Source: Qipengyuania sp.
Lineage (GTDB): Bacteria > Pseudomonadota > Alphaproteobacteria > Sphingomonadales > Sphingomonadaceae
NCBI GenBank assembly: GCA_019745075.1
Contig: JAIETR010000007.1
Location: 1-64,000, forward strand
DNA length: 64,000 nt
Reading direction: 5' to 3'
Part shown: positions 1 through 64,000 of the stretch, one piece after another
Layout of the letters: each line of letters begins with the position of its first letter
How positions within the stretch are numbered: position 1 is the stretch's first letter
Made by a program: the position numbers and the translations under genes
The notes under the pieces: model-generated
Told to the model about the DNA's origin: nothing
The model's database searches: none
The model's input: the letters and a program-made list of their open reading frames with translations, nothing else

Positions 1-1313
1 TCGGCTTCGGGGATTGTCGCCGACTTGGGGCGAATGCGGAGGTCGGATCGGGTGAGCGTCGATAGCGATAGGCCCAACATTTCATCGAAACTTTGAACCA
101 ATGGTTGTCTTTGTTCTTCGCTGAATGCGGAGTCCGCTAGTGCATCCTCGACGACTGTCAGACCGCTTGCAGTGTTGAGATCTTCGCTGAGGGCAGCTGC
201 AAGCTCACCAAGATAGTCGCGGGAGACGGGTCGGTTCTCAAGGCGTCGCGCCGTTCCAGGCCGCCCAACAAAGCTATTCGCCGCCATCACTAAGCGTTTC
301 AATCGAATCTGCGCGGCCTGAAGCCCCTCCCACGAGAACTCCAGTTCGCTGCGGTAGTGCGCCTGGAGGCACAACATGCGGTAGGCGAGCGGATGGTAGC
401 CCCTGTCGATCAGGAGCTGGAGGCGGAGGAATTCGCCGCTCGATTTCGACATCTTGCCGCTGCGCTCGACCAGGAAGTTGTTGTGCATCCAGATGGTCGC
501 CCCGCTCGCGTCGGAGCAGGTGTGCGCCTGGTTCTGCGCGATCTCGTTCGGATGGTGGATTTCGCGGTGGTCGATGCCGCCGGTGTGGATGTCGAAGGGG
601 AAGCCGAGCACCGCGCCGCTCATCACGCTGCATTCGAGGTGCCATCCGGGCGCGCCGCGGCCCCAGGGGCTGTCCCATTCCATCTGGCGGGTCTCGCCGG
701 GCGGAGTCTTGCGCCAGATCGCGAAGTCGGCGGCGTTGCGCTTGCCCTCGACCGCCTCGATCCGGCTCTCGCCCGCATCGGTGCTGGCGCGTGCGAGGCG
801 GCCGTAATCGGGCACCGTCGAGACGTCGAAGTAGAGCCCGCTGTCGAGCTCGTAGCAGTGCTTGTCCGCGATCGCCTTGGCGAACTCGATCATCCGCGGG
901 ACGTAGTCGGTGGCCACGGTCCAATGGCTCGCCGCGGGCTCGCCCGCCTTCATCGGACCTCGGATGTTGAGCGCCTTGACGTCGGCCCAGAACGCCTCGG
1001 TGTAATGGCGCGCGATGTCCCAGATGCTTTGCGCCTTCTCCGCCGCGGCCTTTTCCAGCTTGTCCTCGCCCGCGTCCGCGTCGTCGGTCAGGTGGCCGAC
1101 ATCGGTGATGTTGATGACGTGGGTGAGCTGGTAGCCCTTCCAGCTCAGCGTGCGCCCGAGCACGTCGGCGAAGACATAGGCGCGCATGTTGCCGATGTGG
1201 GGGTAATTGTAGACCGTCGGGCCGCAGGTGTAGACGCGCGCCTCCCCCGCGTGGATCGGCGCGAAGGTCTCGAGGCTGCGGGTCAGCGAGTTGAACAGCT
1301 TGAGCTCGGTCAT
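1..1313 (-). CDS. cysS: Cysteine--tRNA ligase, 3' end beyond the window
   Basis: This class I aminoacyl-tRNA synthetase charges tRNA-Cys with cysteine. The visible 437 residues hold the family signatures: the N-terminal zinc cysteine and HIGH-type motif (TCGPTVYNYPHIGN, about residues 28-41), further zinc ligands (GWHLECS and the HHPNE stretch), and the KMSKS loop (GKMSKSSGEF). The frame is open through base 1, so the stop and a few dozen C-terminal residues lie outside the window; most family members are about 460-490 residues. The ATG at 1313-1311 lies 60 bases after the stop of the TpsA exoprotein gene on the same strand, so it may be read through from that operon or have its own promoter in the gap. 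Function is certain; only completeness is unknown. Confidence 0.96.
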   Translation of the reverse strand, partial: MTELKLFNSLTRSLETFAPIHAGEARVYTCGPTVYNYPHIGNMRAYVFADVLGRTLSWKGYQLTHVINITDVGHLTDDADAGEDKLEKAAAEKAQSIWDIARHYTEAFWADVKALNIRGPMKAGEPAASHWTVATDYVPRMIEFAKAIADKHCYELDSGLYFDVSTVPDYGRLARASTDAGESRIEAVEGKRNAADFAIWRKTPPGETRQMEWDSPWGRGAPGWHLECSVMSGAVLGFPFDIHTGGIDHREIHHPNEIAQNQAHTCSDASGATIWMHNNFLVERSGKMSKSSGEFLRLQLLIDRGYHPLAYRMLCLQAHYRSELEFSWEGLQAAQIRLKRLVMAANSFVGRPGTARRLENRPVSRDYLGELAAALSEDLNTASGLTVVEDALADSAFSEEQRQPLVQSFDEMLGLSLSTLTRSDLRIRPKSATIPEA

Positions 1314-1373
1314 GGCAGCGCGCTTGGCCACGACCAACCCTTCAGGTCAAGCGGCGCGCCGCACGGCCAGGCT

Positions 1374-4300
1374 CTAGCCTTCTGGCGGCTGCCACAGGTC
1401 CTCGTTGCCCGCGCCGGTCACGGGAACGTCGATCATCGGCAGGCCCGCGGGATCGTCGATCTGGCTGGTGTCGATCGGCGGCGCCTCGGGCGTGCCGTCG
1501 GCGACCCCCTCCTCGACCTCGTCGTCCTCATCCTCCCCCTTCTTGATGAAATCGCCGGTGCCGAACAGCACCGAATCCGGGGCCAGGATCAGCGGCGGCT
1601 CGGGCTCGGGGATAATCGCGCAGGCGGCGATATTGGCCAGCGCGCAGCCGTTGACCGTGGAACCGGCGGCGATCGGCGTGGTGACGGTGACGTTCTGCGC
1701 CGCACCGTTGCCGGTCGCATTGTTGACGATGCCGTTGATCACCACCAGCGTGCGCCCGTCTGGCGCGCCAGTGACGGTGAGCGCGCCGACGCTCAGCCCG
1801 CGACGCTCGTCTACCGCGGCGCCGCCGCTGTTCTGTATCAGGATCGCGTCGCGCCCCTCGAGCGTCAGACTGGCGGTGCGGAACAGGCCGATCTCGCGCA
1901 CCACGTCGGCGAGGCCGAGCCGCCGGTCGATCTCGGCGGGCGTCTTGCCGACGATGTCCGCTGCCGCCGAGGCGCTGAGCGAGGCGATCAGGCGGCCGGC
2001 GACGACGATCCGTCCGGTCGGAGCGTTGCCGCTGTCCAGAACCGACAGCGCGGCATTGGCATAATCGAGATCGACCGCGTCGCCGCTGAGCATCAGCGAA
2101 GTGCCGCTGCCCGCGCCGGCGATCGAGAGCGTGCCGCCGACATCGAGCACGCCGCTCGCGGTCAGCCCGAAGGTGCCGGCGACGGCGATCTGTCCGCCGC
2201 TCCCCGCGTTCACGGTCAGGCTGCCGACGGTGAGCGAGCCCGCGCCGTCGTTGGCGCCCGCCAGCGCCGTCACCAGCAGATCGCCGCCGCTCCGGATGCG
2301 ATCGAACTCCGCCCGATCGACCGCGAAGCCGCTGTTCGCCCCGCCGCCGAGATTGACCGGCGCGCTCGAGGCGAGCGAGATTCGCTGCGTGCCGGCATTG
2401 CCGAGCGAGCCGCCGCTCGAGATCGCCAGGTCGCCGGCCCGGAGCGCGATGGTCTGGCCGGTGGCCGGGCCGCTCAGCGTGACCAGCCCGCCCGCGGTCA
2501 TGGTCAACGCCCCGCCCGCGCTCAGGCCATCGGCGACCGATATCGCATTGGCCGCGCTCACGGAGACGGCGCCGCCGCCGTTCACCGCTTCCACGCCGAT
2601 ACCGCCCGGCGCATCGACCGGCTGTCCGACGCCGCCCACGAAGACCGATCCGCCGGTGCTGGCGAGCGCGATGTCGCCGCTCGCGGTCGCGTCGATGCGC
2701 AGGTCGCCGCCCGCGACGATGCCGATAGCGCCCGCCGTCGCGAGCGCATCGACCCGCAGCGCGCCGGGCGCGGTCAGCGTCAGCGCGGTGCCGCCGGCAT
2801 CGAGCAGCCCGCTCACCGCGACGCCGACCACCGCAACCGCGCCCCCGGTCGAGCGCACCTCGGCATCGCCGGCGGTCAGGCCGGCGAGCGCGACGGCGCC
2901 GCCGGCGCGGACCGAAGCGAAATTGCTCGCCACGACCGTGCCGCCGTCGACGGCGCCGCCCGCGTCGAGCGCGACATCGCCTTCCGAAGCCTCCAGCACA
3001 GTGAAGCTGGCACTGCCCGGCGTCGTCGCGACCACGCCAGGGGCGCCCGAGCCCGTGCCGATGGCGAGGCTTGCGCCCGACAGCGTCAGCGTGCCGCCCG
3101 ATGTCGCATCGCCGCCCGAAAGGGCCCCCACCGCCGAGAGCTCGGCATCGCCCGTCGCCGTCAGCGCGGTGAAGACCAGCTCGCCTTCGCTGGCCTGCGC
3201 CGAGAGATTGCCCCCTACGGTCCCGCTGCCGAGATCGAGCGACCGGCCGGAAAGCGTCGCGTCGCCCCCGCTGGAGAAGCTGTCGATCGAGGCCGACAGC
3301 GCCGCCGCCACGTCGAGCGTGGTGCCCGCATCGAGGCTGCCCGCGTCCAAGGCCGACCCGGTGAAGGAGAGATCGCCACCGGCGACCGCCTCGCCGATCA
3401 CGGCCGGGCTATCGGAGATCACCGACAGCGCGGCGCCCGCGATCAGCGACCCCGCGGCGATGCCGTTGCCGGCCCCTAGCGCAAGGTCGCCCCCGGCGGT
3501 GGCGGTTCCGAGGAATGCGCCCCCTTCGAGCGCCAGCGTCATGTCGCCGCCCGCCGAAAGCGTGGTCGCTTGCAAAGCGAAGGCATCGACCAAGAGATTT
3601 CCGCCCGCCGCGAGGTTCGCGACGGCGACGATCCCGCCGGACAGATCGACATCCATGGCGGCGTCGATGACGCCGCCGGCGATATCGCCCCCCGCCGCAA
3701 TCGCGATCGGCCCCGAACCGCTGGCGAGCGCGGTGAAGCTGGCGTCGCCACCGATGGATGCGCCGATGCCGCCTCCGGCCTCGGCGCCGCCGATGGCCAT
3801 GCTGCCGCCGAGCAGCGAAAGCGCCCCGCCCACCACGACATCGCCGCCGGACAGCGCGGCGGAGGCCTGGAGCAGGCCGGTGTCCGCCGTCCCGAGCGTG
3901 CCGAAGGTGAGATCGCCATCGGTTGCCAGGACCGCGAGGAAGCTGCCCGCGTATCCCCCGCCGACCTCGAACGACGCGCCGCTGAAGACCGTATAGCCGC
4001 CGCTTTCGAAAGTCCCGACGCTCCCCGCGCCCTCGGCTACGATCCCCAGGGCGCCGCCCGCCGACAGCGAGGACACCGACACCGCCGCCCCCGCGATCGC
4101 GATGTCGGTGCCCGCGACCAGGTCGCCGACATCGATATCGCCGGCGGACTCGAGTCCGATGCCCCCGGCGGCGTCGATGACTGGCGAGATACCCGAAAGC
4201 CCGGTGATGCCGCCCTCGCCCGCGGTGACGTAAACCAGCGCGGAGCTGGCGAGGTTGGTGAAGCCGACACTATTGCCTTCGAGGCGAATCGCGCCCGAGG

Positions 4301-7300
4301 TGACCGCGGTCGAGCCCAGGAACAGCGCGCCATCCGCGCGCAGCTCGATATCGCCGCCGTTCGGATCGGCGGAGCCGAGCGAGAGATCGCCGCCGGCAGC
4401 GATCCGCATGGCGTTTCCGGACCCGTATGCGAGCGATCCAACGATGAAGTCGCCCGGGGTGGAGAAGGTGCCCGTTTCGCTCCCGTCGTCGAGCTCGCCG
4501 CCGGTGGAGATGGCGCCGGCGACAAGATCGTTGCCGACCTCGATCCGGACGCTGTCGCCGCCGATCAGCGTCGCGGAGCCGGCGGCAAGGTCGGTGCCCG
4601 CGGTCAGGCGCAGGTCCGGCGCCTCGAGCGTGACGCCCGTCAGCGCCACGGCATCGTTGACGCTGCGCAGCGAAATCCGGTTGCCGGCGGTCAGGCTGCT
4701 CGGGATGTTGCCGGGGTTGAGGTCGAGCCGCTCGAGCGTGACCACCTCGAAAATGCCGCCGGTAAAGTCGATCGCGCCGGTGCGGAGCGACACCAGCCCG
4801 CTGTTGCTGGCGAGGCCGATCTCGACGTCGCCGGTCGCGGCGATGCTGCCCAGGCAGGCGCTGCCCTGCCGACACTCGGCCGACAGCAACCCGCCATCGT
4901 TGCTGAACGGTCCGAAGGGCGGCGCGTCGGTGACGTCGACGGTCAGATTGCCGGTGGCGATCGAGCTGCCGGTGGCGTCGATCGCGTCGCCGCTCAGGAA
5001 CAGCGATGCGCCGTTGGTGTCGAGGCTTCCGCCGATCACCAGCGAGGCGATCGGGGTTCCGATCGGCTCGATCAGATCGCCGATGAAGGGGCCGAAATCG
5101 ATGTCCCCTGCGCGCAGGCGAATGGAATCGAAATCGAAGGGATCGATAGCGGAGACCAGGCTTGCCCCGCTGGCGACGATAATGTCGTCGCCCGTCCGCA
5201 CGGTGATGTCGTTGTCGGAGAGGACGCTGCTGCCGCCCGCGAACTCGGCGAAGCCGCCCGATTCGATCAGGACCGATCCGCCGGCCGCGACGGTGCCGGT
5301 AATCGTCGCGCGTGCACTGGGCAGGTAGGCGTAGGCGCCGTCTTCCTCGCGGCGTCCCGCGAACAGCTCGAAATTTCCGCCCGAGGAGGCATCCCCGATG
5401 CTCGCATCGCCCCCCGCCGAGATCGAAAGATCGGTCGAGCCGCGGGTATCGCTGGCGAGGATCGAACCGGTGGCGCGGATGCCGAGATTATCGCCGCTCG
5501 CCACCACCGAGCCGACGCCGGCGAGGTAATTGCCGTTGGCATGGATATCGACCCCGCCGATCGCATAGAGCGACAGCACCCCAGGGTTGTCCGCATGCGT
5601 GATCGCGATATCCCCAGTGGACGTGCTCAGCAGCGCATAGCCGGTTTCCAGGCGACCCGTGCCGGTGAAGTCGAGCGAGATCGAGGCGCCATAAAGCTCC
5701 GCTGTCCCATCCACGACCACCGCGTTGCGCACGGCTGAAAGGCGGATGGCGGGGGTGGCGCCGGCGGGCGCGCCGTCGGCCACGGCCGACAGCGAACCGA
5801 AGCTCATCGCGGCGCCAGGAGCGGTGCTTTCATCGGTGAGGGCGATCAACCCGGCGATATCGCCGCTGGCTTGGAACGTCGCGGTGCCGACTTCGAAGCG
5901 GCTGGCGCCGTTGTCGCGCGCGGTGAGCGCGATCGAGCCGCCTGTCGCCACGCCGGATTCGGCGCTGCCGGTGAAGGTGCCAAACCGGTCGAACCCGTCG
6001 AGGCCGCCCTCGCCCGCCAACCCGCGCGCGTCGATGCCGAGATCGCCCGCGATCGCGCCGCCATCGGCGGTGATCGCCACCGCGGCGCCGGTGGCGTCGC
6101 CGCCGCGCCCGCCGCGGCCGATCCCGCTGGGTCCGCCGCCGCCGATGGTCTGGTCTCCGCCAAGGCCGCCGCTGCCGCCCACGCCGAACAGACCGAACGA
6201 CATGTCCCACGCGAACTCGGCGCCCTCGGCGGCGGTTATCGCGAGATTGCCGCCACGCGCGGCGCCGCCCATACCTCCGTCGCCGCCTTGCACGGCATTG
6301 CCGAAATCGGCTTCACCGTCCCCGCCCCAGCCGCCGGTGGCCCAAACGTCGATGCCGCCTTCGCGCACACTCGCCAGGTTCGTGCCCGCTCCCGAAAGCG
6401 TCAGCGACACATCGCCGCCGATGGCATTGCCGCCGTCTCCCCCGCTCTCGGCCGAAAATTCGACGCCGTCGCCGCCGTCGCCCGCCTGGGCCGTGGCGCT
6501 CAGGTCGAGGTAACCGAGGCCCTCGGGGTTCCGCGCCAGCGCGAGAATTGCCGTGCCCCCCTCGGCATCGCCGCCGCGCGATGCCGACAGGCCCTCGCCG
6601 TCCGGGCCGTTGCCGTCCCCGCCGGTCGCATCGGCCGAGACCACGATCCCCTGCGCCGCCAGCGATCCGCCCGCGCTCTTGCTGAAGCTCGCGGTGCCGC
6701 CGAAGGCCGAGCCTCCCTCGACCCCCGCTTTCCCGCCGGCGCCAAAGGCGTCGGCCTCGACCGAAATGCTCGAGAGGCGGGCGGTGCTGTCGCCGAGGTT
6801 CACCAGCGCGGTCCCGCCGCTGGCGTCGAGGATCGCTCCGGGTTCGGCAAAAGAGCTCGCGAAGGCTTCGGCGCTCGCCGAGACGCCGAGATCGCCGATC
6901 TCGATCGTTCCGCCCGTCGCCGTCAGCGCGGCATAGCCGCCCGTCGCCGAGCCGCTGCCTGGGGGAAAGCATTCGCAGTTCCGTGCGAATGGCAGCGCCT
7001 GCGCCGAGATCGTGAGGCTCTCACCCACCGTCAGGCCGGCATTGGCCCCGGTCATGGTCAGCACCGCCCGCCCTCCGGTCGCCAAGGTGACGCCATCGAC
7101 GTCCGCGGCATAGCCATCGCTTCGCAGCGTCATGTCGCCGCCCACCGCGATGCTGCCGCCATCGCCGATGGTGGCCTCGACCTCCCCGCCCCGCGGCGCG
7201 GTGGCGCCGAAATTGGGCGACGTGGACTGGAGGGAGAGATCGCCGCCGACCAGGATGCGGCCGCCCGGGTTGTTGGCCTCCGCGCCCGCGGCCGAAACGC

Positions 7301-8591
7301 GGAAGGAGCCCGTCTCCGAAGGGGGCCCGAAGTTGACGTCGCCGGCGACATCGATGAGCCCGCCCGCCCCGGCCGCCAGTGTCCCCTCGGCGGCCGTCAC
7401 GTCGAGCGAGAACGGCCCATTGGCGTCGCGGCCCATCGTGAGGCTCTCGCCGGCATCGGCGGAGAGCTCGACCTCGAGCGCCCTGATCGAGGTGTTGGAG
7501 GTCAGCGTCAGATCGCCGGCGGTCGATACCGCGCCCACGCTCAGGACGATCGAACCGTTTGCCGTCATGGCCGCCTCCGTCGCGGCGGCATAGCCGATCG
7601 ATCCCGACAGGAGGACGCGGACATCCTCGCCGGTGCGGAAGTCGATCGTCTGCGGATCGAAGACACTGAAATCGTCGGTGCCGATCGAGGCCGGGCCTGT
7701 CGTGGTGCCCAGATGGCGGATCTCGTTGCCGGCCTGGGCTTCTCGACCGATCGAGGCGATGATCTGCCCGTCGTTGTAAAAATTCAGGTTTCCCTGCTCG
7801 GCGCTCAGATAGAGAACCGAACCGTTGACCGTGACGTCTCCGCCCTGCTCGATGGTGGGCGCCACGATAGTGAAGCTGCTTCCCGGCTGGGCGAGAGCGA
7901 CGAGTGCGCCCTGCCGCAGGATCACCGAGGCGAAGGGATCGGCGACCCCGGTCAGGTCGACCGAGCGCCCGGGTCCCTGCTCGCGGAAATTGCCGAGATC
8001 GCTGGCGCTCAACAGCAGGCTGCCAACGTTGAAGCTGGCGCTGCCCGTCGCCAGGATGCCGCCGGGGCTGAAGAACCAGATGTTGCCGCCCACCGGGCCG
8101 ACCGAATTGGGCCCGTCGCCGAACAGATAGCTGGTCACCCGGCCCTGGAAGGCGATGCCGCGATAATTGCCGGCATTATCCGGGGTGGTGAAGACCCGGT
8201 TGATCGCGGTGAAGCTCTGGCCATTGCCGACGAAGCGCAGCTCGGTCCCCGCGGGCAGGAAATTGACATAGGAATTGCCCTGCGCGCCCCCCGGAGGGGC
8301 GGTGTCGTAGGTCGTCCAGTTGAGCACCGCGTCGCGGTTCATGGAAACGATGTCGAGCGAGCCAGAGCGGTATTCGAAGCTGGGCGCGGGCGTCGGACCG
8401 GGGACGGTGAAATCGCCCTGCGCGGCGGAGTTGGGCGTGATGCGCGGCCCGATGTCCTGCGCCAGCGCCGGGCCGAGCCCGCCTTCCGCCAGCATCAGCG
8501 CCGCCGCCAGCGCCGCGGTCGAGCCATAGAGCATCAGCCCGCGGCGGAGCGCGCCCGGCCTGCCCTTTCGCCCATCGGTCGCTCTCGCCAT
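1374..8591 (-). CDS. TpsA-type filamentous haemagglutinin-like exoprotein (two-partner secretion)
   Basis: A 2405-residue secreted protein. Residues 1-45 form a long signal peptide: a basic start, a hydrophobic core and an Ala-x-Ala site ending PALAQ. Next comes a haemagglutinin N-terminal (TPS) domain; the line IWFFSPGGILATGSASFNVG near residue 175 is the family's NPNGI...F/VNVG motif with SPGG in place of NPNG. The rest is mostly short beta-helix-like repeats rich in Gly, Ala, Ser and Asp (units of the type AGGDL...A.G.S). The last ~60 residues are acidic and proline-rich (KKGEDEDDEVEEG) and could be a surface tail. It lies 21 bases after the TpsB gene, its likely outer-membrane exporter. 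A role in adhesion or surface display is inferred from the family; no enzymatic domain is visible. Confidence 0.88.
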   Translation of the reverse strand: MARATDGRKGRPGALRRGLMLYGSTAALAAALMLAEGGLGPALAQDIGPRITPNSAAQGDFTVPGPTPAPSFEYRSGSLDIVSMNRDAVLNWTTYDTAPPGGAQGNSYVNFLPAGTELRFVGNGQSFTAINRVFTTPDNAGNYRGIAFQGRVTSYLFGDGPNSVGPVGGNIWFFSPGGILATGSASFNVGSLLLSASDLGNFREQGPGRSVDLTGVADPFASVILRQGALVALAQPGSSFTIVAPTIEQGGDVTVNGSVLYLSAEQGNLNFYNDGQIIASIGREAQAGNEIRHLGTTTGPASIGTDDFSVFDPQTIDFRTGEDVRVLLSGSIGYAAATEAAMTANGSIVLSVGAVSTAGDLTLTSNTSIRALEVELSADAGESLTMGRDANGPFSLDVTAAEGTLAAGAGGLIDVAGDVNFGPPSETGSFRVSAAGAEANNPGGRILVGGDLSLQSTSPNFGATAPRGGEVEATIGDGGSIAVGGDMTLRSDGYAADVDGVTLATGGRAVLTMTGANAGLTVGESLTISAQALPFARNCECFPPGSGSATGGYAALTATGGTIEIGDLGVSASAEAFASSFAEPGAILDASGGTALVNLGDSTARLSSISVEADAFGAGGKAGVEGGSAFGGTASFSKSAGGSLAAQGIVVSADATGGDGNGPDGEGLSASRGGDAEGGTAILALARNPEGLGYLDLSATAQAGDGGDGVEFSAESGGDGGNAIGGDVSLTLSGAGTNLASVREGGIDVWATGGWGGDGEADFGNAVQGGDGGMGGAARGGNLAITAAEGAEFAWDMSFGLFGVGGSGGLGGDQTIGGGGPSGIGRGGRGGDATGAAVAITADGGAIAGDLGIDARGLAGEGGLDGFDRFGTFTGSAESGVATGGSIALTARDNGASRFEVGTATFQASGDIAGLIALTDESTAPGAAMSFGSLSAVADGAPAGATPAIRLSAVRNAVVVDGTAELYGASISLDFTGTGRLETGYALLSTSTGDIAITHADNPGVLSLYAIGGVDIHANGNYLAGVGSVVASGDNLGIRATGSILASDTRGSTDLSISAGGDASIGDASSGGNFELFAGRREEDGAYAYLPSARATITGTVAAGGSVLIESGGFAEFAGGSSVLSDNDITVRTGDDIIVASGASLVSAIDPFDFDSIRLRAGDIDFGPFIGDLIEPIGTPIASLVIGGSLDTNGASLFLSGDAIDATGSSIATGNLTVDVTDAPPFGPFSNDGGLLSAECRQGSACLGSIAATGDVEIGLASNSGLVSLRTGAIDFTGGIFEVVTLERLDLNPGNIPSSLTAGNRISLRSVNDAVALTGVTLEAPDLRLTAGTDLAAGSATLIGGDSVRIEVGNDLVAGAISTGGELDDGSETGTFSTPGDFIVGSLAYGSGNAMRIAAGGDLSLGSADPNGGDIELRADGALFLGSTAVTSGAIRLEGNSVGFTNLASSALVYVTAGEGGITGLSGISPVIDAAGGIGLESAGDIDVGDLVAGTDIAIAGAAVSVSSLSAGGALGIVAEGAGSVGTFESGGYTVFSGASFEVGGGYAGSFLAVLATDGDLTFGTLGTADTGLLQASAALSGGDVVVGGALSLLGGSMAIGGAEAGGGIGASIGGDASFTALASGSGPIAIAAGGDIAGGVIDAAMDVDLSGGIVAVANLAAGGNLLVDAFALQATTLSAGGDMTLALEGGAFLGTATAGGDLALGAGNGIAAGSLIAGAALSVISDSPAVIGEAVAGGDLSFTGSALDAGSLDAGTTLDVAAALSASIDSFSSGGDATLSGRSLDLGSGTVGGNLSAQASEGELVFTALTATGDAELSAVGALSGGDATSGGTLTLSGASLAIGTGSGAPGVVATTPGSASFTVLEASEGDVALDAGGAVDGGTVVASNFASVRAGGAVALAGLTAGDAEVRSTGGAVAVVGVAVSGLLDAGGTALTLTAPGALRVDALATAGAIGIVAGGDLRIDATASGDIALASTGGSVFVGGVGQPVDAPGGIGVEAVNGGGAVSVSAANAISVADGLSAGGALTMTAGGLVTLSGPATGQTIALRAGDLAISSGGSLGNAGTQRISLASSAPVNLGGGANSGFAVDRAEFDRIRSGGDLLVTALAGANDGAGSLTVGSLTVNAGSGGQIAVAGTFGLTASGVLDVGGTLSIAGAGSGTSLMLSGDAVDLDYANAALSVLDSGNAPTGRIVVAGRLIASLSASAAADIVGKTPAEIDRRLGLADVVREIGLFRTASLTLEGRDAILIQNSGGAAVDERRGLSVGALTVTGAPDGRTLVVINGIVNNATGNGAAQNVTVTTPIAAGSTVNGCALANIAACAIIPEPEPPLILAPDSVLFGTGDFIKKGEDEDDEVEEGVADGTPEAPPIDTSQIDDPAGLPMIDVPVTGAGNEDLWQPPEG

Positions 8592-8612
8592 GGCCCAACC
8601 CTTTCCCCCAGC

Positions 8613-10400
8613 CTATCCGCCCAGCCGCACCGCCAGGTTGAACAAGATCCGTATGTTGCCCGTCCGTGTCGCCAGCGGCGCGGCCTCCAGCGGCACCGCC
8701 GCCAGCACCTCGGCATAGGCGCGGCGGCGGAAATTGAGCCGCGCGCCGCCGCCCACCGAATTGAGGTTCCGGACGCCCGGCGCATCGGCGAACCAGGCGT
8801 TGAAGCTGTCGTAGAAGGCGAAGCCCTGCAGCGCGCTGCCGGTCGGGCTGCGCGGCTCGAGCGAGCCCACCGCCACCTCCGCCTGCGCGCCAAAGCCGCG
8901 GTCGCCCGTCGCCGCGCCGGGATCGTAACCGCGGCCGACGGAGTAGTTTCCGCCCGAGAACTGCTCATAGGGCAGCAGATTGTCGTCCGACCACTGGAAG
9001 CGCGGCCGCCCGGTCAGCGTGATCAGGGGGCTGGGCCGAAAGGCCACTTCGGCATCGCCCCGGACCAGGAAGCCCTGCGGATCGGCGTCGAGGCGGGAAA
9101 TCGGGACCGCGCCGGGTGCGGCGCAGGCCGCCAGCGCGGGCCCGCAATCTCCGCTCGCTCCCAGCCCGGCGATGCCCTTGCGCAGCTCGATCCGGCCGCG
9201 GCTGGCCCAGCGCGGCTCGGAAATGCTGAAGCCGTTCTCGCCCGCCACGCTCGCCGGGTCCGTCTCGCGTCGTTCGAGCGCCAGCGTGAGCACACGGAGC
9301 TTGTCCTTGGAGAACGGCTGGTCCGAAAACTCGATCCGCTGGTCCACGATATCGAGCCCGCCGGTTAGATCGAGCGAGTGCGCCTGGCGCAGCAGCAGCG
9401 GATAGGTGGCATAGGCATTGACCACCAGCGTCCGGGCGAAGAACACATCGGCGCCCGGCACGTCGGGCCGGGTCCAGGCGTGAACCGCATTGACCCCGGT
9501 GCGCAGCCCGCTGCCGCCAATGGCGAATTCGTGCCGGCCCTGGACCACGAGTTGCTCGTCGAAATCGGCGGTGGCGAAACCGCTCAGCTCGGTCCGGTCG
9601 GCGAGGCCGGTCAGCCCGTTGACGCGCACCCGCGCCTGCGCGCCCCAGGGCCCGACCTGGTTCGAGCCGTAGTTCTGCAGCGCCAGATCGGCTTCGAACC
9701 GCTGATCGATCACATCGACCACGCCGACCAGGTCGCCGGGCCTGGCCTCGGCGCCGGAGGCGCGGGCCAGCGTCATGCGGACATCCATCCCCGGAATGCG
9801 CCGCGCCAGCAGCAGCGCGCGCTCGGCGGCGCGGGTATCGAACACGCCCTCTTCGCGCAGCGGCGCGAGATAGCGTTCGACCATCGGCCCCGACCGCCCG
9901 GTGTCGCCGCGAATCACGAAGCTGACCAGCCGCGCGACCACCACCTCGAAGCGCACCGTGCCGCTCTCGATGGTCTGGACCGGTACCTGCACGCTGGCGA
10001 CATAGCCGGCATCGCGCAGCAGCGTGGCGGCGCGGTCGCGGATGTCGCAGATCGTCGCGACCGCTATTTCCTGCCCGGCATAGCCGCGCCAGGCGGCGTC
10101 GAGCAGTCCAGGCTCGACTCCCTCCGCGCCGGCAAAGACGACCGAGGCGAGCGTCAGCTCGATCGCCGAGAACTTGGGATCGGCGAGCGGGCAGGGCGCG
10201 CGCGCGAAGGCGGCCGAGGCGTCGATCGCCTCGCTGCCTTCGCGCAGCTGGCGGTCGATCTCCTGCCGCAGGACTTCCTCGCGCGTCGGGGCGGGCTGGA
10301 TCGCGGACTGGGCCGAAGCCGCGACCGGCAGCGACCCCAGCACCAGCGTTCCGGCGGTGCGGGCGAGGCTCCCAAGCCGTCTGCGCGCGGAGGCCCTCAT
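8613..10400 (-). CDS. TpsB outer-membrane transporter, ShlB/FhaC/HecB family
   Basis: A 595-residue two-partner-secretion pore expected to move the adjacent TpsA protein across the outer membrane. I chose the ATG at 10400 over an upstream start because it follows the CHAT stop by one base (translational coupling) and places a signal peptide (LVLGSLPVAASAQ) near the N-terminus. POTRA-like sequence follows around residues 75-190 (AIELTLASVVFAGAEG; GTVRFEVVVARLVSFVIRG), then a ~400-residue beta-barrel with alternating strands. The C-terminus ends NLAVRLGG rather than the aromatic residue usual for outer-membrane barrels; this is a minor oddity. It is the middle gene of a CHAT-TpsB-TpsA operon. 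Family assignment is strong; the substrate is inferred from adjacency. Confidence 0.88.
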   Translation of the reverse strand: MRASARRRLGSLARTAGTLVLGSLPVAASAQSAIQPAPTREEVLRQEIDRQLREGSEAIDASAAFARAPCPLADPKFSAIELTLASVVFAGAEGVEPGLLDAAWRGYAGQEIAVATICDIRDRAATLLRDAGYVASVQVPVQTIESGTVRFEVVVARLVSFVIRGDTGRSGPMVERYLAPLREEGVFDTRAAERALLLARRIPGMDVRMTLARASGAEARPGDLVGVVDVIDQRFEADLALQNYGSNQVGPWGAQARVRVNGLTGLADRTELSGFATADFDEQLVVQGRHEFAIGGSGLRTGVNAVHAWTRPDVPGADVFFARTLVVNAYATYPLLLRQAHSLDLTGGLDIVDQRIEFSDQPFSKDKLRVLTLALERRETDPASVAGENGFSISEPRWASRGRIELRKGIAGLGASGDCGPALAACAAPGAVPISRLDADPQGFLVRGDAEVAFRPSPLITLTGRPRFQWSDDNLLPYEQFSGGNYSVGRGYDPGAATGDRGFGAQAEVAVGSLEPRSPTGSALQGFAFYDSFNAWFADAPGVRNLNSVGGGARLNFRRRAYAEVLAAVPLEAAPLATRTGNIRILFNLAVRLGG

Positions 10401-10401
10401 G

Positions 10402-12213
10402 TCAGCGCGCGGCCCCCGCCATGGCCGTCGGGCTCCGCGACGTAACGGCCGTGGCGGTTTGCCGGAGCAGCGGCTTGGCCGCATCGCCGATCAGCGCGAA
10501 GCCCGCCCAGTAGTAGGGATGCGAGGTCTCCGGATCGTCCATCAGCAGGGCCTCCGATTGGTCGAGCGCCTCGCCCAGCGTGGCGGTGCGGCCGCGGCGG
10601 AACATCTCGTTCATCAGCCGCTCGGTGGCGCGGTAGTCGTCGGGCGCGGGCCAGTGGCTGGCGAGCACCGCGCGCCCGCCCGCCCCGATGAAGGCGCGCA
10701 CGAGCCCGTCGAGCGCGGTCCCGCCGCCGCTCGAGAGGCCCGCCGCGCGGGTCGCTTCGACCGAAGCCGAGCCGGCGGTGTCGCAGGCCGACAGGATCAC
10801 CAGATCGGCATCGAGCGCGAGATCGAACACCTCGTCGAAGGTCAGCAGCCCGTCGGAGTTCGTCGTCCCGAAGCTGGTCAGCAGCGCCGGCTTCACCGGA
10901 CACTCGGGGCGAGGCGGCGTCACCAGCCCGTGGGTGGCGAAATGCAGAATGCGGAAGTCGCCGAGGTCGGACTTCTGCTTGACGGCGGTGTCGGTGAAGG
11001 CGGCGCCGGTCAGAAGCTGCGAGGCCTCGCGGCCGACGACCTGGCTCGCCTCGACCAGCTCGTCGGCCGAGATCGGCCGGTTCCATTGCGCCGCGGTCCA
11101 GCCGCATTCGTCGCTCCCGCTCGCGAGCACGGCGCGGACCGGCGCCGGGGGGTCGGTTCCGACCGGCGCGTTGTTGCCCAGGCCGAGATATTGCGCGCGC
11201 GCCTGCGAGGGCCGCGCCTTGCGGGCGTCCACGAAGCTCTGCGCGGAGGTCGCGGTGCTGATCGTGCGCCCGCGCCCGAACCAGGCGGTGCCGCGGAAGT
11301 CATAGGCGTCCGCGTCGCGCTTTGCGGAGCGCTCGGCATAGCGGGCCACCGATGCATCGTCGGTCACCAGCAGGTCGATCGGCAGCCGCAGCAGCGCGCC
11401 GTCCGGCTCGAAGATGAGGTGCCTGACGCTCGCCAGATCGGCTTCGACCGGACCGAACAGCGCCGTGAACAGCTTGCGGCTCTGCGCCAGATCGAAGGGA
11501 TAGGTGACGTAGCGCCCGTTCTCGTCGGCCGAAATCGAGTGCCGCAGCAGATCGACGGCGGTGTCGAGGTCGATTGCCGAGAGCGGGGTCCGCCAGGCTC
11601 TTGCCCGGCCGCGGTCGGCGTAAAACACCATGACGTCCGGCCCCACCAGAGCGACCCGCGCATAGGCCTCGCCCTCGCCGAGCTGTCGCTGGAAATCGGC
11701 CAGGGCGATCGCGCGGTCCGCCACGGCGCGGTATTGCGGATATGCGGCGAGGCTCGCCTGCGCGGTGGCCTGCGTCTGTTCGAGCTCGCGCAACCGGGTC
11801 GCCAGCGTGTCGATCTCGGCGGCCGCCGCGGCCTGGTCGGGCGAGCGCCGAAGCGCGAGATAGCGGACCCGCAGCCGCTCGATCTCGCGCGACAGATCGG
11901 TGGTCTGGCGGAACAGGCGCGCCGCCTCGTCGGACCCGCCCGAGAGTTCGCGCGCCAGGACTGCCTGCGTTTCCGCGACGCCGGGGCGGACCAGCAGCTG
12001 CGCCGCGGTGAAGAAGTCCGCCGCCGCCGCGGGGTTGCTGTCCATCCGTTCGGCAAGCGCGCGGAAATAGGGCACCAGCTCGTTGGCGAAGCCGGTCGCC
12101 GAACCGCCCGCGGCGATCCCACGGTCGACCAAGCCTCGGTAGAGCGTCAGCCCCTCCTCGGTCCGGCCGTTGCGCAGCAGGAAGCTCGCCAGCCGCCCCT
12201 GCGCCGTCGCCAC
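10402..12213 (-). CDS. CHAT-domain protease, C-terminal part of a stop-interrupted gene
   Basis: A 603-codon frame with a CHAT (caspase HetF-associated with TPRs) domain over its C-terminal ~300 residues. The likely catalytic pair is His in RILHFATHG (about residue 428) and Cys in LVILSACDTAG (about 477). The N-terminal part is helical and TPR-like. The listed GTG start at 12213 has no convincing ribosome-binding site. The frame continues upstream without shift through AQYPERRAV to a single TAG at 12240-12238 and then into the secreted TPR gene, so both pieces appear to be one ~1041-residue gene with codon 430 changed to a stop. Alone, this piece has no signal peptide and would stay in the cytoplasm. 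It may be expressed only by readthrough or weak re-initiation. Confidence 0.8.
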   Translation of the reverse strand: MATAQGRLASFLLRNGRTEEGLTLYRGLVDRGIAAGGSATGFANELVPYFRALAERMDSNPAAAADFFTAAQLLVRPGVAETQAVLARELSGGSDEAARLFRQTTDLSREIERLRVRYLALRRSPDQAAAAAEIDTLATRLRELEQTQATAQASLAAYPQYRAVADRAIALADFQRQLGEGEAYARVALVGPDVMVFYADRGRARAWRTPLSAIDLDTAVDLLRHSISADENGRYVTYPFDLAQSRKLFTALFGPVEADLASVRHLIFEPDGALLRLPIDLLVTDDASVARYAERSAKRDADAYDFRGTAWFGRGRTISTATSAQSFVDARKARPSQARAQYLGLGNNAPVGTDPPAPVRAVLASGSDECGWTAAQWNRPISADELVEASQVVGREASQLLTGAAFTDTAVKQKSDLGDFRILHFATHGLVTPPRPECPVKPALLTSFGTTNSDGLLTFDEVFDLALDADLVILSACDTAGSASVEATRAAGLSSGGGTALDGLVRAFIGAGGRAVLASHWPAPDDYRATERLMNEMFRRGRTATLGEALDQSEALLMDDPETSHPYYWAGFALIGDAAKPLLRQTATAVTSRSPTAMAGAAR

Positions 12214-12237
12214 CGCGCGGCGCTCGGGATATTGCGC

Positions 12238-13527
12238 CTAGACAATCGCCAGCCCTTCGCGCAGCCGGCGTTCGGCCTCGGGTTTGTTGCCCGTCGCTTC
12301 CTCGACCAGACCCAGTTCGGAGAGGATCTGCCCGCGCATCCGGGCGATGGTCGTGACTCGCCCGTCGCGCACCTGCACCGCCTCCGCCAGCGCCTGTCGA
12401 AGCGCGGCGCGCGCAGCGTCGCGCTGGCCCATCAGACGGAGCGCCGTACCGCGCAGCTGCCGCGCCTGCGCATCGATGATGGTCGCCCGCTCGCGCGGGG
12501 TGAGCGCGACGTCGGTGCCGATCCCCGCGACCCCGCTGCCGCGGTCGGCGTTGAGCCGCGCGGCGATGGGGATGGTGATCGCCAGCGATCCGCCCTCGGT
12601 GCTCAGCCCCTCGAAATCGGTCGCGAGCTTCCGGTCGAGCCGGGCGATGGCGCGATCGGGTCGACCGCGGTTGAGCTGGTGGATGGCCTCGAAATTGCGG
12701 AGCAGCCGTTCGTTGATCGGATCGCCCGAACCCACTTTGCGGGCTTGGGCGAACAGCCTCTCGGCCTCGCCGAAATCGCCCAGATTGCTCTTTTGCAGGG
12801 CGCGGTTGGCAAGGAACTCGACCGGATCGACCGGGGTGTTGCGCTCGTTTTCGAGCCGCTCCTGAAGCGCCTCGAAATGGGCTTCCGCCTCGGCATAGTC
12901 GCCACTCAGATTGCGGCGATAGCCCTCGGCCAGCGCCTGCTCGGGCTTGAGCGTTTGCGCCTGCACCCGGCTAAAGGCCGCCGGATCGCCGACCGAGGTG
13001 GTCGCGGCGTCGATCCTGCCTTGCGCCACGCGGTTGTCGAGCAGCGAGCGCAACGCCAGCAGCGTGGCGCTGTCATAGGCGCCGAACCCTTCGGCGACCC
13101 AGGTGAAGCCGCCCCGGCGCAGGGTATAGGTCGACCAGGCGAGCTGGCTCCCGGCAAGCAGGCAGGACGTGAGCTCCGCCTCCGCGACGCCGGTCGCGGC
13201 GCTGCGGCGCGCCGCCCCGCAATCGACCCGCTCGCGGCGCAGCGGGGCGACTATCGCCCGCGCATCGCCGGTGAAATCGCGGAACGCCCAGATGTGAGCG
13301 ACCGGCAGCGCCGAATCGCGGCACACCACCGCCCAGGCGCGGTCGAAGCTCGATTGGCTCACCGCATTGTCGGCGCTGCGGTCCTGGACCTGGCAGAGCA
13401 CGCCGTCGCCCGATCCGATGGCGAAGGAATCGCGCAGCAGCACCGGCCGATCCTGCGCCTGAGCGACCAGCGGCTGCGCCAAAGCGGCGGCCCCCGCCAG
13501 CAGCGTCACGATCAGCCTTGCCTTCAC
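12238..13527 (-). CDS. Secreted TPR-repeat protein, N-terminal part of the stop-interrupted CHAT gene
   Basis: A 429-residue product with a Sec signal peptide (MKARLIVTLLAGAAALAQP..AQAQ), a Cys-containing domain (residues ~26-165) and TPR-like helical pairs from about residue 180. The GTG start at 13527 has a G-rich Shine-Dalgarno stretch about 10 bases upstream. The frame ends in TAG at 12240-12238 in the middle of a TPR helix; the next codons, in the same frame, continue the repeat into the CHAT protein. The product as written would be a periplasmic TPR fragment without protease domain. It is the first gene of the operon that runs on to TpsB and TpsA. Family knowledge: similar sphingomonad proteins are single polypeptides of about 1000 residues with signal, TPRs and CHAT. 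Confidence 0.78.
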   Translation of the reverse strand: MKARLIVTLLAGAAALAQPLVAQAQDRPVLLRDSFAIGSGDGVLCQVQDRSADNAVSQSSFDRAWAVVCRDSALPVAHIWAFRDFTGDARAIVAPLRRERVDCGAARRSAATGVAEAELTSCLLAGSQLAWSTYTLRRGGFTWVAEGFGAYDSATLLALRSLLDNRVAQGRIDAATTSVGDPAAFSRVQAQTLKPEQALAEGYRRNLSGDYAEAEAHFEALQERLENERNTPVDPVEFLANRALQKSNLGDFGEAERLFAQARKVGSGDPINERLLRNFEAIHQLNRGRPDRAIARLDRKLATDFEGLSTEGGSLAITIPIAARLNADRGSGVAGIGTDVALTPRERATIIDAQARQLRGTALRLMGQRDAARAALRQALAEAVQVRDGRVTTIARMRGQILSELGLVEEATGNKPEAERRLREGLAIV

Positions 13528-13687
13528 GGCAATACCCCCCAGCCAGCGCGCCAGCCAATCGGCGCGCGCGGCGTCTCTCCGTCGTCTCCATTGCGTTTGT
13601 TAGCGGCCCCGGAGGAAGCCTACGCCTTTCTGGCCGGGGGATGAAGCCTAAAAGCCGTATCGATAGGGATATTGCCGGAAGGCATCG

Positions 13688-14419
13688 TTAATGTCTCGTT
13701 AGGAGACGCCAGCGAGCAAGAAAGTTACGTCCGGCGCAGGACTTTCCCCCAAATCCCCGCCAGCGGATCGATTCGCCTAGCGGCGCGCGCGGGACGGGAA
13801 AGGCGTTCACCGGCGCCCGCGGGTCGCGATAGCCGATCGAGAGGCCGCAAAAAAAGATGTGATCTTCCGGGATCGCTACCACCTCGCGGATCTGCGGGGC
13901 ATAGACCGCCCAGGCTTCCTGCGGGCAGGAATCGAGCCCTTCCTCGCGCAGCAACAGCATGATCGTCTGGAGCCAGCCGCCGATGTCGGACCACTGCGGC
14001 GGACCCATGTACCGGGGCGTGTGGACGAGCATCAGCACCGGCGCGCCGAAGGCCTGGAAATTGCGCGCGAACCACGCGAGCCGCGCCGGCTTGTCTTCGC
14101 GCGGGATGCGAAGCGCGCCATACATCTCCTCGCCAATCCCGCGCCGCCGCTCCTCGTAGGCGCCGTCGAGTTCGGGCGGGTAAACGCGATACTCTGGCGC
14201 AAAGGCCTCGCGCCCGCGCGGCAAATCCAGCGCAATGCGGGCGATCAGGCGCTGGAGCGGCTCGCCGGTCAACACCAGCCCATGCCACGGCTGCGTGTTT
14301 CCGCCCGACGGCGCGCGCTGGGCCTTTTCGAACACACGCTCGAGCACAGCCCGATCGACCGGCTGGTCGGTAAAGGCGCGGACCGAGCGGCGGGTCGCGA
14401 CGGCTTCGGAGACGTTCAT
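13688..14419 (-). CDS. Nitroreductase-family FMN oxidoreductase
   Basis: A 243-residue nitroreductase-fold enzyme, expected to bind FMN and use NAD(P)H to reduce nitro or quinone compounds. The FMN-phosphate-binding N-terminus is clear (ATRRSVRAFTDQPV, residues ~6-19, and APSGGNTQPWHG, ~35-46), and the C-terminal half has the family's FFCGLSIGYRDP segment. I chose the ATG at 14419; a longer in-frame extension upstream reads through another gene in the wrong frame. The start overlaps the stop of the small membrane-protein gene in an ATGA arrangement, so the two are translationally coupled. The natural substrate cannot be told from sequence. Confidence 0.9.
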   Translation of the reverse strand: MNVSEAVATRRSVRAFTDQPVDRAVLERVFEKAQRAPSGGNTQPWHGLVLTGEPLQRLIARIALDLPRGREAFAPEYRVYPPELDGAYEERRRGIGEEMYGALRIPREDKPARLAWFARNFQAFGAPVLMLVHTPRYMGPPQWSDIGGWLQTIMLLLREEGLDSCPQEAWAVYAPQIREVVAIPEDHIFFCGLSIGYRDPRAPVNAFPVPRAPLGESIRWRGFGGKSCAGRNFLARWRLLTRH

Positions 14420-14763
14420 CCGGTGATCCTTTTCGCCAGATACCAGCCCCCCCATGCAGACACGGCTGCGGGTCCGCTCAATCCGAGCAGAAAAATGATG
14501 CCGACCGCGATCAGCGGGCCGATACCGGCGAACATGGCCATCACTGGAAGCATGGCGAAAACGATCGCGACACCAGCAATCCAGGCTGACGACAACGCGA
14601 AGGCTCCGAGTATTGCAGAGCCCACAAGCGCAATCGCATATGCAACGCCAAACAACGAGTGATCCCACGGCTCTCCGACGCCCGTGAGCAGGTTGAATCC
14701 CACCCACAATGCGCCGCCCGCTCCGGTCCCGACAAGGACCAATCCAAAGCGATCGAGCTTCAC
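14416..14763 (-). CDS. Small integral membrane protein
   Basis: A 115-residue hydrophobic protein with a GTG start (14763-14761) preceded by GAGG about nine bases upstream. Three to four membrane segments are visible (residues ~8-27, 38-60, 63-83, 86-105) with many Gly and Ala. I do not recognise a family. Its stop overlaps the nitroreductase start by four bases, so the two genes form a coupled pair and may share a function, but nothing in the sequence says which. The end of the ParE gene lies 86 bases upstream on the same strand. Confidence 0.7.
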   Translation of the reverse strand: MKLDRFGLVLVGTGAGGALWVGFNLLTGVGEPWDHSLFGVAYAIALVGSAILGAFALSSAWIAGVAIVFAMLPVMAMFAGIGPLIAVGIIFLLGLSGPAAVSAWGGWYLAKRITG

Positions 14764-14848
14764 CTTTCACCTCGAAAAGCGACGACAGCTCCACGATGAT
14801 CGTGCCGCCAAGCCGCGTGGCATCCCTCGTTTCCGTCGTCCCTGACGG

Positions 14849-15148
14849 TCATCTCCGCGCTTCCCGGAGAAGCCTGGCGATGTTTCGCCTGCCGTTCACG
14901 ATGCGGAGGACCACCAGACCCTCGGCCTCCAACTCGAAGATCACCAGATAGGAGCCGAAGCGGGCGGCGCGAACTTCGCCTGACCATTCTGAACGCACCC
15001 GGTAGGCGCTCGGGGCACTTGCGATGCGCAGGATGAAGGCCTTGAGGTCACCGAGAAACTCTCGTGCAGTGGCAATGTCGTCGCGCGCAATGTATTCGCC
15101 GATTTCTCCGAAATCGACCTCGGCATCGTCGGTGAAGCGGACTTTCAC
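14849..15148 (-). CDS. parE: ParE/RelE-family toxin of a type II toxin-antitoxin pair
   Basis: A 99-residue protein of the ParE/RelE fold. The start MKVRFTDDAEVDFGEIGEYI and the later core (PSAYRVRSEWSGEVRAARFG, then YLVIFELE) match the family, as does the basic C-terminus with IVNGRRNIARLL. ParE toxins inhibit DNA gyrase; RelE toxins cut mRNA on the ribosome. The pairing with a ribbon-helix-helix antitoxin favours ParE. The start overlaps the antitoxin stop by four bases, the usual antitoxin-first order. Confidence 0.85.
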   Translation of the reverse strand: MKVRFTDDAEVDFGEIGEYIARDDIATAREFLGDLKAFILRIASAPSAYRVRSEWSGEVRAARFGSYLVIFELEAEGLVVLRIVNGRRNIARLLREARR

Positions 15149-15429
15149 GCGCGGTTTTTCGCCTGCGCTTTTTCGACGGCTTCGATCCTGGCAAGGACGC
15201 TAGCCTCGACCTCCTCCATCGTCCGGCGTCCACCCGCTCGGGCCCGACCCAGGATTTCCCGGATTTCAGCGTTTTCGGCTTCACGATGGTCGCGTTCCGA
15301 ACTCCAATCGCGAACGGCTTCGCGAACAATCTCGCTCGTCGTCGCATACTCGCCCTCACTCACCGCGGCGCGCAGCTTGGCGGCCATTTCCTCGGGCATG
15401 GTCACGGTTATGCGTTCGAGCTTGCTCAT
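15145..15429 (-). CDS. parD: ParD/CopG-type ribbon-helix-helix antitoxin
   Basis: A 94-residue antitoxin. The N-terminal ribbon-helix-helix DNA-binding unit is seen in RITVTMPEEMAAKLRAAVSE and YATTSEIVREAVRDW (residues ~5-42); the C-terminal helical tail would bind and neutralise the toxin. It is expected to repress its own operon. A sigma70-like promoter sits at 15436-15464 with its -10 box only six bases before the ATG, so the transcript probably starts at the ATG itself (leaderless). The promoter touches the 3' end of cobT on the same strand. Confidence 0.85.
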   Translation of the reverse strand: MSKLERITVTMPEEMAAKLRAAVSEGEYATTSEIVREAVRDWSSERDHREAENAEIREILGRARAGGRRTMEEVEASVLARIEAVEKAQAKNRA

Positions 15430-15435
15430 TAGCCT

Positions 15436-15464
15436 ACTTTATCACACGAAATATGCTCTGCCAA
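15436..15464 (-). promoter_or_regulatory. Predicted promoter of parDE, leaderless
   Basis: On the minus strand the sequence reads TTGGCA, 17 bases, TAAAGT, then six bases to the ATG of parD. This matches a sigma70 -35/-10 pair with optimal spacing. A start about seven bases after the -10 box would fall on the A of the ATG. No clear operator palindrome is visible here. Prediction from sequence only. Confidence 0.5.
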
Positions 15465-17285
15465 TCAATCCACCTCGAACAGCCCGGCCAGTTGCTCGAT
15501 GATCGTCCCGCCGAGTTGCTCGACGTCCATGATCGTCACCGATTTTCGATAATACCGCGTCACGTCATGCCCGATACCGATCGCCGAGAGCTGGACCGGC
15601 GACTGCTTCTCGATCCAGTCGATCGCCTTGCGCAGATGACTCTCGAGATAGCCGGCCTGGTTGACGGAGAGCGTGCTGTCGTCGACCGGGGCGCCGTCGG
15701 AAATGACCATCAGGATGCGGCGATCCTCGGGGCGGCGGAGCAGGCGGTCGTGCGCCCATAGCAGCGCCTCGCCATCGATGTTCTCCTTGAGCAGGCCCTC
15801 GCGCATCATCAGGCCGAGATTGCGGCGCGCGCGGCGCCACGGCTCGTCGGCCTGCTTGTAGACGATGTGGCGCAGATCGTTGAGGCGGCCGGGATTGGCG
15901 GGGCGGCCGTCGGCGAGCCAGACCTCGCGGCTCTGCCCGCCCTTCCAGGCGCGGGTGGTGAAGCCGAGGATCTCGGTCTTGACGCCGCAGCGCTCGAGCG
16001 TACGCGCGAGGATGTCGGCGCTGATCGCGGCGATGCTGATCGGCCGCCCGCGCATCGAACCCGAATTGTCGATCAGCAGCGTGACCACGGTGTCCTTGAA
16101 ATCGGTCTCGCGCTCGACCTTGTAGCTCAATGAATGGCCGGGGCTGATCACCACGCGCGCGAGCCGCGCGGCATCGAGCAGGCCTTCCTCCTGGTCGAAG
16201 TCCCAGCTCCGGTTCTGCTGCGCCATGAGACGGCGCTGCAACCGGTTTGCAAGCCGGGTGACGAGGCCCTGCAAGCCCGCGAGCTGGCTGTCGAGATAGG
16301 CGCGCAGCCGCTCGAGCTCGTCGGGATCGCACAGCTCGCCCGCCTCGACCACCTCGTCGAATTTCACCGTATAGGGCTTGTAGTCGAAGCCTTCGGGGAT
16401 CTCGGTCCAGGGGCGGTTGGGGCGGACGGGCATCATGCCCTCCTCGGCATCGTCCGAGGGATCGCCCTCGGCCATCTCCTCGCTGCCCTCGATCTCCTGC
16501 GCGTCGGAATCGCCGTTGCTGTCGCCTTCGGCGCTCTCGCCGGCCATCTCGGCGGTCTGCGGTTCGGCTCCGCCCTCGTCGCGGTCCTCGCCCTCGTCCT
16601 GCGGGTGCTCGCCTTCGTCCTCGTCGCCGTCGTCGCCGTCCCGCTCGTCACTGGGCTCGGGGCGGGTCAGGTCGAGATGGCGGAGCAGGTCGAGGCTGAG
16701 CGCCTGAAACGCGCGTTGATCGCCGAGACGGCCGGCGAGCGCCGCGATGTCGCCGCCTGCCTTGTCCTCGATCCAGCCGCGGACCAGTTCCACGCCCTTG
16801 CGGGCGCGATCGGGAAGGGACTGGCCTGTCAGCGCCTCGCGCAGCAGCAGCGAGAGCGCGGTGGGCAACGGCACTTCGCTGGCGGAATCGGCGCGCACGA
16901 TCGGATCGGCGGCGGTGCGCTGCTCGAGCGCGGCGGAAAGGTTCGCGCGCACTCCGCCCATCGCGGTGGCGCCGAGCGCCTCGTAGCGCGCCTGTTCGAT
17001 CGCATCGTAGCAGGCGCGCGCGACCGGTTCGGGCGGCGCGCCCCGGGCGTGAATCGCCTCGTCGTGATGGCGTAGCTTGAGCGCGAAGCCGTCGGCGAAG
17101 CCGCGCGCCTCGCGCGCCTGTTGCTCGGGCAGCGCGCGGCCGGGCAAGGGAACACGGAAGTTCCGGCCGCTCTGCGCCGGCGTGTCGGCGGTCCAGGCGA
17201 CCTCGACCTCGGCCTCGTGCGCGAGCGCGCGCGAGGCGCCGGTCAGCGCCTGGCGGAAGCGATCGAGGGGCGTTTGCTCGGTCAT
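15465..17285 (-). CDS. cobT: Cobaltochelatase subunit CobT
   Basis: A 606-residue protein of the aerobic cobaltochelatase complex (CobNST), which inserts cobalt into hydrogenobyrinic acid a,c-diamide in B12 synthesis. It shows the CobT N-terminal domain, a central highly acidic stretch (residues ~218-300, rich in Asp, Glu and Gly) and a C-terminal von Willebrand A domain with a MIDAS motif DNSGSM at about residue 406. CobS normally forms the AAA+ ring with CobT, but no cobS lies in the flanking genes here; CobT homologues also occur apart from cobalamin operons in alphaproteobacteria. Start ATG at 17285. A REP-like inverted repeat lies just upstream. Confidence 0.92.
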
Positions 17286-17313
17286 CGCGCCTTGGGCTAG
17301 GGAAGCGCTTGGC

Positions 17314-17386
17314 CTTCGACAAGCTCAGGCTGAGCGGCCGTTGAACTTAGCTCCCGCCAACCCCGCTCATCCTGAGCCTGTCGAAG
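17314..17386. repeat. REP-like inverted repeat
   Basis: Two 24-base arms, 17314-17337 and 17363-17386, are inverted copies differing at two positions, separated by 25 bases. The arms carry the core CTTCGACA(A/G)GCTCAGG. Such a core is typical of dispersed palindromic repeats in sphingomonad genomes (recalled, not searched). It lies between the aldolase and cobT genes, both on the minus strand, and could act as a transcription or mRNA-stability element. Confidence 0.75.
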
Positions 17387-17412
17387 GATGCTTCGCCGAC
17401 ATCGGCGCAGTG

Positions 17413-18072
17413 TCACTCTTTCGAAATGCTCTGCCCGGTTTTGGCCCAGTCGGCGGTGAAGGCCTCGATGCCCTTGTCGGTGAGGACGTGGTTGGCGAGG
17501 CTCTTGATGACGGCGGGGGGCGCGGTCATCACATCGGCGCCGATCCTGGCGCATTCGAGCACGTGGACAGAGTGGCGGATGCTGGCGGCCAGAATCTCGG
17601 TGTCGAAGGCGTAATTGTCGTAGATCAGCCTTATGTCGCGGATCAAATCGAGCCCGTCGAAGCCGTTGTCGTCGTGCCGACCGAGGAAGGGCGAAACGAA
17701 GGTCGCGCCGGCCTTGGCGGCGAGCAGCGCCTGGTTGGCCGAAAAGCACAGCGTGACATTGACCATCGTGCCCTCGCCAGTCAGCGCGCGGCAGGCCTTG
17801 AGCCCCTCGATGGTCAGCGGAACCTTGATGCAGACATTGTCGGCGATTCGGCGCAGCGTCTCGGCCTCGCGCAGCATGCCCGCATGGTCGAGCGCGACCA
17901 CCTCGGCGCTGACCGGCCCATCGACCAGCGCGCAGATTTCCTTCGTCACCTCGATGAAGTCGCGGCCCGCCTTGTGGATCAGCGAGGGATTGGTGGTGAC
18001 CCCGTCGATCAGCCCCGCCTCGGCGAGCTCGCGGATCGCGTCGGTGTCGGCGGTGTCGGCAAAGAATTTCAT
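17413..18072 (-). CDS. fsa: Transaldolase-like fructose-6-phosphate aldolase (TalC/FSA type)
   Basis: A 219-residue single-domain aldolase of the small transaldolase (TalC/MipB/FSA) subfamily, acting on sugar phosphates in the cytoplasm through a Schiff-base lysine. The N-terminus [13 protein letters not shown], the GVTTNPSLI motif (residues ~27-35), the catalytic lysine in NVCIKVPLT (about residue 86) and TLCFSANQA are all present. Length fits the subfamily (about 215-220). The start at 18072 was chosen because upstream in-frame codons belong to noncoding or other-frame sequence. Whether it is a true transaldolase or a fructose-6-phosphate aldolase is not decided by sequence. Confidence 0.92.
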
Positions 18073-18185
18073 GGCGAAGGCGCGCTCCGGATTGGGGAAT
18101 GCGCAGCCTATGAAAAGAAACGCCCCGGCGCGCAATGGCCGGGCGGCCAAGTCTTGCGCGGGAGGAGGGCCGTTGGGCCGCGAAC

Positions 18186-18938
18186 TCAGGCGAGCGCGAG
18201 CTTCGCCCGCGTCCGGCGGCGCATCGCGCCCCCGATCATGCCCATGCCCAGGATCAGCATCGCCCAGGTCGACGGCTCGGGAACCGGGCCGCCGCCGCCC
18301 GGCGGAGGCGGAACCGGCGGAAGATCGTAAGTGAGGCCCTTGAGCTTGAAGCTGTCCCGGTAGGTATCCACGTCGCCGATCTTCGCCGCGATCAGCCAGA
18401 CATTGCTGGTGACCAGCGTCGGATTGACGTTGCGCGTCGAATTGCCGCTCCTGCCGACCGATGCCGAGGAATAGAGGTTGGACGTGAGTTGCGCGCCCGC
18501 GGCGTTGAGAATCGCCGCACCCGAACCGTTGTAGGCGGTGCCGGTGGCGGCGTAGTTGAGGTTGGCGTAGCTGATGCTCGCATCGGTGTCGTTGAACCCG
18601 AACCAGCCGGTGGTGAAAGTCGCGGTCTTGAGCGTCACCGCCGTGTTGAAGCTGAGCAGGACGAAGTCGATCTTCGACCCGTTGTTGTCGATGGTGTGCT
18701 CGTCGCGGCTGCCGTTGGATACGCCAAGCCCGTATTCCCACTGCCCCAGGCTCGAGGCCGAGGCGACGCCGTTATAGAGCGACCAGCCGGTGATGCGGAC
18801 GCTGACCGAGCCCTCGGTAAAGGTCCGGCCGGCGGTGTTGCCGGTACCGCCGGAGTTGAACATGATGGTGGCCGCCGACGCCGGGAGGGCCGCCGCCAGG
18901 GCCGCCGTCGCCGCGATAAGACTTACGAATCTGCGCAT
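18186..18938 (-). CDS. PEPxxWA-CTERM sorting-domain secreted protein
   Basis: A 250-residue exported protein. The signal peptide is [23 protein letters not shown]; this ATG at 18938 was preferred over an upstream start because it places the signal at the N-terminus. The middle is a beta-rich Gly/Asn/Ser/Thr domain without a recognised family. A proline-glycine linker leads to the C-terminal sorting signal [20 protein letters not shown] followed by an Arg cluster, the form cleaved by exosortase in sphingomonads. The exosortase itself is not in the window. Expected to be processed at the inner membrane and released to the surface or matrix. Confidence 0.88.
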
Positions 18939-19118
18939 GAACCCCGCTTCCGAATCACGCGGGCGGGGCGCAGAGGCGCGCCGCCCGAAAAATCGTTTGA
19001 GTCTCGCACTAGAACCGACCATTCGCCTTGTCGACGATCCCGTCGCCGCCATCCCTAACTGGGACAGACGAAAAATGCAAGATTGTTAATGCCGCGTTGG
19101 CGGTTGGGTTCGCGATGC

Positions 19119-19820
19119 CTAAAAACGTGCGCCGGGCCCGAAAATCGCGATAATCGCGGCATCGTTGGTCGCGGCCGGGTCGGCGCGGATCGCCGACTCT
19201 TCATTGCCGATCTCGCGCCAGATCGTCTCGTCGATGGTGTCGGCGAAGCGGGTCGCGACCTGCGCAGTGTCGACGCCGGTGAGCGCGGCCAGCGCCTGGC
19301 CGACGAGCGGATCGCTGGCGACCCGCATGGCGGCGCCGAGTTCGGGGACCATCGCGTCGATCAGCCGGCTGCCCAGCCGACCCCGCAGGTAGCCGGTCGC
19401 GGCGGTCGGCCCGCCGCGCACCAGATCGATCGCGTTGTCGATGCCGATCACCCGCACAGCTTCGGTCACGACCGGCGCGGCGCGCTCGGCCCCGCGAAAA
19501 GCGATCTCCCCGAAGGCGCGGTCGAGCCGGCTCTTGAACAGCCCGGAGGTCAGGATGCGGCTCAGCACGTCGCCGCGCGCGCCCAGCACATTGCCCAGCC
19601 CGAGCGCAGCCACCTGTTGGTCCCAGAAGCCGTCGGCCTGCAGCATCCGCGCGAAGGCGCGCTCGCTGGATAGATAGAGCAGGCGCTGAACCGCATCGAC
19701 CAGGCTGTACCCGCCGAAGCTGTTGCAGGCGGGCAGCGCCAGCAGCGCGCCGCCCGCGGCAAGCCCGCCCAGCAGGCCGCGGCGATCGGTCAAGGTGTGG
19801 ATGAATGTCTCGGTGCTCAT
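19119..19820 (-). CDS. DUF4197 domain protein, predicted lipoprotein
   Basis: A 233-residue exported protein of the DUF4197 family, function unknown. The N-terminus has a twin-Arg (TDRRGLLGGLAAGGALLAL) followed by a lipobox-like LPAC near residue 33, so it is probably exported and lipid-anchored. The remaining ~200 residues are helical with the family pattern of paired Ala/Leu helices (YLSSERAFARML; GLFKSRLDRAFGE). Start ATG at 19820 is favoured over a longer upstream frame by its position relative to the signal. It diverges from priA, whose start lies 60 bases away. Confidence 0.82.
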   Translation of the reverse strand: MSTETFIHTLTDRRGLLGGLAAGGALLALPACNSFGGYSLVDAVQRLLYLSSERAFARMLQADGFWDQQVAALGLGNVLGARGDVLSRILTSGLFKSRLDRAFGEIAFRGAERAAPVVTEAVRVIGIDNAIDLVRGGPTAATGYLRGRLGSRLIDAMVPELGAAMRVASDPLVGQALAALTGVDTAQVATRFADTIDETIWREIGNEESAIRADPAATNDAAIIAIFGPGARF

Positions 19821-19879
19821 AGCCTTGCTCCTCACCCACCCTTGTTTCACATCGCTCGCGCCGCCCATATGGCTTGACC

Positions 19880-22045
19880 ATGAACCGCGTGCGCTGCCTC
19901 GTCTTCAATGCCGCCCTCGGCCCGCTCGATTACCGGGTGCCCGAGGGCGTGGACGCCGGCCCCGGCGCGGTGGTAGCGTGCCCGCTGGGTCCGCGCACCG
20001 TGCTGGGGATCGTCTGGGAGGCTGAACGGCTGCCCGGCGCCCACGTTCCGGCCGAGAAGCTGCGGCCCTTGCGCGAGGTGCTGCCGGTCCCACCCCTGGC
20101 GGCGCCACTGCGACGTTTGATCGAATGGACCGCCGACTATTACTGCGCCCCGCTTGCAGCGGTGGCGCGGATGGCGCTGAGCTCGGGCGGCGCGCTCAAG
20201 GGGCCGGCGACGACCGTGGAATATCGCCTCTCCGGCGGCGTCCCGGAGCGGATGACCCCGCAGCGGCAGGCGGCGATCGAAGCGCTCGAGGGCGAGCAGG
20301 CGACCATTCGCGAGCTGGCGGGGATCGCCGGCGTGTCCGAGGGCGTGCTGCGCGGGCTCGCGAATCAGGGCGTGCTCGAGCCGGTCGAGGTCGATTGCGA
20401 CCGGCCCTACCCACCCGCTCGACCCGACTTCGCGACGCCCGATCTGACGGCCGATCAAGCCGAGGCGGCGGAGCGGTTCCGGGTCGCGGTGCGCGCGGCG
20501 AAGTTCGCGCCCTTCTTGCTCGACGGCGTGACCGGATCGGGCAAGACCGAGGCTTATTTCGAGCCGATCGCCGAGGCGCTGGCGCTGGGCCGGCAGGTGC
20601 TGGTCCTGTTGCCCGAAATCGCGCTGACCGAGGCGTTCCTGAAGCGCTTCGAGGAGCGCTTCGGCGCCGCGCCGGTGCTGTGGCATTCCTCGCTCAAATC
20701 GACCGAACGCCGCCGCGCCTGGCGCGCGGTCGCCGGCGGCACCGCGCAGGTGGTGGTGGGCGCGCGCTCGGCGCTGTTCCTGCCCTTCGCCAGCCTCGGG
20801 CTGATCGTGGTCGACGAGGCGCATGAGGTCAGCTTCAAGCAGGACGACGGGGTGCGCTACAACGCCCGCGACGTGGCCGTGATGCGCGCGCGTTTCGAAA
20901 GCGTGCCGGTGATCCTGGCGAGCGCCACCCCGGCGCTCGAGAGCCTGGCGATGGCCGAGGCGGGCACTTACGCCAAGATCGATCTTCCCGCGCGCTTCGG
21001 CGGCGCGGAGCTGCCGAGTATCGCCACCATCGATCTGACCAAGGAAAAGCCCGGTCGCGGCTGGTGGCTCGCCGAGTCCTTGATGCGCGCCATGGAAGAG
21101 CGGCTGGCGCGCGGCGAGCAGGCGCTGCTGTTCCTCAACCGCCGCGGCTATGCCCCGCTGACGCTGTGCCGGAGCTGCGGCTTCCGCTTCCAGTGCCCCA
21201 ATTGCAGCGCCTGGCTGGTCGAGCACCGCTTTTCGAGCCGCCTCGCCTGCCACCACTGCGGGCATCAAACCGCGGTGCCCGAGCGCTGCCCCGAATGCGG
21301 CGAGCCCGACTGCCTCGTCGCCTGCGGACCGGGGGTCGAGCGGATCGCGGACGAGGTGGCCGAGCGGTTGCCGGAGGCGCGGGTCTTCGTCGCCACCTCC
21401 GACACGCTCAACTCGCCCGGCCGCGCGGCGGAGTTCGTGGGGCTGGTGGAGAGCGGCGCGGTCGATGTCATCGTCGGCACGCAGCTCGTGACCAAGGGAT
21501 TTCATTTTCCCGAGCTCACCCTGGTGGGCGTGGTCGATGCCGACCTGGGCCTGGAGGGCGGCGATCTGCGCGCCGCCGAGCGCACCTATCAGCAGATCGC
21601 CCAGGTTTCGGGCCGCGCGGGTCGCGGCGCCAAGCCGGGCGAGGTGCTGATCCAGACCCGCCATCCCGAAGCCCCGGTGATCGCCGCGCTGGCCGCCGGC
21701 GACCGCGACGCCTTCTACGAGGCCGAGACCGAGGCGCGGCGCATGGCCGGCGCCCCGCCCTTCGGCCGCTGGGCCGCGATCATCGTCTCGAGCGAGGAGG
21801 AAAGCGATGCGCGCGACGCCGCCCAGCGCATCGGCCGCGCCCGGCCCAGCCATCCCGAGCTCGCGATCCACGGCCCCGCCCCCGCCCCGCTCAGCCTGCT
21901 GCGCGGCCGCTACCGCTACCGCCTGCTCATCAACGCGAGGCGGAGCGCCGCGTTGCAGGACATCATCCGCGGGTGGCTGGGGGCTCTCGACCATCCGGCG
22001 GGGGTAAGAGTCGGCGTGGACATCGATCCGTATAGCTTCGTGTGA
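19880..22045 (+). CDS. priA: Primosomal protein N' (replication restart helicase PriA)
   Basis: A 721-residue 3'-to-5' DNA helicase that reloads the replisome at stalled forks. In order: N-terminal fork-binding domain, Walker A GVTGSGKTEAYF (about residue 217), DEAH box (VVDEAHE, about 315), and eight zinc-binding cysteines in CRSCG, CPNC, CHHCG and CPECGEPDC (residues ~433-475), then the helicase C-lobe with QVSGRAGRG. I prefer the ATG at 19880 to a TTG six bases upstream. It diverges from the DUF4197 gene, and its stop lies 86 bases before the chosen start of a restriction-modification pair of different base composition. Confidence 0.95.
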   Translation: MNRVRCLVFNAALGPLDYRVPEGVDAGPGAVVACPLGPRTVLGIVWEAERLPGAHVPAEKLRPLREVLPVPPLAAPLRRLIEWTADYYCAPLAAVARMALSSGGALKGPATTVEYRLSGGVPERMTPQRQAAIEALEGEQATIRELAGIAGVSEGVLRGLANQGVLEPVEVDCDRPYPPARPDFATPDLTADQAEAAERFRVAVRAAKFAPFLLDGVTGSGKTEAYFEPIAEALALGRQVLVLLPEIALTEAFLKRFEERFGAAPVLWHSSLKSTERRRAWRAVAGGTAQVVVGARSALFLPFASLGLIVVDEAHEVSFKQDDGVRYNARDVAVMRARFESVPVILASATPALESLAMAEAGTYAKIDLPARFGGAELPSIATIDLTKEKPGRGWWLAESLMRAMEERLARGEQALLFLNRRGYAPLTLCRSCGFRFQCPNCSAWLVEHRFSSRLACHHCGHQTAVPERCPECGEPDCLVACGPGVERIADEVAERLPEARVFVATSDTLNSPGRAAEFVGLVESGAVDVIVGTQLVTKGFHFPELTLVGVVDADLGLEGGDLRAAERTYQQIAQVSGRAGRGAKPGEVLIQTRHPEAPVIAALAAGDRDAFYEAETEARRMAGAPPFGRWAAIIVSSEEESDARDAAQRIGRARPSHPELAIHGPAPAPLSLLRGRYRYRLLINARRSAALQDIIRGWLGALDHPAGVRVGVDIDPYSFV

Positions 22046-22131
22046 TGGGCCGGGTGTGCAAAGCAGGTTCAAACGAATTTACAGCCGCACTCCAACTGCT
22101 ACGCTTCAGATCGGTGAAACTCAGGATCATC

Positions 22132-23616
22132 ATGGCAACCCTTGCTCTTTTTCCCGTCGTTCAGGCGGCAACCGCAAACGCACAAGAGGGCAAGCACGCT
22201 CCGACTTCACAGGCGGCGCTGGGCCAGTTCATGACTCCAGATTCGATTGCGGAATTCATGGCCGCCCAGTTCGAGCCCTCGACTCTCGAAGAGGTTCGGC
22301 TGCTCGATGCTGGTGCTGGCCAAGGCGCATTGTCTCGTGCTCTCGCCGCACGTTGGTCAGCGCTGAAGCAACCGGGCGGTCGGCTTGTAATTGACGCCTT
22401 CGAACTCGATCCCGCGATGATCAAGGTTCTCAGGGAAAGCTTCGACCGCTTGAATCAATTGGATCGTGTCTCGACGACGATCATTCCCGGCGACTTCATC
22501 ACCAACGCGGTCGAACGCATCCAGCGCAACGAACGATCCTACACCCATGCTATTCTGAACCCACCCTACAAGAAAATCGGTAGCGACTCGCCGGCGCGAC
22601 GTTCGCTGGCGAGTGTCGGGATCGAGGCGGTAAATCTTTATTCGGGTTTCGTAGCATTGGCGCTCGAGCTGCTGCAGTCCGACGGAGAGCTGGTCGCGAT
22701 CATCCCGCGCAGCTTCTGCAATGGACCCTATTACAAACCGTTTCGCCGGCTCATCCTGCAACGCGCGGCGATTGTATCGATCCATTTGTTCGCAGCGCGA
22801 GACAAGGCTTTCGCAGGAGATGGTGTGCTTCAGGAAAATGTGATCCTGCGGTTGCGGAAGGGCGCACGGCAGGCCGATGTTGAAATCTCGACATCAACAG
22901 ATGCCGGCTTCGCGGACCTGATTCGCTACACGACACCGTTTTCGCAGATCGTCCTGGCAGGTGATCGCGAACAGTTCATCCGGATTCCCGTGGTCGAGCA
23001 GGGCAACAAGCTGGCTAGTCTGAAGGCTTACAGAAGCAGCTTGAGCGAAATCGGACTGTCGGTTTCAACGGGTCCTGTGGTCGATTTTCGTCTCAAGCGG
23101 CACTTGCGTTCGATGCCCGATGAAACGGACGCGCCACTGCTATACCCGGGTCACTTTGCAGAGGGGAAGCTGCAATGGCCTCGGCTGGGATTCAAGAAAG
23201 CCAACGCAATCGCCTTGAACGCAGATACGGCTCGGTGGCTATATCCGCATGGCTATTATGTCGTCGTTCGACGCTTTTCATCCAAGGAAGAAAGGCGCCG
23301 AATCGTAGCGACCCTCGTTGATCCGAAAGTCTTGCCGAAGGGACCGATCGGATTTGAGAATCATTTGAACGTATTGCACCGAAGCCGAGGCCCACTCCCC
23401 GAAGACACGGCCCGTGGCTTGAGTATTTACCTCAATGCGCGAGTTGTCGATGACTGGTTCCGCCAATTCAACGGCCATACTCAGGTGAACGCCACTGACT
23501 TGCGGACACTCCCCTATCCCAACATTGCGAGGCTGACGGAACTGGGTCGATGGAGCAAAGCGAACCCTGATGCCGGTCCCGACGAGATCGACAAGAAGGT
23601 CGCCGGCTTGCAATGA
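22132..23616 (+). CDS. Type II restriction-modification adenine-N6 methyltransferase (BsuBI/PstI-type partner)
   Basis: A 494-residue S-adenosylmethionine-dependent DNA methyltransferase that would protect host sites from the adjacent endonuclease. It shows LGQFMTPDSIAEFMA (residues ~30-44), SAM-binding motif I LLDAGAGQGAL (~57-67) and catalytic motif IV NPPY (143-146), the form typical of N6-adenine enzymes. A longer reading exists from 22042, overlapping the priA stop, but the ATG at 22132 with CAGGA upstream fits the family start better. Its last codons overlap the endonuclease start by four bases. Base composition and codon use (many AAA, TTT, CAA and AAT codons) differ from the GC-rich neighbours, suggesting horizontal acquisition. 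Confidence 0.88.
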   Translation: MATLALFPVVQAATANAQEGKHAPTSQAALGQFMTPDSIAEFMAAQFEPSTLEEVRLLDAGAGQGALSRALAARWSALKQPGGRLVIDAFELDPAMIKVLRESFDRLNQLDRVSTTIIPGDFITNAVERIQRNERSYTHAILNPPYKKIGSDSPARRSLASVGIEAVNLYSGFVALALELLQSDGELVAIIPRSFCNGPYYKPFRRLILQRAAIVSIHLFAARDKAFAGDGVLQENVILRLRKGARQADVEISTSTDAGFADLIRYTTPFSQIVLAGDREQFIRIPVVEQGNKLASLKAYRSSLSEIGLSVSTGPVVDFRLKRHLRSMPDETDAPLLYPGHFAEGKLQWPRLGFKKANAIALNADTARWLYPHGYYVVVRRFSSKEERRRIVATLVDPKVLPKGPIGFENHLNVLHRSRGPLPEDTARGLSIYLNARVVDDWFRQFNGHTQVNATDLRTLPYPNIARLTELGRWSKANPDAGPDEIDKKVAGLQ

Positions 23617-24554
23617 ATTCCAAGAATGTGACCACGGCCGTGGCGATCTTGGCGGAGCTCGGTTTGCCGCGCCCGCAGCTCAATGAGCGGTCCGCCTACA
23701 CTCTGTTGGCGCTGGCTGGAGTTGGGCCGGACGATTCGTTTCGAGCAACCAACGCACCGCTTATCGGCATTACGCCCATCATTGATTGGGTGCGCGATCA
23801 GTACGCGAAGCGCTATGCACCGAACACGCGCGAGACATTCCGCCGGCAGACGATGCATCAGTTCGTTGAAGCCGGTCTAGCGGCATACAATCCCGACAAG
23901 CCGGATCGTCCGGTGAATAGTCCCAAGGCAGTCTATCAGCTGACCCCTGAAGCCGTCTCGCTTTTGCGGATGCACGGAACCTCGCGGTGGGAGCAGGCCC
24001 TTCGCACATTCTGCGAAAGTAGCGGCAAGTTGGCTGAACGCTACGGACGCCCGCGGGCAATGGAGCTTGTCCCGATTGCCCTTCCTGGAGGGATACTCCA
24101 ACTTAGTCCCGGAGAGCACAGCCAGCTTATCCGGGCGATCGTGGAAGAGTTCGCCCCGCGCTTCGCACCCGGCAGCGCCTTGGTATACGTCGGCGATACA
24201 GGCCGAAAGCACGGCCATTTCGATATCGAACTGCTCCGGCGATTGGGCGTCACTATTGACAACCACGGCAAGATGCCGGACGTGGTATTTTACGACGAAG
24301 CGCGCAACTGGCTGATCCTTGCGGAGGCAGTAACAAGTCACGGCCCCGTCAATTCGAAACGACATGGAGAGCTTGCGAAGCTCTTTGCCGCGGCGACGGC
24401 AGGCCTCGTCTTCCTGACTGCATTCCCCGATCGCACGATCATGGCTCGCTATTTGCCGGATGTTGCTTGGGAAACGGAAGTGTGGGTCGCAGATGCGCCT
24501 TCGCATCTGATACACTTCAACGGAGATCGATTTTTGGGGCCACACGCCGGCTAA
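23613..24554 (+). CDS. BsuBI/PstI-family type II restriction endonuclease
   Basis: A 313-residue endonuclease. The C-terminal catalytic domain carries VGDTGRKHGHFD (about residues 193-204), PD at 222-223 and an acidic residue in ILAEAVTSHGPVN (about 235-247), the pattern of the BsuBI/PstI group; the N-terminal ~150 residues form the helical BsuBI/PstI N-domain. Family members cut CTGCAG, so that target is the best guess. CTGCAG occurs in the window (22672-22677 inside the methyltransferase gene and 32722-32727 in atpD), so host methylation would be needed. Translation is coupled to the methyltransferase by a four-base overlap. Its stop overlaps the stop of the convergent PEP-mutase-family gene by three bases. 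Confidence 0.9.
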   Translation: MNSKNVTTAVAILAELGLPRPQLNERSAYTLLALAGVGPDDSFRATNAPLIGITPIIDWVRDQYAKRYAPNTRETFRRQTMHQFVEAGLAAYNPDKPDRPVNSPKAVYQLTPEAVSLLRMHGTSRWEQALRTFCESSGKLAERYGRPRAMELVPIALPGGILQLSPGEHSQLIRAIVEEFAPRFAPGSALVYVGDTGRKHGHFDIELLRRLGVTIDNHGKMPDVVFYDEARNWLILAEAVTSHGPVNSKRHGELAKLFAAATAGLVFLTAFPDRTIMARYLPDVAWETEVWVADAPSHLIHFNGDRFLGPHAG

Positions 24555-25282
24555 GCGTAAATCGCCTCCGCATCGGCCTTGAGCTTCTGCATCGCCCACA
24601 TCCACGGCTGGTGGCCATAGCTGATGCGCGCGACGCCGAGCGCGGCGATTTCGGCGAGGGTGCCGAGCTCGGGCTTGGCGGTGACGTTGACCGGGAGCGG
24701 TGAGGCCTCGCAGATCGTCCGCACCGCTTCGCGGTCGGTGAGGAAGGGGACGAACAGCCCCGACGCGCCGGCCTCGGCGTAGGCGCGGGCGCGGGTGAGA
24801 GTTTCCTCCACGAGCTCATCGGTCGAAGCCGTTTGATAGAACAGGTCGCAGCGAGCGTTGACGAACAGCCCGGTGGCGGCGGCAGCGGCCACGCGCTGGG
24901 CGGCCTCGTCCACCGGCAGCGGGCGCGCCTGGCCGGGCAGCCGGTCCTCCATGTTGATCCCCACCGCCCCGGCATCGCGCGCGGCCTGGACGCTGGCGCG
25001 CACGGCGGCGGGATCGGCGCCGTAGCCCGATTCCACATCGAGGCTGACGGGCACGTCGACCACCGCCACGATCCGCTCGAGATTGGCGATCACATCGGCG
25101 AAGGGCAGTTTCTCGCCGTCGCCCGCGCCAAAGGCCTCGGCGACGCCGTAGCTCCCCGTCGCCAGCGCCGGGGCGCCCGCCGCCGCCACTGCCCTGGCGC
25201 TTCCCGGGTCCCAGATGTTGTAGAGGATCAGCGGTTGGCCGGGGACATGCAGGGCGCCGAAGGCTTCGACGTCGTTCTTCAT
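24551..25282 (-). CDS. Isocitrate lyase/PEP mutase-family protein
   Basis: A 243-residue TIM-barrel protein of the isocitrate lyase/phosphoenolpyruvate mutase superfamily, cleaving or forming C-C or C-P bonds with a Mg-bound enolate. It shows the substrate-binding start ILYNIWDPGSARAVAAAG (residues ~19-36), DVESGYGADP (~82-91) and the metal-site region GAVGINMEDRLPG (~107-119). It is short for isocitrate lyase, and I see no KKCGH-type active-site loop, so the reaction remains unknown. Its ATG overlaps the ada stop (ATGA), so the two genes are translated together; this links it to the alkylation-damage regulator by position only. Confidence 0.85.
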   Translation of the reverse strand: MKNDVEAFGALHVPGQPLILYNIWDPGSARAVAAAGAPALATGSYGVAEAFGAGDGEKLPFADVIANLERIVAVVDVPVSLDVESGYGADPAAVRASVQAARDAGAVGINMEDRLPGQARPLPVDEAAQRVAAAAATGLFVNARCDLFYQTASTDELVEETLTRARAYAEAGASGLFVPFLTDREAVRTICEASPLPVNVTAKPELGTLAEIAALGVARISYGHQPWMWAMQKLKADAEAIYA

Positions 25283-26313
25283 TTCGCTTCCCTCTTGAGC
25301 AGCTCGCGCTTGATATCGAGGCCATAGGCATAGCCGCCGAGATCGCCGCCGGTGCGGATCACGCGGTGGCAGGGGATCAGCACCGCGACATTGTTGCGCG
25401 CGTTGGCGCTGCCCGCGGCGCGGACCGCCCCCGGATTGCCCGCCGCCGCGGCGATCTCGGCATAGGTGCGGGTCTCGCCCGGGGGGATTGCGCGCAGCGC
25501 CTTCCAGCAGGCCTCCTGGAAGGCGGTGCCCTTCACGTCCAATGGGATGTGAGCGAAGTCGCCGGGCTGCTCGACGCTGGCGACGACTTCGGCGAGCAGC
25601 ACCTCGAACGCCTCGCCGCCCTCGATCAGCCCGGCATTGGGGAAACGCCGCGCCAGCTCGCGCTCGCCTTCGTTGAACGAGAGGCGGCAAACGCCCTTGT
25701 CGGTGGCGGCGACCAGCATCGCGCCGAGCGAGGTGGCCACCACCGCCCAATGGATCGTCACGCCCCTGCCGCCGTTCACCCAGGCGCTCGGCGCCATGCC
25801 CAGCTTCTCGCCAGCCGCTTCGTAGAACCGCGATGGCGCCGCGTAGCCGGCGTCATAGATCGCGCCGGTGACGGTCTCGCCCTGGGAGAGCGCATCCCTC
25901 GCCCGCTCCTCGCGCAGCGCGCGGGCGTAGGCGGCGGGCGAAAGCCCCGTGGAGCGCTTGAACAGCCGCTGGAAATGCGCGGCCGAATAGCCGGTGAGCT
26001 GCGCCAGCTCTTCGAGCGTGGGGGCCGCCTCGGTGGCGTGCCGAATCTCGTCGAGCGCGGCGAGCACTGCGGCTTCCTCGTTCGATTGCTGGCCCGGCGC
26101 GCAGCGCTTGCAGGCGCGCAGCCCCGCCGCCTCGGCCTCGGCCACGCCGGCGTAAAAGCGCACGTTCTCGCGCTTGGGCGGCCGGGCGGGACACGACGGG
26201 CGGCAATAGATGCCGGTCGAATGCACGCCGGTTAGGAACCGCCCGTCGAAGCGGCGGTCCTTGGCGAGCGCGATGGTCCAGCGCTCGTCGTCGGTGAGGC
26301 CGCGGTCGGTCAT
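25279..26313 (-). CDS. ada: Bifunctional alkyl-DNA repair methyltransferase and transcriptional regulator Ada
   Basis: A 344-residue Ada protein. The N-terminal zinc domain has four cysteines at 37, 41, 68 and 71 (GIYCRPSCPA and ACKRCAPG), the methylphosphotriester acceptor site. An AraC-type helix-turn-helix pair follows (residues ~85-180), then the O6-alkylguanine transferase domain with the acceptor Cys at ~315 in IPCHRV. Methylation of the N-terminal cysteine normally turns Ada into an activator of its own and other repair genes. The start is the ATG at 26313; longer upstream frames lack family sequence. Downstream it overlaps the PEP-mutase-family gene. Confidence 0.95.
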   Translation of the reverse strand: MTDRGLTDDERWTIALAKDRRFDGRFLTGVHSTGIYCRPSCPARPPKRENVRFYAGVAEAEAAGLRACKRCAPGQQSNEEAAVLAALDEIRHATEAAPTLEELAQLTGYSAAHFQRLFKRSTGLSPAAYARALREERARDALSQGETVTGAIYDAGYAAPSRFYEAAGEKLGMAPSAWVNGGRGVTIHWAVVATSLGAMLVAATDKGVCRLSFNEGERELARRFPNAGLIEGGEAFEVLLAEVVASVEQPGDFAHIPLDVKGTAFQEACWKALRAIPPGETRTYAEIAAAAGNPGAVRAAGSANARNNVAVLIPCHRVIRTGGDLGGYAYGLDIKRELLKREAK

Positions 26314-26413
26314 GGTGTCTTCCTTTCCTCGCTTGCCCGCAAATATGCAACCGCCGGGGCCGCGCCGCATCCCGGCCCTTGCGGCCAATGTCGCGCGCGG
26401 CGATAGGCGGGCG

Positions 26414-27976
26414 ATGACGCGCCTCGTCCTCGCCCTGCTGATCCTGCTGGGAGCGCCGCTGCGCGCGGACCCCGGCGACATCGATGCCGCCGCGCGCGGA
26501 GTGGTGCGGGTGGTGATCGTGGGCCGCGACAGCGAGGGGGTGTTCCCGGTCAGCCACGGCACCGGCTTCGCGGTCGCCCCCGGGCGGATCGTCACCAATG
26601 CCCATGTCGTCCAGGACGCCGCCAAGGATGACGATCTGCGCGTCGCCATCGTCCCGCCCGAGAGCGGCGGCGCGGTGTTCGGGCGGATCGTGGCGATCGA
26701 CGCGCGGCGCGATCTCGCGCTCATCGCTTTCGAGAGTTCGGGCTCGGAATCGCTGCGCCTCCCCCCGCTGGCGCTGGCGGGCGGCGCGCCGCAGGACAGC
26801 GGCGAGGTCGCCGCGGTCGGCTACCCGATGAACGTCGACCGCGCGCAGGGGCTGTCGATCGAGGACATCTTCACCGCCCAGCCGCCGGTGAAAAGCCGTG
26901 GCTTCCTCTCGGGCTTCCGCCCCAGCCGCCAGTTCGACACCGTGCTCCACACCGCGCCGATCGCGCGCGGCAATTCGGGCGGGCCGCTGCTCGACGGCTG
27001 CGGGCGGGTGCTCGGCGTCAACAGCTTCGGCGCCGAGAGCGAGGGGGCCGACAGCGAGTTCTTCTTCGCGGTCTCGGCACGCGAGCTGGTGCCGTTCCTG
27101 CGCGCGCACGAGGTGACGCCCCGGATCAACGAGACGCCGTGCCGCAGCCTCGCGGATCTCGACGCCGACGAGCAGGCGCGCAGTATCAAGGAGCAGCAGG
27201 CCGCGCGCGCCGCCATGGAGGAGCGCGCCGCAACGCTGCGGACCAAGCGGGACCGAGCCCGCTTCGAAGCCGAAATGCGCGTACTGACCGAGCGCGACGA
27301 CCGGCTGCTGGCAGCGATGGTGCTACTGCTGATCGCCACCGGGCTCGGCTGGTGGGCCTATGAAAAGCGCGAGCGGCTGGACGAGGCGGGCGCGAAATTG
27401 CCATTGCCGAAGGACAACCGCATCGCCGCCGCGGGTGCGGGCGCGGCACTGCTGGGTGCGATCTTTCTCCAGCTCACCCGTCCGGGCATCGAGGAGATCG
27501 ATCGCCTCTCGAGCGCCCCGCCGGGCGTGGGCGATGCCGGTGTGCCAGTCGCGCTGGACGGCGCGGAGGGCAAGCGGACCTTCATCTGTCGGCTCGACCC
27601 GCAGCGCAGCCGCGCGACCACCTCGGCGACCGACGACGTGCCGCTCGCCTGGTCGCCGAGCGGCTGCGTCAACGGCCGCACGCAATATGGCTTCTCGCAA
27701 GGCACCTGGAACCGCGTGCTGGTGCCCAACGACGACCAGGAGGTCTCGGTCAACAGCTTCGATCCGGCCCGCCGCGAGTTCCGCACCGAGCGCTATCTGC
27801 TCTCGCAGTCGGCGATGCAGCAGGCGCGCCAGGCGCGCGGAGCCTACAAGCCACCCCTGTGCGGCGGCAACGCCGCGGCGGCGACGCTGGGCGAGCAACA
27901 GCGCGCGGTGCTCGACGCCTTGCCCGCCAGGCCCAACGAGCGGCTGGTCTATGCCTGCGAGGCGACGACCAAGTGA
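26414..27976 (+). CDS. Trypsin-like serine protease with two membrane segments
   Basis: A 520-residue protein with signal peptide MTRLVLALLILLGAPLRA and a DegP-like trypsin domain: His64 in TNAHVV, Asp100 in ARRDLALI and Ser188 in RGNSGGPL. After the protease come a charged, probably coiled-coil stretch (residues ~240-300), a membrane segment (LLAAMVLLLIATGLGWWAY, ~303-321), a second (~340-360), and a C-terminal ~150-residue domain with paired cysteines that I do not recognise. No PDZ domain is seen. The ATG at 26414 is chosen over an upstream start because it begins the signal peptide. It diverges from ada and precedes the atp operon by 140 bases. Confidence 0.85.
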   Translation: MTRLVLALLILLGAPLRADPGDIDAAARGVVRVVIVGRDSEGVFPVSHGTGFAVAPGRIVTNAHVVQDAAKDDDLRVAIVPPESGGAVFGRIVAIDARRDLALIAFESSGSESLRLPPLALAGGAPQDSGEVAAVGYPMNVDRAQGLSIEDIFTAQPPVKSRGFLSGFRPSRQFDTVLHTAPIARGNSGGPLLDGCGRVLGVNSFGAESEGADSEFFFAVSARELVPFLRAHEVTPRINETPCRSLADLDADEQARSIKEQQAARAAMEERAATLRTKRDRARFEAEMRVLTERDDRLLAAMVLLLIATGLGWWAYEKRERLDEAGAKLPLPKDNRIAAAGAGAALLGAIFLQLTRPGIEEIDRLSSAPPGVGDAGVPVALDGAEGKRTFICRLDPQRSRATTSATDDVPLAWSPSGCVNGRTQYGFSQGTWNRVLVPNDDQEVSVNSFDPARREFRTERYLLSQSAMQQARQARGAYKPPLCGGNAAAATLGEQQRAVLDALPARPNERLVYACEATTK

Positions 27977-28116
27977 ACTGCGCGGGTCTCCACCCCGTTG
28001 CAATCGCCAGGACTCGCTGCTAGGCGCGCGCCAGCCATCGCCGGGGTGCCGCAAGCGCGCCCTGTTCCGGCCGGCAGCACATCGCCAATCCCAGCGAACC
28101 CAAGAGGACGTGACGC

Positions 28117-28671
28117 GTGGACATTTCCGCCGGTATTCGGGCTAGCCTGGCAGGGCGCTACGCTTCCGCGCTGTTCGACCTGGCCAGCGAGAACGGGACC
28201 GTCACCGCCGTCGAATCGGATCTGGAGACGCTGTCCAAAGCACTCGCCGAATCGCCCGAGTTCACCGCGCTGACCACCAGCCCCAAGGTCGGCCGCGGCG
28301 ATGCCCGGAAGACCATCGCCGCGCTCGCCAGGGCGATGAGGCTGTCGCCGCTGACCGCCAATTTCCTCGGCGTGCTGGCGCGGAATCGCCGGCTGGCACA
28401 GCTTCCCGCGGTCATCCGCGCCTTCCGCACCATCGCCGCCGCCCAGCGCGGCGAGGTCACCGCCGAAGTCACCAGCGCCCATGCGCTGACCGACAGCCAG
28501 ATCGAGACGCTGCGCAGTAAGCTCACCGCGCGCGAAGGCCGCACCGTCAAGCTCACCACCCGCACCGACCCCGACCTCCTCGGCGGGCTCGTGGTCACGC
28601 TGGGTTCGAAGCGCATCGACGCCTCGATCCGCACCCGTCTCAACACCCTCGCCCAGGCCATGAAGGCCTGA
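28117..28671 (+). CDS. atpH: ATP synthase F1 subunit delta
   Basis: A 184-residue subunit of the stator stalk linking F1 to Fo. The family core is seen in [15 protein letters not shown] and, at the C-terminus, [30 protein letters not shown]. The GTG start at 28117 has AAGAGGA about 10 bases upstream. This is the first gene of an atpHAGDC cluster; Fo genes are not nearby, as is common in alphaproteobacteria. A weak sigma70-like pair (TTGCAA, 17 bases, TAGGCG at 27998-28026) lies upstream but is not convincing. Confidence 0.95.
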
Positions 28672-28692
28672 GGCCCCTCGCCCTGACTATAG

Positions 28693-30234
<1,542 letters not shown>

Positions 30235-30239
30235 GAAAG

Positions 30240-30261
30240 CCCCTCCCCTTCAGGGGAGGGG
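30240..30261. repeat. Short palindromic repeat between atpA and atpG
   Basis: A perfect 9-base stem, CCCCTCCCC/GGGGAGGGG, with a TTCA loop. Its outer sequence (AAAGCCCCTCCC ... AGGGGAGGGGT) is the same as the ends of the much longer palindrome at 55565-55708, so it looks like a short member of the same repeat family. It lies within the 48-base spacer of the operon and lacks a T-tract, so full termination is unlikely; it may adjust atpA/atpG stoichiometry. Confidence 0.75.
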
Positions 30262-30282
30262 TGAGACTGGAGACAAGTTCGA

Positions 30283-31164
30283 GTGGCTTCGCTCAAAGAA
30301 CTGAAAAACCGGATCAAGTCGGTCAAGTCGACGCAGAAGATCACCAAGGCGAAGCAGATGGTCGCCGCGGCGAAGCTGCGCCGCGCGCAGGCCGCCGCCG
30401 AGGCCGCGCGCCCCTATTCGCAGCGGTTGGCGAAGGTAATGGGCTCGCTTGCCGGCAAGGTCGCCGGAGACAGCGCGCCGCTGCTGCTGCGCGGCACCGG
30501 CAAGGACGAGCGGCATCTGCTGGTGGTGGTCAACACCGACAAGGGCCTGTGCGGCGGGCTCAACGCCAATATCGTCAAGGCCGCCAAGGTGAAGGCGCGC
30601 GAGCTGATCGCCGCGGGCCGGCAGGTCGATTTCTACCTCGTCGGCCGCAAGGGCCGCGCCCCGATCAAGCGCGATTATGCCCGCCAGGTGAAACAGGAAT
30701 ACGACACCAGCGCCGTGCGCCAGCTCGGCTTCACCGAGGCCGAGGCGATCGCCGGGGAGCTGGTAGCGATGTTCGCGGCGGGCAAGTTCGACATCGCTCA
30801 CCTCGTCTATCCCGTGTTCAAGAGCGCGCTGGCGCAGGACCCGACCGTGGTGCAGCTCCTGCCGGTGCCCGCTCGGCAAGTCGCTGCCGACGCCGTTCCC
30901 GCTTCGGACGCGGTGGTCGAATACGAGCCCGACGAGGAGACGATCCTCGGCGAGCTGCTGCCGCGCTACGTCCGCACCAGGCTGTTCACCGCGCTGCTCG
31001 AGCGCGAGGCCAGCGAGCAGGGCGCCAGCATGACCGCGATGGACAACGCCACGCGCAACGCCGGCGACCTGATCAACAAGCTGACCATCCAGTACAACCG
31101 CAGCCGCCAGGCCGCGATCACCACCGAGCTCATCGAAATCATCGCCGGCGCCGAAGCACTCTAA
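30283..31164 (+). CDS. atpG: ATP synthase F1 subunit gamma
   Basis: A 293-residue central-shaft subunit. The N-terminal helix ([20 protein letters not shown]) and C-terminal helix ([20 protein letters not shown]) that form the rotating coiled coil are typical, as is DKGLCGGLN in the middle. It begins with GTG at 30283, after a repeat hairpin and a GGAGA-like ribosome site. The next gene is an unexpected lipoprotein, 14 bases downstream. Confidence 0.96.
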
Positions 31165-31178
31165 GGGTCATTGCCACT

Positions 31179-33024
<1,846 letters not shown>

Positions 33025-33031
33025 TTCATGG

Positions 33032-33199
33032 CCCTCTCCCCCCTTCGGCTGGCTGGCAAAGCCAGCCGCTCAGGACAGGCTTGCGGGAGAGGGTTGGGAG
33101 AGGGGTCCGGAGCTCAGCTCCGGCCTCGCCCCCTCTCGACTTCGACTAAGGCCTGCTGGCGCAGGCCCAAGTCTCCGTATCTCTCCCGCGAGGGGAGAG
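33032..33199. repeat. Cluster of palindromic elements between atpD and atpC
   Basis: The spacer holds nested and tandem inverted repeats: outer arms CCCTCTCCC (33032-33040) and GGGAGAGGG (33085-33093) enclosing an 8-base stem (33046-33053 with 33061-33068); a near-perfect CCGGAGCT-C-AGCTCCGG (33107-33123); GGCCTGC/GCAGGCC (33150-33167); and CTCTCCC/GGGAGAG (33181-33199). None is followed by a T-run. They look like dispersed REP-type elements and could process or stabilise the atp mRNA. Confidence 0.7.
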
Positions 33200-33214
33200 A
33201 GAGATGAGGTACAC

Positions 33215-33472
33215 ATGTCCCTGCACTTCGAACTCGTCACGCCCGAAAAGCTCGTCCGCTCGGACGAGGTCTACATGGTCGTCGTCCCCGGCAGCGAGGG
33301 CGAAGAGGGCGTGCTGGAGGGCCACGCGCCCTATATGACCACGATGAAGGACGGCATGCTCAAGGTCTACAAGACCGAAGGTGCGCAGCCCGAGGAGATC
33401 GCGGTGCGCGGCGGTTTCGCCGAGGTCGCGCCCGGCGGCCTCACCGTTCTCGCCGAACACGTCGACAGCTGA
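33215..33472 (+). CDS. atpC: ATP synthase F1 subunit epsilon, short form
   Basis: An 85-residue epsilon subunit containing the whole N-terminal beta-sandwich ([54 protein letters not shown]) but no C-terminal helical hairpin. In E. coli (~139 residues) that hairpin inhibits ATP hydrolysis. The short form is known in several alphaproteobacteria, where a separate zeta protein can take the inhibitory role. It ends the atp cluster. Confidence 0.94.
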
Positions 33473-33555
33473 TCCGGGCCTCCGCCGATTGCAAATCGCG
33501 CGTTAACCATATCGCTTGACGATGGCTTGACCGTGCCGGGCGCATCGTCGCCCGC

Positions 33556-34086
33556 ATGCTCAGCCATGCGCTCCACGCCATATTCGCCGACAGCGCCGAC
33601 CAGCGCGCCTCCGACCGCCGCGTGCTCAGGCTCGAGGCGCGGGTCGCCACCGAGACCGGCGAAAGCGGACTCCAGGTCCACAACCTCTCGCGCACGGGCC
33701 TCCTTCTCGGAGGCGCCGCCGGCGTCGCGGCGGGGTCGGAGATCGAGGTCGAACTGCCCGGCGGCACCAGCCACCGCGCGCAAGTGGTGTGGGCGGACGA
33801 GGCCCTGTTCGGCTGTCGTTTCACAAAGGCCCTGACCCGGGCGCAGCTCGGCGCCGCGCTGTTGCGCTCCGCTCCGCGGGAGCCCGCCCCCGATGCCGCG
33901 CCGAGGCCGCTCACGCCGGCCGAAGCCCTGGCCAGGCTGCGCGAACATTGGGACGAGGAGCCCGAACCGGCGAACGTCCTCGCGAGCGAGCGCAAGCTCC
34001 CGCTCGGGACGCGGATGTGGGCGATCGCCGGATTGGGCCTGACCGGCTGGGCAGTGCCCGCCGTCGCGGTCTGGATGTTCTGGTAA
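33556..34086 (+). CDS. PilZ-domain protein with C-terminal membrane segment
   Basis: A 176-residue protein with an N-terminal PilZ domain (residues ~15-100), the c-di-GMP-binding fold. The paired-Arg segment (SDRRVLRLEAR) and the N-x-S-x-x-G element (NLSRTGLLLGG) are visible, so c-di-GMP binding is plausible. A ~50-residue linker follows, then a C-terminal hydrophobic helix (MWAIAGLGLTGWAVPAVAVWMFW) that would anchor it in the inner membrane. It follows atpC by 83 bases and converges on the L,D-transpeptidase gene, whose stop is immediately adjacent. Confidence 0.85.
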   Translation: MLSHALHAIFADSADQRASDRRVLRLEARVATETGESGLQVHNLSRTGLLLGGAAGVAAGSEIEVELPGGTSHRAQVVWADEALFGCRFTKALTRAQLGAALLRSAPREPAPDAAPRPLTPAEALARLREHWDEEPEPANVLASERKLPLGTRMWAIAGLGLTGWAVPAVAVWMFW

Positions 34087-34764
34087 TCAGGCCCCGGCGG
34101 AACCGCCGATCACCTCGACGATGTCGCCTTCCCGGGCGACCTCGAACAGCTTCTCCGCGAATTCCACCGGCACGCCGATGCAGCCGTTGGTCGCCTTGCC
34201 CATGCTGACCGAACTGCCGTGCAGCGCCACCCCGTCGTCGCGCAGCCACAGCGAGAAGGGCATCGGCGCGTCATAGGTGAGCGAACGATGGTCGCGCGTC
34301 TTGCCGAGGATCGGCAACTTCCCGCGCGGTGTCTCCTTGCCCTCGACCCCGTAGACGATGACCGCGGTTCCGATCTCGTCCGCCCCCTGGAACACCGAGA
34401 CGAGCTGGCGTTCGAGATCGACGCGGACCGCGATCCTGCCGGCGGGCACCGCCTTGTCGTCCCACCGCCACTCGCCGTGATCGAGCTTGCCGCCGGTCGC
34501 GAGGATCGATCGCGTTCCGGCGGGGATCAGGCCCCGCCGCGCCGCCTCGCGGCCTTCCACGGGGCGCAGAAACACCCGGTTCGGGCTCGCCCCCGCGAAC
34601 GCTGGCGGCGCCGCCTCCGCGGCGGCGCGGGCGGTCGGCCGGATGAGCAGGCGATCGCCCCGGACGATGGCCCCGATGGTCACCGCCGCCAAAACCGCGA
34701 AGAGGAATAGTGTGACAGCCGCCTTGCGCCAGGACGGATACGGCTGTTCAGGCGGTCGCGACAC
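34087..34764 (-). CDS. L,D-transpeptidase (YkuD family)
   Basis: A 225-residue membrane-anchored enzyme forming 3-3 crosslinks or protein-peptidoglycan links in the cell wall. One N-terminal membrane helix (residues ~12-32) is followed by a YkuD domain whose catalytic motif HGSSVSMGKATNGCIGV holds the His and Cys (about residues 190-204). The GTG start at 34764 lies inside the end of the upstream PEP-CTERM gene, an overlap of 17 bases in another frame, so the two are co-transcribed and probably coupled. Confidence 0.9.
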   Translation of the reverse strand: MSRPPEQPYPSWRKAAVTLFLFAVLAAVTIGAIVRGDRLLIRPTARAAAEAAPPAFAGASPNRVFLRPVEGREAARRGLIPAGTRSILATGGKLDHGEWRWDDKAVPAGRIAVRVDLERQLVSVFQGADEIGTAVIVYGVEGKETPRGKLPILGKTRDHRSLTYDAPMPFSLWLRDDGVALHGSSVSMGKATNGCIGVPVEFAEKLFEVAREGDIVEVIGGSAGA

Positions 34765-35428
34765 GCCGCCTGCGACGCATCGCGCCCCCAGTCAGTCCGA
34801 AGCCCGCGATCAGCAGGAGCCAGGTCGAGGGTTCCGGGATCGGACCAGCCGGTGGAACCGGCGGAACTGGCGGCGGAGCGATCACGCCCCCGCCGCCGGG
34901 CGTTCCGGGGGGTATCGTGCCCCCCGATCCACCCGGAACGAAGATCGGCAACCCGCCGATTATCGGCAAGGGGCCACCGCCGAAATCGATGGGCGGACCG
35001 GCGCCAGGCGCCGCTCCCGGCGCGGCGGCGATCGGCACACCGGCCAGGCCCGGAGCGAGGAAATCGTTCGGAAAGCCGCCCGGTCCGATCGGACCCGAGG
35101 TGGGCACCGGACCTTCCGGACCCACCGAGGCGCCCTGGACGGAGGCCACGGGATTGCCCAAGCCGGGCGCTCCCGCCGCGGGCCCCGCCACGCCGGCAAC
35201 GGGAGCCAGCGAAAATCGTGTTTTGCCCTTGAGAGCGACGCCGCCGATCCGGGCCCCTGGCGAGCGGGCCGCGAGTTCCGCAAGCGCGGCGCTTCCGCCA
35301 AGGGCTCGCGAGAGCCCCTGGGGCAACTCGGTCGCCAACACCAGGGTTGCGGCTGCAACAGTCAGCGCGAGGCCGACCAGCTTGCGTTTCCCGATATCGC
35401 GACCCGCTGTTTTGCGACGAGCGGTCAT
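34748..35428 (-). CDS. PEP-CTERM protein with Pro/Gly/Ala-rich low-complexity body
   Basis: A 226-residue exported protein. An N-terminal membrane/signal helix (KLVGLALTVAAATLVLATEL) is followed by a body of Pro, Gly and Ala (for example PIGPGGFP, GAAPGAGPP), then the sorting signal PEPSTWLLLIAGFGLTGGAM with a basic tail. I chose the ATG at 35428 rather than one 12 codons upstream because a good promoter (35447-35476) overlaps the longer start. No folded domain is visible; a spacer or matrix role is inference. It overlaps the L,D-transpeptidase gene. Confidence 0.8.
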   Translation of the reverse strand: MTARRKTAGRDIGKRKLVGLALTVAAATLVLATELPQGLSRALGGSAALAELAARSPGARIGGVALKGKTRFSLAPVAGVAGPAAGAPGLGNPVASVQGASVGPEGPVPTSGPIGPGGFPNDFLAPGLAGVPIAAAPGAAPGAGPPIDFGGGPLPIIGGLPIFVPGGSGGTIPPGTPGGGGVIAPPPVPPVPPAGPIPEPSTWLLLIAGFGLTGGAMRRRRRVATA

Positions 35429-35446
35429 TGAGCCTGCTTTTTGCAC

Positions 35447-35476
35447 GTTATAGCGTATTAACATGACTATTGCCAA
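35447..35476 (-). promoter_or_regulatory. Predicted sigma70-type promoter of the PEP-CTERM/L,D-transpeptidase pair
   Basis: On the minus strand: TTGGCA, 18 bases, TATAAC. The start would be near 35440, 12 bases before the ATG at 35428, leaving room for a short AGG ribosome site. The region is more AT-rich than its surroundings. Prediction only. Confidence 0.45.
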
Positions 35477-35629
35477 ATTGGTTCCTCGGCGGCGGCTATG
35501 ACGATGGAAAACCGGGCAATCTGTTCGGATTCGGGACGATTTGAACTCAGGCTTCCTCGATCTGTTGCCAAGGTGCCACAGGCTCGTTTCCCCATTGACC
35601 CGGACCTCAAGCCTGGGAATGGATAGCCG

Positions 35630-35977
35630 ATGCAGCGCGCGGCCCGTATCGCCTTGGTATTTGCCGCCTTTATATCCTTCGTGATGGCCGCGGTGCCGCA
35701 CCCGCCTCACATACCCGGCCAGCCATCGGACAAGATCATGCACATGCTGGCGTTCGCCACGCTCGGCGGCTTGGCGGCCTATGGTTTTCGCTCCCGATCG
35801 ATCGGGCTGCTGTTCCTGGGATTGAGCGGGTTCGGCGCCCTGATCGAGCTCGTCCAGGCGATTCCGATCCTCGATCGGGACAGCGACATCGCCGACCTCG
35901 CGGTCGATATGGCGGCGGCGTTTGCGGCTCTGGCGGTGGTGCGGTGGCGGGTGGCCCGGCGCGGGCGGCAATCGTGA
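35630..35977 (+). CDS. VanZ-like small membrane protein
   Basis: A 115-residue protein of the VanZ-like family with four hydrophobic segments (residues ~7-22, 37-52, 58-76, 88-105). The motif SDKIMHMLAFATLGGL and the acidic ALIELVQ and SDIADLAVDM segments between helices are characteristic. VanZ proteins are linked to glycopeptide tolerance in some bacteria, but most homologues have no known role. It stands alone and converges on glmU, whose stop is 16 bases away. Confidence 0.8.
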   Translation: MQRAARIALVFAAFISFVMAAVPHPPHIPGQPSDKIMHMLAFATLGGLAAYGFRSRSIGLLFLGLSGFGALIELVQAIPILDRDSDIADLAVDMAAAFAALAVVRWRVARRGRQS

Positions 35978-35992
35978 TGCCGCGCACCCCCG

Positions 35993-37360
35993 TCAGCCGC
36001 CTTTGTCCGCCTTTTTCTTCTTCATCGCATCGTGAAAGCGGTCGGCCCAGCCCGGTTTCACCAGTTGCTCGCCGCGGACCATGCGCAGCTCGCCCGCCGC
36101 GACGTCTCTGCTGACCGTGCTGCCCGCCGCGACGATCGCGTCGGCGCCGATGCTGACCGGCGCGACCAGCGCGCTGTTCGAGCCGATGAAGGCCCGCTCG
36201 CCGATCGTGGTCTTGTGCTTGAAATAGCCGTCGTAATTGCAGGTGATGGTGCCCGCGCCGATGTTCGCACCCGCGCCCACTTCGGCATCGCCGAGATAGG
36301 TCAGATGGCTCGCCTTGGCGCCGGCATGGAGCACCGCGTTCTTCACCTCGACGAAATTGCCGACGAAAGCGTCCTCCTCGAGCACCGCACCGGGCCGGAG
36401 CCGGGCAAACGGGCCGACCTGCGCACCGGGATGGACCTCGCAGCCTTCGAGATGGCTGAACGCCCTGATGCGGACATTGTCGTGCACCGTCACCCCGGGG
36501 CCGAAGACGACGTTGGGCTCGATGGTGACATCGCGCCCGAGCCTGGTGTCGTAGCTGAAGAACACCGTCTCGGGCGCGCGCAGCGAAGCGCCCTCGGCCA
36601 TCGCCTCCTCGCGGCGGAGCTGCTGCCACCGCGCCTCGGCGGCGGCGAGCTCGCCGCGCGAATTGATGCCGGTTACCTCGTCGGGCCGGTCGGTGACGAC
36701 GACCGCGCTCGCGCGTCCTTCGTCGCGCGCGACATTGACGATGTCCACCAGGTAGTATTCGCCCTGCGCGTTGGCGTTGCCGACGCGCGAAAGCAGGTCG
36801 AACAGGTCGTGCGCGCGCACCGCCATCAGGCCCGAGTTGCACAGCCGGCACGCGCGCTCCTCCTCGCTGGCGTCCTTGAACTCGACCATCTTGGCGATCC
36901 GGCCCGCCGTGTCGGCGATGATCCGGCCATAGTGCCCCGCATCGTCCGGCTCGAAGCCGAGCACCACCACCGCCGGCGCGTCAGCGGCGTGAAGCCGCGC
37001 GAGCATGGCTTCGAGCATCGCCGCGCGCACGAACGGCACGTCGCCGTAAAGCACCAGCACGTCGCCTCCGAAACCTTCGAGCGCGGCCGCGGCCTGCTGG
37101 ACCGCGTGGCCGGTTCCCAGCTGCGGCTCCTGCACCGCGAGCGTCGCGCGGTCCCCCACCGCCCGCTCGAGCTGATCCCGGCAATGCCCCGCCACCAGCA
37201 CCGTCCTGCCTGGGCGAAGCTCGTCGACACTGGCCAGGAGATGGTCGAGCATGGCCCGTCCGGCGATCGGATGGAGCACCTTGTGAAGGTCGCTCTTCAT
37301 GCGCGTGCCCTGGCCGGCGGCAAGGATCACGGCGGCGAATTCTCGGGTCGCGGCGGTCAT
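35993..37360 (-). CDS. glmU: Bifunctional UDP-GlcNAc pyrophosphorylase / glucosamine-1-phosphate acetyltransferase
   Basis: A 455-residue cytoplasmic enzyme making UDP-GlcNAc for peptidoglycan and lipopolysaccharide. The N-terminal nucleotidyltransferase has ILAAGQGTRMKS (residues ~12-23) and VLYGDVPF; the C-terminal left-handed beta-helix has hexapeptide repeats, the acetyl-transfer segment NFVEVKNAVLHAGAKASHL and NYDGYFKHKT. The C-terminal tail is short and Lys-rich. The start at 37360 fits the family; longer upstream frames do not. It diverges from gph. Confidence 0.96.
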   Translation of the reverse strand: MTAATREFAAVILAAGQGTRMKSDLHKVLHPIAGRAMLDHLLASVDELRPGRTVLVAGHCRDQLERAVGDRATLAVQEPQLGTGHAVQQAAAALEGFGGDVLVLYGDVPFVRAAMLEAMLARLHAADAPAVVVLGFEPDDAGHYGRIIADTAGRIAKMVEFKDASEEERACRLCNSGLMAVRAHDLFDLLSRVGNANAQGEYYLVDIVNVARDEGRASAVVVTDRPDEVTGINSRGELAAAEARWQQLRREEAMAEGASLRAPETVFFSYDTRLGRDVTIEPNVVFGPGVTVHDNVRIRAFSHLEGCEVHPGAQVGPFARLRPGAVLEEDAFVGNFVEVKNAVLHAGAKASHLTYLGDAEVGAGANIGAGTITCNYDGYFKHKTTIGERAFIGSNSALVAPVSIGADAIVAAGSTVSRDVAAGELRMVRGEQLVKPGWADRFHDAMKKKKADKGG

Positions 37361-37408
37361 GCCGCGCGCTCTGCCACCGTTCGCTTGCGGATTGAAGCGG
37401 CAACGCGC

Positions 37409-38092
37409 ATGGCCGCCCCGGATATGACGACGTTTCCGTTCGATATCGTGGGTTTCGACCTCGACGGCACCTTGCTCGACACCCACCGCGATCTGGCCGA
37501 GGCGGTCAATCACGCGCTGGCGCTGGGCGGTTTCGATCTCGTGCCGCTCGATCACGCCAAGAACCTGATCGGTGGCGGTGCCAAGGTCATGCTCGCCAAG
37601 GCCATCGACGAGCAGGGCGGGCTGCCGGAAGTGGAGTTTCGCAAACTCTACAAGCAGATGCTCGCCTACTACGGCCGGCACTGCGCGGTGTGGACGGCGC
37701 CCTTCCCGCACGCGGGCGATGTTCTGGGGGATCTCTACGCGCGCGGCGTATGCATGGCGGTGATCACCAACAAATTCGAAGGTTTTGCGCGCGACATCCT
37801 CACCCGGCTGGGCTTGATCGACTGCTTCAAGGCGGTGATCGGCGGCGATACGCTGGGCAAGGGCCGCGCCAAGCCGGCGTCCGATCCGCTCCTCGAGGCG
37901 CGGCGGCGCTGCGGAGGCGGGCGAATGGCCTATGTCGGCGACAGCAGCTGGGACGTCATGGCGGCGCGCGCGGCCAAGGTGCCGGTGGTGGTCGCGGGTT
38001 ACGGCTTCAACGACAAGCCGCCCCACGAGCTAGGCGGCGATGCGGTGATCGATTCGCTCCGCGAACTCGTGCCGCTGCTCGAAAGCTGGTAA
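37409..38092 (+). CDS. gph: Phosphoglycolate phosphatase-like HAD hydrolase
   Basis: A 227-residue haloacid-dehalogenase-fold phosphatase. Motif I DLDGTLLDT (about residues 17-25), motif II ITNK, motif III lysine in GKGRAKPASDP, and motif IV VGDSSWDV are all intact, with a helical cap between. The Gph branch hydrolyses 2-phosphoglycolate produced in DNA repair and metabolism; substrate is inferred from overall similarity. The start ATG at 37409 was chosen over a long upstream frame lying antisense to glmU. Confidence 0.85.
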   Translation: MAAPDMTTFPFDIVGFDLDGTLLDTHRDLAEAVNHALALGGFDLVPLDHAKNLIGGGAKVMLAKAIDEQGGLPEVEFRKLYKQMLAYYGRHCAVWTAPFPHAGDVLGDLYARGVCMAVITNKFEGFARDILTRLGLIDCFKAVIGGDTLGKGRAKPASDPLLEARRRCGGGRMAYVGDSSWDVMAARAAKVPVVVAGYGFNDKPPHELGGDAVIDSLRELVPLLESW

Positions 38093-38206
38093 GCTCGCCG
38101 CTACGGCATCGCGCCCTCGCCGCAGCCCTGTTGCAAGCGCGACGCGATGGTGCCAGTTCCGGGCCCAAGTTGACCTTCACGTAAACCGACTCACGGAGCA
38201 GAACCC

Positions 38207-39142
38207 ATGACCATCGACTTCAAGGACAAGGTCGCCATCGTCACCGGCGCGGGCGGCGGGCTCGGCCGCGAATACGCGCTTGAACTGGGCCGGCGCGGCG
38301 CCAGGGTGGTGGTCAACGATCTCGGCGGGTCGCGCGACGGCACCGGCGCTTCCGACGCGGCGCAGAAGGTCGTCGAGGAGATCGAGGCCGGGGGCGGCCA
38401 GGCGATGGCGAACGGCCATTCGGTGACCGAGTTCGACCAGATGGAGGCGATGGTCGCCGCCGCCAGGGAGAAATGGGGCGGCGTCCACATCCTCATCAAC
38501 AACGCCGGCGTGCTGCGCGACAAGACTTTCGCCAAGATGGAGCCGGCGGATTTCGAATTCGTGCTCAAGGTTCATCTCACCGGTAGCGCCTTCGCCACCA
38601 AGGCGGTGTGGGAGACGATGCGCGAGCAGGCCTATGGCCGTATCCTGATGACCGCGAGCAGCACCGGGCTGTTCGGCAATTTCGGCCAGGCCAATTACGG
38701 CGCGGCGAAGCTAGGCTTGGCCGGACTCACCAAGACGCTCGCGCTCGAGGGCGCGAAGTACAATGTGCGCTGCAACACCCTGAGCCCCGTGGCCGGCACG
38801 CGCATGACCGAGGATCTGTTCCCCGAGCAGGCGTTCAAGCTGTTCGACCCGGTCAATGTCGTCCCCGCCGCGCTGTTCCTGGTCAGCGAGGACGCGCCCA
38901 CCAACGCCATCGTCGGCGCGGGCGCGGGGGGCTTCCATTCGTCTTGGACGGTCATGAACGAGGCCGTGTGGCTGCCCGAAGCAGATCGCAGCGTCGAGGG
39001 TTTCGCGGCGCGCTGGGACGATATTTCCGCCTTCTCAAACCTCACCGCCCCGCAATCGGGCAGCGAGCAGAGCGGCAACATCCTTTCCGCGATGCAGAAG
39101 GTGCTCGGCGCCGACGCCGCCCCCTCGAGCGCGCGCGGTTGA
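38207..39142 (+). CDS. Short-chain dehydrogenase/reductase, probable 3-hydroxyacyl-CoA dehydrogenase type
   Basis: A 311-residue SDR enzyme. NAD(P) binding is shown by [12 protein letters not shown] (residues ~13-24) and the NNAG motif; the active site has Ser in TASSTGLFG and Tyr/Lys in [22 protein letters not shown] after the first strand resembles the dehydrogenase domain of MFE-2 multifunctional beta-oxidation enzymes, so a 3-hydroxyacyl-CoA substrate is plausible. A ~60-residue C-terminal extension follows the SDR core. GGAG lies 8 bases before the ATG. Confidence 0.88.
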
Positions 39143-39144
39143 GC

Positions 39145-39175
39145 TTGCGAGGTAGGCGTATATCCCGTATATACG
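39145..39175 (+). promoter_or_regulatory. Promoter with embedded operator of vapBC, leaderless
   Basis: TTGCGA (39145-39150), 17 bases, TATATA (39168-39173), then six bases to the ATG at 39180. An inverted repeat CGTATAT-CCCGT-ATATACG (39157-39175) covers the -10 box, the position expected for a VapBC autorepression site. A start seven bases after the -10 box falls on the A of the ATG, so the message should be leaderless. Confidence 0.6.
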
Positions 39176-39179
39176 TCTG

Positions 39180-39440
39180 ATGACCAAGCCATTCCACACG
39201 CGTACGTTCAAGTCCGGCAACAGCGTCGCGGTGCGCCTGCCCAAGGACTTTGCCATTCCGGAGGGTGTCGAGGTCGAGCTGGCCAAGAACGGCGCGGCAG
39301 TTACGATCAAGCTGACGCAGGATGGCGCGGCCGAAAAGGCGCGGATGCTGAAGTGGCTTGAGGAACTTAAGGCTTTACCCAAGCCCCCCGAGATACAGAA
39401 GCGCGAACGGATCGTGTTTCCTAAGCGCCCCGGCCTTTAG
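39180..39440 (+). CDS. vapB: VapB-type AbrB/SpoVT-fold antitoxin
   Basis: An 86-residue antitoxin. The N-terminal swapped-hairpin DNA-binding fold is seen in FKSGNSVAVRLPKDFAIPEG (residues ~10-29). The C-terminal half, with MLKWLEELKALPKPP, should wrap the toxin. It probably represses its own promoter through the palindrome just before its start. The toxin gene follows after three bases. Confidence 0.85.
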   Translation: MTKPFHTRTFKSGNSVAVRLPKDFAIPEGVEVELAKNGAAVTIKLTQDGAAEKARMLKWLEELKALPKPPEIQKRERIVFPKRPGL

Positions 39441-39443
39441 CGC

Positions 39444-39836
39444 TTGGCGGTTCTTCTCGATACCGATGTCGTGATCCACTTACGCGACGGTCACCCCTGG
39501 GTCGAAGAACAAGTCGCGACGCTCGAGCCGCCCTTCTTCATATCGGCGGTATCGCGTGTCGAACTGGAAAATGGCGTTGCGGGAAACGACGGCGATGCGC
39601 GCCGCGGGTTACTCGACCATGCTCTGCGCTATCTGGTGACGCTCGATTTCGCGACTGGGGAAATCGATGCCTACAGAACGATCGTGCGCCGCACGGGCTT
39701 CTCGCGTCGCAAGACGGCCGATCGGATGACGGCAGCCACGGCCTTGTCCCACGCGCTGCCATTGGTCACGCTGAACGGCAAGGATTACCGCGACGTGCCG
39801 GGACTCGAGCTGGTCGCCTGGAGCTTGCCAGCCTAG
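39444..39836 (+). CDS. vapC: VapC-type PIN-domain ribonuclease toxin
   Basis: A 130-residue PIN-domain RNase. Acidic metal-binding residues are intact: LLDTDVVIHL near the start, SRVELENG in the middle and RRKTADRMTAA near the C-terminus. Such toxins cut tRNA or rRNA. Translation begins at TTG (39444), three bases after the antitoxin stop, a weak start that would keep toxin below antitoxin. Partner is the AbrB-type antitoxin upstream. Confidence 0.88.
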   Translation: MAVLLDTDVVIHLRDGHPWVEEQVATLEPPFFISAVSRVELENGVAGNDGDARRGLLDHALRYLVTLDFATGEIDAYRTIVRRTGFSRRKTADRMTAATALSHALPLVTLNGKDYRDVPGLELVAWSLPA

Positions 39837-39848
39837 AGCCAGCTGGCT

Positions 39849-40220
39849 CTATTCCTCCACCGCCCGCACCAGCCGCCGTTCCATGGGTGCGAGGACGCCG
39901 GCGAGCTCATGCCCCCGCTTCAACACCTGACCGTGCTCGCCGAACAGCGTCCACATGCCTTGGCGGGCGCGGAGCGCGGGGCGTTTCTCGACGCGCGCCT
40001 GCGGGTTCTCCGCGGCGCGGCGGAAGGCGGCGAAAGCGGCGAAATCGCGGGTGAAATCCATCGCGTAATCCCGCCATTCGCCCGCGGCGACCATGCGCCC
40101 GTAGAGATCGAGGATGCGGGTCAGTTCCTCCCGCGTGAAGCCGATCTGGCCGGGGGCGGAGCGCGGAAACCCACCTGGAAAGGGCACCACCGATCCACCG
40201 CCACCACCCGGCTGGCTCAA
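39849..40220 (-). CDS. DUF2794 domain protein
   Basis: A 123-residue protein of the alphaproteobacterial DUF2794 family, function unknown. The family block ([20 protein letters not shown], then EWRDYAMDF) is clear, followed by a basic central region ([20 protein letters not shown]). The N-terminus is Gly/Pro-rich. It overlaps the upstream cysE by four bases, so it is translated together with it. Confidence 0.85.
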
Positions 40221-40939
40221 TTATCGGTCCCGCTGAGCTGTTCCGATAACTCCGCCTCCACCTGCGACTCCAACCGTGACCGCGCGGTTTCACGCAGCGC
40301 GGCAATCTCGGCGCGCATCTCGCTCAATTGCTGCTCCAGGGCCTCGACGCGGCCCATGTCCGGCTCGCAGGGCTCGTTGCATGGCGTGCCATAAGGGACG
40401 AATTCGCGCACGTACTCCTCGACCGGGATCAGTGCGCTCCGCGCCTTCAGCCCGATCATCGTCGCGCCTTCGGGCACGTCGTCGGTGACCACGGCATTGG
40501 CGCCGATGCGCGCGCGTTCGCCCACCGTGATCGGACCGATCACCTGCGCTCCAGAACCGATGATCACATTGTCGCGGATCGTCGGGTGGCGCTTGCCGCC
40601 GACCCCGCTCGTCGGATTGGTGCCCCCCAGCGTCACGCACTGGTAGATGGTCACATTATCGCCGATCTGGGCCGTCTCGCCGATCACGGTGAAGCCGTGG
40701 TCGATGAAAAAGTTTCGCCCGATCCTGGCGCCGGGATGGATGTCGATCGCGGTCAGGAAGCGCCCGGCGTGATTGATCACCCGTGCCAGCAGGAACAGCT
40801 CGGCCTCGTAAAGCCAATGCGCGAGGCGGTGGAACGCGACCGCCCAGACGCCCGGATAGGTCAGGATTTCCCAGCGCGAGCGCGGCGAGGGATCGCGCGC
40901 GCGAACGCTGTCGAGATAGGCCCTCAACCGGTCGAACAT
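40217..40939 (-). CDS. cysE: Serine O-acetyltransferase
   Basis: A 240-residue enzyme that acetylates L-serine in cysteine synthesis. After a helical N-domain comes a left-handed beta-helix with [33 protein letters not shown] and TLGG (residues ~82-115), the EpsC-type active-site pattern. The C-terminus is extended, with two cysteines ([11 protein letters not shown]) and a predicted coiled coil ([20 protein letters not shown]). It is followed by DUF2794 with a four-base overlap and lies 29 bases after hdaA on the same strand. Confidence 0.93.
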
Positions 40940-40968
40940 CGTGAGCCTAGCCTCCCACTAAAGCGCGC

Positions 40969-41577
40969 TCAAAGCAAGCGGCCCTGCTCGGGCCCCTGCA
41001 CCGCTTCGAGCGCGTCGCGCCACAGCGAGATGGTGGCGGGCGCCTGGCGTTCAAGCGAAATCCGGTCGATCGCCTCGACCACCGCCTCGACCGCGGCGTG
41101 GCTTCGCTCGATCCGGGGCGCCAGATAGGCGGCCGCTCCCTCGCCCAGGACCAGCCGCCGCTGCTCGGCATGGGCGGACAGCAGCTCGGCGATCTGCGCA
41201 TCGTCGGGCGCGCCGATGGCCAGCTGGAGCGAACCCCCGAGCCGCGATGCCAGATCGGGCAAACCGATGCGCCATCCGGGCGCGGCGGTCATCAGGAGCG
41301 GGCGGTCATTCTCCTGCGCGCGATTCCAGGCATGAAACAGCTCCGCTTCATCGCTCGAATGCGCATCGTCGAACGCCTCGCCCGCGCCGCTGCCCGCGAA
41401 CCAGCCCGCCAGCAGCGATTTTCCAGAGCGCGGCGGTCCGAGCAGCACGGCGGTGCGAAAGGGCCAGCGCGAGGGATCGCGCAACGCTTCGATCACCGCG
41501 CGGTTCGCCTCTCCGACGACGATCCGCACGGGCTCGGCAGCCCCGCGGACATCGAGCGGGAGAGCAATCTGGGTCAT
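40969..41577 (-). CDS. hdaA: HdaA, regulatory inactivator of DnaA
   Basis: A 202-residue AAA+-like protein that, with the sliding clamp, promotes hydrolysis of DnaA-bound ATP and prevents over-initiation. The N-terminus MTQIALPLD contains the clamp-binding QxxLPL-type motif at residues 3-8. A P-loop variant GPPRSGKSLLA follows at ~47-57, then the DnaA-like domain. Length and genomic order next to purM, divergent, are as in other sphingomonads. Start ATG at 41577. Confidence 0.88.
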   Translation of the reverse strand: MTQIALPLDVRGAAEPVRIVVGEANRAVIEALRDPSRWPFRTAVLLGPPRSGKSLLAGWFAGSGAGEAFDDAHSSDEAELFHAWNRAQENDRPLLMTAAPGWRIGLPDLASRLGGSLQLAIGAPDDAQIAELLSAHAEQRRLVLGEGAAAYLAPRIERSHAAVEAVVEAIDRISLERQAPATISLWRDALEAVQGPEQGRLL

Positions 41578-41593
41578 CGAACGCGGGCCGCCG

Positions 41594-42865
41594 TCAGCGG
41601 CTGATCGACAAGCCGCCGCCGGCCTCGCGCACGGTGAAGCCGCGCGCCCGCAGCGCCTCCGCGAGCTCGGCGGCGCCGCCGGCGAAGGTCACGCGCATGA
41701 GCGAGGTGCCGCCCAGCGCGAGGCTAGTCGTCGCGGCGCCGCGAACCCCCGGCGTCGCGCGGACCGCCCCCACCGCCGCATCGACCGAAGCCGGGTCGGG
41801 GGTGGCGAACTGGACCGTCACGATGGTGATGGCGGCCGGCGTCGCGGCCGGAGCAGGCGTCCCGGTTTCGCCCGGGAGCGGCGTCTCCACGCCCAACTCG
41901 CCCGCGCGCGCCGCCTCCTCGCGCGCGGCGATGGCGCGGCCCTGCTCGATCAGCGCCTGCACCTCGGCGGGCAGCACCGGGGTTTCGAGATCGAGCGTCG
42001 GGTCGGGCCGGAGCCGGCCGGCGTCGAGCGCGTGGGTGTAGATGGCGTCGAAGCGCTGCGCCGCCTGCGCGAGCATGGCGGGCAGATGCGCCGGGCTCGT
42101 CGCCCGCAGCGTGAATTCGCCCAGCCAGCTGTTGTCCGGGCCATAGCGGGCGGTGAAGCGCCCGGTTACCGGCCCACCCGGGTAATCGTAATCGAGCCGC
42201 GCGATCGCGATGAGGACATCGGAAGCGCCGAACTGGTCAAGCACATTGCGCCACCACAACCGGCTGCGGCGGCCCGCCTGGCCATAGGTGATGAGCAGCG
42301 AATCTCCGCCCGCGCCCGAGGGGCGGACATATTCGATCCGGCTCGCCCCGGTCTGGTATTCGGCCCAGGCGCGCTGCCACGGGTTGCGGCGCTCGAACAC
42401 CGTCTCGGTGCCCGCGGTCACGGTGACGGGGATCAGCAGCAGCGGGGCCGAGCGCGCGACCTCGCCCTCGCCGCCCAGGTATCCGCTCGCCCGCGCCCGA
42501 TCGAAGATCACGCCGAGCCGCGCGATGTAGCGCCTGGGGCCAAGCTGCTCGCTCTCAATGACGATCGAGGACACCATCGAGCCGAGCTGTCCGTCGGACA
42601 GCCTGGGCCCGCCGATCCCGGCCCAGGCGAGCCGCGCCGCTTCCCGCCAGCCGTTCTCGCGCGCTTCCTGCGGCGTGTCGCCCTTGGCATCGACCGCGAT
42701 GCCGGAAACGCGGATGTCGCGCGAGGCGGCCACGGGCGCGATCCCGCGATCGCCCTCGATCTGCGCCCAGGCCGCGAGCGCCACGAGCAAGGCCAGTGCC
42801 AGCGCGGCGAACATTCCCACCTGCCTGCCGGTGAGCGTCGGAAAGGGTCGGGAAAGCGTCCGCAT
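41594..42865 (-). CDS. Membrane-anchored or exported protein, DUF2066-like, function unknown
   Basis: A 423-residue protein with one N-terminal hydrophobic segment ([18 protein letters not shown], residues ~16-33). The following block ([22 protein letters not shown]) resembles the start of DUF2066 proteins, but I am not certain of the family. The last ~80 residues form a small alpha/beta unit ([34 protein letters not shown]) resembling a ferredoxin-like or HMA fold without a metal-binding CxxC. It precedes hdaA by 16 bases on the same strand, so the two are probably co-transcribed. It diverges from purM. Confidence 0.65.
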
Positions 42866-42935
42866 GGGAATTCGGCGGCGCTTTTGCCCAATGCGTTCTG
42901 GAAAACCAAGGCCGAATAAGTATGGCGTGGCTGCG

Positions 42936-44039
42936 ATGGCCGAGAATCCACCCCCCGCCGCCTACACCTATGCCGACGCCGGCGTGTCGATCGATGCCGG
43001 CAACGCGCTGGTCAAGGCGATCGCGCCGCTGGTGCGGTCCACGCGCAGACCGGGCGCCGATGCCGAGATCGGGGGCTTCGGCGGCTTCTTCGATCCCAAG
43101 GCCGCCGGCTACCGCGATCCGCTGCTGGTCGCCGCCAATGACGGCGTTGGCACCAAGCTCAAGCTCGCCATCGACAGCGGGCGGCACGACAGCGTGGGCA
43201 TCGATCTCGTCGCGATGTGCGCCAACGATCTGATCGTGCAGGGCGCGGAACCGCTGTTCTTCCTCGATTATTTCGCCACCGGGAAGCTCGAGACCGGGGT
43301 GGCCGAGCAGGTGGTCGCCGGCATCGCCGAAGGCTGCCGACAGGCCGGCTGCGCGCTGATCGGGGGCGAGACCGCCGAGATGCCGGGCATGTATGCACCG
43401 GGCGACTACGACTTGGCCGGCTTCTGCGTCGGCGCGGTCGAGCGCGGCGAGCAGCTCACCGGCGAGCGCGTGGCGCCGGGCATGGTGCTGCTCGGCCTCG
43501 CCAGCTCCGGAGTCCATTCGAACGGCTATTCGCTGGTGCGGCGGCTGGCGGCGGACAAGGGCTGGAAGCTCGAGTGCCCGGCGCTGTTCGATACCGACCG
43601 GCTGCTGATCGAGGCACTGCTCGAACCGACGCGAATCTATGTGAAGAGCCTGCTGCCCGAGCTTCGCGCCGGGCGGATCGCCGCGCTGGCGCATATCACC
43701 GGCGGCGGCCTGCTCGAGAACATCCCGCGCGTGCTGCCCCGGCGCGCGCATGCGGTGGTGGATGCGGATGCGTGGGAGCAGCCGCGGCTGATGGCCTTCC
43801 TCCAGGCGCAAGGCAACATCGCGCCGGGCGAGATGGCGCGCACCTTCAACTGCGGCGTGGGCATGGTGCTGGCGGTCGAGGAAGGCGATGCCGGGGCTGT
43901 CACGAAAGCACTCGAGGCGGCGGGCGAAACGGTCCTGACGGTTGGCCGGATCGAGGAAGGCGCGCGCGGCTGCACCGTGCGCGGCTCGGCGGGCACCTGG
44001 TCGGCGCGCGAGGACTGGACCGCGAGCCACCGTGGCTGA
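42936..44039 (+). CDS. purM: Phosphoribosylformylglycinamidine cyclo-ligase
   Basis: A 367-residue AIR synthetase of purine biosynthesis. Clear signatures: [14 protein letters not shown] at the N-terminus, [14 protein letters not shown] (~68-81), [18 protein letters not shown] and [13 protein letters not shown]. The ATG at 42936 was chosen by family alignment; a longer upstream frame lies antisense to the DUF2066-like gene. Its stop overlaps the purN start. Confidence 0.96.
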
Positions 44040-45015
44040 ACAGGCCCCCGAAAGAGCGAAGGTCGCGGTGTTCATCTCGGGCGCCGGCTCGAACATGGCG
44101 GCGCTGCTCTATGCGAGCCGGCTGCCCGATTGCCCCTACGAGATCGTGTTGGTGGCCAGCAACGATCCAGCCGCGCCCGGCCTCGCGCTCGCCGAAGCGG
44201 AGGGCGTCGCCACTTTCGCCCATCGGAACAGGGGCCTGGCGCGCGCCGAGCACGAGGCGATGCTGGACCAAGCCGCGCGCGACGCGGGCGCCGACTATAT
44301 CGCGCTGGCCGGCTACATGCGCATCCTCACGCCCGAGACGGTCGCGCGCTGGCAGGGTCGGATGCTCAACATCCATCCCTCGCTGCTGCCCAAATACACC
44401 GGGCTCGACACGCATGCGCGCGCGATCGCGGCGAGGGACAGCCACGCCGGCGTTTCGGTTCATCTCGTGACCGACGACCTCGATGGCGGCGAGGTGCTGG
44501 GGCAGATCCGGGTCGCCATCCGCGCCGACGACACGTCCGAGGCATTGGCAAAGCGCGTGCTCCTGGCCGAGCACCAGCTCTACCCGCGCGTGCTCGCGGA
44601 CTATGTCTCGCGGGACAGCGACCCGGCACATCTGCTCGCCAGGGTGCGGGGCCTGGCGCTCGCTTTGCCCGAAACCCATGAGCGGGAGAGCCACGGGTCG
44701 GCTGGCTTTCGCGTCGGTAGCGAAAAATCGGGCAAGTTCTTCGCCTATTTCAGCGACCGGCACCACGGCACACCGCATATCGCCCTGCTGGTGAAGGCCG
44801 GCGGCATGGACGAGCTCGAAGGCCTGGTCGAAGACCAGCCGCAGGCCTATTTCAAGCCGGCCTACTACGGGGCGGGCGGCTGGATCGGCGTCATCCTCAA
44901 CCGGCCGGGGCTCGACTGGGGCAATGTCGGCGAGTGGCTGGCGCGAAGCTGGCGCGCGGTCGCGCCGGCGCGCCTCACCCGACCGATGAACGCAGCGGAC
45001 GCCTTTTTAGACTAA
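44032..45015 (+). CDS. purN: Phosphoribosylglycinamide formyltransferase fused to a MmcQ/YjbR domain
   Basis: A 327-residue protein in two parts. Residues ~1-195 are GAR transformylase Pur[16 protein letters not shown], and the catalytic segments [16 protein letters not shown] and [12 protein letters not shown]. Residues ~200-327 match the MmcQ/YjbR (CyaY-like) fold: [41 protein letters not shown] and [11 protein letters not shown] start at 44032 overlaps the purM stop by eight bases, so the two purine genes are coupled. The fusion brings an extra domain of unclear role. It converges on an NTF2-like gene with a four-base overlap. Confidence 0.92.
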
Positions 45016-45467
45016 GTCCCCGGCTCGTCCTCTTCCAGCTCCGGCTTTTCCGCGGCGCGATCCGCCATGCCGCGGGTGTGCTCGGGCGACAGCATCCGCG
45101 ACATCGGCGGCGGGCCGCCCTCCGCCCAGGCCTGATATTCGGCGATTTTTCCATCGCGAACCAGCACCTGCCACACCGCGCGGCGATTGGGGCCGAACTG
45201 GCGGCTGTTGACGCGCCCCGTCATCAGGACATGCGGTTCGCGCCAGTCCATCCGATCGACCTCGATGCCGAAATCGGGGTCGACCGCGATCAGCGAGCGG
45301 AGCGCGGCGATGACCTTGTCGCGCCCGGTCACGCCTTCGCGCCAGCTGTCGATATAGGTGAAGTCCTCGGTCAGCAGGGTTTCGAGCGTCTCGACGTCAT
45401 GCGCGTTGAGCGCAGCGACGAATCGCTCGACAAGCGTCTTTTCGCGCCGAGAACGACCCCACAGCAC
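45012..45467 (-). CDS. SnoaL/NTF2-like fold protein
   Basis: A 151-residue protein of the NTF2-like superfamily. The pattern VERFVAALNAHDVETLETLL, then LLTEDFTYIDSWREGVTGRD and REPHVLMTGRVN, is characteristic of the cone-shaped fold used by small isomerases, hydrolases and binding proteins. The C-terminal ~30 residues are acidic and probably disordered. GTG start at 45467. No substrate can be named. It lies downstream of the TonB receptor gene by 75 bases on the same strand. Confidence 0.78.
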   Translation of the reverse strand: MLWGRSRREKTLVERFVAALNAHDVETLETLLTEDFTYIDSWREGVTGRDKVIAALRSLIAVDPDFGIEVDRMDWREPHVLMTGRVNSRQFGPNRRAVWQVLVRDGKIAEYQAWAEGGPPPMSRMLSPEHTRGMADRAAEKPELEEDEPGT

Positions 45468-45542
45468 GCGCGGCGTGTATCACGTTCGCGCTCGAGGCGT
45501 TACTGCAAATGTTGACGGGGAAGCCCCCAGCCATTCTCGCCC

Positions 45543-47882
45543 TCAGAACGCATAACCCAGAGTCACGCCATAGGTGCGCGGCGGCATCAGCGTGCCCCCG
45601 ATGGTGCGGCTGGTCGAGACCGCGAAGCTGCCCGCCCACACCAGCTCGTCGGTGATGTTCTTGACGAAGGCATTGGCCGACCAGCGCCCGTCGGCGGTTT
45701 CGTAGCGGACATTGCCGTCGAGCATGATGTAGGCCTCCTGCGCCATCCGCGGATCGGCGAATTCGGTGTGGAACTGCTTCGAGCGGTAGGCGAAGTTGGA
45801 GGCCAGCGTGACGGTCCCGGTATTTCCCAGATCGATCTCGTAGCGGGGATTGAGGTTGAGGCTCCAGTCGGGCGACATGCGGGTCGGATTGCCCGACAGG
45901 TCCTTGAGCAGCTGCGAGGCGACCGCGCCCGGCGCGAACAGCCGCGCGTCGAGCGGGTCGGCGGCGAAGAAGTTGGTGAAGCGCGAGTGGAGATAGGCGA
46001 GCGAAGCGTTGAGCGCGAACGCCTGCGTCGGTCGCCACAACACCTCCAGTTCCGCGCCATAGGCCTCGCTGCTCGCCGCATTGGTCAGGTTGCTGACGAA
46101 GAACGGCGGGGTCGGAATTGGGCGAGTAAGCGAAAACTGCCCGTTCTTGAGCGTGTAGTAGAACACCGCCAGGTTCGCATCGAGCGTGCCGCCGGTATAC
46201 TTGCCCCCGACTTCGAACGCCTCGACCTTTTCGGGCTCGACGAAGGGTTGCGGCTGATTGACCGACAACCGCCGGGTCGAACCGATCTCAGCGGTCCCGC
46301 TCTTGAACGCGCGCGACCAGTTTCCGTAGACCAGCAGATCGCCGCTCGGGCGCCACTCAAAGCCGGCCGAGGGCGAGAAATCCTCGAAATTCCGCCGCGT
46401 ATCGAATTGCAGCGGATCGAGCACGAAGCCCGTCGCCGCGGAGCCGATGCCGCTGTTGTTCCGCAGACGCCGGGTTTCGGCGCTGACCCGCGCCCCGCCC
46501 TTGAGCGAGAACTCGGGCGACAGATCATAGGTTACATTGGCGTAGAGCGCGCCCGCATCGACCGTCAACCTGCCATCGAACTGCACCCGCAGCGGATCGG
46601 TGTTGGCGAGCACGTCGAAACCGATGTGATTTTCGACCCGGATCCACTCCTTGAGAAAGAAGGCGCCGAACACGCCGTGGAACGGGCCCGCTTCGATATT
46701 GGCCTGGAACTCCTGGCTGGCCTGATTTTCGAACACCGGCTGCCAATGGTTGGCGCTGGTCCTGAGCGGACTGGTCTGGGCGAGCGGGTATCCCAGATAG
46801 GTCGACATGTCGAAATCGTGGAAGAAGATCGAGTCGAAGCTCCGGTAGGAGGTGAGCGACTTGAGCTGGAGCTGATCGATCGGGTCCCAGGTGCCGATCA
46901 TCGTCAGCGACCACTGCTTGCGGTCGTTGATCGGATCGAAATTGGTGGCGAGGTTGCGGACATTGCTGGCGAAGCGCGCCTGCGATCCGTCGGCGTTGGT
47001 GCGCTGGCCGAGCGAGCTGAGCCCGTCGTTGGCGGGATTGGCGTCGGTCAGCACGCCGGGGAAGGACAGCGAACGGAACTTGATCGCCAGCGAACGGTCG
47101 TTCTCGCGGTGATATTCCCCGGTGAACAGCAGCGAGGTGGTGTCGGTCGGCAGCAGCTCGAGATGCGCGCGGGCGGACAGCTGGTCGGAATTGTCGATGT
47201 CGTTGCCGGTGAACTCGTTGATGCCATAGCCATCGCGGTCGATCTTCTGGACCGCGATCCGCGCGCGGATGCGGTCGGTGATCGGACCCCCGATCGCGCC
47301 CTCCTCCATCAGCAGCAGATTGGGCCCGCCGATGGTGAAGCGGGCATAGCCTTCGAGGCTCGACGAGGGCTTTGCGGTGATCAGGTTTATCGTGCCGCCG
47401 GTGGCGTTGCGCCCATAGAGCGTGCCCTGCGGCCCGCGCAGCACCTCGACCCGCTCGAGATCGAAGAGCGAGCCGAGCTGGGCCTGCGGCAGGCTGACCA
47501 CCACGCCATCGACATGCAGCGCGACCGAGGGATCGACGCCGGGAAGCGAGCTCGACAGGCCGATGCCGCGGATGAACAGCTTGGCGAAATTGAAGTCGTT
47601 GCCGAAGCTGATGGAGGGGACGAGGTTCTGGAGCGCCTCGACATTGACGATGTTCTGCTCCTGCAAGGTTTCGGCCCCGACCGCCGAGACCGACAGCGAC
47701 ACCTCCGACAGCCGCTGTTCGCGCTTCTGCGCAGTGACGATGATCTCCTCGTTGGCCGGGGTGGGCTCCTCCGCCGCCGGCTGGTCCTGCGCCACCGCCG
47801 CGCCGGGAACCAGTGCCGTGGCAAGCGCGATCGCGGCTGCCCCCGCGAGATGGCTGGAGAGAATCGTCCGCTGCGCGATCAT
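45543..47882 (-). CDS. TonB-dependent outer-membrane receptor
   Basis: A 779-residue receptor. Signal peptide (residues ~1-31, ending AVAQ), a TonB-box region around EEIIVTAQKREQ, a plug domain (residues ~50-170) with VEVLRGPQGTLYGRNATGGTI, and a 22-strand barrel ending in Phe (YGVTLGYAF). The ATG at 47882 is chosen because the signal begins there. It diverges from an AraC-type regulator 135 bases away, which suggests that gene controls it. The ligand is unknown; sphingomonads use many such receptors for plant or aromatic compounds. Confidence 0.92.
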   Translation of the reverse strand: MIAQRTILSSHLAGAAAIALATALVPGAAVAQDQPAAEEPTPANEEIIVTAQKREQRLSEVSLSVSAVGAETLQEQNIVNVEALQNLVPSISFGNDFNFAKLFIRGIGLSSSLPGVDPSVALHVDGVVVSLPQAQLGSLFDLERVEVLRGPQGTLYGRNATGGTINLITAKPSSSLEGYARFTIGGPNLLLMEEGAIGGPITDRIRARIAVQKIDRDGYGINEFTGNDIDNSDQLSARAHLELLPTDTTSLLFTGEYHRENDRSLAIKFRSLSFPGVLTDANPANDGLSSLGQRTNADGSQARFASNVRNLATNFDPINDRKQWSLTMIGTWDPIDQLQLKSLTSYRSFDSIFFHDFDMSTYLGYPLAQTSPLRTSANHWQPVFENQASQEFQANIEAGPFHGVFGAFFLKEWIRVENHIGFDVLANTDPLRVQFDGRLTVDAGALYANVTYDLSPEFSLKGGARVSAETRRLRNNSGIGSAATGFVLDPLQFDTRRNFEDFSPSAGFEWRPSGDLLVYGNWSRAFKSGTAEIGSTRRLSVNQPQPFVEPEKVEAFEVGGKYTGGTLDANLAVFYYTLKNGQFSLTRPIPTPPFFVSNLTNAASSEAYGAELEVLWRPTQAFALNASLAYLHSRFTNFFAADPLDARLFAPGAVASQLLKDLSGNPTRMSPDWSLNLNPRYEIDLGNTGTVTLASNFAYRSKQFHTEFADPRMAQEAYIMLDGNVRYETADGRWSANAFVKNITDELVWAGSFAVSTSRTIGGTLMPPRTYGVTLGYAF

Positions 47883-48017
47883 GTCACCACTCCCTGTTGG
47901 CGCGCGGAACTGCCGCCCGCGTCCTGGCGGGAAATTGCCCCGCCAGCGGCCGCGCGGCAATCGACAAATTCGCCAAAGACTTGCACTTTTCGATCACGGC
48001 CATAGGGTGTGTTCGTT

Positions 48018-48917
48018 ATGCAGCAGCCACCCGGCATCCGCGAAGTGGGGCTTTTCGGCCAGGAGTCGTTCGCGGCCGGCGCGGATCTCATTCATGTCGA
48101 GACCATCGCCGCCAGCGCGCGGGTGCACGACTGGTCGATTTCCGCGCACCGCCATCCGACGCTGGTGCAGCTGGCGCTGGTCACCGACGGGGGCGCGGCG
48201 ATCGACACCGGCGGAGACCTGCGCCGTCCGCCCCTGCCGGCGCTGGTGGTGACGCCCTGCGACTGCCCGCATGCGTTCGAGTTCGATCCCGGGACCGGCG
48301 GCTGGGTGCTGTCGATCTCGGTCGAGCTGCTCGACGATCCGCGCCTGGGGGCGGTCGACCGCGACTATCTGCGCGGCGGCGCGCGGGCGAGCGTCGCCAC
48401 GCTCGCGGGCGCGCCGGAACGCGCCGCGCTGATCGACGGGCTGTTCCGCCACATAGCCGCGCGCGAGCTGCATTCGCAGGTGCCGGTCAATGCCGCGACC
48501 TGCGCCAGCGTGGCGCTGATCCTGGCGCTCGGGGTGGAGATGGTCCAGCGCCCCGAGAGCAGCTCGCCCCCGCTCGAGAGCGACCGGCGCGAGCTGTTCC
48601 GGCGCTTCATGACGCTGGTCGGCAAACGGCACCGCGAGAGCTGGACGATCCCCGAATACGCCGATGCGCTGGGCTGCAGCCAAGCGACGCTGACCCGCGT
48701 GTGCCGCGAATTCGGACGCCGGTCGCCGGCGCAGATCGTGATCGCCCGCCGGCTGATCGAGGCGCGGCGGCTGCTGACCTTCACCGACGCCAGCGTGGCC
48801 CGGATCGCGGACGCGCTCGGCTACCGCGACCCGGCCTATTTCGCGCGCAATTTCGCCAGCGGCGTGGGAATCAGCCCCGCCGCCTACCGCAAGCGCCACA
48901 TGCGCCGGGTGGCCTGA
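48018..48917 (+). CDS. AraC-family transcriptional regulator
   Basis: A 299-residue regulator. The N-terminal ~170 residues form a cupin-like sensing domain (WSISAHRHPTLVQLALVTDG), and the C-terminal ~100 residues hold two helix-turn-helix units (TIPEYADALGCSQATLTRVC and SVARIADALGYRDPAYFARNF) with the AraC signature GISPAAYRKRH. I chose the ATG at 48018 over a GTG nine bases upstream. It diverges from the TonB-dependent receptor gene, its most likely target. Confidence 0.9.
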   Translation: MQQPPGIREVGLFGQESFAAGADLIHVETIAASARVHDWSISAHRHPTLVQLALVTDGGAAIDTGGDLRRPPLPALVVTPCDCPHAFEFDPGTGGWVLSISVELLDDPRLGAVDRDYLRGGARASVATLAGAPERAALIDGLFRHIAARELHSQVPVNAATCASVALILALGVEMVQRPESSSPPLESDRRELFRRFMTLVGKRHRESWTIPEYADALGCSQATLTRVCREFGRRSPAQIVIARRLIEARRLLTFTDASVARIADALGYRDPAYFARNFASGVGISPAAYRKRHMRRVA

Positions 48918-48930
48918 ACGCCGGCGGGGA

Positions 48931-49353
48931 TCAGCCGGCGATCTCGTCGTCCCGAAAGAAGAACGCGATCTCGGTGGCCGCGTTGTCCTCGGAATCCGAG
49001 CCGTGGACCGAGTTCGCCTCGATGCCCTCGGCATAGGTCTTGCGGATGGTGCCCTCGGCGGCGTCCGCCGGGTTGGTCGCGCCCATGACGTCGCGGTTGG
49101 TCTTCACCGCGTCCTCTCCCTCGAGCACCTGCACCACCACCGGGCCGCTCGTCATGAAGTCGCACAGCTCGCCGTAGAACGGGCGTTCCTTGTGGACGGC
49201 GTAGAAGCCCTCGGCCTGCTGGCGGGTCATCCGGATGCGCTTGGAGGCGACGACGCGCAGGCCGGCATCCTCCAGCATCTTGGTGACCGCACCGGTCAGG
49301 TTGCGGCGCGTGGCGTCGGGCTTGATGATCGAAAAGGTGCGGGTGACCGCCAT
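48931..49353 (-). CDS. ndk: Nucleoside-diphosphate kinase
   Basis: A 140-residue enzyme balancing nucleoside triphosphates by phospho-His transfer. [13 protein letters not shown] at the N-terminus and the active-site histidine in [12 protein letters not shown] (about residue 118) are intact; length is standard. Single gene converging on the AraC regulator, with 13 bases between their stops. Confidence 0.97.
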
Positions 49354-49464
49354 GGGAAGCTCCAGAGAGGGGATAGCGATTGCGGAAAAGTCGCGGCGCT
49401 TTAGGCTGGCGGCGAAGGGCTTGCAAGCGGGGGCAAGGGGCGCGCGGTTGTGGCGGCGCGAGGG

Positions 49465-49965
49465 TTACGGACCGGCCGACGCGGCACGGTTCGCCGAAAT
49501 CTCGACGCGCGTGCCGGCGGGGCCTCGACGCGCCGCTATCGCCAGCTCGCCGCCGCCGCCGACAAGAGGCCCGCCGATGCTCGCGCGCTCCTCGCCCCCG
49601 AGATCGAGAGAAAGCGCGACGCCGGCGCCCCGAGCCTGGGCGCGGTAGAACAGCATGACCTCGGCGAGCGCGTCGGGCGTCTCGAACACCAGCAGCACGC
49701 GCCGCGCGCCGGCGCGCTCGACCACGGTGTTGGAGATCACCTGCGCGCCCGGATAGAGCGTGAAGCCGGGCGGGAGGTGGACCGGCACCCGCGGGCCCGA
49801 GCGCATGAGCGTGGCGGCTTCTCCCCGCGGCGCGATGCGCGCGCGCACCTCGCCGCTGCCGGGTTCGCGGCCGGAGCCCGCCGGCGCCGGCGAGGCATGC
49901 CGGTCGTCGGCGCGCTCGCGGCACCCCGCGAGTTGGACGGCGGCAAGGACCATGAGCCAGCGCAT
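49465..49965 (-). CDS. Predicted lipoprotein of unknown function
   Basis: A 166-residue protein with a short lipoprotein signal (MRWLMVLAAVQLAGC; lipobox LAGC at ~12-15). A Pro/Gly/Ala linker precedes a C-terminal ~120-residue domain with VHLPPGFTLYPGAQVIS and VLLVFETPDALAEVMLFYRAQ, a pattern also seen in small periplasmic proteins of sphingomonads, family not recognised. The start at 49965 was chosen for the signal. It stands alone upstream of ndk on the same strand. Confidence 0.65.
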   Translation of the reverse strand: MRWLMVLAAVQLAGCRERADDRHASPAPAGSGREPGSGEVRARIAPRGEAATLMRSGPRVPVHLPPGFTLYPGAQVISNTVVERAGARRVLLVFETPDALAEVMLFYRAQARGAGVALSLDLGGEERASIGGPLVGGGGELAIAARRGPAGTRVEISANRAASAGP

Positions 49966-50045
49966 GTCTGCCTGAACGCGCGAAGAGGCAATCGGCGCCC
50001 TTCGCCACCGGGGGCGGAAGGCGCGGCTCTTCTGCTTTGGCCGGT

Positions 50046-51539
50046 TTAGCCGCCGGCCCGGAGGGGCCCGCCGATCCCGATCTCGCGCCCGCGCGCCATT
50101 CCCGGCCGCTTCCATACCGTTATCGCCGCCAACAGCAGGGACAGGTCGATCGCCAGCACGCCCGGCTCGACCCACCGGAAGGCGAGGACATGCGCGACCG
50201 CCGTTCCGACCAGCGCCAGCGCCAGGCCGGCGCGCAGGCGCGCCTCGGCGACCAGCTCCGGGCGCAGCGCGGCGCCGGCGAGCGCGACCGCCAGCCCCAG
50301 CCAGAAGGTGGCGACCAGCGGCGCGTCGGGCCCGCCAAGCCCGCGCAGCCACGCCGTCAGCACCAGCAGCAGCGGGATGCCCCACACCACCACGATCCAG
50401 CATGCCGCGAGCCGCCGGCTGTCGCGGCCCCTGCGCTCGCGCTTGCACAGCCACAGCGTGGTCCCGGTGGCGGTGACCACGCAGAGCGCGAGGCCAAAGG
50501 CGATATAGGCCAGCTCCACCGGCAGTCCGGCGAAATCGCCGAAGTGCAGCTTGTACACCGAGCCGAAGGCCTGCCGCCCGATGCCGCCATCGGCGATTCC
50601 TACCTTGCCGGTGTAATTGCCCGCGCCGTCGAAGTTGTAGGCCTCGCCATAGATCAACCGCTGCGGATGTTCGGCGATGATCTGCACGAACTGTCCGCGC
50701 GTCATCGGATCGTGGACCACCACATAGGTCGGGAAGGTCTCGGGAAAGCGCGCCTGCACGGTTTCCAGCGCCCTTGCGATATTGGGGAGCGGCGCGGGGG
50801 CGCCGTCATGCGCCGGTTCCTCGCCGAAGATCTTGGCATAGACGGCGTCGGTCCGCTCGTGATCGAAACCCTGCGCCAGCGCGCTCGCTCCGGCATAGCT
50901 CAGCCCGATGAAAGCCCCGGTCAGAGTGACCGCCAGCGCGAAGGGCAGCGTCCATACCCCCAGCCGATTGTGCCAGTCGGCGCGCGCGAGCTGCGGATCG
51001 TGGCGCGCGCGCAGGCGAAACGCGTCCTTGACGATGCGCGGATGCGCGAGCACCCCGGTCACCAGCAGCGCCGCCAGCGCCACGCCGAGCGCGCCGACCA
51101 GGATCATGCCCCAGACGATCGGCAAAGTCAGGTTGATGTGCAGCGCCATCACGAACTCGGTCCACGTATGCGCCTCGCGGCCCGCGACCCGGCCCGCGCC
51201 ATCGACATACCAGGCCTTGTTGTCGGTGGTGACGACGGCACGGGGCAGATCGTGCGTGGGCATCCGCACGAACAGATACGCGGTCCTGGGCAAATCCTGC
51301 TCGCGGGCGAGCGCCGCGCCGAGCGAGGCCTGGGCCGCCGCGGGCGACAGCACCGGCGCTTCGGCGATATTCGGCTGCTCCCAGCGCTGCCAGCGGTCGT
51401 GCACCACGATCACGCAGCCGGTCAGCGCGATCAGATAGATCAGCGCCCCCGCCAGCAGCCCGATGGCGGCATGACCGGCAAGGGCGCGCTTGACGATACC
51501 GGGTCCGGTTTGCGCGGGTGCGGGTCGGGCTTCGGTCAT
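50046..51539 (-). CDS. PepSY-associated TM-helix membrane protein of an iron-uptake operon
   Basis: A 497-residue integral membrane protein of the PepSY-TM family (PiuB/FoxB-like), thought to help reduce ferric siderophores at the inner membrane. The first helix (LLAGALIYLIALTGCVIVVHD, ~30-50) and the HINLTLP and DWHNRLGVWTLPFALAVTLTGA segments, with histidines suited to haem or metal binding, are typical; the C-terminal third adds several helices. ATG at 51539 overlaps the stop of the preceding membrane-protein gene (ATGA). The receptor-membrane protein-PepSY order is a known iron operon layout. Confidence 0.88.
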   Translation of the reverse strand: MTEARPAPAQTGPGIVKRALAGHAAIGLLAGALIYLIALTGCVIVVHDRWQRWEQPNIAEAPVLSPAAAQASLGAALAREQDLPRTAYLFVRMPTHDLPRAVVTTDNKAWYVDGAGRVAGREAHTWTEFVMALHINLTLPIVWGMILVGALGVALAALLVTGVLAHPRIVKDAFRLRARHDPQLARADWHNRLGVWTLPFALAVTLTGAFIGLSYAGASALAQGFDHERTDAVYAKIFGEEPAHDGAPAPLPNIARALETVQARFPETFPTYVVVHDPMTRGQFVQIIAEHPQRLIYGEAYNFDGAGNYTGKVGIADGGIGRQAFGSVYKLHFGDFAGLPVELAYIAFGLALCVVTATGTTLWLCKRERRGRDSRRLAACWIVVVWGIPLLLVLTAWLRGLGGPDAPLVATFWLGLAVALAGAALRPELVAEARLRAGLALALVGTAVAHVLAFRWVEPGVLAIDLSLLLAAITVWKRPGMARGREIGIGGPLRAGG

Positions 51540-52078
51540 GCGATCATCCACAGCAGCGTTCCGATCAGCGCCGCGATAGCGGGCTGGCTCGCCATGTCAC
51601 GCGGGCCGGGGCGCGTCATCTGCCAGCTCATCAGCAGCGCCCATGCCAGCGGCTGCACGAACAGCATGACGGCAACCGAATTCGCACCCTGCGCGCCACC
51701 GCCGGTCATCAGCGCGTTGAGGGCGTAAGCCAACCACAGCGAGGCGGCGAAGCCGACCGGCGCCACCAGCGCGAACACCGCCAGCCTGCGTCCGGTCTCG
51801 CGCCACGAATGCGGCAGCGTGACCGAAGGGGCGCTTCCGGCCTTGCGGGCGCGGCCCGCCGGCGAGGCCCACGCGGCCTGCAGGATCAGCGCAAGCGCCG
51901 CCGCCATCCCGGCCACGCCGCCCAGCGCCAGCCCCCAGGCGCCATGCGCCAGCGTCAGCGCGATGAGCGAGGCGGCCGCCAGCAGCCACCCCGCCGCCGC
52001 CAGTCCGCGCCGTCCGCCCCAGCCGAGGCGGAGGAGCAGCAGCGAAAGCCCCGCTCCGCCCAGCGCCAGCGCGCTCAT
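51536..52078 (-). CDS. Membrane protein of the siderophore operon, possible DUF3325-DUF3649 fusion
   Basis: A 180-residue membrane protein with about six hydrophobic segments. The N-terminal half (three Leu/Ala-rich helices with a GGRRGLAAAGWLL turn) resembles DUF3325, and the C-terminal half (RRLAVFALVAPVGF, then LMSWQMTRPGPRDMASQP) resembles DUF3649, two small proteins often encoded separately between a TonB receptor and a PepSY protein. Here they would be one chain. Start ATG at 52078 shares one base with the receptor stop; its stop overlaps the PepSY gene start. Family assignment is tentative. Confidence 0.7.
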   Translation of the reverse strand: MSALALGGAGLSLLLLRLGWGGRRGLAAAGWLLAAASLIALTLAHGAWGLALGGVAGMAAALALILQAAWASPAGRARKAGSAPSVTLPHSWRETGRRLAVFALVAPVGFAASLWLAYALNALMTGGGAQGANSVAVMLFVQPLAWALLMSWQMTRPGPRDMASQPAIAALIGTLLWMIA

Positions 52079-54186
52079 CAGTACCTCACGCTCACCGTGC
52101 CCAGGATCGAGCGCGGCGCGCCGTAATAGCTCTGGTTGAAGGTCAGCGAGGAGAGATAGCGGGCGTTGGTCAGGTTGCGCAGGTTGAGGCTCAGCCCGAC
52201 ATTCCCGGTCAGGTCGTAGCGCGCGAGCAGATCGATCAGCGCATAGGCGCCTTGTTCGATCCGGATCGACCGCCCGGTGGTGACGGATACTCCGCCCGGC
52301 TCGAAGGAGAAGCCGCTCTGGTATTGCGCCGAAGCGCCCAGCTTCCACCGCTCCAGTCCAGGCGGCGAATAGGTGAGGTTGAGCCGGCCGATATTGCGCG
52401 GCACGAAGGTCCGCTCGGGCCGGTCGTTCTCGTCGCGGATGCGCATCGCCGTGAAGCCGCCGGTCGCCTGCAGGCCGCGGGCGAGCATGCCGCCGAACTC
52501 GAGCTCGGCGCCGGTGGAGGTCGCATCGACGGGCTCGTAGACGGTGCGCCCCAGCGCGGGATCGAATCGGCCGAAGGCGGTGTTCATCTGGCGCGCCCGG
52601 AACACCGCGGCGCTGGCGTAGAGGCGGCCGCCGTTCCACTCGCCCTTGAGCCCGGCCTCGATATTGTCGCCCTCGATCGGCGGCAGGATGCGGTTGGCGG
52701 CGTTCAGCTCCACCTGCGGGCGGAAGATGGTGGCGTAGCTGGCGTAGGCGCTGACGCTGGGCGTCAGGTCGAAGGTCGCGCCCACGAACGGCAGGAAGCG
52801 GCTGGCGTCGAAGTTCTGCGGGGCGCCGTAGGAGACGCCCTCGCTGCTGGCGCGGGTATAATTGCCGCCGAGCATCAGCTTGAGGCTGTCGGACGGATTC
52901 ATCCGGACCAGGCCATAGACGGTCTCGCGCCGCGTGTGCTGATTGAGGCTGAGTTCGAACGCGGGAAAATCGGGCCGCGGGAAGTCGCCCCGGAACAGCG
53001 TGGCGAGCGGCAGCGCCAGCCCGACCCGCGAATAGTCGTAGGCCGAATATTGCAGATAGCTTTGCGCGCCGCGATTGGCGCCCACCATCACATCGTGCTC
53101 GCGCCCGCCCAGGCTCACCTTGCCCGCGACATAGCCCTCGATGGTGAGGTTGCGGGTCTCGCCGCTGAACTTGCCGGGATAGCTGAAGATCCCCTCGCCG
53201 GTGGTGCGGTCGGGATTGCCGTAGATGTAGAGCAGCTCGTCGTCCTCGCTCACCGCGCGGCGCAGCACGGTGAGGCGCGCGCTCCAGCCCCCGCCGAAAT
53301 CATGCGCCAGATCGCCGAAGATCTGCCGGTCGATCACGTTCCAGCCCGCCCAGTTGGGGGCGTAGTTGGCCTCGCGCCGGAAATCGATGCGGGTGCCGTC
53401 GGTATAATAGAGCGGGATCGCGCCCCACATGGCGTTGCGGCTCCGGTGATCCTGCTGGCCATAGCCGGCGCTGAGCACGGTATTGGGCCCGAGGTCCGCC
53501 TCCACGATGCCGTAGCCGGTCCACCGGCGCAGCCTGTAGCGCTCGAGCTGGCTGCCGCTGTCGAGATAGGCCCCCACGGCCCGCGCGCGGATGGCGCCGC
53601 CGCGGACGATCGGCACGCTGACATCGCCATCGAGGCGCAGCGTATCGAACGAGCCATATTGCACGCTGCCCGCCAGCCGCGTGTCGGCATAGGGGCGCTT
53701 GCGGATGAAGTTGACCACCGCGCTCGGGTTGCCTGTCGACGAGAGCAGCCCCGGCGCGCCGCGCACCACCTCGATGCGGTCGTAGATCGCGGTGTCGAGC
53801 GAGCCGGTCTGGATGCCGAAGGCGAAGGGCAGGCCCACGCCGTCGATCTGGAAGGTCTGGATGTCGAATCCGCGCGCCGAATAATAGACGCGGTCGGTTT
53901 CGGCGGCGAGCACGCTCACGCCCGGCACGGTGGTGAGCAGCGCGTTGACGTCGTTGAGCCGGAAATCGTCGATCTGCGCGCGCGTCGCCACGCTGATCGA
54001 TTGCGGCGTCTCCTTCTGGCTCAGCGGAATGCGAAAGCCGGTGCGCTGTTCCTCGACGCCGTAGCCGCCGCTGCCCTCGCTGCGCTGTCCGGTGACGACG
54101 ATCTGCGGCGGATCCTCGGCCGCGGCGCTCTCCGCGGTCGTGGCGGCGGCGGCGGCGGCGAGAACAAGCGACGAGAAAACTGGCAT
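52078..54186 (-). CDS. TonB-dependent siderophore receptor
   Basis: A 702-residue outer-membrane receptor of the ferric-siderophore type. Signal peptide MPVFSSLVLAAAAAATTAESA, TonB box PQIVVTG (residues ~26-32), a plug with QKETPQSISVATRAQIDD and IEVVRGAPGLLSSTGNPSAVVNF (FhuE/FpvA style), and a barrel ending in SVRY. The ATG at 54186 places the signal at the N-terminus. It begins a three-gene iron-uptake operon and has a Fur-like palindrome at 54239-54263. Confidence 0.92.
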   Translation of the reverse strand: MPVFSSLVLAAAAAATTAESAAAEDPPQIVVTGQRSEGSGGYGVEEQRTGFRIPLSQKETPQSISVATRAQIDDFRLNDVNALLTTVPGVSVLAAETDRVYYSARGFDIQTFQIDGVGLPFAFGIQTGSLDTAIYDRIEVVRGAPGLLSSTGNPSAVVNFIRKRPYADTRLAGSVQYGSFDTLRLDGDVSVPIVRGGAIRARAVGAYLDSGSQLERYRLRRWTGYGIVEADLGPNTVLSAGYGQQDHRSRNAMWGAIPLYYTDGTRIDFRREANYAPNWAGWNVIDRQIFGDLAHDFGGGWSARLTVLRRAVSEDDELLYIYGNPDRTTGEGIFSYPGKFSGETRNLTIEGYVAGKVSLGGREHDVMVGANRGAQSYLQYSAYDYSRVGLALPLATLFRGDFPRPDFPAFELSLNQHTRRETVYGLVRMNPSDSLKLMLGGNYTRASSEGVSYGAPQNFDASRFLPFVGATFDLTPSVSAYASYATIFRPQVELNAANRILPPIEGDNIEAGLKGEWNGGRLYASAAVFRARQMNTAFGRFDPALGRTVYEPVDATSTGAELEFGGMLARGLQATGGFTAMRIRDENDRPERTFVPRNIGRLNLTYSPPGLERWKLGASAQYQSGFSFEPGGVSVTTGRSIRIEQGAYALIDLLARYDLTGNVGLSLNLRNLTNARYLSSLTFNQSYYGAPRSILGTVSVRY

Positions 54187-54238
54187 TGCAAGGCGACTCC
54201 CTGTCGGATCGGCAGCCGCCCTACTGCCTTCCGCCAAT

Positions 54239-54263
54239 ATTGCAAGTCATTCGCATTTGCAAT
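54239..54263. promoter_or_regulatory. Fur-box-like palindrome upstream of the siderophore receptor
   Basis: The sequence has mirrored ends ATTGCAA ... TTGCAAT around GTCATTCGCAT, close to the GCAAAT-GATTC-GCATTTGC form of Fur sites in Gram-negative bacteria. It lies 53-77 bases before the receptor ATG and is more AT-rich than its surroundings. Iron repression of the operon is inferred. It also lies near the 3' end of the MmeI-like gene on the same strand. Confidence 0.55.
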
Positions 54264-54276
54264 CTCTGCACCCCGC

Positions 54277-57200
54277 TCACGGTCTGTGCTCGGCGCTGCG
54301 CTGCCGCGCCGCTCGCCGGGCCACGCGGCGATTGCTGGCGACGCCGGCGGTGGCGAGCGGGTTCACCAGCGCTTCGTAGAGCCCGAAGAGATGCTCCACC
54401 CGGTCGCGGTCGCTGGCGAAGGGCGCGCGCCGGTAGAGCCGGTCGACCGCCTCGTCGAGCGCGCGGTGCGCCTTGCGCAGATTGCTGGGCATGGTGTCGG
54501 GATCGTAGAGATCGGCCAGGCTCGAGGTCGGATGCGCGGCGCGCGCGTCGAGCACCCCCTGCGCCAACGCCTCGACCCTGGCGCGCTGCGCGGGCGTGGC
54601 CTCAGGCCAGGGGAAGGTGTTGTAGACGACACCAACAGAATACATATAATCGGACTTCATTCGGCCCGTGATGGCCCGCATCCAAGCCATGTGCATGGTG
54701 CTTGTGAGGATGCCGAATTCCCAGAAGCTTGCGTTGGAAAGAAGACGAAGCTTGTCGCTCGGAACCGATGGAGGTTCCAGCCAACCGATAGGTACGAAAT
54801 CGCGACGCTCCGAGCTTACCTGCGGAATTACGAGAAACGCCGCTTTTGGAATGACCGTCACGTGAAATTGCGTTGGGGCGCTTGCTAGGCTTGCCGCCGA
54901 ACTTCCTTCTTTCGCCCGCGTTCCGTCTGGCTTGCCCTTGGGGCCAATCTCGCTCTTCCGAAATTTCCGAACAAGCTCAAGCCGGGACGAGACCTCGGAC
55001 GAGGCGCGAACCGTAGCGGGTGGTGCGTCCTGGAGCGCAAGAATCCAGCGACGGCCATCATTGATGTATTCGCTTGCACCGAGGTAAGGCCGAATGAATG
55101 GGTCCATTGCTGGTTCTTTCTCCAACATGGATGCGCGTTCTTCGGCGCTGAAGGTTAGATAGCCACCGTCCAGCGGCTTGCTTCCAGTGAGGAGCCTGCT
55201 GGCGCCATTGATGGGCCTCCTTTCTTCCCGCACCACCAAATGCCGATCCGCGCCCTTGGCATCGAACAAATAGGCCGTCAGGGCGCCATGCCGGCTCTCG
55301 ACCGGGTCGCGCTTGATGTCGGGATAGCTGAACAGCCGCTTCTCCGCCGGCTCGAAGTCGCGGTGCGTCAGGCCGATTATCACCACATGGACATGCGCCT
55401 TGCCGCGCGCCTCGCTGAACCAGTTGAAGGTGCGGTGCGCGAAGGCGATCTCCAGCCCGTGGCGGTCGAACAGCAGCGGCCAGAGCTGCGCCACCTGCTC
55501 GCCCTGGACGATTGAATTGGTGGCGACGAAGGCGATGCGGATGCGGCGGTTGGCGGTTCCAAAGCCCCTCCCGTTGTTCCTCCGGAACAGCTTCGCTTCC
55601 AGGGGAGGGGTTGGGGTGGGGGATGTCAGGGGAAGCGGAGTCGGCACAGGCCCCACCCCCGTCCCCTCCCCTGGAAGCGAAGCTGTTCCGGAGGAACAAC
55701 GGGAGGGGCGACCGGCGCCATTCAGATACTGCCCCGCCTTGAGGAACCATGCCGCGACATAGTCGAGCGTGCCGCCCGAACCACCCAGCCCGGCGATCCG
55801 CCGTACCTGCGCGCGCTGCGCCGCAGTCTGGTATTTCGCTCCCACGAACGGCGGGTTGCCCATCACGAAGCTGCACCGTTCGGCGGGCAGCACATCGTTC
55901 CAGTCCACCTCCAGCGCGTCGCCGTGGTGGATCGTGGCGCCGCCGGTCAGCGGGATGCGCGCATAGTTGAGCCGGAACGCTTCGTTGATCGCATTGTTGG
56001 CGATGTGGTCCGCCATCCACAGCGCGACCTCGGCGATCATCGCCGGGAACTCCTCGTATTCGATGCCGTGGAACTGGTCGACCGTCACCCGGCTCAGCAG
56101 CGCGGCATCGATGGTCTGGTCGCGGTAGAGCTCCTTCAGGCAATCGAGCTCGAGCTTGCGGATTTCGCGATAGGCGATGACGAGGAAATTGCCGCAGCCG
56201 CAGGCCGGATCGAGGAAGCGCATCCGCGCCAGCCGCGCCTGGAACTCCAGCAGCAGCTTGTCCCTGGCGGTCTTGCGCGACTTCAGAGCTTCCAACTCGG
56301 CGCGCAGATCGTCGAGGAACAGCGGGCCGATCGCCTTGAGGATGTTCTCCTCGCTGGTGTAGTGCGCGCCCCTGGCGCGCCGCTCCTTCGCGTCCATCAC
56401 GCTCTGGAACAGGCTGCCGAAAATCGCCGGGCTCACCGCCGACCAGTCGTGCCGGCAGGCGTCGAGCAGATCCTCGCGCATTTTCGCGTTGAAGACCGGC
56501 GTGCGCAGGTTTTCCGCGAACAGCCGCCCGTTGACGTAGGGGAACTGCTTCAGCTCGCCCGAGAGTTGCGCCTGCCGCTTGTCCTCGGGCGTGTCGAGCA
56601 CCTCGAACAGCTGATTGATCGCGCTCCCGACATTGCTCCCGTCCGGGTTGGTGTCGTGCTCGACGAGCTGGAGGAAGATGTCCTTGGGCTGGAAGATGCC
56701 GGTGTCGTCGGCGAACAGGCAGAACAGCAGCCGGACCAGATAACGCTCGAGATCGTGGCCGGTGTAGCCGCCTTCCTCCAGCGCATCGTGGATGCGGCCC
56801 ATCAGCCCGGCGGCCTCGATGGTGACCGCTTCCTGCCGCTCGAAGCTGACGCGGCGGCCGAGCATGAAGTCGAACGCCTGGACGTGCTTGTGCAGATCGG
56901 CGAGCTCGAAACGCAGCGGCTCGCCCGCGCTGTCGCGGTCGCGCAGCACCCAGTTCCGGAAATCGCAGGTGAGGATGAAGCGCGGCTGCTCGGTGGCGTG
57001 GATACCCGCCAGATAATCGAGCGCCTGTGTCTCCGCCTTCCTGAGGTCGAGCGTGGCGCTCTTCTGTTCGATCAGCAGGGTGCGCGGCCAGAACAGGTCG
57101 ATGAAGCCCTGCCTGTTGTCGAGCAGTTTGACCCGCCGTTCGTAGTCCGCGACCTGGCGGCGCTTGATCCCGAAGATTTCGAAGAAGTCGTTGTAGAAGC

Positions 57201-57291
57201 TCTGGGTCTCGCCCTTCTCGTAGCGAGCGGTCCGCCACTCCTCGCTGAAGGCCTTGGCCCGGCGCGCGATTTCATCCCAACCCAGCCGCAT
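54277..57291 (-). CDS. MmeI-like type IIG restriction enzyme and DNA methyltransferase carrying a palindromic insertion
   Basis: A 1004-residue combined enzyme. The N-terminal nuclease motif is Asp65 ... Glu75-x-Lys77 (FIDLFW ... LLIEQKS), with the same spacing as MmeI. A helical spacer follows, then the adenine-N6 methyltransferase with motif I FLDPACGCGNFL (~360) and motif IV NPPF (~480), and a C-terminal target-recognition region (~560-900). Residues ~528-576 are translated from a 144-base palindrome (55565-55708) and look unlike the family. Start ATG 57291 (a GTG two codons upstream is possible). No other defence genes adjoin it; methylation and cutting by one chain would make a complete system. 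Whether the insertion leaves it active is unknown. Confidence 0.87.
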   Translation of the reverse strand: MRLGWDEIARRAKAFSEEWRTARYEKGETQSFYNDFFEIFGIKRRQVADYERRVKLLDNRQGFIDLFWPRTLLIEQKSATLDLRKAETQALDYLAGIHATEQPRFILTCDFRNWVLRDRDSAGEPLRFELADLHKHVQAFDFMLGRRVSFERQEAVTIEAAGLMGRIHDALEEGGYTGHDLERYLVRLLFCLFADDTGIFQPKDIFLQLVEHDTNPDGSNVGSAINQLFEVLDTPEDKRQAQLSGELKQFPYVNGRLFAENLRTPVFNAKMREDLLDACRHDWSAVSPAIFGSLFQSVMDAKERRARGAHYTSEENILKAIGPLFLDDLRAELEALKSRKTARDKLLLEFQARLARMRFLDPACGCGNFLVIAYREIRKLELDCLKELYRDQTIDAALLSRVTVDQFHGIEYEEFPAMIAEVALWMADHIANNAINEAFRLNYARIPLTGGATIHHGDALEVDWNDVLPAERCSFVMGNPPFVGAKYQTAAQRAQVRRIAGLGGSGGTLDYVAAWFLKAGQYLNGAGRPSRCSSGTASLPGEGTGVGPVPTPLPLTSPTPTPPLEAKLFRRNNGRGFGTANRRIRIAFVATNSIVQGEQVAQLWPLLFDRHGLEIAFAHRTFNWFSEARGKAHVHVVIIGLTHRDFEPAEKRLFSYPDIKRDPVESRHGALTAYLFDAKGADRHLVVREERRPINGASRLLTGSKPLDGGYLTFSAEERASMLEKEPAMDPFIRPYLGASEYINDGRRWILALQDAPPATVRASSEVSSRLELVRKFRKSEIGPKGKPDGTRAKEGSSAASLASAPTQFHVTVIPKAAFLVIPQVSSERRDFVPIGWLEPPSVPSDKLRLLSNASFWEFGILTSTMHMAWMRAITGRMKSDYMYSVGVVYNTFPWPEATPAQRARVEALAQGVLDARAAHPTSSLADLYDPDTMPSNLRKAHRALDEAVDRLYRRAPFASDRDRVEHLFGLYEALVNPLATAGVASNRRVARRAARQRSAEHRP
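55565..55708. repeat. Long palindromic element inserted in frame in the MmeI-like gene
   Basis: Two 46-base arms (55565-55610 and 55663-55708) are perfect inverted copies around a 52-base loop; the loop ends (TTGGGGTGGGG and its near mirror) extend the pairing. The element is 144 bases, exactly 48 codons, and is read in frame through the gene on the minus strand. Its outer ends (CCCCTCCC...AGGGGAGGGG) match the short hairpin at 30240-30261. No transposase is present; it resembles a dispersed REP or palindromic-element insertion. Confidence 0.9.
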
Positions 57292-57360
57292 TCGCACCGA
57301 CCCTCCGGCGGCTTAAGTGACGGGCGGGGAGCGGGTTGTCCAGATGGGGCTAGTGGCGCC

Positions 57361-57747
57361 CTACCAGATCCGCTCCACCCCGAACGCGTCGAACAGCGTC
57401 TCGTTCGAAACGATCGGCACCCGCTCGATCCTCGCCTGGGCGATCAGCAGGCGATCGAACGGGTCCTTGTGCGGGATATCGAGCGAACCGGCGAGCGAGG
57501 CATGATCCATCGAGACGGGTAGCGCGGACCACTCGAGTTCGGCCATCATCCGCTGGTGATGCCGCGCAAATGGAGCTGCTTGCCTGAGCTTGCCCAGGCG
57601 GTGCTTCAGCGTGATCTCGAAGATCGAGACCGCGCTAATCAGAATTTCGGTGCTGTCGGAGGCGATCGCCGACCTTGCCGCGCGCGAGAGATGCGCGTCG
57701 TCCAGCACGCTCCACAGCAGCGCGTGCGTATCCAGCAGCAGCCTCAA
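57361..57747 (-). CDS. PIN-domain toxin (VapC-like) of a Phd-type module
   Basis: A 128-residue PIN-domain protein, expected to be an RNase toxin. Conserved acidic sites lie in LLLDTHALLWS (residues ~3-13), SIFEITLKHRLGKL (~43-56) and HKDPFDRLLIAQA (~94-106). The start overlaps the antitoxin stop by four bases. This is the type usually paired with Phd/YefM antitoxins. Confidence 0.88.
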   Translation of the reverse strand: MRLLLDTHALLWSVLDDAHLSRAARSAIASDSTEILISAVSIFEITLKHRLGKLRQAAPFARHHQRMMAELEWSALPVSMDHASLAGSLDIPHKDPFDRLLIAQARIERVPIVSNETLFDAFGVERIW

Positions 57748-57992
57748 ATCTTGCCGTCGTACCAGTGAGCAAGCTCTTCCTCGGAGAGCGGGTCGAAGAA
57801 GCCGTCGTCGAGGTCGAACTTGAACTGGCCCTTGAGCGCGCCCAACAGCGGTTTCTTCTTCGGCGGCGCCTCGCGCACCAGGCGCACCACCGGTTCCTTG
57901 TTACGCGAGATCACGACCTCCTCGCCCGCCAGCACCTTTTCGATGAGGCGCGACAAGTGCGTTTTCGCTTCGTGGACGCTGACGGTGGTCAT
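57744..57992 (-). CDS. Phd/YefM-type antitoxin
   Basis: An 82-residue antitoxin. The N-terminal Phd/YefM DNA-binding fold is seen in VSVHEAKTHLSRLIEKVLAGEEVVI, and SRNKEPVVRLVR follows; the C-terminal acidic tail (FDLDDGFFDPLSEEELAHW) should bind the toxin. A palindromic operator and promoter lie just before the ATG at 57992. Confidence 0.87.
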   Translation of the reverse strand: MTTVSVHEAKTHLSRLIEKVLAGEEVVISRNKEPVVRLVREAPPKKKPLLGALKGQFKFDLDDGFFDPLSEEELAHWYDGKI

Positions 57993-57998
57993 GGGGCT

Positions 57999-58027
57999 AG
58001 CTTAGTCAAGCGCTGGACTAAGTTCAA
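57999..58027 (-). promoter_or_regulatory. Promoter and operator of the Phd/VapC module, leaderless
   Basis: Minus strand: TTGAAC (58027-58022), 17 bases, TAAGCT (58004-57999), then six bases to the ATG. A perfect 7-base inverted repeat CTTAGTC ... GACTAAG (58001-58007 and 58016-58022) lies between and over the two boxes, ideal for autorepression. The -10 box is a weak match, but the spacing repeats that of the other two toxin-antitoxin promoters here. Confidence 0.5.
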
Positions 58028-58113
58028 GTCCTGCCTCCGGCCTGCATTGGCCGCGCCGCGACGCGGGAGAAATCCCCGTCCTCGAACGGCGGGTGGCCGA
58101 GCTCGAAAGAGAT

Positions 58114-58141
58114 CGGCCGGCGCGATGGGTCGCGCCGGCCG
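58114..58141 (-). terminator. Strong hairpin after the Tyr/Asn/Gly-rich protein gene
   Basis: A perfect 12-base stem (58114-58125 with 58130-58141; CGGCCGGCGCGA and its complement) closes a 4-base loop. On the minus strand it is followed by ATCTCTTTCG, a weak U-rich tract. It lies 44 bases after the stop at 58185, fitting a transcription terminator. Confidence 0.6.
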
Positions 58142-58184
58142 AGAGATTGGGCTTCCGATCGATCGCCGTCAGCCGGCGGTGCGA

Positions 58185-58619
58185 TCAATGACCACGGCGG
58201 GGGCTGTCGTAGCCGTTGTCGTAGCCGTAGCCGTTGTAGCCGTTGTTGTAGCCGTAGCCGTTGTTATAGCCGTAGCGGGTGTCATAGCCGTTGTAACCGT
58301 TGTTGTAGCCGTGGCGGTTGGTCCGGATGTCCTTGCGCTCGTGCCTGTTCAGCCGGTTATAGTTGTTGTAGTTGTTGTAGTTGTCATAACCGCCGTAATA
58401 GCCCTGGTTGCCGTAATAGCGCGGCTGGCGGTTGACGCTCGACGCGATCGCGGCGCCGATCGCCACGCCGACGATGCCGCCGATCACCGCCGAGCTGGTT
58501 GCGTTGCCGCGGCCATGTCCATAGCCGTCGCGCGCCTGGGCCGCCGCGGGGGCCACGCCTCCGAGCACGGTCGCTCCGAGCGCAAGGCCCAAGGCGGTCC
58601 TTTTGAAAATCCTGTTCAT
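58185..58619 (-). CDS. Secreted Tyr/Asn/Gly-rich repetitive protein
   Basis: A 144-residue exported protein. Signal peptide (MNRIFKRTALGLALGATVLG...AAAQA, residues ~1-30), a Gly/Ala/Ile membrane-like segment (SAVIGGIVGVAIGAAIASSV, ~44-63), then a low-complexity tail of Tyr, Asn and Gly (NNGYNGY, YDNYNNYNNYN) with a basic patch in the middle. The membrane-like stretch resembles the glycine-zipper region of small envelope proteins. I recognise no family; cell-surface or envelope location is inferred. The start ATG at 58619 places the signal first; the gene ends in a hairpin. Confidence 0.75.
   Translation of the reverse strand: MNRIFKRTALGLALGATVLGGVAPAAAQARDGYGHGRGNATSSAVIGGIVGVAIGAAIASSVNRQPRYYGNQGYYGGYDNYNNYNNYNRLNRHERKDIRTNRHGYNNGYNGYDTRYGYNNGYGYNNGYNGYGYDNGYDSPRRGH
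58208..58320. repeat. Short tandem-like repeats coding the Tyr/Asn/Gly tail
   Basis: Imperfect copies of GTAGCCGTTGT and GTAGCCGTAGCC follow each other and encode the YNNGYNGY units on the minus strand. Copy number could vary between strains. It is coding and has no spacer regularity. Confidence 0.6.
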
Positions 58620-58767
58620 CGTTCGTCTCCTCGGATCCCGATGGCGAACCATTCGCCCGCGGACTTCGATGGAGCCGTTATGCCCGGCCGGTCATGAATA
58701 CAGGCGGGACCGCGTTGGCAGAATTCGTTCAGGAATGTCGCATTTTGTATGAACGTTGTTGGAGCAA

Positions 58768-60615
58768 TCAGGCGCCGTCCCTGCGCCGCGCCTTCTTGCG
58801 CTCGTGCGGGTCGAGGATCGCCTTGCGGATGCGGATGTTCCTAGGCGTCACCTCGACCATCTCGTCGTCGTCGATATAGGCGATCGCCTGTTCGAGCGTC
58901 ATGATCCGCGGAGGGGTGAGCCGGATGGCGTCATCCTTGCCGGTGCTGCGGAAGTTGGTCAGCTGCTTGCTTTTCAGCGGGTTGACCTCGAGATCGTCGG
59001 GCTTGGCGTTCTCGCCGATCACCATGCCCTCGTAGAGCTTCTCCTGCGGGCTGACGAACAGCACGCCGCGCTCCTCCAGGCTGTTCAGCGCATAGCCGAC
59101 CGCCTCGCCGGTGGCGTTGGAGATCAGCACGCCGTTGATGCGGCCCTCGATCGGGCCCTTGTGCGGGCCGTATTTCTCGAACAAGCGGTTCATGATCCCG
59201 GTGCCGCGCGTGTCGGAGAGGAACTCGCCGTGGTAGCCGATCAGGCCGCGGCTGGGCGCGCTGAACGTGATCCGCGTCTTGCCGCCGCCCGAGGGCCGCA
59301 TGTCGGTCATCTCGGCCTTGCGGGTGGCCATCTTCTCGACGACCGTGCCACTGTGCTCGTCGTCCACGTCGATGACCACCGTCTCGTAGGGCTCGGTGCG
59401 GTTGCCGTTCTCGTCCTCGCGGTAGAGCACCCTGGGCCGGCTGATGCCGAGCTCGAAGCCCTCGCGGCGCATCGTCTCGATCAGCACGCCGAGCTGGAGT
59501 TCGCCCCGCCCGGCGACCTCGAAGCTGTCGCGGTCGGCGCTCTCGGTGACGCGGATGGCGACATTGCTCTCGGCCTCGCGCTCCAGCCGGTCGCGGATCA
59601 TCCGGCTGGTCACCTTGGTGCCCTCGCGCCCCGCCATCGGACTGTCGTTGACGGCGAAGCGCATCGACAGCGTGGGCGGGTCGATCGGTTGGGCGTGCAG
59701 CGGCTCGGTGACGCTGGGGTGGGCGATGGTGTTGGCGACGGTGGCGGTGGTGAGCCCGGCGATGCTGACGATGTCGCCCGCGCGCGCCTCCTCCACCGGC
59801 ACCCGCTCGAGCCCGCGGAAGGCGAGCAGCTTGGAGGCGCGGCCGGTCTCGACCACCTTGCCGCCCGCGTCGAGCGCGTGGATCGGATCGTTGACCTTGA
59901 TCCCGCCCGAGGCGACGAGCCCGGTGAGGATGCGGCCGAGGAAGTTGTCGCGGTCGAGCAGGGTGACGAGGAACTTGAACGGGCCGTCGGGGTCCGCCTT
60001 GGGCGCCGGCACATGGCTGACGATCTTCTCGAACAGCGGGGTCAGATCGCCGGCGCGCGCGTCCATGTCCTCGCTCGCATAGCCGTTGCGACCGGAGGCG
60101 TAGAGGACAGGAAAGTCGAGCTGCTCGTCGCTGGCGTCGAGGCTGACGAAGAGGTCGAACACCTCGTCGAGCACCTCCTGCGCGCGGCCGTCGGGGCGGT
60201 CGATCTTGTTGACCACGACGATCGGCCTCAGGCCGAGCGCGAGCGCCTTGCCGGTGACGAACTTGGTCTGCGGCATCGCGCCCTCGGAACTGTCGACCAG
60301 CAGGATGACGCCGTCGACCATCGAGAGGATCCGCTCGACCTCGCCGCCGAAGTCCGCGTGGCCGGGCGTGTCGACGATGTTGATATGCGTCGTCTCGCCG
60401 CCCTTTGGACCCTTGGGCTCCCATTCGACGCTGGTGCATTTGGCGAGGATGGTGATCCCGCGCTCCTTCTCCAGATCATTGGAATCCATAGCCCTTTCTT
60501 CGATCCGCTGGTTATCGCGGAAGGTGCCGGACTGGCGGAAGAGCTGGTCGACCAGCGTGGTCTTGCCGTGATCGACGTGGGCGATGATGGCGATATTGCG
60601 CAGCGAGCGGGACAT
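58768..60615 (-). CDS. typA: Ribosome-associated GTPase TypA/BipA
   Basis: A 615-residue translational GTPase acting in ribosome assembly and stress adaptation. G1 [12 protein letters not shown] (residues ~8-19), the switch-I segment RGITILAK, G3 [11 protein letters not shown] and G4 NKIDRPD are intact, followed by domain 2, the EF-G-like domains and the BipA C-terminal domain ([28 protein letters not shown]). Start ATG at 60615; longer upstream frames lack family sequence. It diverges from the TonB receptor gene. Confidence 0.97.
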
Positions 60616-60867
60616 TGAAGGCTTTCGGATTGTGCGGGGGCGGCGCCGGGTCCGGTGACTCGGGCGCCAGTCGCGCGCGCCCCTAGCCGAGCGGGCGGGC
60701 AGCGGCAAGCGCGGCGACACTGTTACGCGAAAGCCACGCTGCGCTTGCACTCGTGTAAGTTGCGCGCGGCAACCATTGAGCGGCGGCCCGTCGAGCCTTA
60801 TCCGCACGGCAGGCGAGCAGCCGCGCAGACGGGTGGCTCGCAAGGGTTAGAGAGAGGGACATTTCCA

Positions 60868-63552
60868 ATGCGCTTTGACGCCTTTTCCGCCGGTTTCGTC
60901 GTGTCTCGGGCGCTGCTGCTCGCCGGCGCCGCCGCCCTGCCCGCCGTGGCGCTCCAGGCGCAGGAGACGCCCGCGGCGGATGCGCAGGCCCAGGCCGACA
61001 GCGACGGCGACCAGTTCGAAGACGCCGCCGACATGAACACCGGCAACGAAATCGTCGTCACCGCCACCAAGCGCGAGCAGACGCTGCAGGAAACCCCGGT
61101 CGCGGTCAGCGTGACCACCGCCGAAACCATCGAGCGCGCGCAGATCCGCGACATCGCCGATCTCGCCACCGTTGTCCCAAGCCTGCGCGTCAGCCAGCTC
61201 CAGAGCGCCTTCGCCACCAGCTATTCGATCCGCGGCTTCGGCACCGACGGCAACAACATCGGCCTCGAACCCTCGGTCGCGCTGTTCGTCGACGGCATCT
61301 ATCGCAGCCGCGCCATCTCGCAGCTATCCGATTTGCCCGATATCCAGCGCGTCGAAGTGCTGCGCGGGCCGCAATCGACCCTGTTCGGCAAGAACGCCAG
61401 CGCCGGCGTGATCTCGATCGTCACCAGGAAGCCCGCCTTCGATCCCGGCGGCATGGTCGAGGCGAGCTATGGCAATTACAACGCCTTCGTCGCCAAGGGC
61501 TATCTCACCGGGCCGATCAGCGACACTATCGCGGCCTCTCTCGCCGCCGGCTACAACCGCCGCGACGGCTACATCGCCAACGGCGTCAACGGCCAGGACA
61601 TCAACAACCGCAATCGCTGGTTCGCGCGTGGCCAGCTGCTGTTCGAGCCCGGCACCGACCTCAGCGTCCGGCTGATCGCCGATTACGACCAGATCGACGA
61701 GCGCTGTTGCGGGGTGGTCAATGTCCGTCCCTCGGCGGCGACCGGCGCGGTTCAGCTCGTCGGCGGCCGGGTCAACGACTTCCGCAACAACCCCGGCGGC
61801 GACGTGGTGTTCACCGACGTCGATCCCTTCAACCGGATCAAGAACTACGGCGTCTCGGGCCAGATCGATTATGCGTTCGGCGCGGTCACCGCGACCTCGA
61901 TCAGCTCCTACCGCAAGACCGAGCTGGCGGCGAACCAGGACGTCGATTTCACCAGCGCCGCGCTGGCCACGGGGGCCAACATCGGTCAGGCGAAGATCGA
62001 CACCTTGACCCAGGAGCTGCGCCTCACCTCGGACTTCGACGGCCCGCTCAACTTCCTGCTCGGCGGCTATTATTTCGACGAGACCGTCGATACCGCCGAC
62101 CAGATCGTCTTCGGCAACCAGTTCCGCCCCTACGCGGACCTCCTGATCCGCGGCGCGAGCGGCAACACGCAGAACGTCAACTCGTTAGAGGCGACCTTCT
62201 CCGCGCTCACCGGCCGCAATCTGATCGGCCAGTTCTTTGCCGCCGGGCAGGGCTTCTTCAACAACATCCGCCAGGACAACACCGCGTGGTCGGTGTTCGG
62301 CAACCTCGATTTCGAGTTCACGCCGGGCCTGGTGCTGACGCTGGGCGCCAACTACACCAAGGATAAGAAGCAGATCCGGACGAATTCGACGAGCACCGAC
62401 GTGTTCTCGAACCTCGATCTGAACGTCATCCGCAACACGGCGACGCAGTTCGGAATCGCCCAGACCATCGGCGGGTTGCTCGGTGTCCCCGGGGGAATTG
62501 CGTCCCCAGCGCAGGTACAGGCGTTCGCCGCCGCCAACCCGCCGGGCTTCGCGCAGATCTCGGCCGGCGCGGCCGCGGCGACCGCGCCGCTGCTGGGCTT
62601 CCAGGCGCTGCAGTTCCTGCCGCCGATGCAGAACTGCCCCAACGCGGTCGAAACCTGCCGCACCGACGACGACGACTGGAGCTGGACCGCGCGCCTCGCC
62701 TACGAAGTGACGCCCACGCTCAACGTCTATGCGAGCTGGGCGACCGGCTACAAGGCGCCGAGCTTCAACCTCTCGCGCGACAGCCGGCCGCTGCCGGCGG
62801 ACTTCGCGGCGCTGCAGTCGCGCGGTCTCGCGGTCGTGAATCTGCGGCCGGGCACCCGCTTCGCCAATGCCGAGGATTCGAAAGTCTACGAGATCGGCCT
62901 GAAGGGTAGCTGGGATTACGCCGCGGCCAACCTGACCTTCTTCCGGCAGACCATCGACAACTTCCAGGCCAACACCTTCACCGGCACCGCGTTCATCCTC
63001 TCGAACGCGGGCGTGCGCGAGACCTTCGGGGTCGAGTTCGACGGCTATGTCCGCCCCGCCGACGGGCTGACCTTCAGCCTGGCGATGACCTACCTCGATT
63101 CGGTGTACAAGAGCTTCGTCGCCTCGCCGCTCGGCGATCTGTCGGGCCAGGAAGTGACCGGCATTCCCGAACTGGGCGCGAGCTTCGGCGCCCAATACGA
63201 GAGCGAGGTCAACGACCGCGGCGACCGCATCATCCTGCGCGGCGACTATGCGTATCAGTCCTCGGTCCAGGTCAGCGCGGGCCTGCTGGCGTTCATCGAC
63301 GTCGTGAACGGCCAGCGCGACTACACCCGCGCCCGCGCCGCCGCGCGCCCCTATCGCCGCGAGGTCAGCGACCTCAACGCCTCGCTCACCTACGCCTTCG
63401 ACATGGGGCTGGAGCTGAGCCTGTGGGGCCGCAATCTGCTCGACGACCGCGACATCACCACGATTTTCGATTCGGTAGCGCAGCGCGAGTCGATCTCGGG
63501 CTACCCCAACCAGCCGCGCACCTATGGCGTGGCGGCGCGGTTCCGGTTCTGA
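60868..63552 (+). CDS. TonB-dependent outer-membrane receptor
   Basis: An 894-residue receptor. Signal peptide (residues ~1-32, ending LQAQ), a short acidic linker, TonB-box region NEIVVTATKREQTLQETPV, a plug with VEVLRGPQSTLFGKNASAGVI, and a barrel with aromatic C-terminus (VAARFRF). The ATG at 60868 has AGGGA about 10 bases upstream; a longer in-frame start would lack the signal. It stands alone, 252 bases from typA, and is followed by a terminator. Ligand unknown. Confidence 0.93.
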   Translation: MRFDAFSAGFVVSRALLLAGAAALPAVALQAQETPAADAQAQADSDGDQFEDAADMNTGNEIVVTATKREQTLQETPVAVSVTTAETIERAQIRDIADLATVVPSLRVSQLQSAFATSYSIRGFGTDGNNIGLEPSVALFVDGIYRSRAISQLSDLPDIQRVEVLRGPQSTLFGKNASAGVISIVTRKPAFDPGGMVEASYGNYNAFVAKGYLTGPISDTIAASLAAGYNRRDGYIANGVNGQDINNRNRWFARGQLLFEPGTDLSVRLIADYDQIDERCCGVVNVRPSAATGAVQLVGGRVNDFRNNPGGDVVFTDVDPFNRIKNYGVSGQIDYAFGAVTATSISSYRKTELAANQDVDFTSAALATGANIGQAKIDTLTQELRLTSDFDGPLNFLLGGYYFDETVDTADQIVFGNQFRPYADLLIRGASGNTQNVNSLEATFSALTGRNLIGQFFAAGQGFFNNIRQDNTAWSVFGNLDFEFTPGLVLTLGANYTKDKKQIRTNSTSTDVFSNLDLNVIRNTATQFGIAQTIGGLLGVPGGIASPAQVQAFAAANPPGFAQISAGAAAATAPLLGFQALQFLPPMQNCPNAVETCRTDDDDWSWTARLAYEVTPTLNVYASWATGYKAPSFNLSRDSRPLPADFAALQSRGLAVVNLRPGTRFANAEDSKVYEIGLKGSWDYAAANLTFFRQTIDNFQANTFTGTAFILSNAGVRETFGVEFDGYVRPADGLTFSLAMTYLDSVYKSFVASPLGDLSGQEVTGIPELGASFGAQYESEVNDRGDRIILRGDYAYQSSVQVSAGLLAFIDVVNGQRDYTRARAAARPYRREVSDLNASLTYAFDMGLELSLWGRNLLDDRDITTIFDSVAQRESISGYPNQPRTYGVAARFRF

Positions 63553-63574
63553 GGCGACCGGGCCGGCTTGGAGG

Positions 63575-63601
63575 AAAAGGGGGCTTCGCGGCCCCCTTTT
63601 T
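63575..63601. terminator. Rho-independent terminator
   Basis: AAAAGGGGGC, a short loop (TTCGCG), GCCCCCTTTTT. The strong G/C stem with T-run on the plus strand and A-run on the other makes it bidirectional, serving the TonB receptor gene and the convergent permease gene. Confidence 0.85.
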
Positions 63602-63610
63602 CGTTGCCGC

Positions 63611-64000
63611 CTACAGCGCCCGCAGGGCCTGGGCCGGCTTCTCGCGCAGCAGCGGGAGCGAGGCGAGGATGGCGAACAGCAGCACCGCGATCAGGCCGGC
63701 GCCGAGCGTGAGCCCGACCGTCGCCCAATCGGGAAGCCAGTCGAATTCGAACAGCTCCACGATCACCAGCCAGGCGGCGAGGCCGCCGAGCGCCAGCGCG
63801 ACCAGCGCTAGCACCGTCGCCAGCAGCACATATTCGACCAGCAGCAGCGCCAGCACCTGCGCCCGGCTGGCGCCGAGAACCCGCAGCACCACCGTGTCGT
63901 AGCTGCGTTGCGCGCGCGCCGCCGCGATCGCGCCGAGCAGCACCGCGATGCCCGCCAGCACCGTGACCCCCGCCGCCGCGAGGGTGGCGAGGCCGACCTG
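63611..64000 (-). CDS. FtsX-like ABC-transporter permease, C-terminal part
   Basis: The frame is open to the right edge, so only the last ~130 residues are visible. They contain three membrane helices (residues at VTVLAGIAVLLGAIAAARAQ, LLVEYVLLATVLALVALALGGLAAW and TVGLTLGAGLIAVLLFAILASLPLL) and the line DTVVLRVLGASRAQVLALLL, the FtsX/MacB-type permease signature; the C-terminus REKPAQALRAL is typical of YbbP-like exporters. Partner ATPase would be outside the window. Strand and family are clear. Confidence 0.88.
   Translation of the reverse strand, partial: QVGLATLAAAGVTVLAGIAVLLGAIAAARAQRSYDTVVLRVLGASRAQVLALLLVEYVLLATVLALVALALGGLAAWLVIVELFEFDWLPDWATVGLTLGAGLIAVLLFAILASLPLLREKPAQALRAL

Follow-up and report, generated by a model that had tools for sequence, protein, structure and literature searches.

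A palindromic element in frame within an MmeI-like gene of Qipengyuania sp. and the association of such palindromes with DUF559 genes

Palindromic repeats lying in frame within protein genes are best known from Rickettsia, in which the RPE, of about 150 bp, occur in many copies, in frame in unrelated metabolic genes (PMC10969869). A 2013 survey reported REPs within genes, among them DNA-repair genes and, in E. litoralis and S. alaskensis, those for tRNA synthetases and truB, as well as different REPs at about one recB site in two Xanthomonas; REPs of the CGTC type are without a known dedicated transposase (PMC3733652). Both E. litoralis and S. alaskensis are sphingomonads. DUF559 proteins are PD-(D/E)XK/Vsr-like endonucleases, described in a source that covers Caulobacter VsrA and mismatch repair, without palindromes (PMC12907096).

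The element described here lies in a 64,000-nt stretch of DNA from Qipengyuania sp. (contig JAIETR010000007.1, positions 1 to 64,000), which is referred to as the window. Its repeat family satisfies the criterion for RPE-like elements, being palindromic and in frame in several unrelated protein genes, and the TruB gene is struck in both cases, by RPE-1 in R. conorii (PMC3733652) and at locus L014 here. The family differs from RPE in lineage (Sphingomonadales), in its G+C-rich sequence, in its hairpin architecture, and in its link to DUF559; the likeness is drawn from the palindromic, in-frame arrangement alone. The initial annotation, made by a model from the sequence alone, had proposed an in-frame palindromic insertion like those of Rickettsia in another lineage. 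This is supported, with ValS and other core enzymes of a further alphaproteobacterial lineage now found to carry such palindromes.

The GTAG and CGTC intragenic REPs are 20 to 40 bp long with a tetranucleotide tag beside the stem, whereas the elements here are double hairpins of about 105 to 146 nt. No GTAG was seen by eye beside the stems of family copies in the window's genome (G000), and the GTAG REP criterion is not met. Many halves have a TGTC at their inner side, but the make-up of their stems is unlike that described for CGTC REPs (8 to 9 bp, AT first pairs). Like the REPIN/RAYT system (PMC3116915), the family has hairpins in inverted pairs, numerous non-autonomous copies, and a related coding form with hairpins on its flanks. 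However, the flanked gene here encodes a DUF559 nuclease and not an HUH tyrosine transposase, and the REPIN/RAYT criterion, a RAYT gene flanked by the same repeat in the genome, is not met in G000. In-frame palindromic elements were already known as RPE and intragenic REPs; the literature searched contained no report of DUF559 with palindromes, which is weak evidence since most subscription papers lay outside it, and nothing on point for MmeI with palindromic insertions or intragenic palindromes in Sphingomonas.

The palindrome and its host enzyme

Using repeat finding and folding, a palindromic element of 146 nt was identified at window positions 55564-55709. Repeat finding gave arms of 59 nt each (55564-55622 and 55651-55709) that are 93% complementary around a 28-nt centre, and the predicted fold joins 55564-55610 to 55663-55709 in 47 outermost pairs without a break. 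The DNA fold has an energy of -80.5 kcal/mol (z -14.6), with none of 200 shuffles equally stable; the palindrome is real and far beyond chance. An assembly artefact is ruled out as its source because the family occupies 31 further places in the genome and relatives carry different inserts at the same loop. No match to the element was found in a plasmid collection searched in distant mode. The features defined are as follows.

54277..57297, minus strand: MmeI-like Type IIL restriction-modification gene, 1006 aa (Pfam; 5hr4 sequence and fold matches)
55549..55731, minus strand: expanded MTase-domain loop, 183 nt versus 15-18 nt in most homologues (loop measurement, model)
55564..55709, no strand: palindromic element (repeat finding, fold, family copies in own genome)
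55564..55610, plus strand: outer perfect arm, 47 nt, extended form of hairpin CCCCTCCC..GGGAGGGG (repeats, fold)
55663..55709, minus strand: outer perfect arm, 47 nt, inverted copy (repeats, fold)
55600..55673, no strand: core common to most family copies in the genome, element query positions 37-110 (genome search)

The host gene encodes all five Pfam domains of the family (MmeI_N, MmeI_hel, MmeI_Mtase, MmeI_TRD, and MmeI_C), giving an N-terminal nuclease, a helical spacer, a gamma-type MTase, a TRD, and C-terminal domains. As the five are in one chain and the motifs are intact, membership in the MmeI-like Type IIL enzymes is met. The protein matches the MmeI structure 5hr4 both by sequence (E 3.7e-240) and in a fold alignment (E 9.2e-72), across which identity is 42%; the two share the same five Pfam domains and differ in the 55 extra residues that the window enzyme has in an MTase-domain loop. 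The reading frame is open across the palindrome (ORF 54277-57297, minus strand). Directly upstream, also on the minus strand (window 57361-57747), is a gene for a PIN-domain protein (PF01850, E 1e-10), which we take to be VapC-like.

In the predicted model, the loop sits between helix 515-525 and strand 587-593. It measures 183 nt in the window gene and 15 or 18 nt (5-6 residues) in 63 of 80 homologues, a net gain of 165 nt, or 55 residues, by loop comparison. The MTase profile PF20473 is interrupted by the insert, with the break at 188 of 259, and residues 526|582 of the query align with 526|527 of 5hr4; the insert therefore interrupts the methyltransferase domain itself. Of the claims in the initial annotation, the presence of a real palindrome in frame inside the MmeI-like gene held (repeats, fold, and open ORF). 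Its perfect 46-base arms and 144-bp extent (55565-55708) are corrected to 47 and 146 nt and its 48 extra residues to 55 net, while a position between the methyltransferase core and the target-recognition part is rejected, as the split profile and the 5hr4 alignment both place the insert within the MTase domain.

An AlphaFold2 model (mean pLDDT 82.6) gave values below 50, mostly 30-35, for residues 530-581, and the insert is predicted by this model to be a disordered loop. In a catalytic-residue alignment of 27 rows, from 30 initially chosen, the nuclease residues D67, E77, and K79, the SAM-binding residues D363, P364, and C366-N370, and the NPPF motif at 481-484 were invariant. The insert most likely leaves the enzyme working, an inference made without activity or specificity data. 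Abolished activity, changed specificity, and a tolerated surface loop had all been put forward from the sequence; with the same lack of data, the tolerated loop is best supported, because pLDDT is about 30-35 at residues 531-580, the catalytic motifs are kept, and ValS, found only once in the genome, carries such an insert.

In-frame family copies and recurrence at enzyme loops

Searching the window's genome (3.02 Mb; assembly 93.8% complete, 82 contigs; placed in Sphingomonadales by the closest named relatives of its MmeI) identified the family at 32 places at E <= 5.8e-5, the window copy included. In its usual form the family is a double hairpin, GCCCCTCCCCTTCAGGGGAGGGG-TTGGGGTGGGG-nnTGTC...GACA-mirror, in which two inverted half-elements (hairpin CCCCTCCC..GGGAGGGG, then GGGGTGGGG..TGTC) flank a short spacer. 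The window copy departs from this form in that its outer hairpin is longer, a variant also present one-sidedly or partially at C7, C10, C13, and C39.

The 32 places were searched for frames open across the element with at least 70 codons on each side, and 22 open frames were found to span a family copy, two of these on the window's own copy. Ten genes carry a copy in frame, namely those for MmeI, ValS, LeuS, PheT, TruB, CarA, MetH, PutA, RNase R, and EgtB, supported by Pfam or NCBIfam matches on both sides of the element or by one spanning match. EgtB, a DinB/FGE protein in Pfam, has a single NCBIfam EgtB match from residues 57 to 485 across the element. Support was one-sided only for an rRNA-methyltransferase-like gene (L003) and for GcvPB (L012), the latter with a match that begins at model position 38, just past the element. 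Open frames at L008 and L024 had no Pfam match and so were not counted as genic, and L029 was not counted as its HslU model starts at residue 238, past the element.

In alignments to solved homologues, the element is skipped in ValS (501|550 versus 473|477), CarA (207|235 versus 183|182), TruB (L014; 182|216 versus 161|168), PheT (472|513 versus 434|440), and RNase R (388|441 versus 303|323); in LeuS it lies within a poorly aligned stretch adjoining the editing domain. Translations of the element use few phases, e.g., SPLPFRGGDGGG..DIPHPNPSPEGEGL and PSPSGEGTGVGPV. A second ValS was not found in G000, with one match at E <= 1e-20 in an assembly of the stated completeness. The element recurs as an in-frame insert, and proteins appear to tolerate it.

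Seventeen genomes of the genus, the window's own included, have a resolved ValS loop. It is 15 nt long in 13 of them and 135-150 nt, in frame and of two element types, in G000, G005, G014, and G016; the loop was unresolved at L298 and L310, and G013 yielded no locus. The ValS loop repeats the pattern of MmeI, with presence, absence, and two element types within the genus. Visual inspection of the empty ValS and MmeI sites revealed no recognizable target-site duplication. Open frames holding ValS range from about 906 to 1245 aa in the genus, a spread that may stem from additional in-frame inserts in other loops.

The MmeI loop was measured in all 80 homologues of a first set and in 75 of 79 further loci, being unmeasurable in L218, L231, L233, and L277. 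The 75 include four repeats of loci already in hand and the window itself, and as the last 20 loci were chosen partly for odd matches, no frequency was drawn from them. A loop length of 32 nt at L107 is an extrapolation error; its frame is open. The residues of the window's insert are absent in all other homologues measured (80 + 74), in which long loops hold other sequences. The initial annotation would have been refuted by homologues from distant genera carrying the same residues or by a genome with no other copies. As no measured homologue carries them and the genome search gave 31 further places, with at least nine other genes having an in-frame copy, neither refuting condition is met.

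Nineteen long loops were folded, of which 11 fold strongly (z <= -5): those of the window gene, L046, L047, L048, L061, L064, L066, L078, L119 (arms), L268, and L270. The insert is divisible by three and the frame kept in 10 of the 11, the exception being L268 (G361:C40), in which a 158-nt palindrome at the loop breaks the frame. The inserts are of several different sequences, among them CCCCTCCC-type palindromes in sphingomonads; L078 (Gallionellaceae) has a CTGAGCTTGTCGAAG-type palindrome, L064 and L066 have other types, and in L119 (Gallionella) a complete DUF559 domain lies between palindromic arms. The folds of L060, L080, and L089 are weak (z -2.6, -1.5, and -2.8, 30 shuffles each) and L077, L099, and L101 have no fold z-score; none of these was counted as a strong palindrome. 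Five of the seven strong inverted repeats across the 80 homologue genes are in the MmeI loop. Relatives of the L046 insert were identified in G364, G237, G252, G812, and G813 and none in G361, and the loop repeat of L078 has no further copy in its own genome bin.

On a tree of 100 MmeI-homologue rows, the inserted state needs at least 10 changes, so that one enzyme loop records this many state changes with clean empty sites. Inserted L047 pairs with empty-loop L049 and L048 with empty-loop L282. The tree is a quick one, with loop columns removed, SH-aLRT support only, and 23 open forks; L060 and L080 were scored as inserted and L077, L089, L099, and L101 were not. Recurrence at a fixed loop is shown. 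It is most simply read as active elements inserting repeatedly, with the loop tolerance of each protein as the filter; the movement itself is inferred.

Other repeats were also observed in these genes. Positions 358-560 of the L078 gene hold a second in-frame palindrome, in the N-terminal domain. At the MmeI loop, poly-G tracts of 8 and 10 are present in L271 and L272 (both out of frame), a heptamer repeat in L065 (out of frame), and a CA repeat in L086; these simple-sequence repeats resemble phase-variation tracts of MmeI-family enzymes.

DUF559 genes and palindromic arms

The DUF559 domain in the MmeI loop of L119 led us to test for an association of DUF559 (PF04480) with palindromes; neither this link nor the repeated strikes on the loop by different elements had been foreseen in the initial annotation. 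Bracketing was defined as an inverted repeat bridging the DUF559 gene with a score of at least 20. In G000, DUF559 is represented by a fragment and by three near-complete genes, of which one has an internal stop. All three genes lie between inverted hairpin arms by eye, and two of them pass the bracketing score (L126, 48.5; L127, 26.5; L128, 16.0).

A total of 45 compact DUF559 loci were drawn from the window's genome, 41 relatives, and 150 genomes of the phylum, leaving out L141 and L142 (contig edges), L187 (split gene), and L129 (fragment). A bracketing inverted repeat was found in 27 of the 45. Among the controls, it was found in one of 86 windows from the same loci, in none of 225 shuffles, and in none of 13 divergent DUF559 paralogues, which are present at about one per genome of the genus. 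In a second sample, with the threshold fixed beforehand and 20 places hand-picked before their flanks were seen from search matches without a locus, bracketing was found in 12 of 20 against 0 of 39 control windows, bringing the control windows over both samples to 1 in 125. A first null, which compared the upstream side of one locus with the downstream side of another, was dropped as its maximum score of 161.5 was ascribed to related loci; under its 99% cut, 1 of 44 strong DUF559 loci passed. The shuffles, same-locus windows, and second sample are the replacement nulls. Below the threshold were 18 of 45 and 8 of 20 loci, several of which have a whole palindrome or a single arm beside the gene.

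An arm plan of CCCTCTCCC-n-GGGAGAGGG, then TTGGGGTGAGGG, recurs in the window's genus and as far away as remote groups within the phylum, with several loci of genus g30 having a CATCTCCCCC..GGGGGAGAT arm type instead. The arms differ in detail between lineages, and both arms of one bracketed locus match each other. Own-genus arms at L137-L140 and L143 match the half-element of the window family in the gene-facing orientation with scores of 14.5-24; the 13 divergent paralogues scored 5.5-9.5 and the three G000 loci 8-12. Some loci, e.g., L176, L161, and L126, match better in the other orientation. Under the proposed MITE reading, terminal inverted repeats would be shared with a coding parent. 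DUF559 loci of the same genus have the arm architecture in common with the family, but the search of G000 gave no such parent: none of the DUF559 genes identified there has window-subfamily arms, the near-complete copies having other arms. As that assembly is incomplete and in many contigs, a DUF559 parent may be missing from it, and the same caveat applies to the single-copy ValS.

Among the 150 genomes, the motif CCCTCTCCCN{2,8}GGGAGAGGG was present at least twice in 21 of the 31 that have DUF559 and in 7 of the 119 that lack it (p 1.3e-12); the corresponding counts for the window's class alone were 13 of 22 and 0 of 16. A reversed control pattern matched in 1 of the 150. These tables were tallied by hand, with any PF04480 match at E <= 1e-10 taken as DUF559 presence (weak-only G167 included), and the statistic ignores genome G+C content and relatedness. 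Exceptions occur in both directions, as some of the seven genomes with the motif and no DUF559 carry many copies (107 in G180 and 57 in G094), and 10 of the 31 with DUF559 have fewer than two. The association of DUF559 with palindromes, by bracketing and by co-occurrence in genomes, is shown; mobilization by DUF559 is inferred.

Proposed explanation and rivals

The evidence tips, by a modest margin, toward a model in which the palindromes are non-autonomous forms of DUF559-carrying mobile elements, tolerated in protein loops. Under this model, the palindrome would be a non-autonomous, MITE/REPIN-like mobile element whose copies are spread by an active process. In-frame, stop-free copies in protein loops would be tolerated and read as Gly/Pro/Ser/Arg-rich disordered loops, and the remaining copies would survive between genes. 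In the autonomous form, inverted arms of this kind would enclose a compact gene for a DUF559 (Vsr-fold) nuclease, and the short palindromes would be internally deleted derivatives of that form. DUF559 would probably take the role that RAYT transposases have for REPINs, cutting the arms or the target. Movement of the element, DUF559 as the mover, its mechanism, and the activity of the window's MmeI are all inferred, and transposition in action was not observed in these data. Some intragenic palindromes were previously without a known mobilizer, for which DUF559 is now a testable candidate nuclease. If DUF559 does move palindromes, this would assign a role to a widespread domain of unknown function and would explain where many stray peptides rich in Pro, Gly, and Arg in bacterial proteins come from.

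The main rival, which we consider unlikely, is that DUF559 is a passenger that inserts into, or is carried by, pre-existing palindromes moved by something else. In its favor, DUF559 is found in the palindrome centre, some insertion sequences are known to target REPs (PMC1525189), and the motif occurs without a DUF559 match in 7 of 119 genomes. Against it, the arms vary between lineages yet agree within a bracketed locus, and the motif is rare where DUF559 is missing. As only PF01797 and PF04480 were examined as partners, another enzyme is not excluded.

It is also improbable that the element is an ordinary REPIN moved by a RAYT, an HUH tyrosine transposase. The element is an inverted hairpin pair like a REPIN, and G000 has PF01797 genes at four places, two of them RAYT-like. 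However, the RAYT-like L044 (G000:C3:44263) and L045 (G000:C13:17915) are flanked by their own repeat families, of the GGGACAGTCCC and GGTTCCGGGGACAG types, no copy of the palindrome family lies beside any of the four PF01797 places, and on the contigs of these two genes the closest family copies lie at distances of about 7 and 10 kb. RAYT was rejected as the mobilizer on the grounds that these genes carry other repeats.

Inactivation of MmeI by the insert, with the gene decaying, is very unlikely. The palindrome at the same loop in L268 breaks the frame, and the poly-G and heptamer repeats put L271, L272, and L065 out of frame. Against decay, the window gene has a full-length open frame with its nuclease, SAM-binding, and NPPF residues invariant across the 27 rows, and the same family is present in LeuS, PheT, TruB, and also ValS, of which the genome yielded no second copy. 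Equally hard to sustain is selection of the expanded loop for a function, for example in switching or in altering a property of the enzyme: one loop is occupied recurrently by different elements, with at least 10 changes, and by repeats like those of phase variation, but lengths divisible by three in 10 of 11 strongly folding inserts allow no frame switching, and the same elements in loops of unrelated housekeeping enzymes are explained by tolerance.

Returning to DUF559 elements as the proposed source of the palindromes, a complete DUF559 domain was also found in frame within four host genes: two for MmeI homologues (L119 and L080), one for an HsdM methyltransferase (L192), and one for a YkuD protein (L199). 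As these cases came to light by chance or from long open frames, they establish occurrence and not frequency; four long frames around DUF559 (L188, L189, L191, and L193) were judged spurious by eye and not used, and a further set of 20 loci enters no count. A bolder reading, which we are as ready to doubt as to accept, is that compact DUF559 nucleases with lineage-specific bracketing hairpins would form a class of selfish elements outside RAYT/IS200. The CCCTCTCCC..GGGAGAGGG-type palindromes of Pseudomonadota would be their minimal copies, and the complete element would also sit in frame in host enzymes (MmeI twice, HsdM, and YkuD), the host genes reading through and gaining an extra nuclease domain. 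In L080 the order is TRD (672-875), DUF559 (918-1023), and MmeI_C (1062-1151), placing DUF559 between the TRD and the C-terminal domain. At L195, DUF559 is fused upstream of trpA.
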